DNA from: Stigmatella ashevillena | GTDB lineage: Bacteria; Myxococcota; Myxococcia; Myxococcales; Myxococcaceae | NCBI RefSeq assembly: GCF_028368975.1 | Contig: NZ_JAQNDM010000002.1 | Span: forward strand, 5,264,425-5,328,424 | Direction of reading: 5' to 3' | DNA length: 64,000 nucleotides | In this document: positions 1 through 64,000 of the stretch, in pieces | How positions within the stretch are numbered: the stretch's first letter is position 1 | Layout: every line of letters begins with the position of its first letter | Notes under the pieces: generated by a model | What the model was told of the DNA's origin: nothing | What the model saw: only the letters and a program-made list of their open reading frames with translations | Database searches by the model: none | Translations under genes and position numbers: made by a program

Positions 1-2102
1 CGGGCATAGAGGCCTCCATCGAAGCTGCCGTGGGTGAAGTTCACATGGGCGTTGGGGGCCAGCAGCGTGCCCCACAAGCCGTAACCCTGAGCGTTGATGG
101 ACGTGGCATCCACGAAGTTGAAGAGGACCCCGCGCTGATCGATGCCGCCGCTGAACGAGTGGCCCCCCGCGAGCGTGGCCGAGGCGCCCCGGATGTTGAG
201 CACCGCCAGGGAGCCCGCGGGCGCGTCGATGGACAGCAACACGGCGCCGGTGAAGTCACTGGCATTCACGTTGAAGACATTCACATCGGGCGCGGAGCCA
301 CTCAGCATGAGGCCTCCCCAGGACTCGCGCCGGGTGATGCCATTGGCGGACAGGCTGGCCAGCCGGGTGGACAGCGCGCGCACCTCGGCCCCCCGAGCGG
401 CGAAGTCCACGGGAGTGCCCTGGGCGGGAGCGCCCCGGACATACGTCACGTTGCCGGCGCTGTAGGTCCCGCCATACGCGGCATCGCCCCAGACCCCACC
501 GTGAGAGAGCGTCAAATTCCCGCCGGCCACCAGCACGGGCGCGGTGTCCGAGGACGGCAGCTTCCAGCCCACGGAGAAGTTCGTCATGGAGATGTTGCCA
601 CCGGCCGCCACGCGGCCCTCCACATCCGTGCCCAGAGTGTAGTCCCCCGTCACGAACACGTTGTAGTCATTCAGGCGGACTTCGATGCACGCGGGCGGAG
701 GCAGACACTCCAGGGTCACCGGCGCCGAGGTGGCGTTGTTGCCCTCGCTGCACTCCAGCTCACGCCCATGGCCCGTGCCATCGTCATCCGCCACGGCGAA
801 GACGTCGACCGCCCCACCCGACGCGGGGTTCAGCACGATCGAGGCCACGGCCTGAGCACCCGCAGGGATTCCCGCCGCCACCGTGGCCACCCCGAGCAGG
901 GTGCCGCCGGAGGCCGGAGCACCGGCGTAGAAGGCCACCTTGAGCCCCGCCGCCACCGGGGAAGGTCCCGCGTTGGCCACCTGGACGCTCAGCGTGAAGT
1001 CCTGCGTGGCCGCATCACACGTGCCCGTCACCTGCGAGGCCGTGAGATCCACCGGCCCGGGGCAGGAATCACACACATCGCCCAGCCCGTCGCCATCGGC
1101 ATCCGCCTGGCCCGGGTTGGGCGTGGACGGGCAGTTGTCGTTCTCGTCACAGACGCCATCGCCGTCGCCATCCGTGCACTCGTCACAGGCATCCCCGAAG
1201 CCGTCGCCATCGGAGTCCGTCTGGTCCGGGTTGGGAACGGACAGGCAGTTGTCATCCTCATCCAACACCCCATCCCCGTCGCTGTCGCTGGAGAAACCGT
1301 TGCGGCAGCACGCCACGCCACCCGTCGAGGGGTTGGAGTGCACCACGGCGAAGGTCTCGCAATAGCCCGTGTCATCGGCACTGCCCGGCAGATTGCAGGC
1401 CCAGCCCTGGCTCGCGATGCCCTGGCAGAGGTTCTCCGAGAACCGGTTGAGCGGGTTGCAGGCTCCGGACGGGATCGAGCCATAGTTGCCACAGCCAAAC
1501 ACGTCATTGGAGACATGCTCCGTCTGCAGACACCCCACCGCGCAGGTGCGCGAGGTGCACGCCGCGTCGACCCGCGTCCCGGTGGCGCACGCGCCGCAGC
1601 CGGTGCTGCTCTGACGGGTGAGGAAAAACAGCGGCGGATCGCTGGGCTTCGTCGCGCCCCCACATCCGGACACCGAGGCCCGCTGCACGTCGTTTGCGTC
1701 CAGACAGACATGCCAACCGGGCGCGCACAGGTCGGCGACGTTGCAGCCTGCACCCGAGCGGTTGCTGCCATCATCGCCCGCGCCCCGCCCACAGGCCGGG
1801 TTGCGGGTGTCCTGAGGCACCATGCCCGGACAGTCCGGGGCCTCCGCCGGAGCGAACAACGACACACCGGGAACCGTCCAGGCACCGCCACAGCCGGCGA
1901 TGTTGGGGTAGGACGCGACATCCGTGAACCCCTCCCGCTGGCCGTCCGCGCAACCATTGGCGTTCACCAGGGACGTGACGGACGCCAGGTTTCCACGCGA
2001 GGCCGTATCCCCCTCGTCCTGTGTGGGCCCGCAACCCAAGACAATCAATTCCAGTGAGACGAGGACTGAAAGGACAGTCCGCGAAAAACGACTTGAAAGC
2101 AT
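1..2102 (-). CDS. Choice-of-anchor A family lipoprotein with thrombospondin type 3 repeats (3' end beyond window)
   Basis: The frame is open from the ATG at 2102 to the left edge, so about 700 residues are visible and the C-terminus is missing. The N-terminus is a lipoprotein signal with the lipobox Cys at residue 24. Residues 50-270 are Cys-rich. Residues 272-345 carry Asp-rich DxDGDG calcium-binding thrombospondin type 3 repeats. Residues 350-470 look like a CARDB-type beta domain. From about residue 475 the sequence matches the choice-of-anchor A domain (DYNVFVTGDY, then VEGRVAAGGN). This combination is typical of surface-anchored proteins, so a cell-envelope or matrix role is likely, but no enzymatic role is visible. 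It lies 82 bp downstream of the dikinase-like gene on the same strand. Confidence 0.8.
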   Translation of the reverse strand, partial: MLSSRFSRTVLSVLVSLELIVLGCGPTQDEGDTASRGNLASVTSLVNANGCADGQREGFTDVASYPNIAGCGGAWTVPGVSLFAPAEAPDCPGMVPQDTRNPACGRGAGDDGSNRSGAGCNVADLCAPGWHVCLDANDVQRASVSGCGGATKPSDPPLFFLTRQSSTGCGACATGTRVDAACTSRTCAVGCLQTEHVSNDVFGCGNYGSIPSGACNPLNRFSENLCQGIASQGWACNLPGSADDTGYCETFAVVHSNPSTGGVACCRNGFSSDSDGDGVLDEDDNCLSVPNPDQTDSDGDGFGDACDECTDGDGDGVCDENDNCPSTPNPGQADADGDGLGDVCDSCPGPVDLTASQVTGTCDAATQDFTLSVQVANAGPSPVAAGLKVAFYAGAPASGGTLLGVATVAAGIPAGAQAVASIVLNPASGGAVDVFAVADDDGTGHGRELECSEGNNATSAPVTLECLPPPACIEVRLNDYNVFVTGDYTLGTDVEGRVAAGGNISMTNFSVGWKLPSSDTAPVLVAGGNLTLSHGGVWGDAAYGGTYSAGNVTYVRGAPAQGTPVDFAARGAEVRALSTRLASLSANGITRRESWGGLMLSGSAPDVNVFNVNASDFTGAVLLSIDAPAGSLAVLNIRGASATLAGGHSFSGGIDQRGVLFNFVDATSINAQGYGLWGTLLAPNAHVNFTHGSFDGGLYA

Positions 2103-2184
2103 ATGCCGTCCAGGGCCTTTAAAAACTCACGCCCTGTGTTAATTCATCGCTCTTTGCGTTCAATGCCGTCAAGACAATCCAGTC

Positions 2185-4113
2185 TCAATGCACTGCGTCG
2201 ATGAAGGGACGAGCCTGGACAATCCAGACTTTATTGCCTTCCAGGACCCATTCGATGTCCAGCGGGCCGCTGCGAGGGAACACCTTCACCAGCTTCGCGG
2301 CCACCAGCGCCAGCTCCCGGGCGCGCACCTCCGAGAGCACAGGCTCGGCGGCCCCCGTGGGCACTTCCTTGAGCCCGCCCTGCGCGTCGAACACGAGCAT
2401 CGTCGCATCCTCCGAGCGAGACACCACCCGGGCCCCCGGGTAACGGATGTCATAGAGCACCTGCTCGGGAACAGTCGTCCCCGACACCACGCTCAGCCCC
2501 AGCCCGCGCTTGGCGTTGATGGTGAAGGTATGGTTGTCACTCACATCATAGAGGTTCTTCGTTACCAGCACGCCGGCGGAGGTGGCATCGACGCCCGTCT
2601 GCACGAGCACCGCCGAGAACACCGCCGAGGACGGGATGCCAAAGCGGCGGCGCTCCTCCACGGCGTGGAAGTTCCACAGGGAAGCCCAGACTTGCTTGAT
2701 GGCCGCACCGAGGGCCTCTCGCCCCACCACGTTGGGCACCGTGTCGTAGAGGCCCGCGCCGTTGAAGCCCTTCAAGTCCTCGGCGTTGGTGGAGGAGCGC
2801 ACGAAGACGCCCTTGCCGCCCAACCGGTCGCGCACCCGCGCCTCCACCGCGTCCAGCAGCGCCGCGTCGAGGGGCGCCGCGGTGACACGGGCCCGGAAAG
2901 CCTCCAGTTGCGCCTTGCGCCAGGCGGCCTCCTGCTGGAAGCGCGGCTCGGCCAGCAGGGCCTCCAGCGCGGTGTCGAGCCCGTGGCGTTGCAGGTGCTC
3001 CCGGTAGAAGACGAAGGGGATGCCAAACCCTTCCGGCACGGAGATCTCCCGTCCCCGAAGCCGGAGAATCTCTCCCAGGTTGGCCGCCTTGGTCCCGAAG
3101 AGCCGGGCATCCTGGGCGCGCATCCGTTGAAGCGGGCGCAGTTCCCGGACCTTCAGGTTGGCGGCGGGAACCCGCACCGTGCGCGCGGACTCGCGGGTCC
3201 GCTTCCAGGCTTCGGCCTCCCGCTCGGTGGCGGGGCGCAGGGTGTGCGTGGCGCCGCGGACTTCGAGTTGCACCAACTGCCCGTCCAGGGCGGCATAGCG
3301 CGTGACGGCGTCCTTGAGGGTGGCATTGGGAATGCCCCAGGCGCGGGCGCGCAGGTTCACATGGGACAGGGGGGTGGAGAACCGAGTGGAGAGCACCCCC
3401 GCCACGGGCGGCAGGTCCGGATAGGACTCCTGGAGGACGACGATGTCCTCGGGCTCGAAGAGGAGCGAGTCATAGGACGTGCCCACTGGGACGATGCGCA
3501 GGCGGCCCGTGGCCTTGCCCAGGTTGAAGGGCCGGTAGTCGGACTGCTTGTAGAGCGAGTCACTGGTGACGGTGGGGATGTCGGTCAGCTCCGCGAGCAG
3601 AGCCTCCTGCCGCGTGGAGTCCGGCCGGAACGACAGATCCTGGATGAAGAACGTCTCCCGGAGACGCTGGCGGGTGCGGCGCACGTCCACGGCGCGGATC
3701 TTGTCGCTCTCCCAGTAGCTGAAGGTCCACTGGTTCGCGGTCCGGTGGTGGGTGATGTAGCCCAGGATGTAGCTGGGCTTGTCCTCGCGGTAGTTCTGGA
3801 AATAGGAGGTCCGCTCGGTGTCACTCATCGGCCGGCGCAGGATGGCGCGGATGACGAAGTCCTGGTGCAGCCGGAAGAGGTTGACGTCGAAGTAGTAGAC
3901 GCGGTCCGTCTTCACATCGATGAGGAACTTGCCGACCTCCTCGGTCTCCACCGGGTGGGCATAGAGGGAGAAGGTGGCCGCGTCGCGAATCTCGTGCACG
4001 TACGGCGAATGCTTCCGAGGAGCCCCAGCCGTGGAGGGCAGGGCCAGCAGGAGTCCCAGCACTCCCAGGAGGCGGAGGCCCGGAGACACAAGAAACGGTG
4101 CGGACGGTCGCAT
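2185..4113 (-). CDS. Exported PEP/pyruvate-binding domain protein (phosphohistidine swivelling domain plus ATP-grasp)
   Basis: This 642-residue protein resembles pyruvate phosphate dikinase, PEP synthase and glucan water dikinases. A swivelling phosphohistidine-type segment comes first (PLSHVNLRARAWGIPNA, His251). The ATP-grasp-like pyruvate/PEP-binding domain follows, with FGTKAANLGE at 339-348, RSSTNAEDL at 439-447, and a DIEW motif near the end that is expected to bind metal/ATP. Residues 1-31 look like a cleavable signal peptide (hydrophobic core LLGVLGLLLALP, then STAGA). That is odd, because ATP is not expected outside the cytoplasm. The order His domain then ATP-grasp is the reverse of classical PPDK. 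The substrate is unknown. The next gene on this strand is the choice-of-anchor A lipoprotein. Confidence 0.75.
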   Translation of the reverse strand: MRPSAPFLVSPGLRLLGVLGLLLALPSTAGAPRKHSPYVHEIRDAATFSLYAHPVETEEVGKFLIDVKTDRVYYFDVNLFRLHQDFVIRAILRRPMSDTERTSYFQNYREDKPSYILGYITHHRTANQWTFSYWESDKIRAVDVRRTRQRLRETFFIQDLSFRPDSTRQEALLAELTDIPTVTSDSLYKQSDYRPFNLGKATGRLRIVPVGTSYDSLLFEPEDIVVLQESYPDLPPVAGVLSTRFSTPLSHVNLRARAWGIPNATLKDAVTRYAALDGQLVQLEVRGATHTLRPATEREAEAWKRTRESARTVRVPAANLKVRELRPLQRMRAQDARLFGTKAANLGEILRLRGREISVPEGFGIPFVFYREHLQRHGLDTALEALLAEPRFQQEAAWRKAQLEAFRARVTAAPLDAALLDAVEARVRDRLGGKGVFVRSSTNAEDLKGFNGAGLYDTVPNVVGREALGAAIKQVWASLWNFHAVEERRRFGIPSSAVFSAVLVQTGVDATSAGVLVTKNLYDVSDNHTFTINAKRGLGLSVVSGTTVPEQVLYDIRYPGARVVSRSEDATMLVFDAQGGLKEVPTGAAEPVLSEVRARELALVAAKLVKVFPRSGPLDIEWVLEGNKVWIVQARPFIDAVH

Positions 4114-4254
4114 GGCCCGCGCAGTGTAGCGTGACCCGCTCCTCCCGCGCTGACAGGTGGCGTCAAAGGGCCTGCCTGCACGGCCGCCACAAGGACTTCA
4201 ACGCCAATGGAAGGATGTCGAGATCATCCACCTCTGAAGTGATACTCCCTGGGT

Positions 4255-5517
4255 GTGAGCAACCCCTTTGCGCAGCTTGGCCTCTCGCCCACGTCCCTCG
4301 AAGCCTTGCAGCGGGCGCGCTTCACGCAGCCCACCCCCATCCAGGCGCGGGCCATCCCTCCGGCCCTGGAGGGCAAGGATCTCGTGGGGTGTGCGGCCAC
4401 CGGAACGGGCAAGACGGCGGCCTACGTGCTGCCCCTGGTGGAGCGCTTCTCGGGACGAAAGGGGCTCCTCGCACTGGTGCTGGCGCCCACGCGGGAATTG
4501 GTACAGCAGATCGCCGAGCCGGTGCGCCTCTTCGCCGAGCCGCATGGCCTGACCCACGCCGTCGTCGTGGGCGGCGAGGACATGGCGGCCCAGGTGGAGG
4601 CCTTGAAGGAGCGCCCCACCTTCCTCCTGGCCACGCCGGGCCGGCTGGTGGACCTGATGGCGTCCCAGTCCGTGACGTTCCCCCAGTTGGAGGCGTTGGT
4701 GCTGGACGAGGCGGACCGGATGCTGGACATGGGGTTCCAGTTCCAGATTGAGACCATCCTGAAGGCCCTGCCCCGGCGGAGGCAGACGCTGCTGTTCTCG
4801 GCGACGCTGGGGCCGGATGTCGCGCGCTTCGCCCGGGAGCGGCTGTACCGGCCCGTGCGCGTGGAAGTCACGCGCAGCGGCACCCCCGCCGAGCGCGCCG
4901 AGCAACGGCTGTACTCCGTGAAGGCGGAGGAGAAATCCGCGCTGCTGCTCACGCTGATGCGGAAGAACGAGGGCACGGCGCTCATCTTCACCCGGACGAA
5001 GGAGCGCGCGGACAAGGTGCACAAGGCGCTGCAACGCGCGGGATACCCGTGCGATGTGCTGCACGCGGACCGCACCCAGAGCCAGCGCAAGCAGGCGCTG
5101 GACGCCTTCCGCCAGGGCACGTGCCGTTGCCTGGTGGCCACGGACATCGCGGCGCGAGGGCTGGACGTGGAGGACGTGGGGCACGTCATCAACTACGACT
5201 TGCCGCACGCGCCGGAAGACTACGTGCACCGCATCGGGCGCACCGCGCGGGCACAGGCCAGTGGGGTGGCCACCACGTTCGCCACTCCGAGAGATGCCCC
5301 CACGCTGGCGCGCATCGAGAGCATCATGCGCACGAAGGTTCCGCGCCTGCCGGTGCCGCGCGAGGACCCTGTCTTCCAAGAGGAGTGGCAGCGCCACCTG
5401 GCCGCCCAGAAGGACCCGGGCCCTCCCCAGAAGGACCACGGCGTCTCGAAACGCACGCCAGACCAGGCCCCTGGGCGTCATGCCCTCACGCACAAGACAC
5501 GGCGCAAATCGCCGTAG
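4255..5517 (+). CDS. DEAD-box ATP-dependent RNA helicase (RhlE-like)
   Basis: 420 residues with every core DEAD-box motif in order: Q motif FTQPTPIQ (23-30), Walker A AATGTGKT (47-54), PTREL (78-82), DEAD (151-154), SAT (182-184), and motif VI HRIGRTAR (325-332). The basic tail after about residue 370 (KTRRKSP at the end) fits RNA binding. These proteins unwind RNA during ribosome assembly or mRNA decay, and RhlE is the closest well-known relative by layout. The GTG at 4255 is the first start that gives the normal N-terminus directly before the Q motif. The gene is convergent with the immunity gene, whose stop is only 12 bp away. Confidence 0.93.
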   Translation: MSNPFAQLGLSPTSLEALQRARFTQPTPIQARAIPPALEGKDLVGCAATGTGKTAAYVLPLVERFSGRKGLLALVLAPTRELVQQIAEPVRLFAEPHGLTHAVVVGGEDMAAQVEALKERPTFLLATPGRLVDLMASQSVTFPQLEALVLDEADRMLDMGFQFQIETILKALPRRRQTLLFSATLGPDVARFARERLYRPVRVEVTRSGTPAERAEQRLYSVKAEEKSALLLTLMRKNEGTALIFTRTKERADKVHKALQRAGYPCDVLHADRTQSQRKQALDAFRQGTCRCLVATDIAARGLDVEDVGHVINYDLPHAPEDYVHRIGRTARAQASGVATTFATPRDAPTLARIESIMRTKVPRLPVPREDPVFQEEWQRHLAAQKDPGPPQKDHGVSKRTPDQAPGRHALTHKTRRKSP

Positions 5518-5529
5518 CCTACCCTTGGA

Positions 5530-6150
5530 TTAAAGAATCACGTCCGTGTGGCCTTCGAGCAAAGCCCTGATCTGCTCTTCACGGACGCCCGCCTCCTGAG
5601 CCAATTCCGCTGCCGAGAAGGTGATGGCAGCGGTCGTCTCCGGGTCCGTCCCCGCCGTGGTAAACCAAGCATGAAGCGCTTGTGGCCAGGGGATGGCGGC
5701 AAACTCTTGCCTCCTCCGAAATGGCTCCAGAATGGTGAAATGGGGCCATCGCGGAAAGCGCAGCGTGTGGGGGTCACATCCGACGAACCGGCACGCATGG
5801 AGGTGCGCCGCGGTGAAGTCGCAATCCTCAATGCCGCCCACCTCCCGATGGGGCAGCCCGGGCTCTGGCAGGTTCCCGAAATCGCACCCCAAGAAGCGCC
5901 CTGTGAAGCGGCAACCTTTTAAATGGGCCTCGTACCAAGCGAGATCCTTCAGCTCTCTCTTCACCTCCAAAGAGCAATCCATGAGTTTCAGCCCGTTGAG
6001 CAGCAGGCGCCTCGTGGGCACTTGCAGCACGAGCGTACACGAGCGAAGCAGGAGATTGGGACCAAGGTAATAAAGAGCATTCTTGTCGCGGAATTCCAGC
6101 CGCTCATTCTCGATAACCTGATTCTTGAAGATGACGTTATTGAGCCACAT
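5530..6150 (-). CDS. Pentapeptide-like immunity protein paired with the SitA5-like toxin (SitI candidate)
   Basis: 206 residues. Residues 65-130 contain irregular pentapeptide-type repeats (LKGCRF, LGCDF, IEDCDF, LHACRF), a fold used by several cytoplasmic immunity and resistance proteins. It has no signal peptide, as expected for an antidote that acts inside the cell. The ATG at 6150 follows the purine-rich GAGGGGCGAAGAG and lies 12 bp after the toxin stop codon, so the two genes should be co-transcribed. The immunity role is inferred from gene order: in Myxococcus xanthus the sitI gene sits directly downstream of sitA. I cannot identify a named immunity family. Confidence 0.7.
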   Translation of the reverse strand: MWLNNVIFKNQVIENERLEFRDKNALYYLGPNLLLRSCTLVLQVPTRRLLLNGLKLMDCSLEVKRELKDLAWYEAHLKGCRFTGRFLGCDFGNLPEPGLPHREVGGIEDCDFTAAHLHACRFVGCDPHTLRFPRWPHFTILEPFRRRQEFAAIPWPQALHAWFTTAGTDPETTAAITFSAAELAQEAGVREEQIRALLEGHTDVIL

Positions 6151-6162
6151 GCTCTTCGCCCC

Positions 6163-7644
6163 TCAGAAACCGATCATCCGGAAAAGCTCTTCCGCGATTC
6201 GTCGGCCGTGCCTCCCCATGTTTGAGTCCGTTCCCGTGAGAAGTTCGTACCGGTAGCCTGTTGTCGGGTCGATCGCATCGACTCCCCGGGAGCTCCACTT
6301 CAGGTTTTCAAACTGTCTCGCGACCTCTCGATGCACAAAACGTCCCCGAGCCTCACGCTCCAAGAGGTTTGCCTTCCAGTATTCCCCCTTGGCTTTGGCG
6401 CTCTCGATGGCTTGCGCTTCTCTCCTGCTCATGGCGCTTGGATGCCACCGGCTGGCCACCTCCCTGGCGGCGGCTTGGAGCTGGTCACCCACAGGATCTT
6501 TCGTTGGGATGTCCTTCGCCAGCCTGTTGGCGGGTACGTGCCAACGCTGACCGTTGATGAACACCTGCCGGTTGCCTCCCTGGTGACGAATGATGGTGGT
6601 GGCACCCGCCCGTGCCTCCACTGCCGCGGCGGTCCTTCTACCGAGGCTGCGCACCATGAGCGTGACAGTCCCCTCAGCTGGGACGGCGACTGCCTCCAGC
6701 GCTGACGCCATGGACAGGCTCGCGCCCTGCGCCTGCGCGTGCTCCGCCGCGCGCTCGAAACCGGGCAGCTTCGACAGCTTTTGTGAGAAATGCGCCGCGC
6801 CCCCGCTCAGCGCTGCCGTCACCACGAGCATGACCACCCGCGCCGTGTTTTCCCCCATGACCGCTGAAAACCGCGCCCCGGCCACCTTTAACTGATCGAA
6901 GGTGGTGGCCCGGTCGGAGTCCTGTACCAGCTGTGCCCATCCGTTCATCAGGCTCCACACCGTGTCCACGCCCAACCAAGCAATGAACGCCAGTGTCATG
7001 AGCGCGGCCACGCCTTTGGAGACGGGTTCGGGCATGGCCCACAGCATGAAGTAGACCATGGCGGTCCCTATCAATAGGCTCAACACCGCCTGAGGGCTCA
7101 CCATCTGCCGCAGTGAGTGACTTGTTTCGTTGAGCACCGAGCCGAAGGCGAATGCCAGCGCCAGCGTGCGGCGATCCTCCCTGTCCAAGCGGGGCCCATC
7201 TGCCAGCAGCCCAATACAGTCGCCTCTTTGATAATGCTCGGCGCAGAGGCGTTCGTACTGGGCCACCAGGGCCGCATTGGACGGAGCCGACAGGGGACTG
7301 CCCTCCTCCGACGGCACCATCCGCACCACGCGCCCGGACTCCACCTCCGCCAGTACCTCAGCCTGCAGCTCTCTCTCCAGCAGCCAGCTTGCCGTCTCCC
7401 GCGGTCGCTCCGAAGGGGGCACTTCCCGGATCAGCTTCCGAAGGGCCTTCTGAAAATCCTCTGCATCCACTTCCACCGGCTCAATCGTCACCGCCCCTAC
7501 AGTGAGCACTCGCACTTCATATTGGATCGCGGCCAGCTCCGCCTGATGCGGTTCCGAGGCGGGCATCCGTGGCGTGCCAGCGCATGCCGCCAGGACGGCC
7601 AGCAGCACCGCACTTACTTGGCGAAGCAGCACAGCCACCTCCAT
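6163..7644 (-). CDS. SitA5-family polymorphic lipoprotein toxin (TIGR02269-like)
   Basis: 493 residues. A lipoprotein signal ends at Cys21 (VLAACAGTP). The middle region matches the myxobacterial TIGR02269/SitA5 family: YERLCAEHYQRGDCIGLLADGP, then a membrane-spanning block (about 180-235) containing MVSPQAVLSLL and LPEPVSKG-like MPEPVSKGVAALMTL, then WLGVDTVWSLMNGW. The family is known to be transferred between cells by outer-membrane exchange, with a variable C-terminal toxin domain. Here the toxin part (about 350-493) ends in GVDAIDPTTGYRYELLTGTD and SNMGRHGRRIAEE, which suggests a nuclease, although the fold is not proven. The cognate immunity gene follows 12 bp downstream. Confidence 0.82.
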   Translation of the reverse strand: MEVAVLLRQVSAVLLAVLAACAGTPRMPASEPHQAELAAIQYEVRVLTVGAVTIEPVEVDAEDFQKALRKLIREVPPSERPRETASWLLERELQAEVLAEVESGRVVRMVPSEEGSPLSAPSNAALVAQYERLCAEHYQRGDCIGLLADGPRLDREDRRTLALAFAFGSVLNETSHSLRQMVSPQAVLSLLIGTAMVYFMLWAMPEPVSKGVAALMTLAFIAWLGVDTVWSLMNGWAQLVQDSDRATTFDQLKVAGARFSAVMGENTARVVMLVVTAALSGGAAHFSQKLSKLPGFERAAEHAQAQGASLSMASALEAVAVPAEGTVTLMVRSLGRRTAAAVEARAGATTIIRHQGGNRQVFINGQRWHVPANRLAKDIPTKDPVGDQLQAAAREVASRWHPSAMSRREAQAIESAKAKGEYWKANLLEREARGRFVHREVARQFENLKWSSRGVDAIDPTTGYRYELLTGTDSNMGRHGRRIAEELFRMIGF

Positions 7645-7699
7645 GGGACACAGGGGAACTCCTCTTGTAGGCAGTCAAGCAGCCCTCGTCAATGCGCCC

Positions 7700-8728
7700 T
7701 CACACGGGCGCCAGCACGGTCTTGCCAATCGCCCGGCCCGTCTCGCTCAGCGCATGGGCCTCGGCCAGCGCCGCCACCGTCCAGAGAAGTTTCTTCACCA
7801 GGGGGGTGCGCAGCGTCCCGGCGTCCAACAGCATGGAGACGTGGTCCAGGATCGCGCCCTGCGCCTCTGGAGACACCCGGAGCATGGAGCGCGCGAACAT
7901 CGCCTCGAACACCACCGAGATGCGGCGCTGGAACAGAGGCGCGAGGTTCACAGGCTTGGTGATGGGCTGGATGCAGCACATCTTTCCCAAGGGCGCCAGG
8001 AGCGCCGTCAGCGCCTCGAAGTGGGTGTTCGGATCCGCGGTGTTCAGAACATAGTCCACCGAGGCAATCCCAGACGCGGAGAGCTGCTCCTTCATGTTCT
8101 TATAATGGTCAATCACCACAGACGCGCCCATCTTCCGGCAATGCTCCGCGCTCTCCCGCCGTGACGCTGTCGCCACCACCTGGAGGCCACACACGCGTGA
8201 GAGGATTTGGATGGCCATGGTGCCCACCCCACCCGCCCCGCCCACGACCAGGGCCCGCTGGGGATTGCCAAGACGCGGCTCGCGGGGAATGCCACACCCT
8301 TCGATCATGCCCTCCCAGACGGTGAGGGCCGCCAGCGGAACGGCAGCGGACTCCGCGAAAGACAGCGAGGCGGGCTTGTGCCCCGCGAGGCGGGAGTCGA
8401 CCGCCACATACTCGGCATGACAGCCCCTGCGGGTCAGATCTCCCGCGAAGAAGACCTCGTCTCCCGGACGGAAACGCCCGCCCACCGCCGAGCCCACCTC
8501 TTCCACCATGCCGGCCCCGTCCCAGCCCGTGACGACAACAGCCTCCTGCTGGAGTTGGCCGACCCCGCCCACATTGGCGCGGACCTGCGTGTCCGCAGGG
8601 TTGATGCCCACGGCCTTGACGCGCACCAACAGGTCCGTGACCCGGAGCTCGGGGACTGGAAGGGACACCTCCTTCAGCACCTCCGTCCCTCCGAACTGCG
8701 TCTGTCCCAGCGCCTTCATCATCCTCAT
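7700..8728 (-). CDS. NADPH-dependent medium-chain dehydrogenase/reductase, quinone oxidoreductase-like
   Basis: 342 residues from the ATG at 8728, which follows a good ribosome-binding site (GGGGAGG, 9 nt upstream). A longer frame reading up to 9088 exists but would run antisense through the adjacent lipoprotein gene. The N-terminal GroES-like domain contains VKAVGINPADTQVRAN. The Rossmann domain has the nucleotide-binding motif VGGAGGVGTMAIQIL. There is no structural-zinc Cys cluster, so it belongs with the zinc-free quinone oxidoreductase/enoyl reductase branch. It should reduce quinones or enones with NADPH in the cytoplasm. Its stop lies 55 bp before the SitA5-like gene on the same strand. 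Confidence 0.85.
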   Translation of the reverse strand: MRMMKALGQTQFGGTEVLKEVSLPVPELRVTDLLVRVKAVGINPADTQVRANVGGVGQLQQEAVVVTGWDGAGMVEEVGSAVGGRFRPGDEVFFAGDLTRRGCHAEYVAVDSRLAGHKPASLSFAESAAVPLAALTVWEGMIEGCGIPREPRLGNPQRALVVGGAGGVGTMAIQILSRVCGLQVVATASRRESAEHCRKMGASVVIDHYKNMKEQLSASGIASVDYVLNTADPNTHFEALTALLAPLGKMCCIQPITKPVNLAPLFQRRISVVFEAMFARSMLRVSPEAQGAILDHVSMLLDAGTLRTPLVKKLLWTVAALAEAHALSETGRAIGKTVLAPV

Positions 8729-8926
8729 GCGTGTTGGCCTCCCCAAGAGCAGGTGGGACGCAAGCACCAAGGCGCCGTCCGCCAAACAGAAAAACCCCAC
8801 GGGCCTCAACTTTTTGAGAAAGGGCGGGGCTCCCGCTTCGCTAACAGGGGAAAATCTGGCGAAAAACCCGTGGCCCGCGCCTTGCTGTGGCGCTCGCTCT
8901 TCTCTCTCTCTAAAGGAAGGCATGCG

Positions 8927-9286
8927 ATGACCCGACTGCTGCTGTGTGTACTGGCCTTGAGCGCCGCGAGCGCCTGCAACAGCGACGCGCAGGAACCCAT
9001 GCGTCAGGGCCGGTTGGCCTTGCGCTCGGGCGAGTCGGTGGGCGGGATGGCCGAGTGTGGCGTGGACCTGCCCTCCTGTCCCACGCATCTGAGCTGTGTG
9101 GCCTTCACCCTGGACGGCGTGAGTCAGGCGCGCTGTGTGGATCCCGAGGTCATCTGCACCGAGGTCCTCTCGTGTACGGGCGGGACCTCTTGCGCCATCT
9201 TGGAGTCCTACCCCAGCCGGGTGGTGTGCTCCGGCACCTGCAAGGGCGACGACTGCGACGGGTCCGTGTCAAACTCGGGGCCATGA
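8927..9286 (+). CDS. Small Cys-rich lipoprotein, unknown function
   Basis: 119 residues from the ATG at 8927, preceded by AAAGGAAGG. The first ATG at 8922 is followed at once by a stop, which settles the choice. The signal peptide LLLCVLALSAASAC ends in a lipobox Cys. The mature part has about ten cysteines in a pattern resembling extracellular disulfide-rich domains (CGVDLPSCPTHLSC, CTEVLSCTGGTSC, CSGTCKGDDC). Its stop overlaps the start of the DUF885 gene as ATGA, so the two are translationally coupled and may act together at the cell surface. No family is recognised. Confidence 0.72.
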   Translation: MTRLLLCVLALSAASACNSDAQEPMRQGRLALRSGESVGGMAECGVDLPSCPTHLSCVAFTLDGVSQARCVDPEVICTEVLSCTGGTSCAILESYPSRVVCSGTCKGDDCDGSVSNSGP

Positions 9287-11028
9287 CCTTTCTCCGTACT
9301 CCTGGGAGGGCATTCCTGCTCCCAGGCATTGCCCTGCTGTGGACCGCAGGGAGCGCGCACGCCGCGCCCTCTCCGGCCGAAGAAGTCGAGGCCCTCGCCG
9401 CGCAGGTGGTGGCCCTTTCGCTCGATGCGGACCCCACGGCCGCGTACTTCACCGGCCTGACGCCGCCCACGCATGGCCGCTTCGCGGACCACAGCCCCAA
9501 GGCCCTGAGGGCCCTCGAGCGCCAGGAGGACGCCCTCCTCGCCCGGCTGAACGCCGTCGATGCGAAGGCCCTCCAAGGACCTTCTCTCACCACCTACGCG
9601 ATCATCCGGGAGATGCTCGAAGCGGGGCGCGGACTGCGCATCTGCCATTCCGAGCAGTGGTCCCTCTCACACATGTTCGGCTGGCAGCTCCAGTTTCCGG
9701 AGATCGCCGAGAAGCAACCCGTCGAGACCGCGGACCTGCGCGCGCAAGCCCTCCAGCGGTGGCGCTCGGTTCCCCGCTATGTGGACACGGAGATCGCCCA
9801 GCTCCGCACAGGGCTGTCCCAGGGCTATTCGGTGCCCAAGTCCGTGGTGCGCCGGGTCATCAAGCAGCTCGATGGCTTGCTCGCAGCCAAAGCCGAGGCG
9901 TCGGCGTTCTACTCCCCCGCCAAGCGCTCGGAAAACCCTGCCTTCCAGAAGGCCTTCGCCTCTGTCATCACCACGCAGATCCACCCCGCCCTCAAGAAGT
10001 ACCGGCAGTTCCTGGAGAAGACGTATCTGCCCAAGGCCCGGGACAGCCTGGGCCTGTCCGCGCTTCCGAATGGCAAGGAGTGCTATGCAGCGCATCTGCG
10101 CTTCTTCACGACGCTCGATCGCTCGCCGCAGGAGGTGTTCGACCTCGGGCGCCAGACGGTCGAGAAGAACGTCGCCGAAGTCCAGGCCCTGGGACAGAAG
10201 ACGTTCGGCACCGGAGACTTCGCCGAGATCATCTCCCGGCTGAGGACCGACCCCGCTAACCGCTTCACCTCCGAGGACGAAGTGTTCAGCTACTCGCGGG
10301 CACTCGTCGAGACGGCCCGCAAGGCCTCCGCGAGCAGCTTCCTCAAGATGCCCAGCCAGCCCATCGAGGTGCGCCCCTATCCTGACTACATGAAGGGCTC
10401 GGGGGTGAGCTCTCACTACGAGTTCGAGGCGGATCCGGCGAAGCCCGCACGCTACATGTTGCAGCTCGATGACTGGAAGGAGCTGCTGCGCTCGGACGCG
10501 GCGGTCACCGCGCTGCACGAGGCCTGGCCTGGGCACCACATGCAGATCGCCACCGCGACCGCCGCCGCCCAGACCGATATCGCCCGGCTGGCCTTCAACT
10601 CCGCCTACGCCGAAGGGTGGGCCCGCTACGCGGAAGCCCTCTCGGAGGAGCTGGGGCTCTATGACAGCGATGCCGCCAAGATTGCCCGCCGGGCTTGGCC
10701 CGCCCGCGGAATGGTGGCGGATCCCGGGCTCCACCTCTATGGGTGGACGCGCGAGCAGGTCGCCGCCTACGCGAAGGAAACCGGCCGCTTCAACCAGGCC
10801 GTTGCCGAGGAGTTGGCGGACCGCATCGCGGTGATGCCCGGTCAGCTGACCGCCTACGACTCGGGAGGGCTGGAGTTCCGCGCGCTGCGCACCCAGGCGG
10901 AAGCGGCGCTCGGCCCCCGGTTCGACCTGCGCCAGTTCCATCAAGTGGTCCTGGAAAACGGCACCATCCCGCTCCTGCAACTGCGCGCCAACGTCGAGGC
11001 GTGGATTCAGAGCCAGCAGCCTCGCTGA
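9283..11028 (+). CDS. Exported DUF885 family protein (putative zinc metallohydrolase)
   Basis: 581 residues. A signal peptide covers about residues 1-27 (FLLPGIALLWTAGSAHA). The DUF885 signature HEAWPGHHMQ starts at His412. DUF885 proteins resemble M32/M3-like metallopeptidases and carry this HExxPGHH-type zinc site, followed here by the conserved AYAEGWARYAEAL segment. A periplasmic or secreted peptide hydrolase is likely; the substrate is unknown. The start is fixed by the ATGA overlap with the upstream lipoprotein. It is followed after 45 bp by a membrane dipeptidase gene, so this block may serve peptide breakdown outside the cytoplasm, as suits a predatory bacterium. Confidence 0.85.
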   Translation: MTFLRTPGRAFLLPGIALLWTAGSAHAAPSPAEEVEALAAQVVALSLDADPTAAYFTGLTPPTHGRFADHSPKALRALERQEDALLARLNAVDAKALQGPSLTTYAIIREMLEAGRGLRICHSEQWSLSHMFGWQLQFPEIAEKQPVETADLRAQALQRWRSVPRYVDTEIAQLRTGLSQGYSVPKSVVRRVIKQLDGLLAAKAEASAFYSPAKRSENPAFQKAFASVITTQIHPALKKYRQFLEKTYLPKARDSLGLSALPNGKECYAAHLRFFTTLDRSPQEVFDLGRQTVEKNVAEVQALGQKTFGTGDFAEIISRLRTDPANRFTSEDEVFSYSRALVETARKASASSFLKMPSQPIEVRPYPDYMKGSGVSSHYEFEADPAKPARYMLQLDDWKELLRSDAAVTALHEAWPGHHMQIATATAAAQTDIARLAFNSAYAEGWARYAEALSEELGLYDSDAAKIARRAWPARGMVADPGLHLYGWTREQVAAYAKETGRFNQAVAEELADRIAVMPGQLTAYDSGGLEFRALRTQAEAALGPRFDLRQFHQVVLENGTIPLLQLRANVEAWIQSQQPR

Positions 11029-11073
11029 GCTGCGCCCTCGTCAAGAGGGTTCCGGTGCGGTAAGCGGCAGGGC

Positions 11074-12327
11074 ATGCGCCCCATCCACGCCCTCGTCCCC
11101 CTTGCCGCGCTCACCGCCCTGTCTTGTGCTCACGGTCCAGGCTCCTCGGGAAAGCCCGGGGCCGAGGACTTCGCGGCGAGAGGCCGCGCGCTGGCCCAGC
11201 GGCTCATCATCGCCGATGGGCATGTGGATGTGCCCTACCGCCTCCAGGAGACGCTGGGGCCCGATGGCGAGCCCTCCGAGGACATTTCTCAGCGCACGGC
11301 GGGGGGAGACTTCGACTACCCCCGCGCGGTGGAAGGCGGGCTGGATGTGCCCTTCATGTCCATCTACATCCCCGCGGCGCTTCAGGAGAAGCCGGGAGCG
11401 TCCAAGCAGCTCGCGGACTCGCTGATCGACATGATGGAGAAGATCGCCCACAAATCTCCCGGGAAGTTCGCCATGGCGTCCTCGGTCGAGGAGGTCCAGC
11501 GCAACACCCAGGAGGGCAAGGTCTCCTTTGCCCTGGGCATCGAGAACGGCTCCGCCCTCGAGGACTCCTTGGCGAACGTGGCGCACTTCCAGCGCCGGGG
11601 CGTCCGGTACATCACCCTCACCCACTCGAAGGACAACCTGATCAGCGATGCCTCGTTCAACAGTGGCAAACGGACCTGGAATGGCATCAGCCCCTTCGGC
11701 CGTCAGGTGGTGGCCGAGATGAACCGCGTGGGCATCATGGTCGATGTCGCGCACCTCTCGGATGACGCCATCCGCCAGGTGCTGGAGGTCAGCCAGGTGC
11801 CCGTCATCGCCTCGCACTCCTCCTGCCGTCACTTCACGCCCGGCTTCGAGCGCAACATCAGCGACGAGCTGATCCGAGCCGTGGCCGCGAAGGGCGGGGT
11901 GGTGATGATCAACTTCGGCTCCGCATTCCTGACCCAGGAGGCCAATGTCTCCCTGGAAAAACTCCACAAAGCCATCGAAGCGTTCGTCGAATCCCAGCGG
12001 GTGATACACCCCGGTCCTCCTGACGTGGCGGGCTTCATCAAGTCCTACCAGCGCGAGCACGCCATCACCCTGGCCCGGGTGGAGGACGTGGCCGACCACA
12101 TCGAGCACGTGGTGAAGCTGGTGGGCATCGACCACGTGGGGCTGGGCTCTGACTTCGACGGGGTGGGCCCCACCCTGCCCACGGGACTTCAGGACGTCTC
12201 TCAGTACCCCAACCTCTTCCGCGTCCTGCTGGAGCGAGGCCACAGCGAGGCGGACATCGAGAAGATCGCCTCCGGCAACGTCTTCCGCGTCTGGCGGCAG
12301 GCCGCAGCCCATGCCGCTTCGAAGTAG
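11074..12327 (+). CDS. Membrane dipeptidase, peptidase family M19 (renal dipeptidase-like lipoprotein)
   Basis: 417 residues. The lipoprotein signal has its Cys at position 18 (AALTALSC). The binuclear zinc site of M19 enzymes is visible: DGHVD (His50, Asp52), GIENGS with the bridging Glu, HSSCRH after VIAS, and HVGLGSDFDG near the C-terminus. Family members cleave dipeptides, including D-amino-acid-containing ones, outside the cytoplasm. It follows the DUF885 gene by 45 bp on the same strand. A GC hairpin at 12342-12358 probably ends the transcript. Confidence 0.92.
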   Translation: MRPIHALVPLAALTALSCAHGPGSSGKPGAEDFAARGRALAQRLIIADGHVDVPYRLQETLGPDGEPSEDISQRTAGGDFDYPRAVEGGLDVPFMSIYIPAALQEKPGASKQLADSLIDMMEKIAHKSPGKFAMASSVEEVQRNTQEGKVSFALGIENGSALEDSLANVAHFQRRGVRYITLTHSKDNLISDASFNSGKRTWNGISPFGRQVVAEMNRVGIMVDVAHLSDDAIRQVLEVSQVPVIASHSSCRHFTPGFERNISDELIRAVAAKGGVVMINFGSAFLTQEANVSLEKLHKAIEAFVESQRVIHPGPPDVAGFIKSYQREHAITLARVEDVADHIEHVVKLVGIDHVGLGSDFDGVGPTLPTGLQDVSQYPNLFRVLLERGHSEADIEKIASGNVFRVWRQAAAHAASK

Positions 12328-12341
12328 CACGCAGAAAAAGC

Positions 12342-12358
12342 AGCCCCAAGCGGGGGCT
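12342..12358. terminator. GC hairpin between convergent genes
   Basis: AGCCCC (12342-12347) pairs with GGGGCT (12353-12358) around a 5-nt loop. It sits between the dipeptidase and the convergent lipoprotein gene and is preceded by an A-run (GAAAAA), so it could also serve the minus-strand transcript. Confidence 0.55.
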
Positions 12359-12849
12359 CACCGGAACGCGTCAACGACAAAGACCCCCGCGCTCGAATAC
12401 TCGAGGATGGCGGTTCCCGGCTTGGATTCCGGGCGTTTTTTCATCTGACCCCGTGCGAGACGGGCCACCGCGCAAATGGGAATCTTGGTCCTGTTGGGAG
12501 GATGCGCCTCGTAGTACCGGATGACGACCTGTGGCCCTCCGGCCCAGACACGCCCGTAGAGCCGCGTGGCGGGAGAGAGCGGACCGAGGCTGTAATTCAG
12601 GCTGCTCTCGATGGGGCCCTCGTAGAGGGTGATGGGGCTGTCATCAGCTTGATTCACGTCGAGTTCCACCCCACCTCCATCCCCTACCCCCAAGCCCAGG
12701 ATCTGCATCGCCTTCAGGGCCTCTTCTGGGCATTTCTCCGGCCCCGGGCTTCCATCCGAGCGGAGGGAGACGCCACCGGCAGTGGTGCAGCCCGTGAAAG
12801 CTCCAAGCAACAGGGCGAAGTAGAGGCGAGGCGCTGAAGGAGTAAGCAT
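12358..12849 (-). CDS. Myxobacterial lipoprotein, paralogue of the one at 61.2-61.6 kb
   Basis: 163 residues with a lipobox Cys at 21 (LLGAFTGC). It is clearly homologous to the protein at 61164-61646. Shared blocks include SDGSPGPEKCPEEAL versus PDGSPGPQACPEKAL, the stretch around RLYGRVWAGGPQVVIRYYEA, and ICAVARL. It follows the first DUF2381 gene by 11 bp, the same gene order as in the second locus. No known domain is recognised. The duplicated pairing suggests that the lipoprotein and the DUF2381 protein act together, probably in the envelope. Confidence 0.75.
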   Translation of the reverse strand: MLTPSAPRLYFALLLGAFTGCTTAGGVSLRSDGSPGPEKCPEEALKAMQILGLGVGDGGGVELDVNQADDSPITLYEGPIESSLNYSLGPLSPATRLYGRVWAGGPQVVIRYYEAHPPNRTKIPICAVARLARGQMKKRPESKPGTAILEYSSAGVFVVDAFR

Positions 12850-12860
12850 GGGGAGCGGAT

Positions 12861-13775
12861 CTACTTCCGCACGTCTCTCCCTTCCAGAGCGATGTTGGCG
12901 ACCATCAATCCATCGGCCTGGAACAACTGCAGGACGAGTTTCTCAGCGCCCTTCTTGAAATCGAAGGCGCTCACGTCCGCGACAATCGCGAGGGTGCCAG
13001 AAGAGCCAGGGCCAATCTCCGCCCGATCCATGCGCATCGCAAATGGCCAGTCCTCACCCGTGGATGAACTCAGCAAACGGGCCTCCATGAGCTTCCAGGG
13101 CTTGTCAGGATCCTGATTCTTCATGCTGAACACGAGTGCCGTCTTGTCTCCTGCTCTGTTGGAGAAATGGCGAACCTCCATGTGCATTCCTTCCCAGGGA
13201 AGTTGCCAGGTGTTCACATGGATGAACGGCGTCAGTTTGACTGCACCCCTCACCAAGAGCGCAGCGAGGGCGTGATCAACCGAGATCTCTTCCTTCCGAT
13301 AACGCTCATTTTCCTCCCGAAGGAGACGCTCTCGCCCATAGGCATCGAAGAGGCGTGACCGGACGGCATCAGCCGTTTCGCGGTCCGGGAACACGTCCAC
13401 CTGCTGATCAACACGTCCAGAGTCCCTCCCCGTCACGACGAAGGGCAGTTCCGTCTTGTCCACAAGGGTCACCCGCAGCAGGAAGTGCTCTTCGGGCGAG
13501 AGGGGCTGGAGCGGTACCAAGACCACGGATTTCCCTCCCACGAGGAGCGGTTCAAACCACCCCTCCCAACCGAGCAGACTCGTCCGAGCCGAATCAACGT
13601 CCTGCTCGAAACGGAGGACGGTGGCCATGCGGCTGCCGACGTAGAGCCAAGGGACGGCATCTCGCGGATCCTCCGAGAGATAGAGCTTTCTCACATTGGG
13701 CCGAAGGTCTTGGGCTGCGACGGAGGAAGCCAGAAGCACCAGGAGGAGAGAGCGGCACGCCAGAAAGTCGAGCAT
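12861..13775 (-). CDS. DUF2381 family exported protein (first copy)
   Basis: 304 residues with a signal peptide (SLLLVLLASSVAAQ). It matches the Myxococcus paralogous family DUF2381/TIGR02268: RKLYLSEDPRD, LLGWEGWFEPLLVGGKSVVLVPLQPL, an internal ISVDHALAALLVRG segment after a short coiled region (REENERYRKEE), and a C-terminal beta-rich domain. The function is unknown. The paralogue at 61729-62688 is similar over the whole length. The ATG at 13775 is preceded at 13785-13794 by the 10-bp element that also precedes the paralogue. It is followed by the lipoprotein gene after 11 bp. Confidence 0.87.
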   Translation of the reverse strand: MLDFLACRSLLLVLLASSVAAQDLRPNVRKLYLSEDPRDAVPWLYVGSRMATVLRFEQDVDSARTSLLGWEGWFEPLLVGGKSVVLVPLQPLSPEEHFLLRVTLVDKTELPFVVTGRDSGRVDQQVDVFPDRETADAVRSRLFDAYGRERLLREENERYRKEEISVDHALAALLVRGAVKLTPFIHVNTWQLPWEGMHMEVRHFSNRAGDKTALVFSMKNQDPDKPWKLMEARLLSSSTGEDWPFAMRMDRAEIGPGSSGTLAIVADVSAFDFKKGAEKLVLQLFQADGLMVANIALEGRDVRK

Positions 13776-13784
13776 AGCCCACCT

Positions 13785-13794
13785 AACCTATCAG
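13785..13794 (-). promoter_or_regulatory. Shared upstream element of the DUF2381 operons, copy 1
   Basis: Read on the minus strand this is CTGATAGGTT, ending 9 nt before the DUF2381 start codon. The identical decamer lies 10 nt before the second DUF2381 gene (62699-62708). It may be a regulatory site or a translation element overlapping the ribosome-binding site. Its role is inferred only from conservation between paralogues. Confidence 0.4.
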
Positions 13795-13871
13795 AGTGGA
13801 CGTACGCGGTACAACCTCATGAGTCATCTGAGCTGCTGGACGACGGGCCCTATGAAGGGCATTCATGGCCT

Positions 13872-15118
13872 CTACACCGCAGGACTCCGCCATGCGCGTG
13901 ATAGGTGCGCGTGGCCATCCTGGCCAAAGCGCCGAAGCAGCTCGTCCCGGCCCTTCTTGCCGTGCTCCAAAAGGTAACCCAGTTCCGCCGGCAGCAACGC
14001 CTTGACGATCACAAGCCTCACTGCCCCACCCTGCAGGGCGAAGTTCCGAGGAAGCGTGCTCGACTCCATGCCCAGCAGTACACCCACCCGGTCCTCTTTC
14101 GTGACAAGTGGCTCGGGCATGCCGCCACCGGAGACTTCCATGGACATGAAGCCCTCCTCCACACTTTCCCGTACCCGCTCGTGCTCTGCCACCTCATCCG
14201 CGACGCGCTCCAGGAGCAACAAAGGCCAACTCTTTGAGACGTCCTGGAGGGGCTCGTCCGTTTCTAAGGCGAGTTCCAAGCCGAAGCCCACAGACGGCTC
14301 CACGCGGTCTACAAAGAAGTCCGAAAGCCCATCCGTTACCAGCAAGGTACGCCCACCCGGGCGGTGAATGACGCGCCAGACCTGCCGCCGGGCCGGCCAA
14401 GTCCCACCCACAACCATGGGAATGATGGCTTCCTCATCCAGCCGACCCAAGGTGCGCCAGAAGACTGTGCGGGTGGCATCTGTCTGCGCCCTCAGTTCCA
14501 AGAGCCTCTGATTCCGTTCCTGCACCTCCTGAGCAATGGGCCTTGGACCGGTAACCTCGGTGAACTTCACGCCCGTGGCGCCCGTGCGCTCCAATGCTTC
14601 CTTGATGTCCTGAGACACAATGAGCGCAACATGCCACCCCATGTGCGAAACACCTTTGTATTGCCCACCTTCGCCAGATCGATGCGCATTCCCGAAACAG
14701 AAGAATACGTGCCGGTTTTCTCTGGGAGCTCGTCCTCCTCAGTCCAGTAGCGCACCTCTTCGGAAGCCTTGTCGTCGATGCACTTCACGATACGAACGAT
14801 GTTCAGAATGAAGTATGGATCCGATTGTCCCTGGATATTCACTGGAATGAGCTGCACATCGGTTGGAGCCAGCTCGGTGAAGATGGACGCCACACGCGCG
14901 TGGACGACAGGGATACCAAAAGCCGCGTGAGAGAAATCGAGCGGCCTGCCCGAGGCTCTGACAGGACCCACGGGATTTTTCGGGAAGTGCACTGGCTTCC
15001 CGCGCATGAGAAGCCAAGGCCAAACCTCCTTGCTCTCCTGAGGGTCGATGAGCTTCCCCAATTCCCAGCGTCCAGTGAAATAGACGTCATCAAAGAGATC
15101 GAAATACTGCATTGGCAT
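13872..15118 (-). pseudogene. Imm11 domain fused to a suppressor-of-fused-like domain, split by a 1-nt frameshift
   Basis: Two overlapping frames make one protein. The first (15118 down to about 14640) is an Imm11/DUF1629 immunity domain: MPMQYFDLFDD, then GIPVVHARVASIF, then GMRIDLAKVGNTKVFRTWG. The expected end of the domain, WHVALIVSQDIKEALE then GATGVKF, is in another frame (14642-13872). That frame continues into a SUFU-like domain (VWRVIHRPGGRTLLVTDGLSD, then VGFGLELALET). The frames join if the C-run at 14637-14640 had one more base. It is either a true inactivating mutation or a homopolymer sequencing error. No toxin gene is adjacent. The exported-protein gene lies upstream on the same strand. 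Confidence 0.75.
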
Positions 15119-15201
15119 GGTGAGCTCTTGGAGAGATTTTCCGAGCCGACGTCTGAAACACTTTCGTTATGCCCTTGGACACGAATCTGTTTGGCAGCCG
15201 C

Positions 15202-16242
15202 TCATTTCGGCCAGAACGTCACGGCCCGGGCGGTCTCGGAACTCCAGACACGCTTGTTGCCCCGGTACATCCGAGGATGGCCCCCTGAATCAGAGAGCGA
15301 GATGAGCAGGTACGGCCCTCGGGTCTTCAGGCTCATCATGTCGTTGGGCCGGTACGGATACGAGGGCAGTGCCACCACCTTGCCCCGCTCCAGCCGCCGG
15401 ACGAGGCCCGTGGCCAGCATGTCGTTTCCGAACGGCGTGCCCCAGACGGCCAGCGACTGAGAGCCACTCTTGAACTCCGCCCACTGTCCTTCGGGCTGAT
15501 CAGGTGACAGCTCGTAGAGCTGATCGAGCACCTCGTCCTCCTCGATGTCCCGTGCCTCGAAGCGAGGATCCAGCGCACGAATGGATCGCTCACCGAGTTC
15601 CTTGCGAAGCTCCAGGGCCGCGGTGCCCAAAACTTCGGACGAGGCCTTCACCTCCAACCGTGTCCACTTGCCCTCTTGGAAGGCAAAGCCCAGGGCCCTT
15701 AATGACGTCTTGCCGCCGCCCACACCGCGGGCCCGCCCTGTCCCATCCAGTTCCACCACGCGGGAAGACGCCTGCTCCTCCATGGCGGCGCCTTGAAGGC
15801 TGAGCCCCAGCAACCGCCCCTGGGCGTCAAATCCGTACTCGATGAGCTCGCCCTCCGGGGGCAACGGCAACTCCTGGGCCTCGCCCGTGGCGAGCTCCAC
15901 GAGGAACAGCCGGTCCCGGAACGCCTGGGAGGGAAAGGGCTCGGGGAAGGTGGGCTTGCCCACCACGGGCATGCTGACCGCCCCTCGCCAGAACCGCACG
16001 GCGCCACGCTTGCCATCCTGGCTCAACGCGGTGCTACCGCCCTGGCAGCCCGCCGGCAGACGCGCGAGCACCTGGCTTGCCGAAGAGAGCGGTTCGAACT
16101 TCCGCCACTCGCACGCACCTTCCACCGGCTCCAGCACCGAGAGCGTGGTCTCGACCGTGGGAAGGGCGGGGGCCGCCGCGCCCCCTGGGAGCACGGGCGC
16201 CAGCAGGAACGCGGCGAGCAGGGGAAATCGAAGCGTCTTCAC
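15202..16242 (-). CDS. Exported protein of unknown function in the VanW/glycosyltransferase operon
   Basis: 346 residues from the GTG at 16242, chosen because it directly precedes a clean signal peptide (KTLRFPLLAAFLLAPVLPGG) and follows GGAAGGG. An ATG at 16284 would overlap the upstream gene by 20 bp. The mature part is rich in short beta segments (RLFLVELATGEAQELPLPPEG, YGFDAQGRLLGLSLQ), resembling propeller-like or periplasmic sensor folds, but no family is recognised. It is the last gene of a three-gene minus-strand unit, 22 bp after the glycosyltransferase. Confidence 0.75.
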   Translation of the reverse strand: MKTLRFPLLAAFLLAPVLPGGAAAPALPTVETTLSVLEPVEGACEWRKFEPLSSASQVLARLPAGCQGGSTALSQDGKRGAVRFWRGAVSMPVVGKPTFPEPFPSQAFRDRLFLVELATGEAQELPLPPEGELIEYGFDAQGRLLGLSLQGAAMEEQASSRVVELDGTGRARGVGGGKTSLRALGFAFQEGKWTRLEVKASSEVLGTAALELRKELGERSIRALDPRFEARDIEEDEVLDQLYELSPDQPEGQWAEFKSGSQSLAVWGTPFGNDMLATGLVRRLERGKVVALPSYPYRPNDMMSLKTRGPYLLISLSDSGGHPRMYRGNKRVWSSETARAVTFWPK

Positions 16243-16264
16243 AGTGCACCCTTCCGCAGATCCA

Positions 16265-17323
16265 TCATGTCGCGCGCACCGCATCCAGCTCCATGACCAG
16301 GGCAGCTACATTGCCGCGCGGCACTGTGTGGCACTCGTGGAAGCCCGAGGCGCGATCCGTGGCAATGACCGGAATGCCCCACGCCATCGCCGTTGCGACC
16401 TCGGACGGATGGCTCTCACACCAGGACGGGGCGAGCACCACGTCCACACCCCGCAGGGTCCGCTGCACCTGCTCGGTCACCCGCTGGACCCGAGGGTGCT
16501 TCAGCACCGCCACATCCGTCCCCTCGGTGGGCCTCACCCAGAGATGCCACCCGGGCCGGGCCTCCAGCGCCGCCAGCGCCTCTCTCAAGCCCCCTCGGGC
16601 GAGCGCGGGCCCCGCCAGCAAGGCCACGGGAGACGCCTCCGCCTCCTTCTGCGCGGCCTCGCCCCTCGAAACCGCCACGGCGGGAAGGTGCAGGTCGCGG
16701 ATCCGCTCAGAGGCATGTCCGTCCCGCAGCAACCGCTCGCGGCTGAAGGCGCTGCGCACCCAGCATTCATCGGCCAGCACCCGCTCGGCCTCCTGCCTCG
16801 CTACATCCTCGGCGGAGGCCCGGTGATTGCGCAGGAAGGACTCCTCTGGGTGCCGGAACGCAGCCTCGTCGAGGTCCGCATGCAGCGCCCTCAAGAAAGG
16901 CAGATCCTCGATCAGCACGCAGCGCGCCCCCTGGCGACGGGCCGCAGCGAACAGCTCTCGTGCACAGAGAGAAGGCGCGACCACCGTCTCCACGCCCTCG
17001 GGGAGCAACGCCGCCGTGGCCTGCGCCACCCGCCGTCGCAACGCGAAACGCGCCCGGAAGGACGCCGCCGCCGAACGCGCCCCGAGCCGGAGGCCCGCCT
17101 CCACCGCCCACCACCCCGGAAGGCCCCAGACGCGGAAGCCCTCCGGCGCCGGGAGCGTCCTTCTTCGCCACGCTCCACGCAGCCGAGACGGAAAGAGCCC
17201 CCACCTCGTAGGCGCGGCGGGCAGCGCCCACGGCGCCAACACCTCTGCCTGCTCCCCGTTCCCCATCAACGTGGGGAGCTGTCCGAGCCAAGGGGCGGGT
17301 TCTGGCACGAGGACGAGGTTCAT
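16265..17323 (-). CDS. Glycosyltransferase family protein (GT4-like)
   Basis: 352 residues. The start ATG at 17323 overlaps the VanW stop as ATGA, so the two are coupled. The C-terminal part fits GT-B retaining transferases: a Rossmann-like sugar-nucleotide half with VDVVLAPSWCESHPSEVATAMAWGIPVIATD, the position where GT4 enzymes carry EGxPxxxxEAxAxGxPV. A Glu-containing SHPSEV replaces the usual EGFP, so the family is assigned only broadly. It probably adds a sugar to a cell-envelope glycan or secondary metabolite. Confidence 0.72.
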   Translation of the reverse strand: MNLVLVPEPAPWLGQLPTLMGNGEQAEVLAPWALPAAPTRWGLFPSRLRGAWRRRTLPAPEGFRVWGLPGWWAVEAGLRLGARSAAASFRARFALRRRVAQATAALLPEGVETVVAPSLCARELFAAARRQGARCVLIEDLPFLRALHADLDEAAFRHPEESFLRNHRASAEDVARQEAERVLADECWVRSAFSRERLLRDGHASERIRDLHLPAVAVSRGEAAQKEAEASPVALLAGPALARGGLREALAALEARPGWHLWVRPTEGTDVAVLKHPRVQRVTEQVQRTLRGVDVVLAPSWCESHPSEVATAMAWGIPVIATDRASGFHECHTVPRGNVAALVMELDAVRAT

Positions 17324-18219
17324 GAGGCACGGGCCTCTGCCCCGGGCACCTCGACGCGCGCATGGCACTCACTCTCACCACACGTCAGACAGGTCCGCTG
17401 GCGGGCCTCGGGGCTCAACAGACGCCGCCGGTTCTCCGCGATGACGCGCTCTTCCAGCACCGCGCCGGTCCTCACGTCTTCCACCCGGCGCCGGATGCGA
17501 TTGGTGCGCAGCGTACCCTCGGGCGTCTCCAGCAGGGCGTCGTCCTCGGACCACAGCCGGGCCCGCGTTCTCGGCGGCCCCTCCGCGTGCACGGTGAGCC
17601 GCAGGGCCCCCTCTTGAACGCGGGCTCCGAGCCGCACTGGCCCCTCCCGTGGCGCCACCACCACATCCACATAGGGCCAGAACACCGTGGCATCCAATCC
17701 CCACAGCGCCCCTTCCGGGGGAGGCACGGCCTCCATCGTGTGCCCATGGCGCTCCAGGATGTGCCAACCCTGGCGCGCGGCCAGCTCGAAGAGGGCATTG
17801 GCCAACAGGCAGATCCCTCCCCCCACGGAGGGCGTGAGACACCCACCGCTCAGCGACAGCCCATGCCGGTAGCCTGCGCGCTCCGTCAGCCGCCCCAGCG
17901 TGCGCCAGAAGGACAAGGGCCGCTCGGGCGTGAGCAGCAGCCCCTCAAAGGCCGGGGCCGCGAGCTGGACGTTGTGACGCTTGCCCGCCTCCAGCAAGGG
18001 ATCCGCCTCCGGGTCCGTGCGCGCGAGATCCACGCGAAGCGAGGCCCGAAGGGCGCCTATCCCTCGCGCGGGCGCCAGCAGCGGACGCGGCCAACGCTCG
18101 GGCGTCGCGGCCCATGCGGCCAGGCGGTTCGCCTGGAGCGCGAGCTGCTTGCTCCGCCGCCACAGCAGCGAGGACTGCGACAAGGTGACAAGACGAGGGG
18201 CCAAGGCCGGGAAAGTCAT
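17320..18219 (-). CDS. VanW family protein
   Basis: 299 residues with the VanW core: FWRTLGRLTERAGY, GGGICLLANALFELA and ERHGHTMEA followed by GLDATVFWPYVD. The C-terminus carries a CLTCGESECH cysteine cluster that may bind metal. VanW proteins occur in some vancomycin-resistance clusters and in many bacterial envelope operons, but the biochemical role is not settled. It is the first gene of a unit with the glycosyltransferase (ATGA overlap) and an exported protein, so cell-envelope work is likely. It is transcribed divergently from the small lipoprotein gene at 18298, 78 bp away. Confidence 0.85.
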   Translation of the reverse strand: MTFPALAPRLVTLSQSSLLWRRSKQLALQANRLAAWAATPERWPRPLLAPARGIGALRASLRVDLARTDPEADPLLEAGKRHNVQLAAPAFEGLLLTPERPLSFWRTLGRLTERAGYRHGLSLSGGCLTPSVGGGICLLANALFELAARQGWHILERHGHTMEAVPPPEGALWGLDATVFWPYVDVVVAPREGPVRLGARVQEGALRLTVHAEGPPRTRARLWSEDDALLETPEGTLRTNRIRRRVEDVRTGAVLEERVIAENRRRLLSPEARQRTCLTCGESECHARVEVPGAEARAS

Positions 18220-18297
18220 ACTCCACTTTCACTGCAAAGGGGCTGCCACCTTCGCCGGTCCCCGAGGTAGCGTCCGAGGGCTTCACGGGAGGAACTC

Positions 18298-18510
18298 ATG
18301 CGGTGGCTCCAAGCAGGAGTGCGAATGCTTTCGCTCGTGGCTTTGACCGGATGCCCCTCTGAGTTCGGCAAGGAAGGCCGCATTTCCAAGGCCGTGCACA
18401 AGGATACGCAGGGGCAACTCGTCATCAGGCGCTGCACGGAGGGACGGCGCAAGGAGGTCTGCGAAGGCCCCAACAGGGATCCCGACAAATGCCGCGAGTG
18501 CGGTGGGTGA
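18298..18510 (+). CDS. Small lipoprotein preceding a Cys-rich exported protein
   Basis: 70 residues. The ATG follows GGAGGAACTC, a strong ribosome-binding site. A short signal ends in the lipobox LVALTGC, and the tail is charged and Cys-containing (CTEGRRKEVCEGP then CRECGG). No family is recognised. Its stop overlaps a possible GTG start of the next gene. The layout, a small exported peptide followed by a Cys-rich exported protein, is repeated at 55.6-56.9 kb. Confidence 0.65.
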   Translation: MRWLQAGVRMLSLVALTGCPSEFGKEGRISKAVHKDTQGQLVIRRCTEGRRKEVCEGPNRDPDKCRECGG

Positions 18511-19424
18511 ACAGGCGCGCCCTCATTGGCGTCTGCGCGGGCATACTCCTTGCGCTTCCCTTCATGCTTCTGCTGGGAGGACTCCTCCAAACTCATCTCT
18601 TCCCCGCGGCCTCCCCAGGGACGCGCATCAGCCCGATGCTCGACATCGAGCAGCGCGCACGGCTGATGACATACGGTCGGCCCTGCGAGTCGAGTGCCTC
18701 GTGTGATCCACCCCTGGGCTGCCTGTATGAATTCCGGTATGGGCAGGCGTCCTGCACCGATAGCCAGTGCACTGCGGATGCACAGTGTCCGACAGGACAA
18801 GTCTGCGGCACACTTGCCACGGAGGAACAAGGGCCGCTCGTGCGCCTTTGCATTCCCGTGGGGATGCGGCAGGAAGGCGAGAGCTGTTTCCGAGTTCCAG
18901 CAGACCAGCAAGGCGCTTGTGCAGCAGAACTTCTGTGTGGTGGCAGGGACCACTGGTGCTCCCGCCCATGCCGCTTGGGCACTCCGGCAGCGTGTCCAGA
19001 AGGCTTCTTCTGCGCGGACACCACTCCTCAATCCCTGTGTCTGCCCACCTGCGAGAAACAAGGCTGCCCCCCAGGCGAGCAATGCATCCGATTCGATGAA
19101 GGCGCATCCATCTGCGCACGTGTCCATGGCACCAACTGCCAACAATCCCCTTGTCCCGAAGGCCAGCGATGCACCGTGCGCACAGACCCACCACAGCCAG
19201 GCAAAGCGTGGATGCGCTGCGTCGCGGAGTGCGGCCAGAACCATTCCCCCTGCGCCGATGGGATGATTTGTGATGACTGGCAGTGCGTTCCTGGCTGCGA
19301 TCCTCAGGGGCCCGTCGTCTGCGACGAGGGGTTCCGGTGTCGGCAGCCCTGGCCAGACGCTCCTTTTGCCTGTCACCCGGATTGGGAGCTGACCGGCTCC
19401 TCGCCCCACTCACCCATTCCGTGA
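18507..19424 (+). CDS. Cys-rich exported or membrane-anchored protein (paralogue of 55801-56919)
   Basis: About 305 residues from the GTG at 18507, whose GTGA overlaps the upstream stop; an in-frame ATG at 18489 is the alternative. A signal anchor (ALIGVCAGILLALPFMLLLGGLL) is followed by repeated disulfide-type modules: CESSASCDPPLGC, CTADAQCPTGQVC, CEKQGCPPGEQC, CQQSPCPEGQRC. The segment RLCIPVGMRQEGESC matches RRCVPAGMRHEGEPC in the second copy. It is probably extracellular and stabilised by disulfides; no function is known. The 3' end overlaps the convergent oxidoreductase gene by 15 bp. Confidence 0.75.
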   Translation: MNRRALIGVCAGILLALPFMLLLGGLLQTHLFPAASPGTRISPMLDIEQRARLMTYGRPCESSASCDPPLGCLYEFRYGQASCTDSQCTADAQCPTGQVCGTLATEEQGPLVRLCIPVGMRQEGESCFRVPADQQGACAAELLCGGRDHWCSRPCRLGTPAACPEGFFCADTTPQSLCLPTCEKQGCPPGEQCIRFDEGASICARVHGTNCQQSPCPEGQRCTVRTDPPQPGKAWMRCVAECGQNHSPCADGMICDDWQCVPGCDPQGPVVCDEGFRCRQPWPDAPFACHPDWELTGSSPHSPIP

Positions 19425-21596
19425 GACCGGCGCCCGCGTGACCCGCACCGGCACCCCGCTGAACGCGGCATTTCCACTGAGCGCGTCCACCCGCTGCTCG
19501 TCCGTGAGATCATTGAGGCTCGCGCCCGCGTGCTCCGCCGCCACCGTGAGCCGTGTCCCGTTGCGCCCGTGCCCATAGCCGTGCGGCAGGCTCACCACGC
19601 CCTGCATCACCTCGTCCGTCACCACCACCGGTACGGACACCTCCCCCACCCGCGATGTCACCACAGCCTCGTCCCCCTCTCCCAGTCCTGCCGCCTTCGC
19701 GTCCTCAGGGTGGATCATCAGCGTGCAGCGCGCCTTCCCCGTCATCAACTTGGGCACGTTGTGCATCCACGAGTTGTTGTCCCTCAGGTGCCTCCGGCCG
19801 ATCAGCAGCAGTTCGCCCTGCCCTGGCACCACCGCCCCTTCCAGCATCTCCCGCAGCCGCTTCACGTCCTCCACGAACGGCGCTGGCGCCAGATGGATGC
19901 GGCGGTCCTTCGTCTGCAACCGGCCCGGCAGGCTCGGCTTCAGCGGCCCCAGGTCCACCCCGTGCGGCGCCCGCCGGAGTGCTGACAAGCTCAGGCTCCC
20001 GCGCAGTCCCCGCGCGCGCAGCCCATACGGCCCCGTGCGCAGTCCCATCTCCAGGATGCCCTCCGGCCCCATCCGCCGCAGCGCCTGGTACGCCAGCTCT
20101 CCCTTCAGGCGCCGGCCTTTACGAAGCACCTCCAGCCGGTGCTGAAGCTCCTGGAGAATTCGCCAGTCGTGCATCGCTCGGGGCCCCGGGTCGAACAGCG
20201 GAGGCGCGTACCGGGCGGTGTTCCTCACGGCGAACACGTGGAACACCACGTCGTACTGGCTCCGCTCCAGGGCCGTGGGGGGCGGCAAGATGAAGTGCGC
20301 GTGCCGCGTCGTCTCGTTGAGGTAGGGATCCAGGCACACCATGAAGTCCAGCGACGCCAGCGCCTGCTCCAACCTTCCCCCGTTGGGCGTGGAGAGCACC
20401 GGGTTGCCCGCCACCGTCACCAGCGCGCGAATCTGGCCTTCGCCCCCGGTGAGAATCTCATCGGCCATCGTGGCCACGGGCAGCTCTCCCGAGAACTCAG
20501 GCAGCCCCCGCACCCGGCTCTTCCACCGGCCAAAGCCGCCCCGGCCCATCCTCATTGCCTGAACCCCTCCCACCACATCGAACGCGGGACGGGTGAACAG
20601 CGCCCCGCCCACGCGGTCGAAGTTGCCGCTCACGATGTTCAGGGTGTTGATGAGCCACTGGCACAACCCGCCGAAGGCCTGGGTGGACACCCCCATGCGT
20701 CCGTAGCAGACCGCCGTCTCCGCGCGGGCGAAGGCCTCCGCCACCCGGCGGATGTCTTCCGCCGGTACACCCGTGGCCCCCGCCACCCGCTCCGGCGGGA
20801 AGTCCGCGGCCAGGGCGCGCACCGCCTCCAGCCCTTCGGTCATCCCCTCCAGGCGTCCCAGCCGGGGCGCCTTCAGCACCTCATGGAGCACCGCGAACAG
20901 AAACAGGGCATCGGTGCCAGGACGGATGAAGAGGTGCTCGTCCGCGATGTTCGCCGTCTCCGTCCGCCGCGGATCCACCACCACCACCTTCCCCCCCCGC
21001 TGCTGAATGGCGCGAAGCCGCGTCCGCACGTCCGGCGCCGTCATCAGGCTGCCATTGGAGGCCAGCGGGTTGGCACCCAGCATGAGCAGGTACTGGGTGT
21101 GGTCCAGGTCCGGAATCGGAATGAGCAACTGGTGGCCAAACATCAAGTGCGAGGCCAGCTGGTGCGGGAGCTGATCCATGGAGGTGGCGCTGTACTTGTT
21201 GCGCGAGCCCAAGGCGCGCAGGAAGCCCGGCACGAAGAGCAGCACCCCCGTGTTGTGCGAGCCCGGGTTGCCCAGGTACGTGGCCACCGACTCCCGGCCG
21301 TGCGCCTGCTGCGTCTCGTAGAGCCGCCGCGCCACCTCGTCCAACGCCTCCTCCCAGGAGACCTGCTCCCAGCCGCTCGCGGTGCGCTTCAACGGATGGC
21401 GCAGCCGATCCGGATCCTCGTGCAAGTCCTTGAGCGCCACCGCCTTGGGGCAGATGTGTCCCCGGCTCAAAGGGTCCTCGGTGTCCCCCCGGATGGAGGT
21501 GATGCGGCCCCCTTCCACATCGATGCGAATCCCACACATGGCCTCACAAAGGTTGCATGCACGAAAGTGGGTCATCGTTCCGGAGGTAGGCGCCAT
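19410..21596 (-). CDS. Molybdopterin-dependent oxidoreductase with one [4Fe-4S] cluster
   Basis: 728 residues. The N-terminal cluster motif is Cys14, Cys17, Cys21, Cys49 (CNLCEAMC then GHICPK). The molybdopterin domains follow (YLGNPGSHNTGVLLF, LMLGANPLASNGSLM, VVVDPRRTETA), and the C-terminal dinucleotide-binding domain contains LLIGRRHLRDNNSWMHN and SLPHGYGH. The enzyme belongs to the formate dehydrogenase/DMSO reductase superfamily, but the substrate cannot be told. No Tat signal is visible, so it is probably cytoplasmic. An internal ATG at 21575, next to the Cys motif, is an alternative start. Cofactor-type genes (XdhC, MobA-like) lie 8 kb away. Confidence 0.88.
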   Translation of the reverse strand: MAPTSGTMTHFRACNLCEAMCGIRIDVEGGRITSIRGDTEDPLSRGHICPKAVALKDLHEDPDRLRHPLKRTASGWEQVSWEEALDEVARRLYETQQAHGRESVATYLGNPGSHNTGVLLFVPGFLRALGSRNKYSATSMDQLPHQLASHLMFGHQLLIPIPDLDHTQYLLMLGANPLASNGSLMTAPDVRTRLRAIQQRGGKVVVVDPRRTETANIADEHLFIRPGTDALFLFAVLHEVLKAPRLGRLEGMTEGLEAVRALAADFPPERVAGATGVPAEDIRRVAEAFARAETAVCYGRMGVSTQAFGGLCQWLINTLNIVSGNFDRVGGALFTRPAFDVVGGVQAMRMGRGGFGRWKSRVRGLPEFSGELPVATMADEILTGGEGQIRALVTVAGNPVLSTPNGGRLEQALASLDFMVCLDPYLNETTRHAHFILPPPTALERSQYDVVFHVFAVRNTARYAPPLFDPGPRAMHDWRILQELQHRLEVLRKGRRLKGELAYQALRRMGPEGILEMGLRTGPYGLRARGLRGSLSLSALRRAPHGVDLGPLKPSLPGRLQTKDRRIHLAPAPFVEDVKRLREMLEGAVVPGQGELLLIGRRHLRDNNSWMHNVPKLMTGKARCTLMIHPEDAKAAGLGEGDEAVVTSRVGEVSVPVVVTDEVMQGVVSLPHGYGHGRNGTRLTVAAEHAGASLNDLTDEQRVDALSGNAAFSGVPVRVTRAPVSRNG

Positions 21597-21682
21597 GTGC
21601 CGGAGCCTACCCCCGCGCGTGGGCTCCCTGAAAAGAGGCTAGAGTCGACACTCCCGCATTCGAGTCATCCCGGGGGTATTTG

Positions 21683-24292
21683 ATGCCGCATCGACTGAGC
21701 AAAACCCACATTCTGATCGCCGCGCTGTTGCTGGGGGTGGCGTGCTCGCCTTCGACCGCGCCCGAGGCGCCGCTTGGCGCGGCTCGCTTCGTGGTCGCCA
21801 CGCACCAGGCCCTCACGCCGGAGGAAGTCACGCGTGTGGAAGTCACCGTGCAAGCCGAGGACGTTCCCCCCATTCTGTTGCCCCTGGTGAAGGAAGGAGA
21901 AGTCTGGGTCGGTCTGCTGAGCGCGGTGCGTGCTGGCGCGGGCCGCAGCTTCCGCGCCGAGGCCTTTGATGTCACGGGCCTCAAGCGCTACGAGGGCCAG
22001 CTCTCCGGCGTCACCATCGTCGAGGGAGAGACCGTCCAGGTGAGCATCCTCGCCCAGGAGGTCCAGCGGCCCGTTCCCTTCGAGAATGAGTCCCCGCTCA
22101 TCGACTCGCTCGTCGTCTCGCGGCCCACGGTGCAGCCCGGCGGCACGGTGACCGTCCGCGCCGCCGCGCATGACCCCAACCCGGGAGACACCGTCACCGT
22201 GGCGTGGACCGCCACGGGAGGCTCCTTCGGCACACCCTCGGCCCTCGAGTCCACCTGGACGGCCCCCGCCACGCAGGGCAGTGTGACGCTGACCCTCACC
22301 GTGACGGATGCCCGCGGCGCCGCGTCCACCCTCAGCTTCACCCTCCAGGTCGAGGAGAGCACCACGGTGGGAGAGGGCAGCGCCGATGTCACCGTGCACT
22401 TCAACACCTGGCCTCGCGTCAACGCCCTGAGCGCCGTGCCCGCCCAGGTGCGCCCGAACCAGCCGCTCACCGTCACCGCGCTCGCCGAGGACGTGGACGC
22501 CGCGGCCGGGACGCTCGCCTACGCCTGGACGGCGAGCTGTGCCGGCACCTGGAGTTCCTCCCAATCGCGGGTGGCCCAGTTCACCCCCACCGCACAGCCC
22601 GCGCAGACCACCTGCAACAACTGCCAGCTCACCGTCACCGTCTCGGACGGACAGGGCGGCGCCACCACGGGCAAGCTGGGCATCTGCGTGGGCCAGCCCC
22701 CGGTGCTCCAGTTCCTGCCCTACATCGAGAGCAGCTCTCAGTCGGCGGCCACCATGGGCCCAGGCGACTTGGTGACCTTCCGGGTGAAGGGCGCCGACGC
22801 GAACCAGCAGTCCCTGAGCTTCGCCTGGACGGGCCCGGGCGTGCTCAGCGCCCCGACCACTCCCGAAGCCAACACGAGCGAGATCCTCTGGACGGCCCCC
22901 TCGTGTCTGCCCGCGGCCCCCCACGGCGTGACGGTGACGGTGACCAACACCTCGGGGCTCTCCGGCGTCCAGCGCCTCCCCTTCCAGTGGACGGGCCCCA
23001 CCTGCAGCCAGGCGCCGTGCGCCTTCTCCATCGCCCCGGCGCAGAAGGCGCTCTTGCTGAGCAACCACTGCCTGGTGGACGCACCCGTGTTCATCCCCGA
23101 GGGCTTCCGCTTCGAGGGAACGGGACACTCGCTCACGGCGGTGGATCCGCCGGGTGGCTACTTCCAGGGCGCGGTGCTCCGCAACCGCGGCAGTGAGGCC
23201 CACGTCCGCTCCGTCACCGTGAAAGCGCAGGGGCTCAGGGACATTTGCTACAATGGAGCTCAGCGGTTGCGCGGCATCCTCTTCGAGGACGCTTCGGGCA
23301 CCATCACCAGCACCCAGGTGCTGAACATCCGCAAGGCCGAAGGGGCGAGCGGGTGCCAGGAAGGAACGGGCATCGAGGTGCTCGCCACCGGTGCCCGCAC
23401 CTCCCGCCCCTTCGTGGACGTCACCCAGAACCAGGTCTCGGGCCACCAGAAGACGGGCATCGCCGCGACGGGGCCAGTGGACGTCATCATCGCCGGCAAC
23501 ACCGTGGAGGGCCGAGGCCCGCAGAACCAGATCGTCCAGCAGGGCATCCACCTCAAGCTGGGGGCCCAAGGCGCGGTGCTGTACAACCAGGTCAATGGCC
23601 ATGCCTATGGCGGCTCGGATGACATCGCCCCCGGCATCCTGGTGACCGGCGGCGGCTATTACGGCGGTCCCCTTTGCGAGGGGCTCAACATCGAGGGCAA
23701 CACGCTGGTGGGCAATGATCTCGGCATCTACCTCTCCCAGCTCGAAGCGAACGGCAACGCGCCCGCGACCCCCACGCGCATCCGGGTGGCCTTCAACACG
23801 CTGAGCCACGCCAGCGTGACCAACGGGTACGTCTACCAGGCCGCCATCGCGGACTCGGGGACCGGGAACATCATCACCTCCAACAGCATCTCGGGCGCTG
23901 GGTACAACCCCGCCACGGTGCCGGGGGCCACCTTCGCCGTGGACGTGCTGGCGACCGCCGCCTCGCGGCTGGCGTTCCTCACCGAGCCCCAGTCCGTGCC
24001 TGTGGGCGCATGCTCGGGGAGCCTCACCGTGCAGAGCCAAGATGCGGCGGGCAACCTGTCCGTCCCTGCTCCGGCCACCGCGTCCCTCGCCGCCTCGGGC
24101 GCGGCGGCCTCGGGGGTCACCTTCCACACCGACGCCACGTGCACGGGCGCACCAGTAACGGCGCTGAGCCTGAGCAACCCCCACGCGGAGGCGACGTTCT
24201 ACTTCAAGGGCTCGCAGACCGGCACGGTGGGGGTGAGCGTCACCCTGGGCGCGCTCACGGCCACCCAGTACCACGGCCTCTTCATCCCCTAA
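21683..24292 (+). CDS. Lipoprotein with Ig/PKD-like domains and a right-handed beta-helix
   Basis: 869 residues from the ATG at 21683, with a G-run 7 nt upstream. The lipobox is LLLGVAC. Residues 115-400 hold several Ig/PKD-like repeats (PGGTVTVRAAAHDPNPGDTV and AWTATGGSF types). Residues 410-780 form the expected parallel beta-helix, with recurring N-rich turns such as VDVIIAGNTVEGRG, LNIEGNTLVGNDLGIYL and GNIITSNSISG. The C-terminus has a bacterial Ig-like segment (LTVQSQDAAGN). Such architecture fits a surface polysaccharide-binding or carbohydrate-lyase-like protein, but no catalytic residues can be assigned. It starts 86 bp from the divergent oxidoreductase gene. Confidence 0.8.
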   Translation: MPHRLSKTHILIAALLLGVACSPSTAPEAPLGAARFVVATHQALTPEEVTRVEVTVQAEDVPPILLPLVKEGEVWVGLLSAVRAGAGRSFRAEAFDVTGLKRYEGQLSGVTIVEGETVQVSILAQEVQRPVPFENESPLIDSLVVSRPTVQPGGTVTVRAAAHDPNPGDTVTVAWTATGGSFGTPSALESTWTAPATQGSVTLTLTVTDARGAASTLSFTLQVEESTTVGEGSADVTVHFNTWPRVNALSAVPAQVRPNQPLTVTALAEDVDAAAGTLAYAWTASCAGTWSSSQSRVAQFTPTAQPAQTTCNNCQLTVTVSDGQGGATTGKLGICVGQPPVLQFLPYIESSSQSAATMGPGDLVTFRVKGADANQQSLSFAWTGPGVLSAPTTPEANTSEILWTAPSCLPAAPHGVTVTVTNTSGLSGVQRLPFQWTGPTCSQAPCAFSIAPAQKALLLSNHCLVDAPVFIPEGFRFEGTGHSLTAVDPPGGYFQGAVLRNRGSEAHVRSVTVKAQGLRDICYNGAQRLRGILFEDASGTITSTQVLNIRKAEGASGCQEGTGIEVLATGARTSRPFVDVTQNQVSGHQKTGIAATGPVDVIIAGNTVEGRGPQNQIVQQGIHLKLGAQGAVLYNQVNGHAYGGSDDIAPGILVTGGGYYGGPLCEGLNIEGNTLVGNDLGIYLSQLEANGNAPATPTRIRVAFNTLSHASVTNGYVYQAAIADSGTGNIITSNSISGAGYNPATVPGATFAVDVLATAASRLAFLTEPQSVPVGACSGSLTVQSQDAAGNLSVPAPATASLAASGAAASGVTFHTDATCTGAPVTALSLSNPHAEATFYFKGSQTGTVGVSVTLGALTATQYHGLFIP

Positions 24293-24303
24293 CGTGGGGG
24301 GGT

Positions 24304-24323
24304 GGGGCGGAAGCATCCGCCCC
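24304..24323. terminator. Perfect 8-bp GC hairpin between convergent genes
   Basis: GGGGCGGA (24304-24311) pairs exactly with TCCGCCCC (24316-24323) around a 4-nt loop. It sits between the beta-helix lipoprotein and trehalase genes and suits termination from both sides. Confidence 0.65.
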
Positions 24324-24329
24324 TGTCAC

Positions 24330-26273
24330 TCAACCGATGGCGCGCAGGGGCTCATTGCCCCGGTGCGGCACATCGCTGGGGCCGGGAAGCGTCTCGGAGG
24401 GGACACCGACATCGAGCAGCTCACGGAGCTGCGCGGGCAGGCCGTCGAGCAGCAGCAGCACCGAGGCATTCGTCCATGCGAAGCCCAGCGTCCGCCCTGT
24501 CCGGGGAGCGAGGTAGGCGCCGCGGTCCGCCCCCTGGTTGCCGTACTCGACGGCGACATCCGCCGAGCGGCGCACCACGTCGTACTTCTCCTTGATGAGG
24601 CCGTTGTGCTCACCCGCGGTGTCCAGAACCATGGACAGCCAGCGGTAGGCCACCAGGTCCGCCTCGGCGTCGAAGCCGTACCGGCGCAGCCCCTCCACGG
24701 CGATGATCTGATGGGGCGCCCAGCCAAAGGGCCAGTCCCACTGCAAGTCCTCTCCGCCCGCGGCCTCGCGCGAGGGACGGCTCGTGGCGGACAGCCCGCC
24801 CGCCTGGAGGAAGCGCGGAATCGCGGCGGCCACGGCGGCGGCCTCCTTGCGCGAGGCCCAGCCCGTCCACAGCGGATAGAAGGTGGCCACGGACTCGTAG
24901 GCCGAGCGCTTCCCGGCGACGAAGTCGTGGTCGAAGAACATCCCCTTCGCCTCGTCCCAGAAGCGCGAGCGCATGGTCCGCGCCCGGGCACGGGCCGCCT
25001 TCTCATACGACGCGGCCCGGAGCGAGTTCTCCCCCTCCAGCAGGCGGAGGATGTGCGCCAGGTCCTGCTCGTACTGGAAGAGCAGCGAGTTGAGGCACAC
25101 CGGCTCGTGGTGGTGGGTGGCCGCGCCGAAGCGGTGGCACATGTCCCAGCCACTCTCGCGGATGGCCCGGTCATGCCGGTGAAACTCGGCGCTGTTCGGG
25201 CGCGGATCCTCGTAGAAGGCGGACAGGTCCTCGGCGTCGGGGCCCTCGGCATCGTCCTTGAATCGAGACAGCCCGCTGGGCGTGCCCCGGGGACCCGTGC
25301 GGAACACCGTCTCCAGCTCCTTCATGGCCATCTTCGCCACGCGCTGGAGCATCTTCCGGTCCGGCCGCACCTCATGCAGCTCCAGCGCCAGCCGAGGCAT
25401 CAGCGGAGGCTGCGTCCGTGACAGGTGGTAGCTGAGGTTGGAGTTGGAAATCTTCCCGTAGTGCTCGATGGCGTAGAGCTGGTTCTCGAGCATGTCGCGC
25501 GCCAGCTCCGGGCGACCGGAGGCCAGCGCCCCGCGCCCGTTGAAGTAGCTGTCCCAGCCGAACATCTGCACGAACCGTCCCCCCGGGACGATGTACGGGC
25601 GCGGAAGGTAGGCCATGCCCGGCTCGCGCATGAGCCGCACCCAGTCCGCTTGCGTCTTCGGCGGGGACAGCGGCACCACGTCCAGGCCCGTGCGCACCGC
25701 CTGGGAGCGCAGCTTCTTGAGCGCCTTGCGGTCCGCCGCGGGCACGTACACGCGCCGCCGACCGTCCGGGCTCTTCACCGGCATCACCTTCAGCGCCGCC
25801 TCCAGCTCCTCCACGCGGTCCGAGCGCCGGACGAGCCCCTCCCACCCTTGATCAATCATCCGCCGCAGCGCCGCGGTGCGCCGCTCCAGCAGCCGGGTGG
25901 CGGGAAGTCCGGGCAGCTCACCGCGCCCCTGGAGGATCTCCTCGGCCAGCACGTCCGCGGCGTGCGACAGCCGCTCCGCGCCGGACAGCTCCAGGCGCAC
26001 GCCCGGGCCCAGCAGGAAGTCCACCGCGAAGCGCAGGTTGCTCGAGCGCGCGCGCTCGGCATCCTTGGCGGTGATGCGCCCATCCCGATCGAGATCCAAC
26101 GCCATCAACACCTCGTACGCCAGGCGCGCCGTGAACGGGCTGGGCGACAAAGGGCTGGGTGTGGGCATGGCGAGCGCCCCAGGGGCGCGGCCAGGCTCGA
26201 CGGAGAGGGCAGACACAGGCGCTGCCCCCAGCGAGTGGGACAGCCAAGAACGAGACGGAGGGAAAGACGACAT
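24330..26273 (-). CDS. Alpha,alpha-trehalase, glycoside hydrolase family 37, with an EF-hand-like loop
   Basis: 647 residues from the ATG at 26273, which follows GAGGTGA by 7 nt; an in-frame GTG at 26303 has no such site. Both GH37 signatures are visible: PGGRFVQMFGWDSYF (about 230-244) and QWDWPFGWAP in the C-terminal third. This identifies an inverting trehalase that splits trehalose into two glucoses. Residues 60-71 (DLDRDGRITAKD) match an EF-hand calcium loop, which is unusual in GH37. No clear signal peptide is seen. It lies 116 bp downstream of the GH18-like gene on the same strand, so the two may form a carbohydrate unit. Confidence 0.88.
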   Translation of the reverse strand: MSSFPPSRSWLSHSLGAAPVSALSVEPGRAPGALAMPTPSPLSPSPFTARLAYEVLMALDLDRDGRITAKDAERARSSNLRFAVDFLLGPGVRLELSGAERLSHAADVLAEEILQGRGELPGLPATRLLERRTAALRRMIDQGWEGLVRRSDRVEELEAALKVMPVKSPDGRRRVYVPAADRKALKKLRSQAVRTGLDVVPLSPPKTQADWVRLMREPGMAYLPRPYIVPGGRFVQMFGWDSYFNGRGALASGRPELARDMLENQLYAIEHYGKISNSNLSYHLSRTQPPLMPRLALELHEVRPDRKMLQRVAKMAMKELETVFRTGPRGTPSGLSRFKDDAEGPDAEDLSAFYEDPRPNSAEFHRHDRAIRESGWDMCHRFGAATHHHEPVCLNSLLFQYEQDLAHILRLLEGENSLRAASYEKAARARARTMRSRFWDEAKGMFFDHDFVAGKRSAYESVATFYPLWTGWASRKEAAAVAAAIPRFLQAGGLSATSRPSREAAGGEDLQWDWPFGWAPHQIIAVEGLRRYGFDAEADLVAYRWLSMVLDTAGEHNGLIKEKYDVVRRSADVAVEYGNQGADRGAYLAPRTGRTLGFAWTNASVLLLLDGLPAQLRELLDVGVPSETLPGPSDVPHRGNEPLRAIG

Positions 26274-26389
26274 CCGGGAATCACCTCGCGCAACGGCTTT
26301 CACCGTACACGAGTTTCCCCATTCCTCATCACTGGCTTCGCGCGTTCTCTCGCAGGCCTTCTATTGCTCCGAACCCCAAATATTGGGAC

Positions 26390-27829
26390 TCAAATTGTTC
26401 CACCGCCACGGGCCTTCCGTTCCAGTGCCGCGGCGGCCTCGAGCAATCCCAGTGCATGCCGGACGGGCTCATGGAGCGGGGAGCCTTTGAAGGGAATCCT
26501 CTCACCCGGTGGCACGCCCTGGAGGCCCCCAGGCTTTCGCGGCTCGGAGGCCGCGAGGAGCTTGGCGAAGCCAAACCCCTGGAGGCGGTCGCGCGCCGCA
26601 TCTGCTCCTGACAGACACCCCAGGTTCTTCTCCCGCGCGAGGCCCACCCACCGCCGCAGTTGCTCCAGGGCCGCGGCCTTGCTCGGAGGAGACGGATCGA
26701 GCATCAGGCACACGCCCATGCGCCGCCACACCTTCTGTGCCTCCCACTTCGGGAACGCCTGCGAGAGGTGCCGGTGCATGCCCTGCAAGGCCCTCAAGAA
26801 CCCCTCATCGGCCTCAGGGGGAGACGTCTGGCCCCAGGCCTTTACCCGGCCGTTGATCAGCGACGGCTCGATGCCGGACCGGGACAGTGCGCGGAGGAAC
26901 CGGATGCCCGCCTCATGGAAGCCCTCGGGCGCGCCGGGAGCGCCCTCCACCGGCAGGGTGTAGGAGACCTTCAGCTCCGGGCGCGCGTCACGCAGCAGCG
27001 AGAGGGCCGCGAGGTGCCGCGCCGGGCCCGCGGTCCCTTCGAGAAAGCCCACCTCGAAGGCGAAGTCGAGGTGCCGCACCCCCTGGTGGCGGAGAATCGC
27101 CTCGTAGAGGGCGGCGATCTTCTGCACGTCGGTCTCCTCGGCTTCGAGCGGCACGCTCGAGGCACCACCGAAGGACAGGATGGCGGTGCCCCCTCGGGCC
27201 TGGAACGCCTGGAGGTCCACCCGGTTGTAGGGGGACACGGCGGCGTCGCCCGAATGCTCCCGCGCGTCTTCCGAATCGGTCACCGACATGCGGCCGCCCC
27301 AGTACACCTTCTTGTCCCCTTGGGGGATGGCCCCCAGAGACCCGAGGAAGAAGCCCTCCAGCCCGGACTCGGCTTGATAGGTGGCGCACTTCGGGGTGGG
27401 CCAGGCGGTGAGGTCCACGAACAGGGCCCGCGGCACATCCCAATCACCGGGCTCCGGCGATGGCTTCGCCGCCCGCGATTCCCGCTCCCGCGCCGGATCC
27501 GCGCAGAGGCCATTGACCTTGAACCCATGGGGAAGCGGCCCCAGCGCCTTGCCGTTTCCCCTGACGCCCACCGTGAACTCCTGCGACTCGCCGTCCAGGA
27601 GCCTGCGCTTCTCGGCCACCAGGCGGCCTTCGAGGGTGGTGCCCTTCTGGACCCAGTCGAGTCCGTAGCCAGGGTTGACCTGCTGATCCAAGGCGATCTC
27701 GAAGGCAATTACCGGGTTGTCCAGCACCGCGCCGGAGACGTTGGTCACCGTGACCTTGAACTGCGACCACCACAGGTTCCCCCCCGGCAACCACTCGGCG
27801 CGGGCAACGACGCGTTCTTTTCCGATCAT
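26390..27829 (-). CDS. GH18-like (chitinase-like) protein with an N-terminal carbohydrate-binding domain and altered catalytic motif
   Basis: 479 residues from the ATG at 27829, behind GAGAGG; the ATG at 27883 lacks a ribosome-binding site. Residues 8-105 resemble a family 2-type carbohydrate-binding domain (LPGGNLWWSQFKVTVTNVSG, then NPGYGLDWVQ). The rest fits a GH18 barrel with SFGGA (the SxGG strand) at about 219-223. The catalytic DxxDxDxE position reads RHLDFAFE (Asp255, Ala257, Glu259), so two of the three acidic partners are missing. No signal peptide is visible. It may bind chitin-like glycans without normal hydrolysis. It is divergent from the xdhC gene. Confidence 0.72.
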   Translation of the reverse strand: MIGKERVVARAEWLPGGNLWWSQFKVTVTNVSGAVLDNPVIAFEIALDQQVNPGYGLDWVQKGTTLEGRLVAEKRRLLDGESQEFTVGVRGNGKALGPLPHGFKVNGLCADPARERESRAAKPSPEPGDWDVPRALFVDLTAWPTPKCATYQAESGLEGFFLGSLGAIPQGDKKVYWGGRMSVTDSEDAREHSGDAAVSPYNRVDLQAFQARGGTAILSFGGASSVPLEAEETDVQKIAALYEAILRHQGVRHLDFAFEVGFLEGTAGPARHLAALSLLRDARPELKVSYTLPVEGAPGAPEGFHEAGIRFLRALSRSGIEPSLINGRVKAWGQTSPPEADEGFLRALQGMHRHLSQAFPKWEAQKVWRRMGVCLMLDPSPPSKAAALEQLRRWVGLAREKNLGCLSGADAARDRLQGFGFAKLLAASEPRKPGGLQGVPPGERIPFKGSPLHEPVRHALGLLEAAAALERKARGGGTI

Positions 27830-27983
27830 CCGCTCTTGCCTCTCATCCCAGGTTTTCGTTCCCAAGGGCTGGCGTTGTGGCATGAGCGGGGAGCAGGAGG
27901 GATTGTCCGGCCGCCAGGGCCCACTGTTGGGCGCGCATCACCCGGCGTAGACTTCGCTTTCGCATTTCCTCCAGGGAGAACTC

Positions 27984-29093
27984 GTGAAGGATCTGGACGA
28001 CATCCTCCGCGCTCACGCCCGCGCCCCGGGCCCGTATGTGCTGGCCACGGTGGTGGCCGTCGCGGGCTCGGCATACCGGCGGCCGGGCGCACGCATGCTG
28101 ATGGCGGAGAGTGGCTGGCTGGCCGGTGGGGTGAGCGGCGGCTGCCTGGAAGGAGACATCGTGCGCAAGGCCTTCTTCTGGACAGCCCAGGGCCCTCACC
28201 TGCTGCGCTACGACTCCACGGGCGAGGGCGACGACGAGGGCAGCCTGTCCTTCGCGCTCGGGTGCAACGGCGTGGTGGACGTCCTGCTGGAGCGCTGGGA
28301 GCCGGGACCGGAGGATGCGCTCGCCTTCGCCGCGGAGGCACGGCGGCAGGAGAAACGCGCGGCGGTGGCCACGGTGTACCGGGGGCCTGCCCACGCGGTG
28401 GGGGCGAAGCTGCTGCTGCGCGAGGATGGCGTGGAGGCCAGTCCCCTGTCCGGCCTGCTGCGCGAGGCGGTGCGCGCGGCCGCCCAGGAAGCCCTCCAAG
28501 AGGGGCGCACCTGGAGCGGCCCTTGCGGCGGTGCGGACGTGCTGGTGGAGGTGGTGGAGCCCCCCGCGCGGGTGGTGCTCTTCGGCGGCGGCTTCGACGT
28601 GGTGCCCATGGTGGCGCAAGCCGCGGGCCTGGGCTGGCATGTGACGGTGGTGGCCGACAAGCCGCTCGACACGCTGAAGCGGCGCTTTCCCCGCGCCCAC
28701 GCGGTGGTGGCCTCCAAAGCCAGCGAGGTGCTGGACAAAGTCGTCCTCACCCCGCGCACGCTGGCGGTGATGATGACCCACAGCCTGCCGCAGGACACCC
28801 ATCTGCTTCCCCAGTTGCTGTCCCGGCCCCTGCGCTACCTGGGGGTGCTGGGGCCTCGCTCCCGCATGGACCGGCTGCTCGCGGAGCTGCCCTTCAAGCC
28901 CACCCCCGCGCAGCTCGAGCCCCTGCACTCCCCCGTGGGGTTGGACCTGGGCGCGGAAGGGGCGGACGAGGTGGCCCTCTCCATCGTGGCCGAGTTGCGC
29001 GCCGTCCTCTCAGAGCGTGAGGGGGGCAAGCTGCGCGAGCGCCAGGCGCCCATTCACGCAGCGGCCCCGCCGCAAGCGCGGAGGCTCGCGTGA
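27984..29093 (+). CDS. XdhC/CoxF family protein, molybdenum cofactor insertion-type
   Basis: 369 residues. The GTG at 27984 follows GGGAGAA. The N-terminal XdhC domain contains GSAYRRPGARMLM, SGGCLEGDIVRKAF and FALGCNGVVDVLLE. The C-terminal Rossmann domain has VVLFGGGFDVVPMVAQAA, YLGVLGPRSR and SPVGLDLGAEGADEVALSI. Family members help sulfurate or insert molybdenum cofactor into xanthine-dehydrogenase-type enzymes. The downstream MobA-like gene overlaps by 4 bp (GTGA). No xanthine dehydrogenase or CO dehydrogenase subunit is present in the window, so the client enzyme is unknown. Confidence 0.9.
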   Translation: MKDLDDILRAHARAPGPYVLATVVAVAGSAYRRPGARMLMAESGWLAGGVSGGCLEGDIVRKAFFWTAQGPHLLRYDSTGEGDDEGSLSFALGCNGVVDVLLERWEPGPEDALAFAAEARRQEKRAAVATVYRGPAHAVGAKLLLREDGVEASPLSGLLREAVRAAAQEALQEGRTWSGPCGGADVLVEVVEPPARVVLFGGGFDVVPMVAQAAGLGWHVTVVADKPLDTLKRRFPRAHAVVASKASEVLDKVVLTPRTLAVMMTHSLPQDTHLLPQLLSRPLRYLGVLGPRSRMDRLLAELPFKPTPAQLEPLHSPVGLDLGAEGADEVALSIVAELRAVLSEREGGKLRERQAPIHAAAPPQARRLA

Positions 29094-29680
29094 CGGTGGG
29101 CGCGGTGGTGCTGGCCGCAGGGGGCTCCTCCCGGCTGGGACAGCCCAAGCAACTCCTCCACCATGAAGGCCGGACGCTGGTGCGGCGCACCACCGAGACC
29201 GCCCTGGCCGCGGGCCTGTCCCCCGTGGTGGTGGTGCTGGGCGCACACCGCGAGGCCGTGGCCACGGCGCTGGCCGGACTGCCGGTGAACCTCGTCCACA
29301 ACCCAGACTGGGCGGCGGGCCTGGGCGGCTCGCTGCGGGTGGGCCTGCGGGCCCTGCCCCCCGAGTCCGTGGACGCAGCCCTGGTGCTCCTGTGCGATCA
29401 GCTCCGCGTGGACGCGCCGCACCTGAGCGCCCTGGTAGACACCTTCTCGCGCACCCAGGCCCCCATCGTGGCGTCGGGTTACGCGGGGGCCCGGGGCGTG
29501 CCCGCGCTGTTCTCCCGGGCGCTCTTCGCGGAGTTGGAGGCGCTCGCACCCGAGGAAGGCGCACGGCGGGTGATTGCGCATGAGCCCTCGCGCGTGGTGG
29601 AGGTGGCGCTGGCGGGCGGCGCCGAGGACGTGGACACCGCCGCGGACCTCTCGCGCCTTACCGGAGCTCCGCGGGGGTGA
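29090..29680 (+). CDS. MobA-like NTP transferase (MocA-type molybdenum cofactor nucleotidyltransferase)
   Basis: 196 residues with the nucleotidyltransferase signature VVLAAGGSSRLGQPKQLL and the downstream metal-binding LLCDQLRVDAPHL. Relatives such as MocA cytidylate or guanylate molybdopterin. The start GTG overlaps the xdhC stop, a common arrangement for this pair. The 3' end overlaps the convergent membrane-protein gene by 23 bp. Confidence 0.87.
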   Translation: MTVGAVVLAAGGSSRLGQPKQLLHHEGRTLVRRTTETALAAGLSPVVVVLGAHREAVATALAGLPVNLVHNPDWAAGLGGSLRVGLRALPPESVDAALVLLCDQLRVDAPHLSALVDTFSRTQAPIVASGYAGARGVPALFSRALFAELEALAPEEGARRVIAHEPSRVVEVALAGGAEDVDTAADLSRLTGAPRG

Positions 29681-30170
29681 CGCCCCCTCGGTTGCCCTCC
29701 AGGTAGGCGTTGAGCGCCTGCCAGGACTGGAACGCCACGGGCTCCTGGGCGAGCGCGCTTGGGTAGGTGTCGCCCTGGTGGGTGTGGAGCCGCAGCGACC
29801 ACCGGCCTGGCAACAGGGCCACCCCTTCCACCTCGGCCAGCTCCACGCGCTGGAGCGTGACGATGTGCGAGGGGAACAGGTAGTGCAGCAACACCTCCTC
29901 CTCGTTCAGCTCCACCCGGTAGAAGCCGCTCAGCAGCGTGGCGTACACCGTGCCAAACAGGAGCGAGAACAGCAGCAGGCTGGCCACCGTCGCCACCGAG
30001 CCACGCACCAGGGGCTCCTCGCGAAACACGGCCCGGCTGCCCGAGGCGCGCACCAACACCGCATAGAGGCCCGCCGCGAGCCCCAACGACAGGACGAGGA
30101 AGACCACACAGGCCACCCTCGCCCCTGATGCACTGACCAACTCGTACACCGCCGTTGCTCCTGACCGCAT
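29658..30170 (-). CDS. Two-helix membrane protein of unknown function
   Basis: 170 residues from the ATG at 30170, which follows GGAG by 8 nt; the frame extends to 30230 without a better start. Two membrane helices lie near the N-terminus (VACVVFLVLSLGLAAGLYAVLV and ATVASLLLFSLLFGTVYATLL). A beta-rich soluble domain of about 90 residues follows (FYRVELNEEEVLLHYLFP, ALLPGRWSLRLHTH), reminiscent of PH-like bPH domains. No function is known. Confidence 0.68.
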   Translation of the reverse strand: MRSGATAVYELVSASGARVACVVFLVLSLGLAAGLYAVLVRASGSRAVFREEPLVRGSVATVASLLLFSLLFGTVYATLLSGFYRVELNEEEVLLHYLFPSHIVTLQRVELAEVEGVALLPGRWSLRLHTHQGDTYPSALAQEPVAFQSWQALNAYLEGNRGGVTPAELR

Positions 30171-30291
30171 GTCGCACGCTCCGCGCCCAAGGACGCACGG
30201 GTGCCCCCGCGCTGACGGGGGGCTGCACAATACCCCCCCCCTCTGACGCCCCTTCTCGTTAGAGAGTTAATCCTCGCGGCGCGTTCCGGCT

Positions 30292-30813
30292 TCAGTTCAC
30301 GTAGCTCGGCAGCATGGGCAGCCCGTGGAAGAAGCGGCGCCCGCTCTCGAATTGCCGGGTGAACGTGGTGCGATCATGCAGGAACACCTCCGCCATCATC
30401 TCCTCGCCCGCATCCCGGAAAAAGGCCGCGCGGGCCGCGTCACAGGCCGTTTCGTACTCGAGAACCAGTGCCTCCCACTCTTCCGGGATTTCGTCCGGAG
30501 CCCAGAACTCGTCCTCCCTCAGCCCCGAGTCGCGCTCCAGCGCCTCCAGTTCGCCGCTCAGCGCGCGCACACGGGCATCCGCGGCGAGCGCCTCGTCCGC
30601 CATGGCCAGCAGGATGTGGGCGACCAGGAAGAACCCCGCGTCGGCCGGCACTGTGCCCGTGTCCCTCGCCTCCCGGAACGCCACCAGCAACTGAGCGTCC
30701 AGCCCGGCATCGTCCAGGTCCTCGGCCAGGTGGCGCGTGAGCTGCCGCAGCTCATCCTCGACTTCGCTGGGTGTTTCCGGCGGGTGAGGTTTTCCCCACG
30801 GTGTCTTCTTCAT
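30292..30813 (-). CDS. Cytoplasmic helical protein of unknown function
   Basis: 173 residues from the ATG at 30813, preceded by CTGGAGAAACC; an in-frame GTG at 30837 is weaker. The protein is acidic and mainly helical (EDELRQLTRHLAEDLDDAGL, EALVLEYETACDAARAAFF), with no signal peptide or membrane segment. I do not recognise the family. It stands alone between short intergenic regions. Confidence 0.65.
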   Translation of the reverse strand: MKKTPWGKPHPPETPSEVEDELRQLTRHLAEDLDDAGLDAQLLVAFREARDTGTVPADAGFFLVAHILLAMADEALAADARVRALSGELEALERDSGLREDEFWAPDEIPEEWEALVLEYETACDAARAAFFRDAGEEMMAEVFLHDRTTFTRQFESGRRFFHGLPMLPSYVN

Positions 30814-31235
30814 GGTTTCTCCAGGCCGATTGCCCACAGCATCTCACGGGGCTCCGACGTTTCCGGCCCACGGAGGGACTCCCAAAGAGGCGCCCCAAAC
30901 GGCTCCCAGAGAAGAGACACTGGAAGGAGGCCATTGGGTTCAACACCCGCTGTACGTGAACCGCCCACGGGACATTGCATTCCGGGGCCGGGGGCACGCC
31001 TACAGCGGAGTCTCCCGAGCGGTGAGGCCCAGCGGCCAATGACAATTCAACACAACGTGCCACCGCACGGACGAGATCTGCATTTCCACCCCCCACGTAC
31101 CTGCGAGCCAAGATTCCGTCTGTGAATCTGGCCCTGACCAGCGAAGCCCCAGCGTGAGGCAGGAATGCCACGGACTCCATGGGCCCAACGGGGGTCTGTC
31201 TCTCCCCAAACGCTTCCTTCGAGAGGAAAGAACAC
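30814..31235. other. Intergenic region without a supported gene
   Basis: 422 bp between divergent genes (30292-30813 minus, 31236 onward plus). Open frames here are shadows with low-complexity translations. The only signal is the ribosome-binding site GAGAGGAAAG at 31221-31230 before the collar-domain gene. Promoters for both genes should lie here, but I cannot assign them. Confidence 0.5.
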
Positions 31236-31769
31236 ATGTCCGAGCCCATCCTCGGCGAAATCCGGATGTTCGCAGGCAGCTCCGCCCCCAAGGGGTGGGC
31301 GTTGTGCAATGGGCAGTTGCTGCCCATTTCCCTGCACCCCTCACTCTTCTCGCTCCTGGGGACGAGTTACGGCGGCGACGGGCGGGACACGTTCGCGCTG
31401 CCGGACCTACGGGGCCGCCTGCCCATGCACTGGGGGACGGGCCCTGGCCTCTCCCCCCGCACGGTGGGTGCGCGCGGGGGCACGGAGGCCGTGACGTTGA
31501 CCTCCAGCCAGATGCCCTCCCATGCGCACAAGCTCTCCGCCTTCGCGGGCGAGGGGGATGCCAGCGTGCCCGAGGGCTGCGTCCCCGCGGTGCTCGTGAA
31601 CGCCTCCAGCCACCAGCCGGCGAACCTCTACAGCGGGGTACCCAACACCAGCATGAGCCCCAAGGCCATCGGCGTCGCGGGGGGAGGCCAGCCCCATGAC
31701 AACCTGCCGCCCTTTCAGTGCGTGAGCTTCATCATCGCCATCCAGGGCATGTTCCTGTCGAACGGCTGA
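31236..31769 (+). CDS. Phage tail collar domain protein (microcystin-dependent protein-like)
   Basis: 177 residues from the ATG at 31236, directly behind GAGAGGAAAG. The N-terminus IRMFAGSSAPKGWALCNGQLLP and FALPDLRGRLPMHWG are the hallmarks of the tail-collar family. ALPDLRGR and the C-terminal LPPFQCVSFIIAIQG are conserved in MdpB-like bacterial homologues. No phage genes surround it, so it is probably a domesticated single-copy bacterial protein rather than a prophage remnant. Its function is unknown. A strong hairpin follows at 31796. Confidence 0.85.
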   Translation: MSEPILGEIRMFAGSSAPKGWALCNGQLLPISLHPSLFSLLGTSYGGDGRDTFALPDLRGRLPMHWGTGPGLSPRTVGARGGTEAVTLTSSQMPSHAHKLSAFAGEGDASVPEGCVPAVLVNASSHQPANLYSGVPNTSMSPKAIGVAGGGQPHDNLPPFQCVSFIIAIQGMFLSNG

Positions 31770-32205
31770 CGGGCGCACGGCTTCCCAAAAAGAACGGGCC
31801 CCCGGATCACTCCCTCTCTAGTGATCCGGAGGCCCATCTCCCCAGGCTCAGAAGCGCTGACAGCCCAGGGAGGGGGACAACAGGCTCATCCCCTTCCGCG
31901 CGCCCGGGGCCGGACAGCGGCCACCCATGGCGGGGAAGACAGGAAAATGGTGGCGGTGTTCACGGCGGACCGCGTCAAGGCCCTGGGGCCTGACGGGAAA
32001 GCCTCGGCATGCTTTCCCAGCGGTGTGAACTCCTTCATGACGCATCCCTCACGGCACCCACCGGAACGGGGGCGTTCCGGCACCTTGCGGCGTCTGTGCC
32101 CCTTCATTGTCGGGAACCGGGCAGCTTGGATCCCTGTGAATTTAATTTTTCTGTTTTCAGCCTTTCTCGCGAACGAAGACTCCCGGGAGCCCCATACGCG
32201 GGGCG
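31770..32205. other. Intergenic region with one hairpin and no supported gene
   Basis: 436 bp. It contains the long hairpin at 31796-31835 and an AT-rich stretch around 32139-32160 (TTTAATTTTTCTGTTTT) that may belong to the promoter of the permease gene. Frames on either strand give no recognisable protein. Confidence 0.5.
31796..31835. terminator. Long GC-rich hairpin after the collar-domain gene
   Basis: Positions 31796-31811 pair with 31820-31835: 15 of 16 base pairs match around an 8-nt loop (CCCTCTCT). It lies 26 bp after the collar-gene stop. There is no T-run, so it is a terminator or RNA-stabilising hairpin. Confidence 0.7.
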
Positions 32206-33321
32206 GTGCTCCAGCGGCAAAGCGAGGCGACGGTGGCAGAGGGCGGGCCGACAGGTTGGCAGAAATCCCAGGTGACGCTCCGGACAACATTCACCGTGGG
32301 CTTCTCCGTGCTGGCGATGGTGGTACTCGCAGTCCTGGTGATGAAGACGCGGGTGGCGCTGACGCTCACGGGCATTGCCACACTCCTGGCCCTGGCGCTG
32401 GAACACGGCGTGTCCCTGCTGGAGCGCAAGGGGCTGCGGCGCGGGCTCGCCATCGCCGGGGTGATGGTCTCGGTCCTGGCCTTCGTGGGGTGCTTGGGGA
32501 TGCTGCTGGTCCCAGCGGCGATGACCCAGGGGGAGGCCCTGCTGACCCAGCTGCCCGCGTTGATGGAGGAGGTGCGCTCCTTCCGGCTGTTCCGGATGCT
32601 GAGCAAGCACTTCGGCGCGCTGATGCAGTTTGGAGGCAATGTGGCCGCGTCGGGCGCCGTGGCCGCGCCTCCCGCCGGGACGCTGTCGCTCACCCCGTTG
32701 CTGGAGGCCATTGGCGGGGCGGTGAGTGTGATGGGCGGCGTGGTCACCATCTTCTTCCTGGTGGTGTTCATGCTGGCGTTCGGCAAGGGGATGCCGCGCT
32801 GGCTCGTGGAGCAGCTGCCCGTGGCGCACCGCCAGCGCTACGAGCGGGTCATGCTCAAGGTGTACCAAGCCACGGGCGGCTACCTGTCGGGGCTGTCGCT
32901 CATCTGTACGATCAACGCCACGCTCACCACCACGGTGCTGGCGGTGCTGGGGCTGCCCTTCTTCCTGCCGCTGGGCATCGTCAGTGGCTTCTCCAGCATG
33001 GTGCCCTACGCGGGGCCGGTGGTGGCGGGCGGCTTCATCACGCTGCTGACCTGGGTGACGGGCGGGTGGTTCAAGGGGATGGTGGTGCTCATCTACTTCC
33101 TCATCTATGGCCAGTTGGAAGGCAACGTGCTGGCGCCGCTGGTGTTCCGGCGCACGGTGCACGTCAACCCGCTGCTCACGTTGCTGGCGGTGCTGTTCTG
33201 TGTCGAGCTGGCCGGCATCATTGGCGCGATGGTGGCGGTCCCGGTCGTGGCCACCGTGCAGATCATCGTCCGGGAGTTGCTCCAACTGCGCCAGGAGCGC
33301 AACACGAGCCCCCTGGTCTGA
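32206..33321 (+). CDS. AI-2E family transporter (PerM-type permease)
   Basis: 371 residues with about eight membrane segments. The N-terminal pair VLAMVVLAVLVMKT and GIATLLALALEHGVSLLE and the C-terminal FFLPLGIVSGFSSMVPYAGPVVAGG, GQLEGNVLAPLVF, and VNPLLTLLAVLFCVELAGIIGAMVAVPVVA blocks are the family signature. Known members export AI-2 or act as Na+/H+ antiporters; the substrate here is unknown. A second GTG at 32233 with GAGG upstream is an equally good start. Downstream lie a 7-bp tandem repeat and a DedA gene. Confidence 0.88.
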   Translation: MLQRQSEATVAEGGPTGWQKSQVTLRTTFTVGFSVLAMVVLAVLVMKTRVALTLTGIATLLALALEHGVSLLERKGLRRGLAIAGVMVSVLAFVGCLGMLLVPAAMTQGEALLTQLPALMEEVRSFRLFRMLSKHFGALMQFGGNVAASGAVAAPPAGTLSLTPLLEAIGGAVSVMGGVVTIFFLVVFMLAFGKGMPRWLVEQLPVAHRQRYERVMLKVYQATGGYLSGLSLICTINATLTTTVLAVLGLPFFLPLGIVSGFSSMVPYAGPVVAGGFITLLTWVTGGWFKGMVVLIYFLIYGQLEGNVLAPLVFRRTVHVNPLLTLLAVLFCVELAGIIGAMVAVPVVATVQIIVRELLQLRQERNTSPLV

Positions 33322-33322
33322 C

Positions 33323-33357
33323 TGACGTCTGACGTCTGGCGTCTGACGTCTGACGGC
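33323..33357 (+). repeat. Five tandem copies of a 7-bp unit
   Basis: The unit TGACGTC is repeated five times in register (copies at 33323, 33330, 33337, 33344 and 33351; copies 3 and 5 each carry one change). It starts just after the permease stop codon and ends 18 bp before the DedA start. Each unit contains the palindrome GACGTC. Confidence 0.85.
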
Positions 33358-33375
33358 GGCGGTGCGAGGAGCCCC

Positions 33376-33978
33376 ATGGATCACGGATTGCCCAGCCTTC
33401 TGCTCACCCACGGCTCGTATGCGCTGCTATTCGTGCTGTTGATGGCCGGAGGGGTGGGGCTGCCGCTCCCAGAAGACATCGTGCTCCTGACGGGCGGAGC
33501 CCTGGCGCACCTGGGCGTGGTGAAGTTGCCGGTGGTCATCGGGGTGTGCTTCGCCGGGGTGCTCAGTGGGGATCTGCTGCTGTTCCACACGGCCCGGAAG
33601 CTGGGGCCCGGCATCTACGAGAAGCGCTGGATGAAGGCGCTGCTCACGCCCGAGCGCCGCGCCCGCATCGCCGCGCTCTACACGCGCTTCGGCGGTCGGG
33701 TCATTTTCCTGGGCCGGTACATGTTCGTGCTGCGGGTGCCCATCTTCGCGATGGCGGCGGTGCAAGGGGTGAAGGCGCGCACGTTCCTGCTCTGGGATGC
33801 GCTGGCCCTGAGCCTCAGCGCGCCGCTGCTGGTGGGCCTCGGCTACCTCTTTTCCCACAGCATCGACCGCGTGGCCGCGGGGTTGGGACACGCCGAGCAC
33901 ATGCTGGCCATCGCGGTCGTGGGCCTCCTTGCGGGCGTCATCCTCGTGCGCACGCTGCGGGCCCGCCGCGCGGGCTGA
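33376..33978 (+). CDS. DedA family membrane protein
   Basis: 200 residues with the DedA/SNARE-associated core: GVGLPLPEDIVLLTGGALA, FAGVLSGDLLLFHTARKLG and RVIFLGRYMFVLRVPIFAMAA followed by a glycine-rich membrane end. DedA proteins are lipid flippases or proton-dependent transporters in the inner membrane. The ATG follows GAGGAG. It may be co-transcribed with the AI-2E permease, being 54 bp downstream across the 7-bp repeat. Confidence 0.88.
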   Translation: MDHGLPSLLLTHGSYALLFVLLMAGGVGLPLPEDIVLLTGGALAHLGVVKLPVVIGVCFAGVLSGDLLLFHTARKLGPGIYEKRWMKALLTPERRARIAALYTRFGGRVIFLGRYMFVLRVPIFAMAAVQGVKARTFLLWDALALSLSAPLLVGLGYLFSHSIDRVAAGLGHAEHMLAIAVVGLLAGVILVRTLRARRAG

Positions 33979-34247
33979 GCCTCCTTGCATGCTCCGTAAG
34001 ACCGGGAGCTCCTGCTTGTTCACCCTGAGTGAATAACCTTGACCCTGAGTCACCCACCGAGAGGCCTCGGGAGGAAGCCCTGGCAAGGGGGCTCGCACCG
34101 ACAGATCACAAGGATGGCCCCAAGGCTCAGTCTCAAGGTCAGGCAAGACGGGGGGGCGGCACCGGCCCAGGCAACTCACGCCTCCCCCTACCGATAATCC
34201 AATGCTCGGGGGCCGCGAGGCCCCTCCCTGTCTCCAGAGACCCCGTC

Positions 34248-35081
34248 ATGACCATCCAGCGCACCTCTGCCTCCACCGCCCAGCGGGCCGTTGCCTCCAC
34301 CACCGCAGCCTCCGTGTCCGCCCCCCCGGCGGGCCTGAGCAAGGGAGACACCGGGCCCAACGTCAAAAAGCTCCAGGATGCGCTGGTGAAGACCGGCTAC
34401 ATGACCCGGGCCCAGGTCAACACGGGCTACGGCACCTTCGGTCCCAAGACGGAGGCGGCGGTCAAGAAGTTCCAGGCCGACAAGAAGCTGCCCACCACGG
34501 GCTACTATGGAGACCTCACCCACGCCGCCCTGAAGAAGGCGCTCGCGGGAGGGGTGGAGGGCCCCACCAAGCCCACGCCCACCAAGCCGGGCACCTTCGC
34601 CAAGCCGCCCGTCACCAGCGCGCCTTCCCCCAACTTCAATGAGCGGGGCGGCAAGGACATCGACACCATCGTTCTGCACCACACCGCCTCCAACAACGGC
34701 GCGGGCGATCTGGCGCACATGCGCAACCCCGCCAGCGAGGTGTCGGCGCACTACATGGTCGACCGCGACGGAAAGATTTATCAGCTGGTCAATGACAGCA
34801 AGCGCGCCTGGCACGCGGGCAAGAGCGAGCTGCACGGCGTACCCACGGACGTGAATAGCCGCTCCATCGGCATCGAGATCGTCAACGACGGCAGCGGCAA
34901 GACGGCCTTCACCGAGGCCCAGTACAAGTCGCTCACCCAGCTCGTCGGCTACCTCAAGCAGGAGCACGGTGTGCCGATGAACAACATCGTCGGCCATAAG
35001 GACGTGGCCGTTCCCAAGGGTCGCAAGAACGACCCGGCCTCCAACTTCGACTGGAACCGGGTACGCGCGGGCATCTCCTGA
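34248..35081 (+). CDS. N-acetylmuramoyl-L-alanine amidase with peptidoglycan-binding domain
   Basis: 277 residues. A PG_binding_1 domain covers about 29-100 (LSKGDTGPNVKKLQDALVKTG). The linker is Pro/Thr-rich (KPTPTKPGTF), and the Amidase_2 catalytic domain covers about 130-277. The zinc ligands of the T7-lysozyme/AmpD fold are visible in DTIVLHHTAS and VGHKDVAVPKGRKNDP. It cleaves the bond between muramic acid and the stem peptide. There is no classical signal peptide, so export would need another route or occur by lysis. The ATG at 34248 is preferred because the upstream frame extension is low complexity. Confidence 0.88.
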   Translation: MTIQRTSASTAQRAVASTTAASVSAPPAGLSKGDTGPNVKKLQDALVKTGYMTRAQVNTGYGTFGPKTEAAVKKFQADKKLPTTGYYGDLTHAALKKALAGGVEGPTKPTPTKPGTFAKPPVTSAPSPNFNERGGKDIDTIVLHHTASNNGAGDLAHMRNPASEVSAHYMVDRDGKIYQLVNDSKRAWHAGKSELHGVPTDVNSRSIGIEIVNDGSGKTAFTEAQYKSLTQLVGYLKQEHGVPMNNIVGHKDVAVPKGRKNDPASNFDWNRVRAGIS

Positions 35082-35128
35082 GCCTGCCGGGTTTGCACGG
35101 ATGAGCGGAGGAGGCTAAATACCCCTCC

Positions 35129-35458
35129 GTGCTCCGTGTGTTGCTCATTGCCGCCGTCATCGCGGGACTGGTCCCCTTCCTGGGGGAGGCCCTCGAGATG
35201 GTGGTGCATTACGCATCCACCGGGCACGTGGCTCACTTCGAGCCTGGCGAGACGGACCTGGATGCGGAGGGCAAGGAGCACGGCTGCGGCCCCATCGCCC
35301 ACCACTGCGGCTGCTGCGTGAGCCAGTGGGTGATGCTCCCCTCGGTGTCAGGCTGGGTCCCCGGCCCCCAGGAACCTGAAGCGCCCTTCCTGGCGCCCGG
35401 GCAGCGCCTCACGCCCGGGGTGCTCCGGCGCCTCTTGCGTCCCCCCATCGCGGCCTGA
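35129..35458 (+). CDS. Small exported His/Cys-rich protein leading the metal-efflux operon
   Basis: 109 residues from GTG. A signal peptide (LLIAAVIAGLVPFLGEALE) is followed by HYASTGHVAHFEPGE and the cluster HGCGPIAHHCGCC, which could bind a soft or borderline metal. It lies 119 bp before the tolC-type gene of a CzcCBA efflux set, with a hairpin between them. A metal-sensing or metal-delivery role is therefore inferred. No named family is recognised. Confidence 0.65.
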   Translation: MLRVLLIAAVIAGLVPFLGEALEMVVHYASTGHVAHFEPGETDLDAEGKEHGCGPIAHHCGCCVSQWVMLPSVSGWVPGPQEPEAPFLAPGQRLTPGVLRRLLRPPIAA

Positions 35459-35476
35459 GTTTGGCGTTCGTCTGAC

Positions 35477-35507
35477 GGCTCTCGGGGCTTTCTGGCCCCT
35501 GGGAGCC
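35477..35507 (+). terminator. Hairpin between the His/Cys-rich gene and the efflux genes
   Basis: Positions 35477-35487 pair with 35497-35507 (11 pairs, two of them G-T) around a 9-nt loop. It may partly terminate or attenuate transcription into the efflux genes. Confidence 0.45.
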
Positions 35508-35577
35508 GCCCGTCCGTTTCCAAACCTCTGCCGCGCGTCCGCTGCCCTTGCCGGCCGCCTCGCGCCGTGGCCCGTTC

Positions 35578-36819
35578 ATGCTTTCACGCCGTTTCCCTGC
35601 GTCGACCCTGCTCTGCCTCTGTTTGTGTTGGACTCCCTGGCTGACCGAAGCCACCGCTGGGCCTTTGACGCTCGAACAGGCCGTTGCGCTGGCCCTCGAA
35701 CGGAGCCCCGTCCTCGTCTCCCTGCAAGCCGACGTCGCCCGGGCCCAGGCGCAGGCACAAGGGGACTCTCGGTTCTTTCAATCCAACCCCGAACTCTCCG
35801 CGGCGGTCGGCCCCCGTCTGCGGGAAGGCAACAACAGCCTGGAGCTGGGATTGGGGCTCAGCCAGCGTGTGGAAATCTTCGGACAGCCTTCCGCCCGGAA
35901 GGGGGCTGCCCGAGCCTTCGTCTCCGCGAGTGAGGCCCGCCTGCGGGCCCGCCGCGTCGAACTCGTGGCCGAGGTCCGCACGGCCTTTGCCCGAGCCCGG
36001 GCCGCGGCCCAGGAGGTGCGCCTCGCCGAGGATGCCCGGACGTTGGCCGCCGAGGCGCTGACCGCGGCGGTGGAGCGCCTGGAGGCCGGAGCCGCCTCGC
36101 GCCTGGAGGTAAACACAGCCCGGGTCGAGTCAGGCCGGGCCGCCCGCGAGTACAACCGCGCCATCCGCCGTCACGCGGCCGCCCTCAGTGAGCTGAGTCT
36201 CCTGATAGGTCTCGATGAGACCGCGGAGCCCCAATTCCAGGAAGCACGCCTCCCGGACAACTCCCCGGCATTGTCTCTCCCGGTGCTGCTCGAACAGGCG
36301 CTCCGAGCTCGAGCGGACATCCAGGCCGCGCGCGCGGAGCTGGAAGCCAGCCAGGCTCAGCAGCGCTTGAGTCAGAGAGAGGCCCTGCCCAGTCCCCGCC
36401 TCGGCGCCACCTACAGCCGCGAGGAGGATGCCCACATCATCCAAGGCACCCTGGCCATCGACCTTCCTGCCTTCAACCGCAACCAAGCCGCGCGCGGGAG
36501 CACGGCCGCCCAGGTCACCGAGGCGACTCGTACCCTGGAAGCAGTGGAGCGCATGGCGCGTGCGGAGGTGAAGCTGGCGCTCGTGCGCTACCAGACCGCC
36601 GAGGATTCCCTGCGCATCTTCGGCGAGGACGCCCAGAAGGCGCTTCAAGAGAACCTGGCGCTGGCCACGGAGGGCTACCGCGCCGGCAAGATGGACTTCC
36701 TCGAACTGCTCGTCATCCGGAGGGAGACGCTCGAAGCGCGGCGAGACCACATCGAAGCCCTCGAGGAGTTCGACACCGCGCAGGCCCAACTTCAGCGAGT
36801 CATTGGGAGCCTTCCATGA
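35578..36819 (+). CDS. TolC-family outer-membrane factor of a heavy-metal efflux system (CzcC-like)
   Basis: 413 residues from the ATG at 35578. A signal peptide (STLLCLCLCWTPWLTEATAG) is followed by the twofold-repeated outer-membrane efflux protein domain, starting LTLEQAVALALERSPVLVSLQAD. Long Ala/Glu-rich helices build the periplasmic tunnel. It would form the outer-membrane exit for the RND pump. Its stop overlaps the adaptor gene start (ATGA), so the three genes are one operon. Confidence 0.9.
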   Translation: MLSRRFPASTLLCLCLCWTPWLTEATAGPLTLEQAVALALERSPVLVSLQADVARAQAQAQGDSRFFQSNPELSAAVGPRLREGNNSLELGLGLSQRVEIFGQPSARKGAARAFVSASEARLRARRVELVAEVRTAFARARAAAQEVRLAEDARTLAAEALTAAVERLEAGAASRLEVNTARVESGRAAREYNRAIRRHAAALSELSLLIGLDETAEPQFQEARLPDNSPALSLPVLLEQALRARADIQAARAELEASQAQQRLSQREALPSPRLGATYSREEDAHIIQGTLAIDLPAFNRNQAARGSTAAQVTEATRTLEAVERMARAEVKLALVRYQTAEDSLRIFGEDAQKALQENLALATEGYRAGKMDFLELLVIRRETLEARRDHIEALEEFDTAQAQLQRVIGSLP

Positions 36820-38036
36820 GAGCCTTTGCCTTGCTGCCGTTGCTGTGGGGGCTCGTCCTCGCGGAAGGATGCAAGAAGGAGACGCCCCCCGCTGCCAGCC
36901 CCGCGGAGGATTCCCACGAAGACGGCCATGGCCACGAGGGAGAAGCGCCGCACGCGAAGGCCATCACCCTGACGCCGGAGGCCGTGAGCAACGCGCGCCT
37001 GCAGACCGCCGAGGTCCAACGCAAGCCGCTCGCCGTGGGCCTCACCGTCCCGGCCCGACTGGCCTTCCCCCAGCGAGGCGTGGCCCAGGTGGCCGCCCGG
37101 GTGCCTGGACGAATCGCCAGCATCGAGGTGGACCTGGGAGATCGCGTCAAGAAGGGCCAGGTCCTCGGCTACTTGGAGAGCCCAGACCTGGGCCGGGCGC
37201 GCGCGGACTACCTCGCGGCCACCATGAAGGCCCAGGTGGCCGCAGAGAACTTCCGCCGCGAGAAGGAGCTGTTCGCCAAGGGCATCACCAGCGAGCGGGA
37301 GATGCGCGAGGCCGAGGGTGACTACGTCACCATCGAGGCGGACCGCAACGCCGCCGATGCCCGGCTGCATGCGCTGAGCCTCACCGATCAGGAGATCAAC
37401 GCGCTCCGGGCGAACGAGCACTACAGCAGCCGCTTCCCGGCGCGCAGCCCGCTCGATGGCACCGTGGTCGAGATTCCCGTCACCGTGGGGCAGGAAGTGG
37501 GGGGCACCACGCCGCTCTTCACCGTGGGGGATCTCTCCACGCTCTGGGCGCTTCTAGACGTCTCCGAGGCGCAGCTGTCGACCGTCCAGTTGGGCCAGTC
37601 CGTGGACCTCGCCGTCCAGGCGCTGCGGGGCAAGCACTTCCAGGGGAAGGTGGCTTACATCGGCGACATCGTGGACGAGAAGACGCGCACCACCCCCGTG
37701 CGCGTCGTGCTGCCCAACACCGAGGGCAACCTCAAGCCTGGGATGTTCGCCACCGCGGAGATCAGCACCGGGGGCACCTCTCAGAATGGGGCCAGCCCGG
37801 AGCGGCTCGTCGTCCCTCGCGAGGCCGTTCAACAGATGGCCGATGAACAGGTCGTCTTCGTTCCGAAAGGCCCGAACCAGTTCCAGGCGGTGGAAGTCAC
37901 AACAGGCGCCTCGTCCGCCACGGAGATCGAAATCCTCGAGGGCCTCGAACCGGGCGCCGCCGTGGTGACGCAAGGCGCCTTCATCCTCAAGTCCGAACTC
38001 TCCAAGGAGAGCATGGGCGAAGGCCACTCCCACTAA
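36816..38036 (+). CDS. RND efflux periplasmic adaptor, lipoprotein (CzcB-like)
   Basis: 406 residues. The lipobox VLAEGC is followed by a His-rich segment (EDGHGHEGEAPHAK) that may bind metal. The barrel-sandwich half-motifs are visible (VAARVPGRIASIEVDLGDRVKKGQVLG and FPARSPLDGTVVEIPVTVGQEV), with a beta-barrel and membrane-proximal part after residue 240. It bridges the inner-membrane pump and the TolC-like channel. It overlaps the upstream gene by 4 bp and precedes the pump by 12 bp. Confidence 0.92.
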   Translation: MRAFALLPLLWGLVLAEGCKKETPPAASPAEDSHEDGHGHEGEAPHAKAITLTPEAVSNARLQTAEVQRKPLAVGLTVPARLAFPQRGVAQVAARVPGRIASIEVDLGDRVKKGQVLGYLESPDLGRARADYLAATMKAQVAAENFRREKELFAKGITSEREMREAEGDYVTIEADRNAADARLHALSLTDQEINALRANEHYSSRFPARSPLDGTVVEIPVTVGQEVGGTTPLFTVGDLSTLWALLDVSEAQLSTVQLGQSVDLAVQALRGKHFQGKVAYIGDIVDEKTRTTPVRVVLPNTEGNLKPGMFATAEISTGGTSQNGASPERLVVPREAVQQMADEQVVFVPKGPNQFQAVEVTTGASSATEIEILEGLEPGAAVVTQGAFILKSELSKESMGEGHSH

Positions 38037-38048
38037 CGGGCACGCGCC

Positions 38049-41000
38049 ATGTTCGATCAGCTCATCCATTTTTCGATCAAGAACCGTGTCCTCGTCTTCG
38101 TGCTGTCCGCGGCCCTCGTGGCCTTGGGGCTGCGGGCCTTGAGCCAGCTTCCCATCGACGCGGTCCCCGATGTCACCAACGTGCAGGTGCAGGTGCTCAC
38201 CTCCGCGCCCGGGCTCGGCCCCGTGGAGGTGGAGCGCTTCATCACCGTCCCCATCGAAACGGCGATGGGCGGCCTGCCCCACACGGAGGAGCTCCGCTCC
38301 GTCTCCAAGTTCGGCCTGTCCGTCGTCACCATCGCCTTCGAGGACGGCACGGACATCTACTTCGCCCGTCAGCTCGTGAGCGAGCGGCTCCAGGAGGCCC
38401 GGGAGAACATCCCCGAGGGCTACGGCAACCCCGAGATGGGCCCCACCGCCTCGGGCCTGGGAGAAATCTACCAGTTCGAGGTCCGGGGCGAGGGCAAGAG
38501 CCCCATGGAGCTGCGGGAGATTCTGGAGTGGCAGCTCATCCCCCGGCTGCGCGCGGTGCCGGGAGTCGTGGAAGTGAACTCCTTCGGCGGCGAGCTGAAG
38601 ACCTACGAAGTCCAACTCGATCCGGCGCGCATGACGGCCTATGGCTTGCCGCTCCAGCAGGTCTTCGAGGCCTTGGAGCGCAACAACGCCAACGCGGGCG
38701 GGGCCTACATCGCCCGGGGGCCGGAGCAGGTGCTCATCCGGGGAGAGGGGCTGGTCGAAACGCTGGAGGACATCGGCCACATCGTCGTCGCCACGTCGTC
38801 CAAGGGTGTCCCCGTCTACGTGCGGGACATCGCCGAGGTGAAGTACGCCCCGCTCGTGCGCCAGGGAGCCGTCACGCGCGATGGACGCGGCGAAGCCGTC
38901 ACGGGCATCGTGATGATGCGCATCGGGGAGAACTCCCGCACCGTCGTCAACCACGTGAAGGAGGCCGTGGAGCGCATCCGCCCCACCCTGCCACCCGGCG
39001 TGACCATCGACACGTTCTATGACCGCACGGAGCTGGTGAGGAAGACCGTGCAGACGGTGTCCACGAACCTGCTGGAGGGCGGGCTCCTGGTCATCGTGGT
39101 GCTCTTCTTGATGCTGCGCAACCTGCGCGCGGGCCTGCTCGTCGCGAGCATCATTCCGATGTGCATGCTGGCCGCCTTCATCGGCATGCGAGAGCTGGGC
39201 ATCTCGGGCAATCTCATGTCCCTGGGCGCCATCGACTTCGGCCTCATCGTGGACGGCGCGCTCATCATCGTGGAGAACGCGGTGCGCCACATCGCGGAGG
39301 AGAACCACCGGCTCGGCCGCGCGCTCACCCCCGTGGAGCGGGACGAGGTGGTCTCCCGCTCGGCGGTGGAGATCCGCGGAGCAGCGGCCTTCGGGGAGAT
39401 CATCATCGGCATCGTCTACCTGCCGGTGCTCGCGCTCTCGGGCATCGAGGGGAAGATGTTCGCGCCGATGGCCATCACCGTCCTGTGCGCCCTGGCAGCC
39501 GCCTTCGTCTTCTCGCTCACCTTGGTTCCGGCGCTTGCCTCGGTGGTCCTCCCGCTCCAGGTGACGGAGAAGGAGAGCGTCATCGTCTCGGGTGCCCGGA
39601 AGCTCTACGAGCCGGCCTTGCGCCAGTGCATGGCGCACCGCAAGGAGGTGGTGGGAGGAGCCCTCGGCGTGCTCGTGGCCAGCCTGGCCCTCGTCCCATT
39701 CCTCGGAGCGGAGTTCATGCCCCGGCTGGACGAAGGGGCCCTGGCCCTCCAGGCCTGGCGGGTGCCCTCGGTGTCCCTGGAAGAGTCCTTGCGGCAGACC
39801 ACCCTCATCGAGAAGGTGCTCCGGCGCTTTCCCGAGGTGCGCACGGTCGTCTCCAAGACAGGCCGCGCGGAGATCGCCACGGACCCCATGGGCGTGGAGA
39901 TCAGCGACATCTTCGTGATGCTCAAGCCCTCCGACGAATGGACGACGGGCCACGACCGGGATGCGCTCATCGCCGCCTTCGATGCGGCCCTGAAGAAGGA
40001 GGTTCCTGGCAGCCTCTTCTCCTACTCGCAGCCCATCGAGCTGCGGGTGAGCGAACTCATCTCTGGGGTGCGCTCGGACGTGGCGCTCAAGCTGTACGGA
40101 GAGGACCTGGAGGTCCTCAAACGCACGGGGGACAAGCTCGCCGCGGTTCTGGCCCGGGTTCCCGGCGCCGCGGACGTGAAGGCCGAGCAGATCGCCGGGC
40201 TGCCCGTGGCGCGCGTCCGGGTGGACCGGCAGGCCATCTCCCGCTACGGCATCAACGCCCGGGACGTGCTCGACGCCATCGAGACGCTGGGCGGCAAGCA
40301 AGTGGGCACGGTGCTGGAGGGACAGAAGCGCTTCGCCCTCCAGGTGCGCTTCGCCCCGGGAGCCCGCCGACACGTGGAGCAACTGGGAAGCATCCAGGTC
40401 ACCAGCCCCACGGGGCAACTCGTTCCCCTGTCCCAGATCGCGAGGATCGAGGTCGATGAGGGGCCCGCGCAGGTGAGCCGCGAGAACCTCCAGCGCCGCC
40501 TCACCATCGAGGCCAACGTGCGAGGGCGGGACATCCAGGGCTTCGTCAGCGATGCGCAGGCGGCCATCGCACGGGAGGTGCCGCTGCCACCGGGCTACTG
40601 GCTGGACTGGGGAGGGCAGTTCGAGAACCTCCAGACGGCCAGCACCCGGCTCGCGGTGGTGGTGCCCTTCACCCTCCTGCTCATCTTCCTGCTGCTGTAC
40701 CTCACGTTCCAGGCCGCGAGGCCCGCGCTCCTTATCTACCTCAACATCCCCTTCGCGGTGACGGGGGGCGTGCTGGCGCTGGGGGTGCGCGGCATGCCGC
40801 TGTCCATCTCGGCGGCGGTGGGCTTCATCGCCCTGTTCGGGGTGGCGGTGCTCAACGGACTGGTGCTGGTGTCCGCCATCCGCCGGATGCGCCAGGAGGG
40901 CCAGACACCCGAGAAGGCAGCGCATGACGCAGCGCATCTCCGGCTTCGGCCTGTCCTCACCACGGCGCTCGTGGCCAGCCTGGGCTTCATCCCCATGGCC

Positions 41001-41195
41001 CTGTCCACTGGGGCCGGCGCCGAGGTGCAGAAGCCCCTGGCCACGGTCGTCATTGGAGGCCTGCTCAGCTCCACCCTGCTCACGCTGCTGGTGCTGCCCA
41101 CCGTCTATGCCTGGTTCGACAAGGGGCTGCCAGTGCCACAGAACTCGCGCAACGCTCCTTCTCCTAAGGTAGAAGCGGCGTCCGCTCGATTCTGA
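38049..41195 (+). CDS. Heavy-metal efflux RND pump (CzcA/CusA family)
   Basis: 1,048 residues with the twelve-helix, two-large-loop plan of HME-RND pumps (VFVLSAALVALGLRALSQLPIDAVPDVTNVQVQV at the start is typical). The proton-relay segment AIDFGLIVDGALIIVEN places Asp396, Asp402 and Glu409 as in CzcA-type pumps. This suggests divalent ions such as Zn, Co, Cd or Ni rather than Cu/Ag, whose pumps use a different motif. It uses the proton gradient to expel metal through the adaptor and TolC-like partner encoded just upstream. Confidence 0.94.
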   Translation: MFDQLIHFSIKNRVLVFVLSAALVALGLRALSQLPIDAVPDVTNVQVQVLTSAPGLGPVEVERFITVPIETAMGGLPHTEELRSVSKFGLSVVTIAFEDGTDIYFARQLVSERLQEARENIPEGYGNPEMGPTASGLGEIYQFEVRGEGKSPMELREILEWQLIPRLRAVPGVVEVNSFGGELKTYEVQLDPARMTAYGLPLQQVFEALERNNANAGGAYIARGPEQVLIRGEGLVETLEDIGHIVVATSSKGVPVYVRDIAEVKYAPLVRQGAVTRDGRGEAVTGIVMMRIGENSRTVVNHVKEAVERIRPTLPPGVTIDTFYDRTELVRKTVQTVSTNLLEGGLLVIVVLFLMLRNLRAGLLVASIIPMCMLAAFIGMRELGISGNLMSLGAIDFGLIVDGALIIVENAVRHIAEENHRLGRALTPVERDEVVSRSAVEIRGAAAFGEIIIGIVYLPVLALSGIEGKMFAPMAITVLCALAAAFVFSLTLVPALASVVLPLQVTEKESVIVSGARKLYEPALRQCMAHRKEVVGGALGVLVASLALVPFLGAEFMPRLDEGALALQAWRVPSVSLEESLRQTTLIEKVLRRFPEVRTVVSKTGRAEIATDPMGVEISDIFVMLKPSDEWTTGHDRDALIAAFDAALKKEVPGSLFSYSQPIELRVSELISGVRSDVALKLYGEDLEVLKRTGDKLAAVLARVPGAADVKAEQIAGLPVARVRVDRQAISRYGINARDVLDAIETLGGKQVGTVLEGQKRFALQVRFAPGARRHVEQLGSIQVTSPTGQLVPLSQIARIEVDEGPAQVSRENLQRRLTIEANVRGRDIQGFVSDAQAAIAREVPLPPGYWLDWGGQFENLQTASTRLAVVVPFTLLLIFLLLYLTFQAARPALLIYLNIPFAVTGGVLALGVRGMPLSISAAVGFIALFGVAVLNGLVLVSAIRRMRQEGQTPEKAAHDAAHLRLRPVLTTALVASLGFIPMALSTGAGAEVQKPLATVVIGGLLSSTLLTLLVLPTVYAWFDKGLPVPQNSRNAPSPKVEAASARF

Positions 41196-41227
41196 GACGC
41201 CCCTTTCCCCGAACCCTTCCCGCCCCC

Positions 41228-43501
41228 ATGGACGACGACTTCCGCAAAGCAGCGCTCGACTACCACCGCCTTCCCCGGCCGGGAAAGCTGGCCATCGAGC
41301 CCACCAAGCGCATGGCGACCCAGCGAGACCTGGGATTGGCCTACTCCCCGGGCGTCGCGGCGGCGTGCGAGGCCATCGTCGCGGATCCCGAGGCGGCCCG
41401 CGACCTCACCGCGCGCGGCAACCTGGTCGCGGTCATCACCAACGGCACGGCCGTGCTGGGGCTGGGCAACATCGGCGCGCTGGCCGGCAAGCCGGTGATG
41501 GAGGGCAAGGCGGTCCTCTTCAAGAAGTTCGCTGGCATCGATGTCTTCGATCTCGAGGTGAACGCGAGCGAGCCGGACCGCTTCTGCGACGTGGTCGCCT
41601 CGCTCGAGCCCACCTTCGGTGGCATCAACCTGGAGGACATCAAGGCCCCAGAGTGCTTCGTCATCGAGCGCACGCTGCGCGAGCGGATGAAGATTCCGGT
41701 CTTCCATGACGACCAGCACGGCACCGCCATCGTCTGCGCGGCGGCCATCCGCAACGGCCTCCTGCTCCAGGGCAAAAAGCTGGAGGAGATCAAGCTCGTC
41801 ACCTCCGGCGCGGGGGCCGCGGCGCTGGCGTGCGTCGACCTGCTCGTGGAGATGGGCCTCCCTGTCGAAAACGTGACGCTGACCGACATCAAGGGCGTGG
41901 TCCACTCCGAGCGAGGGGACCCGATGGCGCCGAACATGGCCCGCTACGCGCGGCGCACCGAGGCGCGCATCCTCCCTGACGTGCTGGGCGGAGCAGACGT
42001 GTTCCTCGGCCTGTCCGCGCCCCGCGTGCTCAAGGCCGAGTGGCTTCCGCTGCTCGCGCCCAAGCCGTTGATCCTCGCGCTCGCCAACCCCGAGCCAGAG
42101 ATCCGTCCCGACGTGGTCCGGGCCGCACGCCCGGATGCCATCGTGGCCTCGGGACGTTCGGACTTCGCCAATCAGGTCAACAACGTGCTGTGCTTCCCCT
42201 TCGTCTTCCGGGGTGCGCTGGACGTGGGGGCCACGGAGATCAACGAGGCGATGAAGCGGGCCGCCGCCGAGGCCATCGCCGAGCTTGCCCGCGCGGAGGC
42301 CAGCGAGGTGGTGGCAGCCGCCTACGGCGGGGCCGCGCCCGTGTTCGGGCCGCAGTACATCATCCCCAAGCCCTTTGACCCGCGGTTGATCCTGAAGATC
42401 GCTCCCGCGGTGGCCAAAGCGGCCATGGACTCGGGCGTGGCGCGGCGTCCCATCGCGGATTTCGACGCCTACCACCGGGAGCTGGAGCTGTTCGTCTACC
42501 GCTCGGGCCAGCTGATGCGGCCGGTGTTCGAGGTCGCCCGCCGGGCGCCGGGGCGCGTCGTCTACGCCGAGGGCGAGGACGAGCGCGTGCTGCGTGCGGT
42601 GCAGACCGTCGTGGATGAGCGCATCGCCCAGCCGGTGCTGATCGGCCGACGTGCGGCCATCGAAGCCAAAGTGAAGGAACTGGGCCTGCGGCTCGACGTG
42701 AGCCGCCATGTGCGTGTGCTGGATCCCAATGAAGACGCGGCGGTCTTCGATCCGCTGATCCACCGCTATCAGCACCTCGTCGGCCGTCGGGGCGTGCCGC
42801 CCGAAGCCGCCGCCCGGCGTGTGGCGCGCAGGCCCACGGTGACGGCGGCAATGCTACTGGAGGGGGGCGAGGTCGATGCGGCCCTCTGTGGGGGCAATGG
42901 CGACTGGGGACGGCAGATGAGCGAAGTGCTGCCCATCATCTCCAAGCGCGAAGGCGTGAGCCGCATCTATGCGCTCTCCTGCCTCATTCTCCCCAAGGGC
43001 GCGCTGTTCTTCTGCGACACCCACGTCAACGTCGATCCCACGGCCGAGCAGGTGGCGGAGATGACGCTCATGGCCGCCGACGCCGTGCGCCGCTTCGGGC
43101 TCTCGCCGAAGGCCGCGCTGCTGTCGCACTCCAGCTTCGGGGCCAGCAATTCGCAGAGCGCACGCAAGATGCGCCTGGCCCTGAAGCTGATCCGGGCACG
43201 GGCGCCGGAGTTGGAGCTCGACGGTGAGATGCACGCAGACGCAGCGCTCAGCGATGCCCTCCGGAACCGCCTCGTCTCGGACAGTCCCCTGACGGGCTCG
43301 GCCAACCTGCTGGTCATGCCCACCCTGGACGCGGCCAACATCAGCATGACGCTGCTGTCCGCCGCCACCGAGGCGCTGCTGGTGGGACCGATGCTGCTCG
43401 GCATGTCCAAGCCCCTCCATGTCCTCGTGCCCCGCGTCACCGCGCGCGGCATCGTCAACATGACGGCCCTGGCCGTGGCCCAAATGCAGCAGAAAGCCTG
43501 A
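41228..43501 (+). CDS. maeB: NADP-dependent malic enzyme fused to a phosphotransacetylase-like domain (MaeB type)
   Basis: 757 residues. Residues 1-420 form the malic enzyme: [39 protein letters not shown], and the metal/substrate stretch [11 protein letters not shown]. Residues 430-757 form a phosphate acetyltransferase-type domain ([19 protein letters not shown], then [18 protein letters not shown]), which in MaeB regulates activity in response to acetyl-CoA. The enzyme converts malate to pyruvate and CO2 with NADP+. The gene stands alone, 32 bp after the pump gene. Confidence 0.93.
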
Positions 43502-43596
43502 TTCCGGAGCGGTCTGGAATACCCCCAAGGGGGCACAGTCAGACCTCATAGGCGCTGCTATCGAGTCTCCCTCTCGTCACACCTGGAGGGAGACCC

Positions 43597-45141
43597 ATGC
43601 AATTCAACCTGCCGTCGAACCACGGCCTATCCCAAGACGTACAGAAGGACCCGGATCTGCTCTGGCGAGCCCCGGACGGCTCGCCATCGCTGACCGATGT
43701 GCAGCACGCGGCCCTCGCGGCGGGCGTCGCACGAGGGACCTCCCTGCTCGTCGTTGCCCCGACGTCGACGGGCAAGACCCACATCGGCCTGTGGGCGCTC
43801 ATGGGGTGGCTGTTCTCCGATCAGCCCCGGCATGCCGTCTACCTGGTGACACATCGCGCGCTGGCCCGGCAGAAGTTCGAAGAGCTGACCAAGCTCCTCT
43901 GCGCACGTCACTTCCAAGGGGACAAGAGCAGCATCGCCCTCGCCACGGGAGACGCCGTGGAAGATGGCGAAGGGCACACGCCCACGCAGCCGCTCGAAGT
44001 CCCTGTCCTGGTGGCCACCTATGAGAAGTACCTCGCGATGGTCTCGGGGGCAGGCATCCGCGAGGACATGTCCCAGAGCCTCATCATCTGCGATGAGATC
44101 CAAATCCTGGGCGACGAGAGCCGTGGCCGCAACATCGAGATCCTGCTGACCTTGATGAAGAAAGCACGCTGGGGACAACTTGTGGGCTTGTCCGCCGTGC
44201 TCGACCCGAGTGACGCCAAGCACCTGAGTGACTGGCTGGGGGTGAAGCTCATCCACCTCAGCAGCCGGGAGAAGCACCTGCACTATGAGTGTCGCACCCC
44301 CACCCGCCTCCTCTCGTTCCGCACGGACCAGTCCGAGGCGGGAATCCAAGATCAGGAACGTCCCGCCTCGGCCCCGGATGACCTTCCAGCCCTCATCGCC
44401 CAGGTGCTTCGCCAGCCCCACAACCTGCCTGCGATCGTCTTCTGCACCTCCAAGAAACGGGTCTACGAAACCACGGGGGCCTATGCCCGCTCCCTCAAGC
44501 TCACGGTCTCGCCCACCCAATCCCTTCTGTCTGGATTGAGGGAATCCACTGCGGCGGCGCGCGAGCTGTCTTGCTACATCCCCAAGGGTTTCGCCTTCCA
44601 CACCGCTGACCTGCTCGATGCGGAGCGGCGTCTCGTCGAGGAAAAGATCGCAAAGCAAGAGATCAAGCTGGTCTTCGCCACCAGCACCCTCGCCGCGGGC
44701 GTCAACTTCCCCTTCAAGACGGCCATCTTCGACCGGTGGAAGCGATGGAATGATCGGACCAAAACCCATGAACCCTTGCCCGCGAGTGAGTTCCAGAACA
44801 TGGCCGGCAGGGTCGGCCGCATGGGGACGACGGGCACCCACGGAAGCGTCCTTCTGACTTCCACGGATGGATTTGCCGACAAGAAGAGCATCCGAATCTA
44901 CCTTCAGCCCGACCAGACCAATCCCCTCACCCCGCGCATCACGCCCCAGGCCTTCCATCAGCTCTCGCTTCAGCTCGTCTCTTCCGGGATGTGCGAGACC
45001 CAAGAGGAATTGGAGGAGCTGCTCCTGAGCAGCTTCAGCGCCACACGGGAGCAGGAGTCGAACCAGACCGGCCTTGCCCATTGGACTGCTCAACTCAACA
45101 AATCCACTGATGCGCTCAGGAACTGGGGGTTCATTTTATGA
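43597..45141 (+). CDS. Ski2-like superfamily 2 helicase, N-terminal part (RecA1-RecA2) of a split helicase-nuclease
   Basis: 514 residues. Motifs in order: Walker A APTSTGKT (54-61), motif II DEIQ (166-169), GLSAVL (198-203), GFAFHTADLLDAERR (331-345), motif V ATSTLAAGVNFP (361-372) and motif VI NMAGRVGRMG (401-410). The ATLAxGVN/GRxGR pair and the histidine in GFAFHTADL are Ski2/Hel308-type. After RecA2 the winged-helix domain begins (LLLSSFSATREQ, then ALRNWGFIL) and stops abruptly. The rest of that domain is encoded by the next gene, which overlaps as ATGA. A DNA or RNA translocase for phage defence is a reasonable inference. Confidence 0.85.
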   Translation: MQFNLPSNHGLSQDVQKDPDLLWRAPDGSPSLTDVQHAALAAGVARGTSLLVVAPTSTGKTHIGLWALMGWLFSDQPRHAVYLVTHRALARQKFEELTKLLCARHFQGDKSSIALATGDAVEDGEGHTPTQPLEVPVLVATYEKYLAMVSGAGIREDMSQSLIICDEIQILGDESRGRNIEILLTLMKKARWGQLVGLSAVLDPSDAKHLSDWLGVKLIHLSSREKHLHYECRTPTRLLSFRTDQSEAGIQDQERPASAPDDLPALIAQVLRQPHNLPAIVFCTSKKRVYETTGAYARSLKLTVSPTQSLLSGLRESTAAARELSCYIPKGFAFHTADLLDAERRLVEEKIAKQEIKLVFATSTLAAGVNFPFKTAIFDRWKRWNDRTKTHEPLPASEFQNMAGRVGRMGTTGTHGSVLLTSTDGFADKKSIRIYLQPDQTNPLTPRITPQAFHQLSLQLVSSGMCETQEELEELLLSSFSATREQESNQTGLAHWTAQLNKSTDALRNWGFIL

Positions 45142-46517
45142 CTCGCCTGTATGTCACGGAAACTGGCAAGCAGATCGCCCTGAGCGGCCTGCTTCCAGAA
45201 ACCGCCCACTACCTCCTGGACTATGTCTCGAGGAACCACGCACTTCTCTGCTCGATGCTTCCCACAGAAGGAAAGGGCGCTGGAGATCTGGACCAGTTCA
45301 ACTATTGCCTGATGAATGCAGCGCTCACGTCTACCGAGTTCGAGGGCACGCACAGGACCCGTATCGTGCCCTACGGGTTCGAGGAAACCACCGCCAACAA
45401 ACTCGTGCAGACGTACTCCGCAAGTCTCGCGGAAGCCCCCTGGGAAGCGCATCGACGCGCGGCCAACGCCTCCACCCTTCTCATGGACTGGCTCGAAGGC
45501 GTCGACATCAGCGCCCTGGAGGACACCTATCCAGATCTCCGGGCGGGTCCCATTCAGGCCTTGTGCCGCGATCTCGCTTGGTGCCTCTCAGGACTTGCCA
45601 ACATTCTCGCGTCCGCCACCCGCCCCAACCTCTCTGTCAACGAGCGGCCCGCCTGCATGAAGCAAACGCTCCCCCAGGCCCTCCAAGCACTGCACCGGCT
45701 GCCTGCGTTCATCCGGTTGCTGATCCGGCGTCTCCTGGCCGGCTTGCCCACGCCAGCGCTCTGGCTACTTGAGCTGGAGCCCGCCCTAGGTGGGCGTGCC
45801 GTGTCCAGGAATGAGGCCATCTCGCTTCACCAGGTGGGCTTGAGCTCCCTGGAGAGCCTCCGACGCCGAGCCCACTGGGAGGAGCTCATCCGCATCCTCG
45901 CCGCCACCGGCGCCTCCGACGCCAAGGCCCGTGCACACGAGATCCAGACCATGGCTCACGCGTGGCATGGGAAGCGGCGCGAGCGCGCCCTGAAGCGCCA
46001 ACTCCAGCGCCTCGATGAGACCGATCAGCCCTTGCTCAAGGAGTTCTATGACAGCCGGGAGAAGAAGTTCGAAGCCGCCTTCGACGCCCTGATGAAGCGC
46101 GTGGGGATTCCGTGCACGCTGTTTGACTCGGGTCAAAAGCCGGGCGCCTTCGACTACCTCCTGCGCATCGAAGGCAGGCCCCCAATCATCGTCGAGTGCA
46201 AGACCAAGCAAGGAGACAATCTCGTCGATCTCAACGCCGCGAGGACCGTGCTCAGCAGTTCGGAGCAGTACGGCCACCCGGGCACCTTCTGCGTCACGCT
46301 CTGCCAGCCGGGCGTCGATCCCAACGTCATCGAGAGCCTGCAAGAATGTACCCGCCTGAGCATTGCCGAGACACACGACTTCGCGGAGGCGATGACACGC
46401 CTCATGACGAACTCGCTGACCGCGCAGTCGTTCCATGACTGGCTGACCCAGCCCGGTCAGGTCACCTCGGAGATGCTCCTGGCCTATACGAACTCAGCCA
46501 CGGAATCCGCCGACTGA
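45138..46517 (+). CDS. Helicase C-terminal region (winged helix end, HhH) fused to a PD-(D/E)XK nuclease
   Basis: 459 residues. The N-terminus TRLYVTETGKQIALSGLLPETAHYLLDY reads as the second half of a Ski2-type winged-helix domain. Residues 185-255 resemble the ratchet/helix-hairpin-helix region (LIRRLLAGLPTPALWLLELE, then HQVGLSSLESLRRR). Residues 305-420 form a restriction-endonuclease-like domain with Glu312, Asp339 and Glu353-x-Lys355 (FDYLLRIEGRPPIIVECKTK), the PD-(D/E)XK signature. Together with the upstream gene it makes a complete helicase-nuclease of about 970 residues. The 4-bp overlap implies coupled translation, or a former single gene. Confidence 0.78.
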   Translation: MTRLYVTETGKQIALSGLLPETAHYLLDYVSRNHALLCSMLPTEGKGAGDLDQFNYCLMNAALTSTEFEGTHRTRIVPYGFEETTANKLVQTYSASLAEAPWEAHRRAANASTLLMDWLEGVDISALEDTYPDLRAGPIQALCRDLAWCLSGLANILASATRPNLSVNERPACMKQTLPQALQALHRLPAFIRLLIRRLLAGLPTPALWLLELEPALGGRAVSRNEAISLHQVGLSSLESLRRRAHWEELIRILAATGASDAKARAHEIQTMAHAWHGKRRERALKRQLQRLDETDQPLLKEFYDSREKKFEAAFDALMKRVGIPCTLFDSGQKPGAFDYLLRIEGRPPIIVECKTKQGDNLVDLNAARTVLSSSEQYGHPGTFCVTLCQPGVDPNVIESLQECTRLSIAETHDFAEAMTRLMTNSLTAQSFHDWLTQPGQVTSEMLLAYTNSATESAD

Positions 46518-46565
46518 GTCCGGCCCGGTCCATCTGCGAGAAGGCTGGGTTTGAGCTCGTCCACT

Positions 46566-46592
46566 CCGAGCCGCACAGCCTCTTCGGCTCGG
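46566..46592 (+). terminator. Hairpin after the helicase-nuclease operon
   Basis: CCGAGCCG (46566-46573) pairs exactly with CGGCTCGG (46585-46592) around an 11-nt loop, 49 bp after the stop codon. Confidence 0.5.
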
Positions 46593-46603
46593 GGCTGATC
46601 GGC

Positions 46604-46648
46604 GAAACGTGGGAGCGAGCGCTGTAAGGCTCAGCATTCCCACGTTTC
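46604..46648. repeat. 11-bp inverted repeat before the long repeat-protein gene
   Basis: GAAACGTGGGA (46604-46614) and its exact reverse complement (46638-46648) are 23 bp apart. It may be a second terminator hairpin or an operator for the gene at 46796. An AT-rich stretch at 46717-46739 with TATAAA is a candidate promoter region. Confidence 0.5.
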
Positions 46649-46795
46649 CGTACAGCAGATGAACCCGGAAGCTGTCCACGCGGACAGAACCCCAAGAGTA
46701 GGTTTCCCGGACAGTTTCATTGATTTTTTCTATAAATAACGCATGCTGACTTGAACCTCCGAGTCACGGAAGTCCCTCTTTCGCGGGTTTCGTTC

Positions 46796-49700
46796 ATGAC
46801 AAGCATCCGGTCCAACTCCCCGAGCAATGTTCCCCCCCGCCCCAAAGAGGACAAGCCGGAAGCCAAACCGGTGGTCAAAGCCAAACCGGCGGAAGCCAAG
46901 GAACCGGCCGCCAAACAGCCGGTGACCACTGCCGCGACCGAGGCCGCGAAAAAGGACGCGTTCGCCACCCAGAACAAAGACGCGGCGCAACCACTGGATC
47001 TGCTTCGCGACACCAGTTCTCAAATCAGCGCCGCCACCACCGCCCGCCCTGCCACTGATTCAGCCGTGGAGGACAGCAACGAGCCCGTGGACCTGGCCGC
47101 CGTGGACGCCGCGAAGCCCAGCCCCTTGATCAAGACCGCGGCCGACGCCACGACCACCGAGGATGCCAAGATAGGGGCCACGGCGATCGCCGCCAAGCCC
47201 GCCCAGGAGCTGCTGAGCAGCACCGAAGTGAAGCGCAGCGCCCTGGCCACGGACGCCCTTGCCGACACCCTGGAGCCCGTGGACCTGGCCGCCGTAGACG
47301 CCGCGAAGCCCAGCCCTTTGATCAAGACCGCAGCCGACGTCACGACCACCGAGGATGCCAAGATAGGGGCCACGGCGATCTCCGCCGGGGGCGCCGCGAC
47401 GCCCGGCACTCCCGCGCTCGCGACTCCCTCCACGGGGGCGAACGCCGTGCTCACTTCGGCCAGGGCCATCACGAACCCGGCCGTTGGAACGAAGACGCCC
47501 GCTGCTCAGCGGCCGCTCGCCACCGGGACCCCAGACACGTTCTCCACCTCGCTGGCGGACGCCTCTCAACCGTCAGCGCTGGCGCGTGACGCCAGCGTGA
47601 AGCTGGGCGCCACGTCGCTCGCCGCCCAACCCCCCACCGTTGCCCCGGAGGAAGCAGGTCAACCCGTGGACTTGGCCGCCGTGGGGGGCCAGAAGCCGAA
47701 CGTCCTGATCAAGACCGGTGATGCCCCCAACGTGGATGCCCCCAACGTGGTCAGGGCCGCCGCCGATCCCTCGGCCGTGACCGCGGTTCCCGAGGACCCC
47801 ATCATCACCGGCGAGCAGCGCGCCCAGCAGGAGGTGGACGTCAAAACCGTGGCGGACGACCGCGCGGAGACGGAGACCCTCCACCAGAACATCAAGGACG
47901 GGACGTCTCAGAAGACGGAAGAAATCTTCTCCATGACGGCGGAAGGCGCGACGTTGCCCCCGAACGTCTCCGTCACCAAGCACAACGACAACCAGGTGGA
48001 GCTGGTCCGGCTGGACGAGAGCGGCAAAGAAATCGAGCGGACCTTCGCCACGCGGAACGCCGACGGCACGATGCAGCTCGACAGCCGAAGCTTCGCGGAC
48101 AACACCAACCAGCGCGACGTCGTCGAGGTCAACGCCGACGGCAGCACGTCCGTGAAGAGCGCGAGCTGGCAGAGCACCGAGAGCCAGGCCGCCCAGAACA
48201 CGCCCTCCTTCGAGCAGCTCGAGCAGTCGCGTGACCGCAACGTGAAGATCAACGAGCAGCGGATTGGCCAGAAGGACGCCGACGGCAACTGGGTGGCGGA
48301 GGGTGGCACGCTCTCCACCGACCAGTACGCACAGGCCGATGGCGCCGTCAAAGGCAGTCAGACCTCCTTCTCGAGCCAGCAGGGACTCGGAGGGGTCGAC
48401 GACAAGCTGAAGGGAAACTTCGCGGACCAGAATGGCACCGTGGACCGGGCCACGACGCATACCTACACCGTCCATCCCCCCGGGGAGGATGGCACCCAGC
48501 CCTTGCCCGAGTACGAGCGCATCGAGCGCTTCTCGCAGGGAGAGGCCCAGGCCACCTCCTACGTGAACGCCGAGCTGAGCACGGACACCAACCCCGTCAT
48601 GATCGTCGGAGACGGCGTGCCGGTCATGTCAGAGGATGACCACGTCGACTATGAGGCGACCGTGGGCACGCAGAACCACTCACGCGAGGACCTGAACAAC
48701 CTGCGGACCAAGCACGAGAACTTCTGGCAGAACCGGTACGACGCCAACGACGCCGGCCTGCAAGGCCAGACCCCCAAGCGCTGGCTGGCGGAGAACAAGG
48801 ACGACGCGAATACCTACGAGTCCCAGACCTTCGTGGAGGGCGCGCCCAATGCCTCCATCGTCACCCGCCGCGAGCTCCAAGCCGACAACACGGTGACCGA
48901 GACGTACGCCGGGAAGACGTTCTCGCCGGACCCCAACTCGGATGATCTGGTGGACGTGAAAGGCACCTCCACCACCCAGTATGGGGATGACGGGATGGTC
49001 GCTCAGTCCAGCTTCCAGCGCACGCAGGCAGACGGCAGTGTCGAGGATGGCACCTACAGCCGCACCCGGGAGCAGACCGCCGATGGGCTCCTGGTGACCG
49101 AGCATGCCGAGGGCAACGTCACCCAGCCCGACGGAAAGAAGTCCTCGTCCATCACGGACCGGCAGACGCGGGAAACCGATGAGGGCAAGGAGCTGATCCG
49201 CTCGTCCCAGGCCGTCATCGAAGACGGCAAGCGGGTGACCCACGAGCTCACCCAGGACGGAGAGAAGCTGCTGACTTCCGCGGCGGATGGCACCAATGCC
49301 GTCGAAATCTCGGATGCGTCCCAGTTCGAGCAGCCCTTCGAGGAGAACCTGGCGGCGACCGCCGCGGCCACGAACCTGACCAACGTCAAGGGACTGACCG
49401 ACGCCGGGGCGATCTTCACGGGGCTGAGGGAGGGACAGATCACCAAGGCGCAGGCCCTGCTGGGCAGCAACCTCGACAATGCCCTCACGCAGACCGCATC
49501 CGCGTACAGGACCGCGGGCATCGGGCTCGGCGCGGGTGGCGGCGTCCTCGGCGCGAGCGCGGCGGCCGCGTCGATGATGGATGCGGTCAAGACCAAGAAC
49601 AACCTGGGCATCGCCGCGGCCTCCATCGGCCTGGGCGGTGCGGCCGCGGACATGGGCTCGGCGGCGAGCGTCATGAAGGGGGCCATCGGCAAGTTCGGCG

Positions 49701-50077
49701 GGATGCTGGGAATCGCCGGGGCGGCGCTGGGCAATGTCTCCAACATCCTGGGCGGCGTCGACAGCATCATGACGTCGGACAAGACAGGCCTGGAGGGCCA
49801 GCGCATCAAGGGCATCACGAACGTCGTGACAGGTGGCTTGGGGCTGGCGGCCCTGGCCATGGGCTCTCCCGTGCTCGCCTTGGGCTTCGGCGTCGTGGGA
49901 CTGGGCGTCAACGCCATCGTCGAGCTCATCACCGACGATGCGCACCAGATCGGCGAGCTGAAGATCGACGATCCCAACTACCGGCCCTCGCTGGAGGAAG
50001 CAGCTCCCCCCCCTCCAGCGCAAACGCCCGAGGAAGTGCCCCCCGAGTACTGGGGAGCCACTTGGAACCTGTGGTAG
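46796..50077 (+). CDS. Large repeat-containing protein with glycine/alanine-rich C-terminal hydrophobic block
   Basis: 1,093 residues from the ATG at 46796; an in-frame TTG at 46751 is less likely. Residues 1-330 are disordered and Ala/Pro/Lys-rich, with a 36-residue unit (EPVDLAAVDAAKPSPLIKTA type) present twice almost identically, 64 residues apart, plus a degenerate third copy. Residues 340-880 are polar and beta-rich, with recurring NADGT, ADGS and TYS-type strands like fibre or YD-type repeats. Residues 900-1060 form glycine-zipper hydrophobic helices (GIGLGAGGGVLGASAAAASMM, VVTGGLGLAALAMGSP). This recalls secreted effectors or translocators. No family, signal peptide or catalytic motif is recognised. 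Confidence 0.7.
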   Translation: MTSIRSNSPSNVPPRPKEDKPEAKPVVKAKPAEAKEPAAKQPVTTAATEAAKKDAFATQNKDAAQPLDLLRDTSSQISAATTARPATDSAVEDSNEPVDLAAVDAAKPSPLIKTAADATTTEDAKIGATAIAAKPAQELLSSTEVKRSALATDALADTLEPVDLAAVDAAKPSPLIKTAADVTTTEDAKIGATAISAGGAATPGTPALATPSTGANAVLTSARAITNPAVGTKTPAAQRPLATGTPDTFSTSLADASQPSALARDASVKLGATSLAAQPPTVAPEEAGQPVDLAAVGGQKPNVLIKTGDAPNVDAPNVVRAAADPSAVTAVPEDPIITGEQRAQQEVDVKTVADDRAETETLHQNIKDGTSQKTEEIFSMTAEGATLPPNVSVTKHNDNQVELVRLDESGKEIERTFATRNADGTMQLDSRSFADNTNQRDVVEVNADGSTSVKSASWQSTESQAAQNTPSFEQLEQSRDRNVKINEQRIGQKDADGNWVAEGGTLSTDQYAQADGAVKGSQTSFSSQQGLGGVDDKLKGNFADQNGTVDRATTHTYTVHPPGEDGTQPLPEYERIERFSQGEAQATSYVNAELSTDTNPVMIVGDGVPVMSEDDHVDYEATVGTQNHSREDLNNLRTKHENFWQNRYDANDAGLQGQTPKRWLAENKDDANTYESQTFVEGAPNASIVTRRELQADNTVTETYAGKTFSPDPNSDDLVDVKGTSTTQYGDDGMVAQSSFQRTQADGSVEDGTYSRTREQTADGLLVTEHAEGNVTQPDGKKSSSITDRQTRETDEGKELIRSSQAVIEDGKRVTHELTQDGEKLLTSAADGTNAVEISDASQFEQPFEENLAATAAATNLTNVKGLTDAGAIFTGLREGQITKAQALLGSNLDNALTQTASAYRTAGIGLGAGGGVLGASAAAASMMDAVKTKNNLGIAAASIGLGGAAADMGSAASVMKGAIGKFGGMLGIAGAALGNVSNILGGVDSIMTSDKTGLEGQRIKGITNVVTGGLGLAALAMGSPVLALGFGVVGLGVNAIVELITDDAHQIGELKIDDPNYRPSLEEAAPPPPAQTPEEVPPEYWGATWNLW
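47081..47380 (+). repeat. 108-bp direct repeat inside the large protein gene
   Basis: Copy 1 at 47081-47188 and copy 2 at 47273-47380 are nearly identical (differences near the middle), with a 192-bp period. A separate 15-bp tandem duplication (GATGCCCCCAACGTG) lies at 47720-47749. Confidence 0.85.
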
Positions 50078-50109
50078 CCGCCCGCTCACTCAACCAAGGA
50101 GACAAGACA

Positions 50110-50607
50110 ATGATCAAGCCCCTCTCTCTCATCGTGCTCACAGGCAGCTTGCTGATGGGCTGTGGCCAACCGGAGGATGCCGAGCTTGGGATTCAACCGG
50201 CCGGTGATGCGCCTCTGGAGCAAACCGTGACCTCCGAAGCAGGCGGTGACTACTCGGCCTCGGCCGGCGCCATCTGGGAGAGCGTCAACACTCCCGGCTA
50301 CACGCCCTACACGCAAGTGTGTAACGGGGTGATTGGCAGCGAGTGTCCGACGCCAGGTGAGAAATGCACCTGGTTCTCCGCCAACTACTCGTGGGGTCCG
50401 TACTCCGTCTCCAAGGTGTGCCGGCCGATCAACGGAACCTACCGGGCGATCGAGACGGCCAGTCTGAATTGTGGCAGCGGAGGCCACACCGCCTGCCCAG
50501 ACGGCGAAACCCTGGGCAAGCCCTGCGGCCACAAGGGGAGCTATTGCATCCGGCAGTGCTACACGTACCCGGGCCCCGCGATCACCGTCCGCGCCTACTG
50601 CCAGTGA
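50110..50607 (+). CDS. Cys-containing lipoprotein downstream of the large repeat protein
   Basis: 165 residues from the ATG at 50110, with AAGGAGA upstream. The lipobox is SLLMGC. The mature part has ten cysteines arranged in short loops (CNGVIGSECPTPGEKC, CGSGGHTACPDGETLGKPCGHKGSYC), indicating a disulfide-rich surface protein. It starts 32 bp after the repeat-protein stop, so the two are probably one operon and may be functional partners. No family is recognised. Confidence 0.72.
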   Translation: MIKPLSLIVLTGSLLMGCGQPEDAELGIQPAGDAPLEQTVTSEAGGDYSASAGAIWESVNTPGYTPYTQVCNGVIGSECPTPGEKCTWFSANYSWGPYSVSKVCRPINGTYRAIETASLNCGSGGHTACPDGETLGKPCGHKGSYCIRQCYTYPGPAITVRAYCQ

Positions 50608-50615
50608 GCCGTTCC

Positions 50616-50648
50616 GGGCGCGGGCCTAGGGTTTCGGGCCCTCCGCCC
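50616..50648. terminator. Hairpin between convergent genes
   Basis: 50616-50620 pairs with 50644-50648 and 50622-50626 with 50637-50641, giving about 10 GC pairs with one small bulge around a 10-nt loop. It overlaps the end of the minus-strand hydrolase gene. Confidence 0.5.
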
Positions 50649-51765
50649 GCAGCGCGGACACGAGGACGAACCGCCCCACCAGTTCGACGGCCAGGGCGGA
50701 CTCGGCCTCATTGTAGAAGCTGCCCGTGAAGAGGGCGGTCAAGCCGAGCGACGGGAACACGAAGGCATACTGTCCCCCGTTGCCTCGCGCGAAGAAGGTC
50801 TCCACGGGCGTGCCGCCCACCCCGAAGGTGTTCACCCACCAGAGGTAGCCATACCGGGAGTCCCCCAGCGTCCGGCTGCTGACGGTGGACTCCCGGATCC
50901 AGGCCTCGGGGATGAGCTGCCGCCCCTGCCATCTGCCTCCATCCAGCACGAGCTGTCCGATCTTCGCGAAGTCGCGAGGGCGCAGGCGCAGGTGCCCGCC
51001 GGTGTCGGTGCGCCCCCCGTCCGCGGCCTGCCACTCGAAGTGGGTGATGCCCAGCGGCTCGAAGAGGGCGCGGCGCGAGAACTCGGGAAACGTCACGCCC
51101 GCCGCGTCCTCGACCAGTGCGCCCAGGACCACCACGCCGCCCGTGCAATACACGGTGGACTGGCCCGGCGCTTCGGCCATGGGCAGATCGAGGATGAACT
51201 TCACCCAGTCTCGGGAGTCGTACATCCGCTCCTCCTGCCCCGGAGAGTCCGGCTCCCAGTCATTGCACGCCAGGCCGCTGCGCATCTCGAGCAGGTCCCT
51301 CACGGTGATGTGCTCCTTGCGCTCCTCCGCATTCCGGAAGGGCGCATACCGCTGGAGCAGCGGCAGGACGCGCGTGTCAGTCCCCGGCAACATTTGCTGC
51401 GCCAGGGCGGCACCGACCAGCAGCGAGGTGATGCTCTTCGTGGCGGAGCGCAGATCATGCGGCTTGTCGCGGTGGAAGCCGTTCCAGTACCGCTCGTAGA
51501 CGAGCTTGCCGTGGCGAGCGATGAGCAGGGCATCCGGTGCCCGGTACTCCTTGGCCTCGATGCGCCGCTCCAGCTCCGCGAGCGGCTCCGGGGCCATGCC
51601 CTCCGCCTCCAGCGACGACACCTGCCAGCCGTCCTCGAGCAGGTCCGGCGGGCTCCCAGGGCCTTCCGGCCGGTGGTGCCCGCAAGCCACTGTGCTCCCC
51701 GCGAGCGCGGCCACAAGCAAGAACCGGGTCAGGGTCCAGAAACGCGCGATCGACAGCAGCCACAT
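50626..51765 (-). CDS. Serine hydrolase lipoprotein, class C beta-lactamase/esterase family
   Basis: 379 residues. The lipobox Cys is at 28 (STVAC). The nucleophile motif SxxK is SATK (Ser107, Lys110) in RSATKSITSLLVGAA. A Tyr-containing second motif is seen in VYCTGG, where class C enzymes have YxN, and RYGYLWWVN and GNGGQYAFVFP match the C-terminal part of esterase/penicillin-binding-like members. It probably hydrolyses an ester or D-peptide in the envelope; beta-lactamase activity is not implied. It is 119 bp downstream of the AbiEii gene on the same strand. Confidence 0.87.
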   Translation of the reverse strand: MWLLSIARFWTLTRFLLVAALAGSTVACGHHRPEGPGSPPDLLEDGWQVSSLEAEGMAPEPLAELERRIEAKEYRAPDALLIARHGKLVYERYWNGFHRDKPHDLRSATKSITSLLVGAALAQQMLPGTDTRVLPLLQRYAPFRNAEERKEHITVRDLLEMRSGLACNDWEPDSPGQEERMYDSRDWVKFILDLPMAEAPGQSTVYCTGGVVVLGALVEDAAGVTFPEFSRRALFEPLGITHFEWQAADGGRTDTGGHLRLRPRDFAKIGQLVLDGGRWQGRQLIPEAWIRESTVSSRTLGDSRYGYLWWVNTFGVGGTPVETFFARGNGGQYAFVFPSLGLTALFTGSFYNEAESALAVELVGRFVLVSALRAEGPKP

Positions 51766-51884
51766 GGGCGCTCCTGGCGTCAGGGGTTCCTCCTGGCCAT
51801 ATCACACAGGGATCTCTTGCCGCGGCGGGAGGCACGGCACTGCGGGCGCCGACATTTGGATGAAGAGCGGATGCGGCTCACCCG

Positions 51885-52748
51885 TCAGTTGGGGATGTCG
51901 AGCTTGCCCACAAACGCCTGCAGCTGTTGAAAAGCCTCCTCGAAAGGAATGAACGACGCGCGGGTCGAACTCTTGAGGGCTTCGTAGTCCACCCGGGCCC
52001 GTTCCTTGACCTCGACACTGTTGAACGCAGCCCGCGAGACCCGCACCTCCCGCGCCTCGGCCTTTCTTTTCAGATACTCCGCAACGCGTGTGACATCGAG
52101 GCCTACGTCCGCGCGCAAAAGCACCGCGATATCCAGCAGATCCTGCCTGCGATTCCGATTGCGAATGGGCTGCTGGAGGAGCGCCCGAAGCTTCTCCGCG
52201 ACGATGTCCTCGACCGTACTCACACGGAGAAGGTTCACGCCCTGAACATCAATGTCCCGGGTATCACAAATGGGCTCATTGAGACTGATGTCCAGGGGGA
52301 CGATGTTCGGGCAGGGTTGCCCTTTTGCGATGCGCTCCTGGTTCCGAGGCTCATCGGGAAGCGCATACCCGATGGTGACCGCATAGGTGACGAAGGTCTT
52401 CTCCGCTCCGGGCGGCTGGCGTTCGACTTTTTGAACGCGGAAAGCGACCCCCAACACGCGCTGAACCTGCTCCAAACCTTGGGTCAGATGCTTTCGCAGC
52501 TGCTCCTCATTCAGGGAGGAGTCCGTCGATGAGAAGTCCAGGTCCTTGGTGCTCCGATTCGGCTGCCAGACGAAATCAAGGGCATTGCCTCCCTTGAACA
52601 CCAGGGTGCTGCTCAAGGTCCTCGAGCCCGCGATCGCCCGGAGCACGGCGTACTGAGCGAACCGGCCCCGGGCTTCTGTCACGGGGAGGCTGTTGCTCGC
52701 GGCCCAGGCGGAGATTTCCTGGAACGCCGAAGGATAGGTCGTCTTCAT
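51885..52748 (-). CDS. AbiEii-type nucleotidyltransferase toxin (type IV toxin-antitoxin)
   Basis: 287 residues with the AbiEii/AbiGii nucleotidyltransferase signature FKGGNALDF (51-59) and RSTKDLDFSS (65-74), then a helical domain with VEDIVAEKLRALLQQPIRNRNRRQDLLDIAVLL. Toxins of this family are GTP- or nucleotide-transferases that stop growth during phage infection. The gene overlaps its AbiEi partner by 4 bp (ATGA), the standard arrangement with the antitoxin first. It lies about 5 kb downstream of the helicase-nuclease pair. Confidence 0.87.
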   Translation of the reverse strand: MKTTYPSAFQEISAWAASNSLPVTEARGRFAQYAVLRAIAGSRTLSSTLVFKGGNALDFVWQPNRSTKDLDFSSTDSSLNEEQLRKHLTQGLEQVQRVLGVAFRVQKVERQPPGAEKTFVTYAVTIGYALPDEPRNQERIAKGQPCPNIVPLDISLNEPICDTRDIDVQGVNLLRVSTVEDIVAEKLRALLQQPIRNRNRRQDLLDIAVLLRADVGLDVTRVAEYLKRKAEAREVRVSRAAFNSVEVKERARVDYEALKSSTRASFIPFEEAFQQLQAFVGKLDIPN

Positions 52749-53671
52749 CTCGCCCCCTGGAGGACATCAATGGGCACGTTGATCGACAGCTTCCAACGCT
52801 CACTGAAGTCCGGCTTGAATGGGGCCCCCCCGAAGAGCTTGCTGGAGCCGCCCCGCTTGGCTTGGGCGGGCCACTGCTCCACTTGCGGGTGGGTCATCCC
52901 AAGCTGTTCCAAGATGAACCCCACGCGCTGCTTGAGGATGGCGACGTTAAATTGCTCCACGAGTTCAACCAGATGGTTGACGTCCAGCGTGTCCCGAATC
53001 CGTGCCCACGCATCCAAGACCGGACCGATGCCGCCACACCACTCTGGATGCAACAGGCCATCCACCAGCGTCCTTTCGGGTGTGGTCACGCGAACCGGAT
53101 AACCTTTGGGCTGATATTCCGCTGTCCCGATCAAGGCGGTGCCCCTCGAAAGGGAGTGCCAGCGAATCGGGGTCCCCATGATCTCATCCGCCGTGCGGCC
53201 ACGGACAAGCGACAAGCCCAGCCACAAACCCTCCCAGTCTCCCTCCCGGGTTCCTGGTGGAAGCATCCCCCCCGTGTGACCCGAGGGCAGAAGCGCGTGG
53301 ATCTCCTTGGGAAACTCCTCCGTCATTCCGTGGAAGACGAGCGCCGTGACATGGCTCAAGGCCGCATAGGGGTGGAGCTCCATGAGGATCTCCTCCTCTT
53401 GAATGCCCCCGGTCTGCACAAAGGGAGACCTGGCTTCATAAATGCGTGAGAGCCCCTTGATCGGCTTCAGATCACCGTTCTGGACCAAGCGGTTGAGGAT
53501 CGCGTGGATCTCCTCCAATCTGCTGGGAGCCCCCTCCCATCGCCGCGCGTCAGCCGGTATCCGCTGCGTCGCACGTCTCAGCAGAAGCAGCGCACGCCAG
53601 TCGGAGATGACCCTTCGCTGCTCCGCAGCCATCTCCTCCAGCATCGCTTGGCTGTAGGTCGCTTTTCTCAA
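52745..53671 (-). CDS. AbiEi-type antitoxin and autoregulator
   Basis: 308 residues, starting at TTG 53671 or possibly at ATG 53644. The N-terminal segment (LEEIHAILNRLVQNGDLKPIKGLSRIYEARSPF) is a winged-helix type domain. The AbiEi core contains SHVTALVFHGMTEEFP and VRVTTPERTLVDGLLHPEWCGG, where TPERTLVDGL is characteristic. AbiEi antitoxins neutralise the toxin and bind inverted repeats in their own promoter. Exactly such a palindrome lies at 53684-53724, 12 bp upstream of the TTG. Confidence 0.85.
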   Translation of the reverse strand: MRKATYSQAMLEEMAAEQRRVISDWRALLLLRRATQRIPADARRWEGAPSRLEEIHAILNRLVQNGDLKPIKGLSRIYEARSPFVQTGGIQEEEILMELHPYAALSHVTALVFHGMTEEFPKEIHALLPSGHTGGMLPPGTREGDWEGLWLGLSLVRGRTADEIMGTPIRWHSLSRGTALIGTAEYQPKGYPVRVTTPERTLVDGLLHPEWCGGIGPVLDAWARIRDTLDVNHLVELVEQFNVAILKQRVGFILEQLGMTHPQVEQWPAQAKRGGSSKLFGGAPFKPDFSERWKLSINVPIDVLQGAR

Positions 53672-53683
53672 GACTTTCTTATG

Positions 53684-53724
53684 AGGATGCTACCCATCGT
53701 CCTTAGGACGATGGGTAGCATCCT
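53684..53724. promoter_or_regulatory. Perfect 20-bp palindrome, probable AbiEi operator
   Basis: Arms 53684-53703 and 53705-53724 are exact reverse complements with a single central T (left arm AGGATGCTACCCATCGTCCT). It lies directly upstream of the antitoxin start. Autoregulation of AbiE operons through inverted repeats is established; the assignment here is by position. Confidence 0.7.
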
Positions 53725-53808
53725 ACACGCAAACTGTCAACAGAAAGCGCGCGATCTGTTACCCAGATGGGCCCGCCTGCCTGCCCGGTTGCCGAGCCCC
53801 GAAACCCC

Positions 53809-55095
53809 TCATTTCGACAAAGGGCGGCCGGAAGCACGGGCGCATGCCGCTGCGCGTGCACGCATGAGTTCGCGCTCGCGGGTGTTCCTCGTGAGGGATG
53901 CGGCTCGCTCGAATTCCGAGCGGGCCTCGTCGAGGCGGCCGAGCTTTTCCAGGAGATCGCCCCGGACGCTGGGCAGGAGGTGGTAGCCCTCCAGCAGCGG
54001 TTCCGCGGTCAGCGCATCAACCAGTTCAAGGCCCACGGCGGGACCGAAGGCCATCGAGAGCGCGACGGCGCGATTCAACTCGACGACCGGCGAAGGGGCG
54101 ATCTGGGCCAGCTTCGCATAGAGCGCGGCCATCCGCGTCCAGTCGGTCTGTGCCGCGGTCAAGGCCCGCGCGTGACAGGCGGCGATCGCGGCTTGAAGCG
54201 CATACGGTCCCTGTGCGCCTCCCAGCGCCTCGGCACGCTCCAGCGCCGCCAAGCCCCGGTGGATGAGAAGGCGATCCCAACGCGCGCGGTCCTGCTCCAG
54301 GAGCAGGACAGGCTCTCCCGAAGGGCCTGTCCGCGCCCGCGAGCGCGAGGCCTGGATCTCCATGAGCGCGACGAGTCCGTGGACCTCCGGCTCCTGCGGT
54401 GCGAGGCCCGCCAGGATGCGCCCGAGCCGGAGCGCGTCCTCGCAAAGCTCTGGCCGCATCCAGTCCTCCCCCGCCGTCGCCGAATAGCCCTCGTTGAAGA
54501 CGAGGTAGATGACCTCCAGCACCGATGCCAGCCGGGGTGCCCTCTCGGCCCCGTGAGGGACTTCGAAGGGGATGCGTGCCTCGGCGAGGGTCCGCTTGGC
54601 CCGGACGATGCGCTGGGCGACCGTCGGCTCCGGAACCAGGAATGCCCGGGCGATCTCCGCCGTCGTCAGACCGCCGAGCACCCGGAGCGTGAGCGCGACA
54701 CGCGCCTCGGTGGGGAGCACCGGGTGACAGGCCGTGAACATGAGGCGCAAGAGATCATCTCCAATGTCATCATCGAGGGCGGTCTCTCCCTCCCAGGCAT
54801 TGCCTGCCTGCCCTGCCTCGAACTCGTGAACGAGCTGCTCGTGCTTGCGCGCGAGCAACTCGCTTCGCCGGAACCGGTCGATCGCATGATGCTTCGCGGC
54901 CGCCATGAGCCAGGCGCCCGGCTTGTCCGGAATCCCCGCGGCAGGCCATCGCTCGAGCGCGGCGACGAGCGCATCCTGTGCGAGCTCCTCGGCAAGCCCG
55001 ACATCCCGCACGAACCGCGCGAGCCCTGCGATGAGCCTCGGCGACTCGATTCTCCAAACGGCATCGATCGCGCGATGGACTTCGGCCGCTGTCAC
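53809..55095 (-). CDS. ECF-type RNA polymerase sigma factor with C-terminal DUF6596/TPR-like domain (ECF42-like)
   Basis: 428 residues. Region 2 is visible at about 5-75 (LARFVRDVGLAEELAQDALVAALERWP, then AWLMAAAKHHAIDRFRR). Region 4 lies at about 135-175 (LRVLGGLTTAEIARAFLVPEPTVAQRIVRAK). The 250-residue C-terminal extension, with FNEGYSATAGEDWMRPELCEDALRLGRILA and SPVVELNRAVALSMAFGP, is typical of ECF42. These factors normally sit beside a small DGPF/YCII protein gene and have no anti-sigma factor. No such partner is present here. The gene starts with GTG at 55095. Confidence 0.88.
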   Translation of the reverse strand: MTAAEVHRAIDAVWRIESPRLIAGLARFVRDVGLAEELAQDALVAALERWPAAGIPDKPGAWLMAAAKHHAIDRFRRSELLARKHEQLVHEFEAGQAGNAWEGETALDDDIGDDLLRLMFTACHPVLPTEARVALTLRVLGGLTTAEIARAFLVPEPTVAQRIVRAKRTLAEARIPFEVPHGAERAPRLASVLEVIYLVFNEGYSATAGEDWMRPELCEDALRLGRILAGLAPQEPEVHGLVALMEIQASRSRARTGPSGEPVLLLEQDRARWDRLLIHRGLAALERAEALGGAQGPYALQAAIAACHARALTAAQTDWTRMAALYAKLAQIAPSPVVELNRAVALSMAFGPAVGLELVDALTAEPLLEGYHLLPSVRGDLLEKLGRLDEARSEFERAASLTRNTRERELMRARAAACARASGRPLSK

Positions 55096-55625
55096 CGGGC
55101 CATCGGATCACCTTCGATCCAACCGTGCAAGCCAGCCCTCCACCGCCCCTGTCTCCTCACGGACGTTGGAAGGCCAGACCGAGAGGCGAGCCTCTGACGG
55201 CCTTCGTACACCTCCCGGCCGCCCTCCAACGCCCTCCCAGGGACTCGCAGCCCCCCCCTGAAAGGGCATGGCGGAGCTTCGGAACGAGCCTCCTCGCAGG
55301 CCTCGGAAGCGGCTCGGAACATCGCGGGGGCCCACCCCATGGGTTGTAGCCCGCTTTTCTCCACCCCCCCATGGGTTGTATGCGGGTGGGGAAGGCACGC
55401 GACCTGGAATGGCGATCCCCACCGGCCGAATAGACCCCTGAGGTTGTATGAGCGGCGAAGGATGTGCTAGGTAGGCAGCGGCGAGAACCGCAGGCAAAGC
55501 CGAGGTACACCCTCAGTGTGACCCATCCAATGAATGGCCCAAGGCCCTCGTTGACCTCTTGAGTCCCACTGAATCAGGATCTTGTTTGAATCCAAGGAAT
55601 GGGGGGGTTCTTGAAAATCCGAAAG
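55096..55625. other. 530-bp intergenic region with short direct repeats
   Basis: No supported gene. CCCATGGGTTGTA occurs twice (around 55337 and 55369), and GAGGTTGTATG at 55440 is a weaker third copy. The repeats lie between the divergent sigma-factor gene and the small Cys-rich gene, so they may be regulatory or remnants of a dispersed repeat. Minus-strand frames over this stretch are low complexity. Confidence 0.5.
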
Positions 55626-55787
55626 ATGCGCGGTCTGTGCTGGTTGGTTGCTGTGGCTCTGGGCGGCGCCGTCCTGGCTGGAACGGTGGCCTACGCACAA
55701 CGGAGGGAATGCTGGGAGTGCAGGCCCTGCGGATGTTCGCCCGATGGGGCCAGTATCCTTTGCTGTGGTTCCTTCGGCTGCGGGTAA
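55626..55787 (+). CDS. Small exported Cys-rich peptide
   Basis: About 53 residues from the ATG at 55626, chosen because it begins the signal peptide (LCWLVAVALGGAVLAGTVAYA); an ATG at 55599 adds nine residues. After the predicted cleavage only about 30 residues remain, with seven cysteines (ECWECRPCGCS then CCGSFGCG). This is a disulfide or metal-binding mini-protein with no recognised family. It is 13 bp upstream of the Cys-rich gene at 55801, matching the arrangement at 18.3-19.4 kb. Confidence 0.6.
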   Translation: MRGLCWLVAVALGGAVLAGTVAYAQRRECWECRPCGCSPDGASILCCGSFGCG

Positions 55788-55800
55788 TACCAAGGCCGCC

Positions 55801-56919
55801 ATGAGACTGAGACAAAGCTTCCTGGCAGCAGCGGTGATATTGATTGCATTATCGACCGCGACCACGGTGGCAAAACCGTGGGGCTGGTTATCGCAGACAA
55901 GCGACCCGCTCTCGTCCTCCGAGTTCCCTCGTCCTCCGGAAGCAACACGGCGGCCGAGCACCCCACTCGATGTGAGACCCGCCGACTTTTCACTGCCAGA
56001 GGACTCGTCCGAGCCAGCCACGACCCGGGCCCTCCTTTCCAGTCCAAGCTTTTCCAAGCCTCTGCACCTCCCGTATCCCTGGCCTCACCCCACTGTCGCA
56101 GAGAAGAACCCGCCCCGGGCGCCCGCTGAACCCGCCCCGGCCCACGAACTTCCCGCCTCTGGAATGCTCTGTTCCTTCGACGGTGGTGTCTTGCATTGCG
56201 GTGCTTGCCGGAGTGACAGTGATTGCCCCGCGGGCAACGGCTGTGTGGCCAACCGGGAGACACGCCGCTTCGAATGCCTTGCCTCGGAGTGCGAAGAGGA
56301 CGCGCACTGCTTCGCGGACCTTGTGTGCCGCCCCGTGACGACCGGGGCCACCGGCCCCGTCATCCGCCGGTGTGTTCCCGCGGGGATGCGCCACGAGGGC
56401 GAGCCCTGTGATGGGTTGTTCATCTCCCAGGAAGGCGCCTGCCTGGAAGGCCTGTCCTGCCACCGGGGCACGTGCAGCCGCCCCTGTCAGCTTCAAGACG
56501 CGGCGAGTTGCCCCGAAGGCCATGTCTGCGAAGAGGGGCTCAACGGTCCTGCCTGCTTTCTGGATTGCCGCTCACGTGGCTGCGCGAAGGGCCAGCAGTG
56601 CAAGCAGCTGAATGATGCGGAGTACCAGTGTCTCTCGAACGTCGAAGGCGACTGTCCCGAGACACCCTGCGGCGATGGGGAGCGCTGCAACCTGCGCTTG
56701 TCTCAGGACAGTGGCGTCTTCTGGTGCGCTCCCCTCTGCAATCCGCTCCATGAGGACAGTTGCCCGGCCGGGCAGGTCTGCGGCATCGGAGGCCCCACCA
56801 TCAGCACGTGCTACCGGCGCTGTGATCCGATGGCGCTGGATGCCTGCGGCGAAGGGTGGGAGTGCACGACGGTCACCGAGGACCTGACGCAGTGGGGATG
56901 TCGGCCGTTCATTCCCTAG
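55801..56919 (+). CDS. Cys-rich exported protein (paralogue of 18507-19424)
   Basis: 372 residues from the ATG at 55801. A signal peptide or anchor (FLAAAVILIALSTATTVA) is followed by a Pro/Ser-rich spacer (about 40-130). Cys-rich modules come next: CSFDGGVLHCGACRSDSDCPAGNGC, CPETPCGDGERC, CPAGQVC. RRCVPAGMRHEGEPC matches the paralogue. It is likely a surface protein held by disulfides; the function is unknown. A GC hairpin at 56927-56944 follows. Confidence 0.75.
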   Translation: MRLRQSFLAAAVILIALSTATTVAKPWGWLSQTSDPLSSSEFPRPPEATRRPSTPLDVRPADFSLPEDSSEPATTRALLSSPSFSKPLHLPYPWPHPTVAEKNPPRAPAEPAPAHELPASGMLCSFDGGVLHCGACRSDSDCPAGNGCVANRETRRFECLASECEEDAHCFADLVCRPVTTGATGPVIRRCVPAGMRHEGEPCDGLFISQEGACLEGLSCHRGTCSRPCQLQDAASCPEGHVCEEGLNGPACFLDCRSRGCAKGQQCKQLNDAEYQCLSNVEGDCPETPCGDGERCNLRLSQDSGVFWCAPLCNPLHEDSCPAGQVCGIGGPTISTCYRRCDPMALDACGEGWECTTVTEDLTQWGCRPFIP

Positions 56920-56926
56920 AGAAGGT

Positions 56927-56944
56927 GCCCGCTTCCGCGCGGGC
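56927..56944. terminator. GC hairpin between convergent genes
   Basis: GCCCGC (56927-56932) pairs with GCGGGC (56939-56944) around a 6-nt loop, between the Cys-rich gene and bioA. Confidence 0.55.
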
Positions 56945-56945
56945 C

Positions 56946-58277
56946 TCAGCCGACCGCGGCCTCGCGCAGGCTCTCCTCCACACCGTTCAACAGCGCCTCC
57001 AACGTGTCCTCCGGGATGTTCAGCGCGGGAGAGATGTAGACGGTGTCCCCCAACGGCCGCAGGTACAGTCCCCGCCTCCGCGCCGCCTCGTACACGCGCC
57101 ATCCTCCCCCGGCCAGGTACCCGCCGCCCCCCAGGTCCACCGCGCCCACCATGCCGAGTGCCCGGGGCCGCACCAACCCTGGCACCCGCTCCGCCATCCG
57201 CTCGAAGGCCGCCTTCACCCGCGGCGCCTTGCGCGCCACCTGCCCCAGCACGTCCTCGTCCCGGTACACCGCCAGCACCTCGCGCGCCACCGCCGCCCCC
57301 AGCGGGTTTCCGCAGTACGAGTGCCCGTAGTACAGCGCCCGCTCCCGGCCTCCCAGAAAGCCCGAGAACACCCGCTCCGTCGCCAGCGTCGCCGCGAACG
57401 GCATCAGCCCTCCGCTCAGCGCCTTGGCCAGGCACAGCAGATCCGGCACCACCCCCGCCAGCTCGCACGCGAAGCGCGCCCCCGTCCGCCCCAGCCCCGT
57501 GAACACCTCGTCCGCGATCAGGAACGTGTCCACCGCCCGCGTCGCCTCACGCACCGCGCGCACGAACGCCGGCGCGTACACCTGCATCCCTGCGGCCCCC
57601 TGCACCACCGGTTCCAGAATGACCCCGGCCACCTCGTCCGGGAAAGCCTTCAACGCCTGCTCCACCTCCGCGAAGGCCCGCTCCCACCCGCCTTCCTCCG
57701 CGGGCGAGGGCACGTGCACCACGTCGAACAGCAACGGCCCGAACACATCCCGGAACGCGGGCACCCCGCCCACGCTCGTGGCCCCCAACGTCTCCCCGTG
57801 GAAGGCGCCCGACAGCGTGACGAAGCGCGTGCGCCGGGGCTGTCCGTTCTGCGCCCAGTACTGCGCCGCCATCTTGATGGCCACCTCCACCGCCGTGCTC
57901 CCATTGTCCACGTAGAAGACCCGGGAGAGCCGTTCGCCGACAGGCAGGCCTTCGTCCCCCGCCCCCGGCGCCAGCGCCACCAACTCCGCCGCCAGCCGCG
58001 CCGCGGGCTCGTGGGTGACTCCCGCCAAGGAGACGTGCGCCAGCGTCCCGGCCTGCTCCACCAGGGCCTTCACCAACCGGGGGTGCCGGTGCCCCAGCGT
58101 GGACACCCACCACGAGCCATTCGCATCGAGATAGCGGCGGCCGTCCGCATCCACCAGGTAGGCGCCCTCGGACCCTACCACCACCAGGGGATCCGTTACA
58201 CCGATGTAGGCCTCCATGGCCGTATAGGGATGCCACACGTGCCGCTTATCCAGCGAAACAATGTCTTCTCGCTTCAC
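56946..58277 (-). CDS. bioA: Adenosylmethionine-8-amino-7-oxononanoate aminotransferase
   Basis: 443 residues from the GTG at 58277, which follows AAGG by 7 nt; the frame runs on to 58451 without homology. The start KREDIVSLDKRHVWHPYTAM is the standard BioA N-terminus (HPYT motif). Other conserved parts are DANGSWWVSTLGHRHPRL, LSGAFHGETLGATSVGG and LIADEVFTGLGRTG, and the PLP-binding lysine lies in LLCLAKALSGG. The enzyme makes 7,8-diaminopelargonate in biotin synthesis, using S-adenosylmethionine as amino donor. No other biotin genes are adjacent. Confidence 0.94.
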   Translation of the reverse strand: MKREDIVSLDKRHVWHPYTAMEAYIGVTDPLVVVGSEGAYLVDADGRRYLDANGSWWVSTLGHRHPRLVKALVEQAGTLAHVSLAGVTHEPAARLAAELVALAPGAGDEGLPVGERLSRVFYVDNGSTAVEVAIKMAAQYWAQNGQPRRTRFVTLSGAFHGETLGATSVGGVPAFRDVFGPLLFDVVHVPSPAEEGGWERAFAEVEQALKAFPDEVAGVILEPVVQGAAGMQVYAPAFVRAVREATRAVDTFLIADEVFTGLGRTGARFACELAGVVPDLLCLAKALSGGLMPFAATLATERVFSGFLGGRERALYYGHSYCGNPLGAAVAREVLAVYRDEDVLGQVARKAPRVKAAFERMAERVPGLVRPRALGMVGAVDLGGGGYLAGGGWRVYEAARRRGLYLRPLGDTVYISPALNIPEDTLEALLNGVEESLREAAVG

Positions 58278-58449
58278 GCTCGCGCCTTCTTTCCCGCTCT
58301 GGTGACGCACCGCACCCGCTGCACGAAGCGCGTTCTGCCCGGCGTGCTGCCTCCTCGCAACCCCTCCAGGCGCCTCGTGCCTTCCCTTCCCTGGCGTCAG
58401 GCATCTTGTGGAATAATACCGGCCTGTTCCCTCAGGAGCCGACGTCCCC

Positions 58450-59076
58450 ATGACTCACCGGAGCCCAGCGGCAGCGTCCACCTCCTCAATGGAGGCCGAG
58501 TACGCGCGGCGCATCGCCTTGGCCACGCCCGCGGACACCGCGCGAGGGTTGTTCTTCAACGGCGTGTTGTCGGCGGTGATTACCTTCGGGGGCGAGCCGG
58601 CCCTGAAACAGTGTCACGCCCGGCTCAACGACAAGCGCTTCGAGCGGCGCTTCATCGACTTCTCCAGCTATCCTGTCTCCGACTTCCTGCGGCTGACGCT
58701 CGCGGCCTCGCAGATGCTCAACTCGCAGTTCGGCAACCCGGAGACGACCCAGCGCCGCCTCGGCATGCAGGCCACGCGCGACTTCCTCAGCTCCATGGCG
58801 GGGCGCACCGTGCTGCTGCTCTCGGGAGACTCGCCCAAGCGCCTGCTGGACAAGATTCCCAACGCCTACCGCTCGGCGGTGAGCTACGGCGAGCGCACCG
58901 TGACGATGATGGGCGACAAGGCCGCCCGCGTCGTCTTCACGCGCGACTTCATGCTCCCGCACTACAACGAGGGCGTCCTGAGCGCCGTGCTGGAGTCCGT
59001 CAACGCCCGCAACCCCCGCGTCCTCTCGCGCTCCATCGGCCCGATGGACTCCGAGTACGAACTGGCCTGGGACTAG
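58450..59076 (+). CDS. DUF2378/TIGR02265 family protein
   Basis: 208 residues matching the Myxococcus paralogous family TIGR02265: ARGLFFNGVLSAVI, RFIDFSSYPVSDFLRLTLAA and a C-terminal HYNEGVLSAVLES. The fold resembles heme-NO-binding-like regulators in some members, but no function is established. It has no signal peptide. The ATG follows CAGGAG. It is divergent from bioA across a 172-bp gap. Confidence 0.85.
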   Translation: MTHRSPAAASTSSMEAEYARRIALATPADTARGLFFNGVLSAVITFGGEPALKQCHARLNDKRFERRFIDFSSYPVSDFLRLTLAASQMLNSQFGNPETTQRRLGMQATRDFLSSMAGRTVLLLSGDSPKRLLDKIPNAYRSAVSYGERTVTMMGDKAARVVFTRDFMLPHYNEGVLSAVLESVNARNPRVLSRSIGPMDSEYELAWD

Positions 59077-59140
59077 GCGCGACACTGCCAGCGGCGGCAG
59101 GGGCTCGGCAGGGGGCGCGTGTCCGCGTTAGAACTGTCCC

Positions 59141-60310
59141 GTGCTCGACCCGTCCATCCGCGTCCAGGTGCTCGCCTCCATCACCGACGTTCCCGCCGCG
59201 CAGTGGGATGCGCTGGCAGGCCCCGATGCGCCCCCCTTCATCCGGCACGCGTGGTTAGCGGCCATGGAGGAGAGCGGCAGTGCCCAGGAGGACACCGGCT
59301 GGGCGCCCCACCACCTGACGCTCTGGCGCGGGGACACGCTCGTGGCGGCTTCCCCCGCCTACTTCAAGTTCCACAGCATGGGCGAGTACATCTATGACTT
59401 CGCCTGGGCCCAGGCTGCCCAGCGCCTGGGCGTGGAGTACTACCCGAAGCTGCTCATCGGCGCCCCGCTGTCCCCCGCCACCGCGCCGCGCTTCCTCGTC
59501 GCCCCGGGCGAGGACGTGAGCGATGCGCGCCACGCCATCATGGAGGCCGCCATCGAGAGCGCCCGCGAGGAGGGCTGCTCGTCCGTCCACGTGCTCTACC
59601 CCACCGAGGAGGAGGCGGACTTCCTCGAGCGGGGGGGGATGGCCCGCAGGCTCACCCTCCAGTTCCACTGGAAGAACCCGGGCTACCAGAGCTACGAGGA
59701 CTATCTGGCGCGCTTCACCTCCAAGCGCCGCAACCAGTTCAAGCGCGAGCGTGGCGCCGCGGCCGACCAGGGCATCAGCCTGCGCACCGTGCCGGGCGAG
59801 GCGCTCGGGCCCGAGCATGCCCGGCGCGCCCACGCCTTCTATGCCGCCACCTGCGAGCGCCATGCCTGGGGCCAGGTGCAGCTCACCCCGGACTTCTTCG
59901 CCCGCGTCTTCCGCGCCATGCCGGACGCCATGCAACTGGTGGAGGCCGTGCGCGGGGACAAGGTGGTGGCCGGGGCCTTCAACGTGGTGACGCCGGAGCG
60001 GCTCTACGGGCGCTACTGGGGCTGCTTCGAGGAGCACCCCTTCCTGCACTTCCACGTCTGCCTGTACCACTCGGTGGAGGAGAGCATCCGCGCAGGCCGC
60101 AAGGTGTTCGAGCCCGGCGCGGGGGGGGAGCACAAGGTGGCGCGCGGCTTCGAGCCCACCGCCGTGCACAGCGCCCACCTGCTCTTCGATGCGCGGCTGG
60201 ACCGCACCATCCGGGATGCCCTCCGGAGGGAGCGCGCCCACCTGTCCCTGGCCGTGGAAGAGGCCGAGCGGCTCGCCGGTCTCAAGCCCTGGCCCCCCTC
60301 GGGTGTGTAA
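59141..60310 (+). CDS. FemAB-like acyltransferase (DUF482/COG3146, GNAT fold)
   Basis: 389 residues from a GTG. Typical family blocks are PPFIRHAWLAAMEESGSA, EYIYDFAWAQAAQRLG, YYPKLLIGAPLSPATAPRFL, QFHWKNPGYQSYEDYLARF and SKRRNQFKRERGAA, with EPGAGGEHKVARGFEP at the end. These large GNAT-fold proteins are thought to transfer an acyl or aminoacyl group, possibly in envelope biogenesis. The exact substrate is unknown. Confidence 0.88.
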   Translation: MLDPSIRVQVLASITDVPAAQWDALAGPDAPPFIRHAWLAAMEESGSAQEDTGWAPHHLTLWRGDTLVAASPAYFKFHSMGEYIYDFAWAQAAQRLGVEYYPKLLIGAPLSPATAPRFLVAPGEDVSDARHAIMEAAIESAREEGCSSVHVLYPTEEEADFLERGGMARRLTLQFHWKNPGYQSYEDYLARFTSKRRNQFKRERGAAADQGISLRTVPGEALGPEHARRAHAFYAATCERHAWGQVQLTPDFFARVFRAMPDAMQLVEAVRGDKVVAGAFNVVTPERLYGRYWGCFEEHPFLHFHVCLYHSVEESIRAGRKVFEPGAGGEHKVARGFEPTAVHSAHLLFDARLDRTIRDALRRERAHLSLAVEEAERLAGLKPWPPSGV

Positions 60311-60386
60311 GAAGGTCTCCATCTTCGGTGCCCTCGGCGCACGAACGAAGTTGTCAAATGGGGTGGGACCTTTAGAGTCGGGTCCT

Positions 60387-61073
60387 ATGAAAGCCCCCGA
60401 GACGGAAGAGGATTTCGTCCAGTGGTATGAGGACTGCTGGGCCGATCGCGATGAGGTGGAGTACCCGAAGCTTTTCGGAGCGATCAGCGAAGAGGTCTTC
60501 ACCCTGGAACAGACGGACGCACTGCAGGCCTGGCTCGAGAGCGAGCTGGCCCAGGTGCAGGAGGCAGACCCGAACTGGCTTCCCCTGGGCGTGCGCGTGG
60601 CGCCGCCCAGCCCGCAGTACCCCTACTGGTCGTACGTCACGACCGGCCTGTCCAACCCCTTCACCGTGGCCCCCGGCGCGGAGGTGGACGAGAACGCGCC
60701 CAGCGGCATCGGCTACGAGATGGTCATCCACACGGCCGAGGAGGCGAAGTGGCCGGTGCTCCGGCTGCTGGACATGATGGCCTACAACCTCGTGTGCCTG
60801 CGCGCCTTCGCCCTCAACCACCGCTACCCGGTGGAGGGCTCGCTCACAGGCGGAGAGACGAAGCTGAACGGCTTCATCTTCGTGCGAGACACCTCGCGCC
60901 CGGCCGAGTTCAGCCTGCCCTCGGGCAAGGTGCAGCTCTTGACGCTGGTGGGGGCCACGCGCAACGAGATGGCCTTCAGCCGCTCCAACGGCATGGACAA
61001 GCTGATGGCCAAGCTCGTCGATGCGGGCACGGGCTTCATCACCCACCCAGAGCGGGAAGAAGTGAAGCTGTAG
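60387..61073 (+). CDS. Suppressor-of-fused (SUFU) domain protein
   Basis: 228 residues from the ATG at 60387. The SUFU core is visible: PQYPYWSYVTTGLSNPF, GIGYEMVIHTAEEAKWPVLRLLDMMAYN, LTLVGATRNEMAFSRSNG. In bacteria SUFU domains are often immunity proteins of polymorphic toxins, but some stand alone, as here. No toxin is next to it. A related SUFU-like domain occurs in the broken Imm11 gene at 13.9-15.1 kb, next to the first DUF2381 pair; this one is next to the second pair. Confidence 0.85.
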   Translation: MKAPETEEDFVQWYEDCWADRDEVEYPKLFGAISEEVFTLEQTDALQAWLESELAQVQEADPNWLPLGVRVAPPSPQYPYWSYVTTGLSNPFTVAPGAEVDENAPSGIGYEMVIHTAEEAKWPVLRLLDMMAYNLVCLRAFALNHRYPVEGSLTGGETKLNGFIFVRDTSRPAEFSLPSGKVQLLTLVGATRNEMAFSRSNGMDKLMAKLVDAGTGFITHPEREEVKL

Positions 61074-61102
61074 CGGGCTTTCTCGGCGTGTCAGGACAGG
61101 GT

Positions 61103-61136
61103 GCCCCCGTCTCCCTTCATCCCGGTGGAGGGGGGC
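61103..61136. terminator. Hairpin between convergent SUFU and lipoprotein genes
   Basis: 61103-61108 plus 61111-61114 pair with 61127-61136 (10 pairs, with a 2-nt bulge) around a 12-nt loop. Confidence 0.5.
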
Positions 61137-61163
61137 TCCCGCGGTTATCCGCAGAATGGCGTC

Positions 61164-61646
61164 TCAGCGAAAGTCATCAACGATGTAGACACCTGAGCGC
61201 GAGAAGTCGAGCACGGCACTTCCGGGACGCGGGCCCGGCTTCTTCAGCAACCCACCCCGTCCCAAGCGGGCCACGGCACAAATCAGAATGCGCTCCCCAT
61301 CGGGAGGACGGGCTTCGTAGTACCGGATGACCACGTTCGGTCCTCCCGTCCAGATCTGTCCGTACAGGCGCGTCACAGGAGGCAGGTACCCGAAATCCTC
61401 CTTCAAGATGCTCTCAACCGGGCCGTCATTGACCGAGATTGGACTCTGGCCACTCTGATTGGCGTCGAGTTCTACTGTTGAACTGTCGCCCGGCCGAAGC
61501 CGCAAGATCTTCATCGTCTCCAGCGCCTTTTCCGGGCACGCCTGGGGGCCAGGACTTCCATCTGGACGTATCGAGACACCGGTCCCCGTGCAGCCGAGGC
61601 CCAGGGACGTCACGGTCACCAGGAACAAGGAGAACATCTCTTTCAT
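61164..61646 (-). CDS. Myxobacterial lipoprotein, second copy
   Basis: 160 residues from the ATG at 61646, which gives a short lipoprotein signal (SLFLVTVTSLGLGC) matching the length seen in the first copy. A longer GTG frame from 61712 lacks a signal. The sequence parallels the protein at 12358-12849 throughout, including the C-terminal GVYIVDDFR. It is downstream of the second DUF2381 gene, as in the first locus. Its function is unknown. Confidence 0.73.
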   Translation of the reverse strand: MKEMFSLFLVTVTSLGLGCTGTGVSIRPDGSPGPQACPEKALETMKILRLRPGDSSTVELDANQSGQSPISVNDGPVESILKEDFGYLPPVTRLYGQIWTGGPNVVIRYYEARPPDGERILICAVARLGRGGLLKKPGPRPGSAVLDFSRSGVYIVDDFR

Positions 61647-61728
61647 CGGGGGCATGGGCGGCGCTCTTACTTCCCGGACCTGTGTTCGCCAAGCGTACAG
61701 ACAGGAGTCCACCCATTTCCGGGTCAGA

Positions 61729-62688
61729 CTACCGCCGCTCCTTGGGCACCAGTTCGACGTAGACCTGTCTGTGCCCCCCGTCCCTGAAAATCTCCAGGAC
61801 GAGTTTGTCGGTACCCGTCCCCGAATCGAATGAAGCGAAGTCCGTGACCACCGCGATGCGGGCGGACTCTCCCGGAGCCACGGGAGATGGCGTTGTTCTC
61901 AGGGCAAAGGGCCTCTGCTCCCGGGTCGCCCAGGTCGTGAGCCGCGCCTCCTGAAGTACCCACGGTCTCACGGCATCCTTGTTCGTCACCTTGAGGACGA
62001 CCGCCGCCTTCCTGTTGACCGCCTTCTTCCTCTTGGAGACGAACACGGTGACCTCTACGTCGAGCCCCTCTTCGCTCAGCAGCCACTTGTCATCCTCAAT
62101 GAACGGAGTCATCGCCACCTCGTTCCTTGCCAGGAGAGCCGCGAGGGCATGATCGACCGAGGTACCTTCCTCGCGCTGACGGTGGTTCTCGGCCTTGAGC
62201 GAGCGAACCTCCTGGCGCTTCTCTTCCAACACCGTTCTCACGGCTTCTGGCGACTCAGGATCGATGTAGATGTCGACCTGACCATCCACCCTGGCGGAGG
62301 AGGAGGTCACGGTGAAGGGAAGCTCTCTGCCGTCCGCGAGCGTCACCAGCAGCATGAAGCGATCTTCCGGGGCAAGGTTCTGGAGCGGCACGAGCACAAC
62401 GGACCTGCCGCCCAGCAGCAAAGGCTCGAACCGGCCCTCCCAACCCAAGAGTCTTGTCCCGACAGGGTCGGCTGCAACCGGAAGCCGAAGCAGGGTTGCC
62501 ACTCCCCCGGCAACGTAAAGCTCCGCCGCTCCGTCCTTCGGCTGCGTCGAGAGAAAGACACGCCTCGGCATCGGCGAGTCGCTCATGTTCGGCTGGCACA
62601 GCTGAGCCTGAGCGTCCGCAGCCGAAGCCGCCCATAGGAGGGAACTCAGGGCCACTTGCACCATCCATCTGGCTTGGTACGTCTTCAT
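61729..62688 (-). CDS. DUF2381 family exported protein (second copy)
   Basis: 319 residues with a signal peptide (SSLLWAASAADAQAQ). It aligns with the first copy across its length: RRVFLSTQPKDG, LLGWEGRFEPLLLGGRSVVLVPLQNL, EGTSVDHALAALLARNEVAMTPF, then a beta-rich end. The family is specific to myxobacteria and uncharacterised. It starts at 62688, behind the shared element at 62699-62708. Confidence 0.87.
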   Translation of the reverse strand: MKTYQARWMVQVALSSLLWAASAADAQAQLCQPNMSDSPMPRRVFLSTQPKDGAAELYVAGGVATLLRLPVAADPVGTRLLGWEGRFEPLLLGGRSVVLVPLQNLAPEDRFMLLVTLADGRELPFTVTSSSARVDGQVDIYIDPESPEAVRTVLEEKRQEVRSLKAENHRQREEGTSVDHALAALLARNEVAMTPFIEDDKWLLSEEGLDVEVTVFVSKRKKAVNRKAAVVLKVTNKDAVRPWVLQEARLTTWATREQRPFALRTTPSPVAPGESARIAVVTDFASFDSGTGTDKLVLEIFRDGGHRQVYVELVPKERR

Positions 62689-62698
62689 GGGTCACCGC

Positions 62699-62708
62699 AA
62701 CCTATCAG
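62699..62708 (-). promoter_or_regulatory. Shared upstream element of the DUF2381 operons, copy 2
   Basis: On the minus strand CTGATAGGTT, ending 10 nt before the DUF2381 start and identical to 13785-13794. Here it is also part of a small inverted repeat (CAACCT, 3 bp, AGGTTG). Confidence 0.4.
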
Positions 62709-62750
62709 GTTGGCCGCCCCCACGGGATTGGGAACTTCTGGCTCCCTCAT

Positions 62751-63245
62751 TTAGCTGGAAGCCGGGCCTCCGCGCGGGGTGCGGTCCTCGCGTCCCGCGC
62801 GGATCAGCTCCCCGCCGCCCACGAGCAGCAACAGCCCAAAGGCCAGGAAGCCCAGATCCCACGCCAGCTGGTGCGGGCCGGGCTTGACGTGGTGAACGCC
62901 GAGGAGTTGGTGGTCGATGAGCCCCTCCACGGCGTTGAACAGGCCCCAACCTCCCAGCAGCGCGCCCACGAACGTCCGCGTGGACCAGGGCACCTCCGCG
63001 CGCTGGCCCGCGCGCCACAGCAGCCCCAGGCCGCCGGCCGTCATCAGCCAGGTAAGGGCGTGGAAGAGGCCATCCCAGAACATGTTCACCTTGGCGCTCA
63101 CCAAGTCGTCCGGGGGCAGGACGCTGGAGAGCATGTTGTGCCACTGGAGGAGCTGGTGCAGGAGGATTCCATCTACGAACCCGCCCAACCCCACCCCCAG
63201 CAAGCCTCCCGCCGCCACCAGCGGCCCCCTCCTCACCGCGGTCAT
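62751..63245 (-). CDS. DUF2243 family membrane protein
   Basis: 164 residues from the ATG at 63245, which follows GAGGAG. Four membrane segments are visible (LVAAGGLLGVGLGGFVDGILLHQLLQWH, ALTWLMTAGGLGLLW, FVGALLGGWGLFNAVEGLIDHQLLG, LGFLAFGLLLLVGGGELI). The histidine-rich LLHQLLQWHNM and IDHQLLGVHHV segments are typical of DUF2243. The start overlaps the upstream gene as ATGA. Homologues often occur near respiratory or metal genes, but no function is proven. Confidence 0.88.
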   Translation of the reverse strand: MTAVRRGPLVAAGGLLGVGLGGFVDGILLHQLLQWHNMLSSVLPPDDLVSAKVNMFWDGLFHALTWLMTAGGLGLLWRAGQRAEVPWSTRTFVGALLGGWGLFNAVEGLIDHQLLGVHHVKPGPHQLAWDLGFLAFGLLLLVGGGELIRAGREDRTPRGGPASS

Positions 63246-63463
63246 GGGGACTTCTCCTCGACTGACGCACTGCCTCCAACGCGGTGCACCCTGGCGGCGA
63301 TGAGCAGGAAGAGGGCGAACGGAAGGGCAGTGATGGCCAGCCGTCCCCAGAAGTGCTCGTCGAAGATTCCTGCCTCCACCGCCTGACGGCAGGTAGGGCA
63401 CGCGGACGCGACGCGCCCGGTCAAAACCGTGACCAGCACGATGGCAATGGCAGACATTCTCAT
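63242..63463 (-). CDS. Small membrane protein with an exported CxxC motif
   Basis: 73 residues. A signal-like N-terminus (IAIVLVTVLTGRVASA) is followed by CPTCRQAVEAG and one membrane helix (LAITALPFALFLLIAARV). The CPTC pair could bind metal or act in thiol redox reactions outside the membrane. It is coupled to the DUF2243 gene by a 4-bp overlap. Confidence 0.72.
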   Translation of the reverse strand: MRMSAIAIVLVTVLTGRVASACPTCRQAVEAGIFDEHFWGRLAITALPFALFLLIAARVHRVGGSASVEEKSP

Positions 63464-63625
63464 GAGGAATGACGGTGGATGCCAGCTGACACTTTCTGCA
63501 CTGGCCGCTTCTTACCTGTTTACTCAAATTGACTGAATTGCACGTTAAGACTAGAGAGATGTGCTCGCGAGAACACGTGGCTCCCACGGCTGGGCTCGCT
63601 CACCCCCAAAGAGGACTTCCCCTCC

Positions 63626-64000
63626 ATGACTCGAAAGCTCAACGCGCTCTCCACCGTGACGGCCCTTTTCGCTGGCCTTGCCACCGTTCACGGCCTGCCC
63701 GCCACCGCCGAGGCCGCTCCCTCCGAGAAGACCGTGGCCGCTCAGGATGTGTCCCCCCAGATGCTCGCCGCGATGCAGCGAGACCTCGGCCTCACCGAGG
63801 CGCAGGTCCACCGCCGTCTGGCCTTCGAGGCGATGGCGGCTCGCCTCGAGACCCGCTTGAGCAAAGAACTGGGCACCACCTTCGGCGGTGCATGGCTGAA
63901 TGAGGACGGCTCCCAGCTCATCGTCGGCATCACCGATGAGGCCAGCGCCGCCCTGGTCCGCCTCGCGGGCGCTGAGCCCCGCCTCGTGGCTCGCAGCAAG
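63626..64000 (+). CDS. S1-family serine protease precursor, N-terminal part (gene cut by window edge)
   Basis: 125 codons are visible. A signal peptide (STVTALFAGLATVHGLPATAEA) leads into a propeptide like that of alpha-lytic protease/streptogrisin precursors: MLAAMQRDLGLTEAQVHRRLAFEAMAARLE, LGTTFGGAWLNEDGSQLIVGITDE. The catalytic domain lies beyond the window. Such secreted proteases are folded by their propeptide and then cleaved. The ATG at 63626 is chosen because it begins the signal. Confidence 0.85.
   Translation, partial: MTRKLNALSTVTALFAGLATVHGLPATAEAAPSEKTVAAQDVSPQMLAAMQRDLGLTEAQVHRRLAFEAMAARLETRLSKELGTTFGGAWLNEDGSQLIVGITDEASAALVRLAGAEPRLVARSK

Follow-up and report, generated by a model that had tools for sequence, protein, structure and literature searches.

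Two overlapping genes of Stigmatella ashevillena, ORF1 and ORF2, probably (we put the odds at about 0.72) form one heteromeric helicase-nuclease, predicted to cut DNA, that acts against phages or other mobile DNA. They lie in a window of 64,000 nucleotides, the whole stretch of DNA that was analysed, and belong to an apparently unnamed family for which antiviral or anti-mobile-DNA defence is the most likely role, because elsewhere the family occurs as a single gene on prophages, conjugative plasmids and islands. The features of the pair are as follows.

43585-43589: strong Shine-Dalgarno sequence GGAGG for ORF1
43597..45141, + strand: ORF1, 514 aa; RecA1, RecA2 and the start of the winged-helix domain of a Ski2/Hel308-type SF2 helicase
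43756..43779, + strand: Walker A (motif I) APTSTGKT, ORF1 residues 54-61, with K60; PTSTGKT core invariant in 15 homologues
44092..44103, + strand: motif II DEIQ, ORF1 residues 166-169; DE[IV]Q in 15 homologues
44674..44712, + strand: motif V FATSTLAAGVNFP, ORF1 residues 360-372; identical in 15 homologues
44791..44829, + strand: motif VI region FQNMAGRVGRMGT, ORF1 residues 399-411; near identical in 15 homologues
45138..45141, + strand: ATGA stop/start overlap of ORF1 and ORF2; break in the winged-helix wing
45138..46517, + strand: ORF2, 459 aa; remainder of the helicase, then the nuclease
45138..45968, + strand: predicted Hel308-type winged-helix end, ratchet domain and C-terminal helical domain, ORF2 residues 1-277 (AlphaFold2 and VIA-align 2)
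45972..46469, + strand: predicted PD-(D/E)XK nuclease domain, ORF2 residues 279-444 (AlphaFold2 and VIA-align 2)
46071..46073, + strand: E312 of ORF2, putative catalytic residue; invariant in 15 homologues
46152..46154, + strand: D339 of ORF2, putative catalytic residue in a (P/F)D motif; invariant in 15 homologues, PD in the fused forms
46194..46202, + strand: E353-C354-K355 of ORF2, putative catalytic ExK; ExK invariant in 15 homologues

ORF1 was matched by the Pfam profiles DEAD (3e-17) and Helicase_C (1.4e-5) and, among PDB sequences, by Hel308, Brr2, Ski2 and polymerase theta helicases, the best being Hel308 2p6r (2.7e-29). With the conserved motifs, these matches bear out the complete Ski2/Hel308 motor recognised in the initial annotation, which had also given the coordinates and residue numbers correctly, including K60 as the Walker A lysine. 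The dN/dS values of both ORFs were 0.13-0.17 in three species pairs, indicating that both genes are constrained and that neither is a chance reading frame; the gene pair is real and conserved. Its GC3 of 0.80-0.81, compared with 0.87-0.91 in the direct neighbours, lies inside the range of the other genes of the window (0.69-0.91) and thus does not indicate a foreign origin.

No significant relative of ORF2 was found by sequence in Pfam, NCBIfam, PADLOC, PHROGs or the PDB. An AlphaFold2 model built with 11 homologues was confident (pLDDT 86.7, pTM 0.85) and was compared with solved structures using VIA-align 2. Residues 1-277 superimposed on residues 471-686 of Hel308 2p6r (Z 13.6, rmsd 2.8, 207 aligned) and on the Hel308-type structure 2zj8 (Z 15.1), while residues 279-444 superimposed on the nuclease domain of FokI, 2fok (Z 13.9, rmsd 2.9, 157 aligned), and to a lesser extent on BspD6I (Z about 11) and Hna 9yhn (Z 8.6, rmsd 4.9). 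The nuclease elements in the model are H308-322, E326-328, E340-342, E350-355, H365-377 and E384-389. Since Foldseek E-values for the model were weak (best 5e-3), the fold assignment rests on the structural Z-scores, the domain coverage and the invariant residues E312, D339, E353 and K355. The modelled ORF2 is predicted to be the C-terminal half of a Hel308 protein joined to a FokI-like PD-(D/E)XK nuclease. Helicase accessory domains and a C-terminal nuclease had been proposed for this protein from its sequence; the model and structural comparison agree, the nuclease fold is present, and the four residues named at the time were correctly placed and are invariant in all 15 aligned homologues. 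The RecA1-RecA2-winged helix-ratchet-helical order of Hel308 is found in ORF1 by sequence and in ORF2 by structure.

Among Pseudomonadota, plasmids and viral contigs, the homologue is a single frame of 958-967 aa (about 965), seen in Cereibacter plasmids, Pandoraea, Mesorhizobium, Marinovum, Sulfitobacter and three viral contigs. These single-gene homologues are collinear across ORF1 and ORF2 and share 31-37% identity over the C-terminal half. All seven Myxococcaceae copies, in the window and six further genomes belonging to three genera, are split, and an NTGA overlap occurs at the same protein position in 7 of 7. The break falls between the two wing strands of the winged helix, in a loop that is 1-3 residues longer in fused proteins. 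The split forms make up one group (100/100) in a 15-row tree, and midpoint rooting nests that group beside fused forms; this favours a single fission, with long branches that leave the rooting unsure. It appears that the ancestral form is one gene. An AlphaFold2 model of the full-length fused Pandoraea protein was poor (pLDDT 54.6) and not usable. Because the ORF1/ORF2 junctions of the Myxococcaceae copies have no conserved slippery sequence, programmed -1 frameshifting to a fused protein was set aside and stop-restart is preferred. The two-gene operon first described is thus a real gene pair, but the family is basically a single gene of about 965 aa, apparently split once, in Myxococcaceae.

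The pair is present in 7 of 195 genomes of the phylum. Scanning the genome collection with ORF2 alone gave no matches, and scanning with the alignment gave 8 loci. A match in G101 (L008) is a valyl-tRNA synthetase and was discarded as a false hit. No match was found in phage GenBank records. The Methylobacterium copy is interrupted, and Bradyrhizobium retains a remnant. Plasmid helicases of Rhodopseudomonas, Hymenobacter and Agrobacterium were set aside, their similarity being limited to the motor; on the Rhodopseudomonas plasmid (L051:1-13173) the other Ski2-like helicase stands beside TIR, caspase-like and phospholipase D-like genes, possibly a different defence cluster. The malic enzyme is also found in the sister genomes G077 and G079, of the same genus, but is followed there by other genes; about 18 and 39 kb separate it from the downstream homologue, and the comparison did not give a clean empty site.

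The genomic contexts of the homologues are mobile or defensive and none is housekeeping, which supports a mobile system against phages or other mobile elements. The sample is small, with three viral contigs and one CBASS neighbourhood, and the best evidence comes from the fused homologues rather than from the copy in the window. Of the viral copies, one lies in a prophage between a phage DNA primase and the terminase large subunit, portal and head protease genes (L054), a second is near an Rz-like spanin gene and a Dam-type methylase (L055), and the third adjoins Zot and other inovirus genes (L056). After the Pandoraea copy come a WYL regulator and a complete, directly adjoining type II CBASS operon (phospholipase, cyclase, E1-E2, JAB); a phage-type integrase lies farther on. 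Several phage-type integrases and a resolvase accompany the Mesorhizobium copy, a phage-type integrase lies immediately downstream of the Sulfitobacter copy, and an IS66 element is upstream of that in Marinovum. The Cereibacter copies are on two conjugative plasmids, where a row of UvrD-like, DarT-like and ADP-ribosylglycohydrolase genes nearby (L009:17396-21170 and L010:17396-21170) may be a further defence operon. No homologue was found in a housekeeping operon among the neighbourhoods examined.

Neighbours of the Myxococcaceae copies are unrelated between genera, and no integrase or known defence gene was recognised beside most of them, as judged from ORF starts only. The AbiE system noted about 5 kb away in the window is real (51885-53671, - strand; AbiEi 1.4e-41, AbiEii nucleotidyltransferase 4e-74 with PADLOC; start/stop overlapping), but is weak evidence for a defence role, as it accompanies only this copy and that of G078, where an AbiEi homologue lies at L011:18130-19059; none of the genes called near the other five copies was recognised as AbiE. 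Also in the window, 46751-50077 (+ strand) encodes an 1108-aa protein without a Pfam match, which has several paralogues of variable length and N-terminus in the genus. At L014 and L015, from two genomes that share a genus, the pair is convergent with, and overlaps tail to tail, a gene of about 1030 aa which by eye resembles the error-prone polymerase gene dnaE2.

A role mainly against plasmids and conjugation rather than phages, as in DdmDE, and serving competition between mobile elements, would fit the fused copies on two conjugative plasmids and in islands with integrases, and DdmD nuclease domains were among the weak Foldseek matches of the ORF2 model. Nonetheless, those matches have E-values above 1, DdmD has a different motor and partner from the Hel308-type pair, and three copies are in or beside phage genomes, and we consider this reading rather unlikely. 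It is improbable that the pair is a host helicase-nuclease for DNA repair or replication restart, a bacterial counterpart of Hel308/HELQ: the motor is indeed closest to Hel308 and the DNA polymerase theta helicase, and a dnaE2-like gene abuts the pair in two genomes, but so few genomes of the phylum have the pair, its neighbours vary between genera, homologues are carried by prophages and plasmids, and copies are interrupted or remnant in Methylobacterium and Bradyrhizobium. That the pair is the motor-nuclease subunit of a modification-dependent or type I/III-like restriction system is very improbable; although the nuclease domain is closest to FokI and BspD6I, the motor is Hel308-type and not HsdR/Res-type, and no methyltransferase or specificity gene lies by the pair in the window or was noticed beside most homologues. 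Recent decay leaving a non-functional pair in myxobacteria, which an apparently single-gene ancestor might suggest, is hardly credible, since seven genomes from three genera share the break and its overlap, dN/dS is low in both halves and every catalytic residue is retained.

We compared the helicase-nuclease pair with known defence systems and found that it is neither Hachiman nor Hna. Hachiman consists of a Ski2-like helicase, HamB, and a D-E(X)K nuclease, HamA, with likeness to type IIS restriction enzymes, and HamB has an N-terminal alpha-helical domain which binds HamA (PMC12278908). The ORF1 motor matches HamB profiles (best 3.5e-34) and the full-length profile of the family matches solved HamB (1.1e-15). 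In contrast to HamB, where RecA1 starts near residue 300, it starts near residue 30 in ORF1; HamB models match the motor alone, and the nuclease forms the C-terminus of the helicase chain rather than a separate HamA. It is the missing N-terminal domain and the nuclease on the helicase's own C-terminus that separate the family from Hachiman. No DUF1837 (hamA) match was found in the flanking ORFs scanned with Pfam; a whole-genome search with PF08878 likewise gave no matches, nor did it recover its control; and HamA is absent among the listed structural matches of ORF2, which is no proof of difference.

The closest functional parallel, missing from the initial annotation, is Hna, a single gene for a helicase with a C-terminal PD-(D/E)XK nuclease that acts by abortive infection and has a DinG/XPD-like motor and 845 aa (PMC13381803). 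The C-terminal nuclease is on the helicase chain in our fused homologues, as in Hna, and on the second chain in the split pair, and its fold is similar (9yhn). The family is not Hna because its motor belongs to another SF2 family, Hel308-type with a ratchet domain in a protein of about 965 aa. Hna is not among the 58 solved sequences listed for the full-length profile. Archaeal Hel308/Hjm and the DNA polymerase theta helicase domain share the order of motor, winged helix, ratchet and C-terminal helical domain, but are without this C-terminal nuclease and are not split in this fashion; Hel308 has been reported absent from bacteria (PMC12278908). The PADLOC candidate PDC-M23B matches the helicase core of ORF1 (4.7e-30) and of a fused homologue (6.7e-30), but the match is restricted to the motor and no second gene was found; no description of it was found in the open-access literature. 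YprA-family defence helicases with C-terminal nucleases, Druantia and ARMADA (PMC12458937), are a further parallel, likened by description only. No open-access paper was found that describes a Hel308-type helicase with a C-terminal PD-(D/E)XK nuclease as a defence gene, in keeping with the earlier statement that the layout matches no named system. What was called a previously undescribed defence operon therefore stands as to the lack of a named match and the mobile and defence contexts of homologues, but not as a basically two-gene operon, being a one-gene family split in Myxococcaceae.

By analogy with Hachiman and Hna, the pair is predicted to work with the helicase as sensor and the nuclease as effector. 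ORF1 would be the ATP-driven motor, a DNA translocase by homology, and ORF2 would supply the ratchet, regulatory helical domains and the C-terminal nuclease; the two chains would rejoin through their shared winged-helix domain. Neither is expected to be a complete helicase, since the DNA-gripping ratchet domain sits on ORF2. The complex probably loads on single-stranded or 3′-tailed DNA from phage or plasmid replication and may move 3′ to 5′ as Hel308 does, which prefers 3′ to 5′ DNA unwinding (PMC12278908). A trigger resembling that of Hachiman, proposed to be 3′ single-stranded DNA entering HamB (PMC12278908), or of Hna, a 3′-5′ ssDNA exonuclease activated by phage SSB (PMC13381803), appears most likely by analogy. 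The nuclease would then cut the DNA brought by the motor, destroying the invader or aborting the infected cell. A bolder and distinctly doubtful idea is that the fission itself is a regulatory device, such that the motor chain and the ratchet-nuclease chain stay separate or loosely associated and assemble, or gain licence to cut, only upon a phage signal; if so, the split inside the winged helix would have created a two-key defence system.

The pair is thus very probably a defence or anti-mobile-element system from an unnamed single-gene family with a lineage-specific split. It would add a Hel308-type motor to the helicase-nuclease defences, beside Hachiman with its separate nuclease and Hna with its DinG-type motor, which suggests that motor-plus-PD-(D/E)XK defence has been assembled more than once. 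Because Hel308 has been reported absent from bacteria, a bacterial protein of Hel308 architecture is notable in itself, and the clean split at the winged-helix wing offers a natural test of whether helicase halves work in trans.
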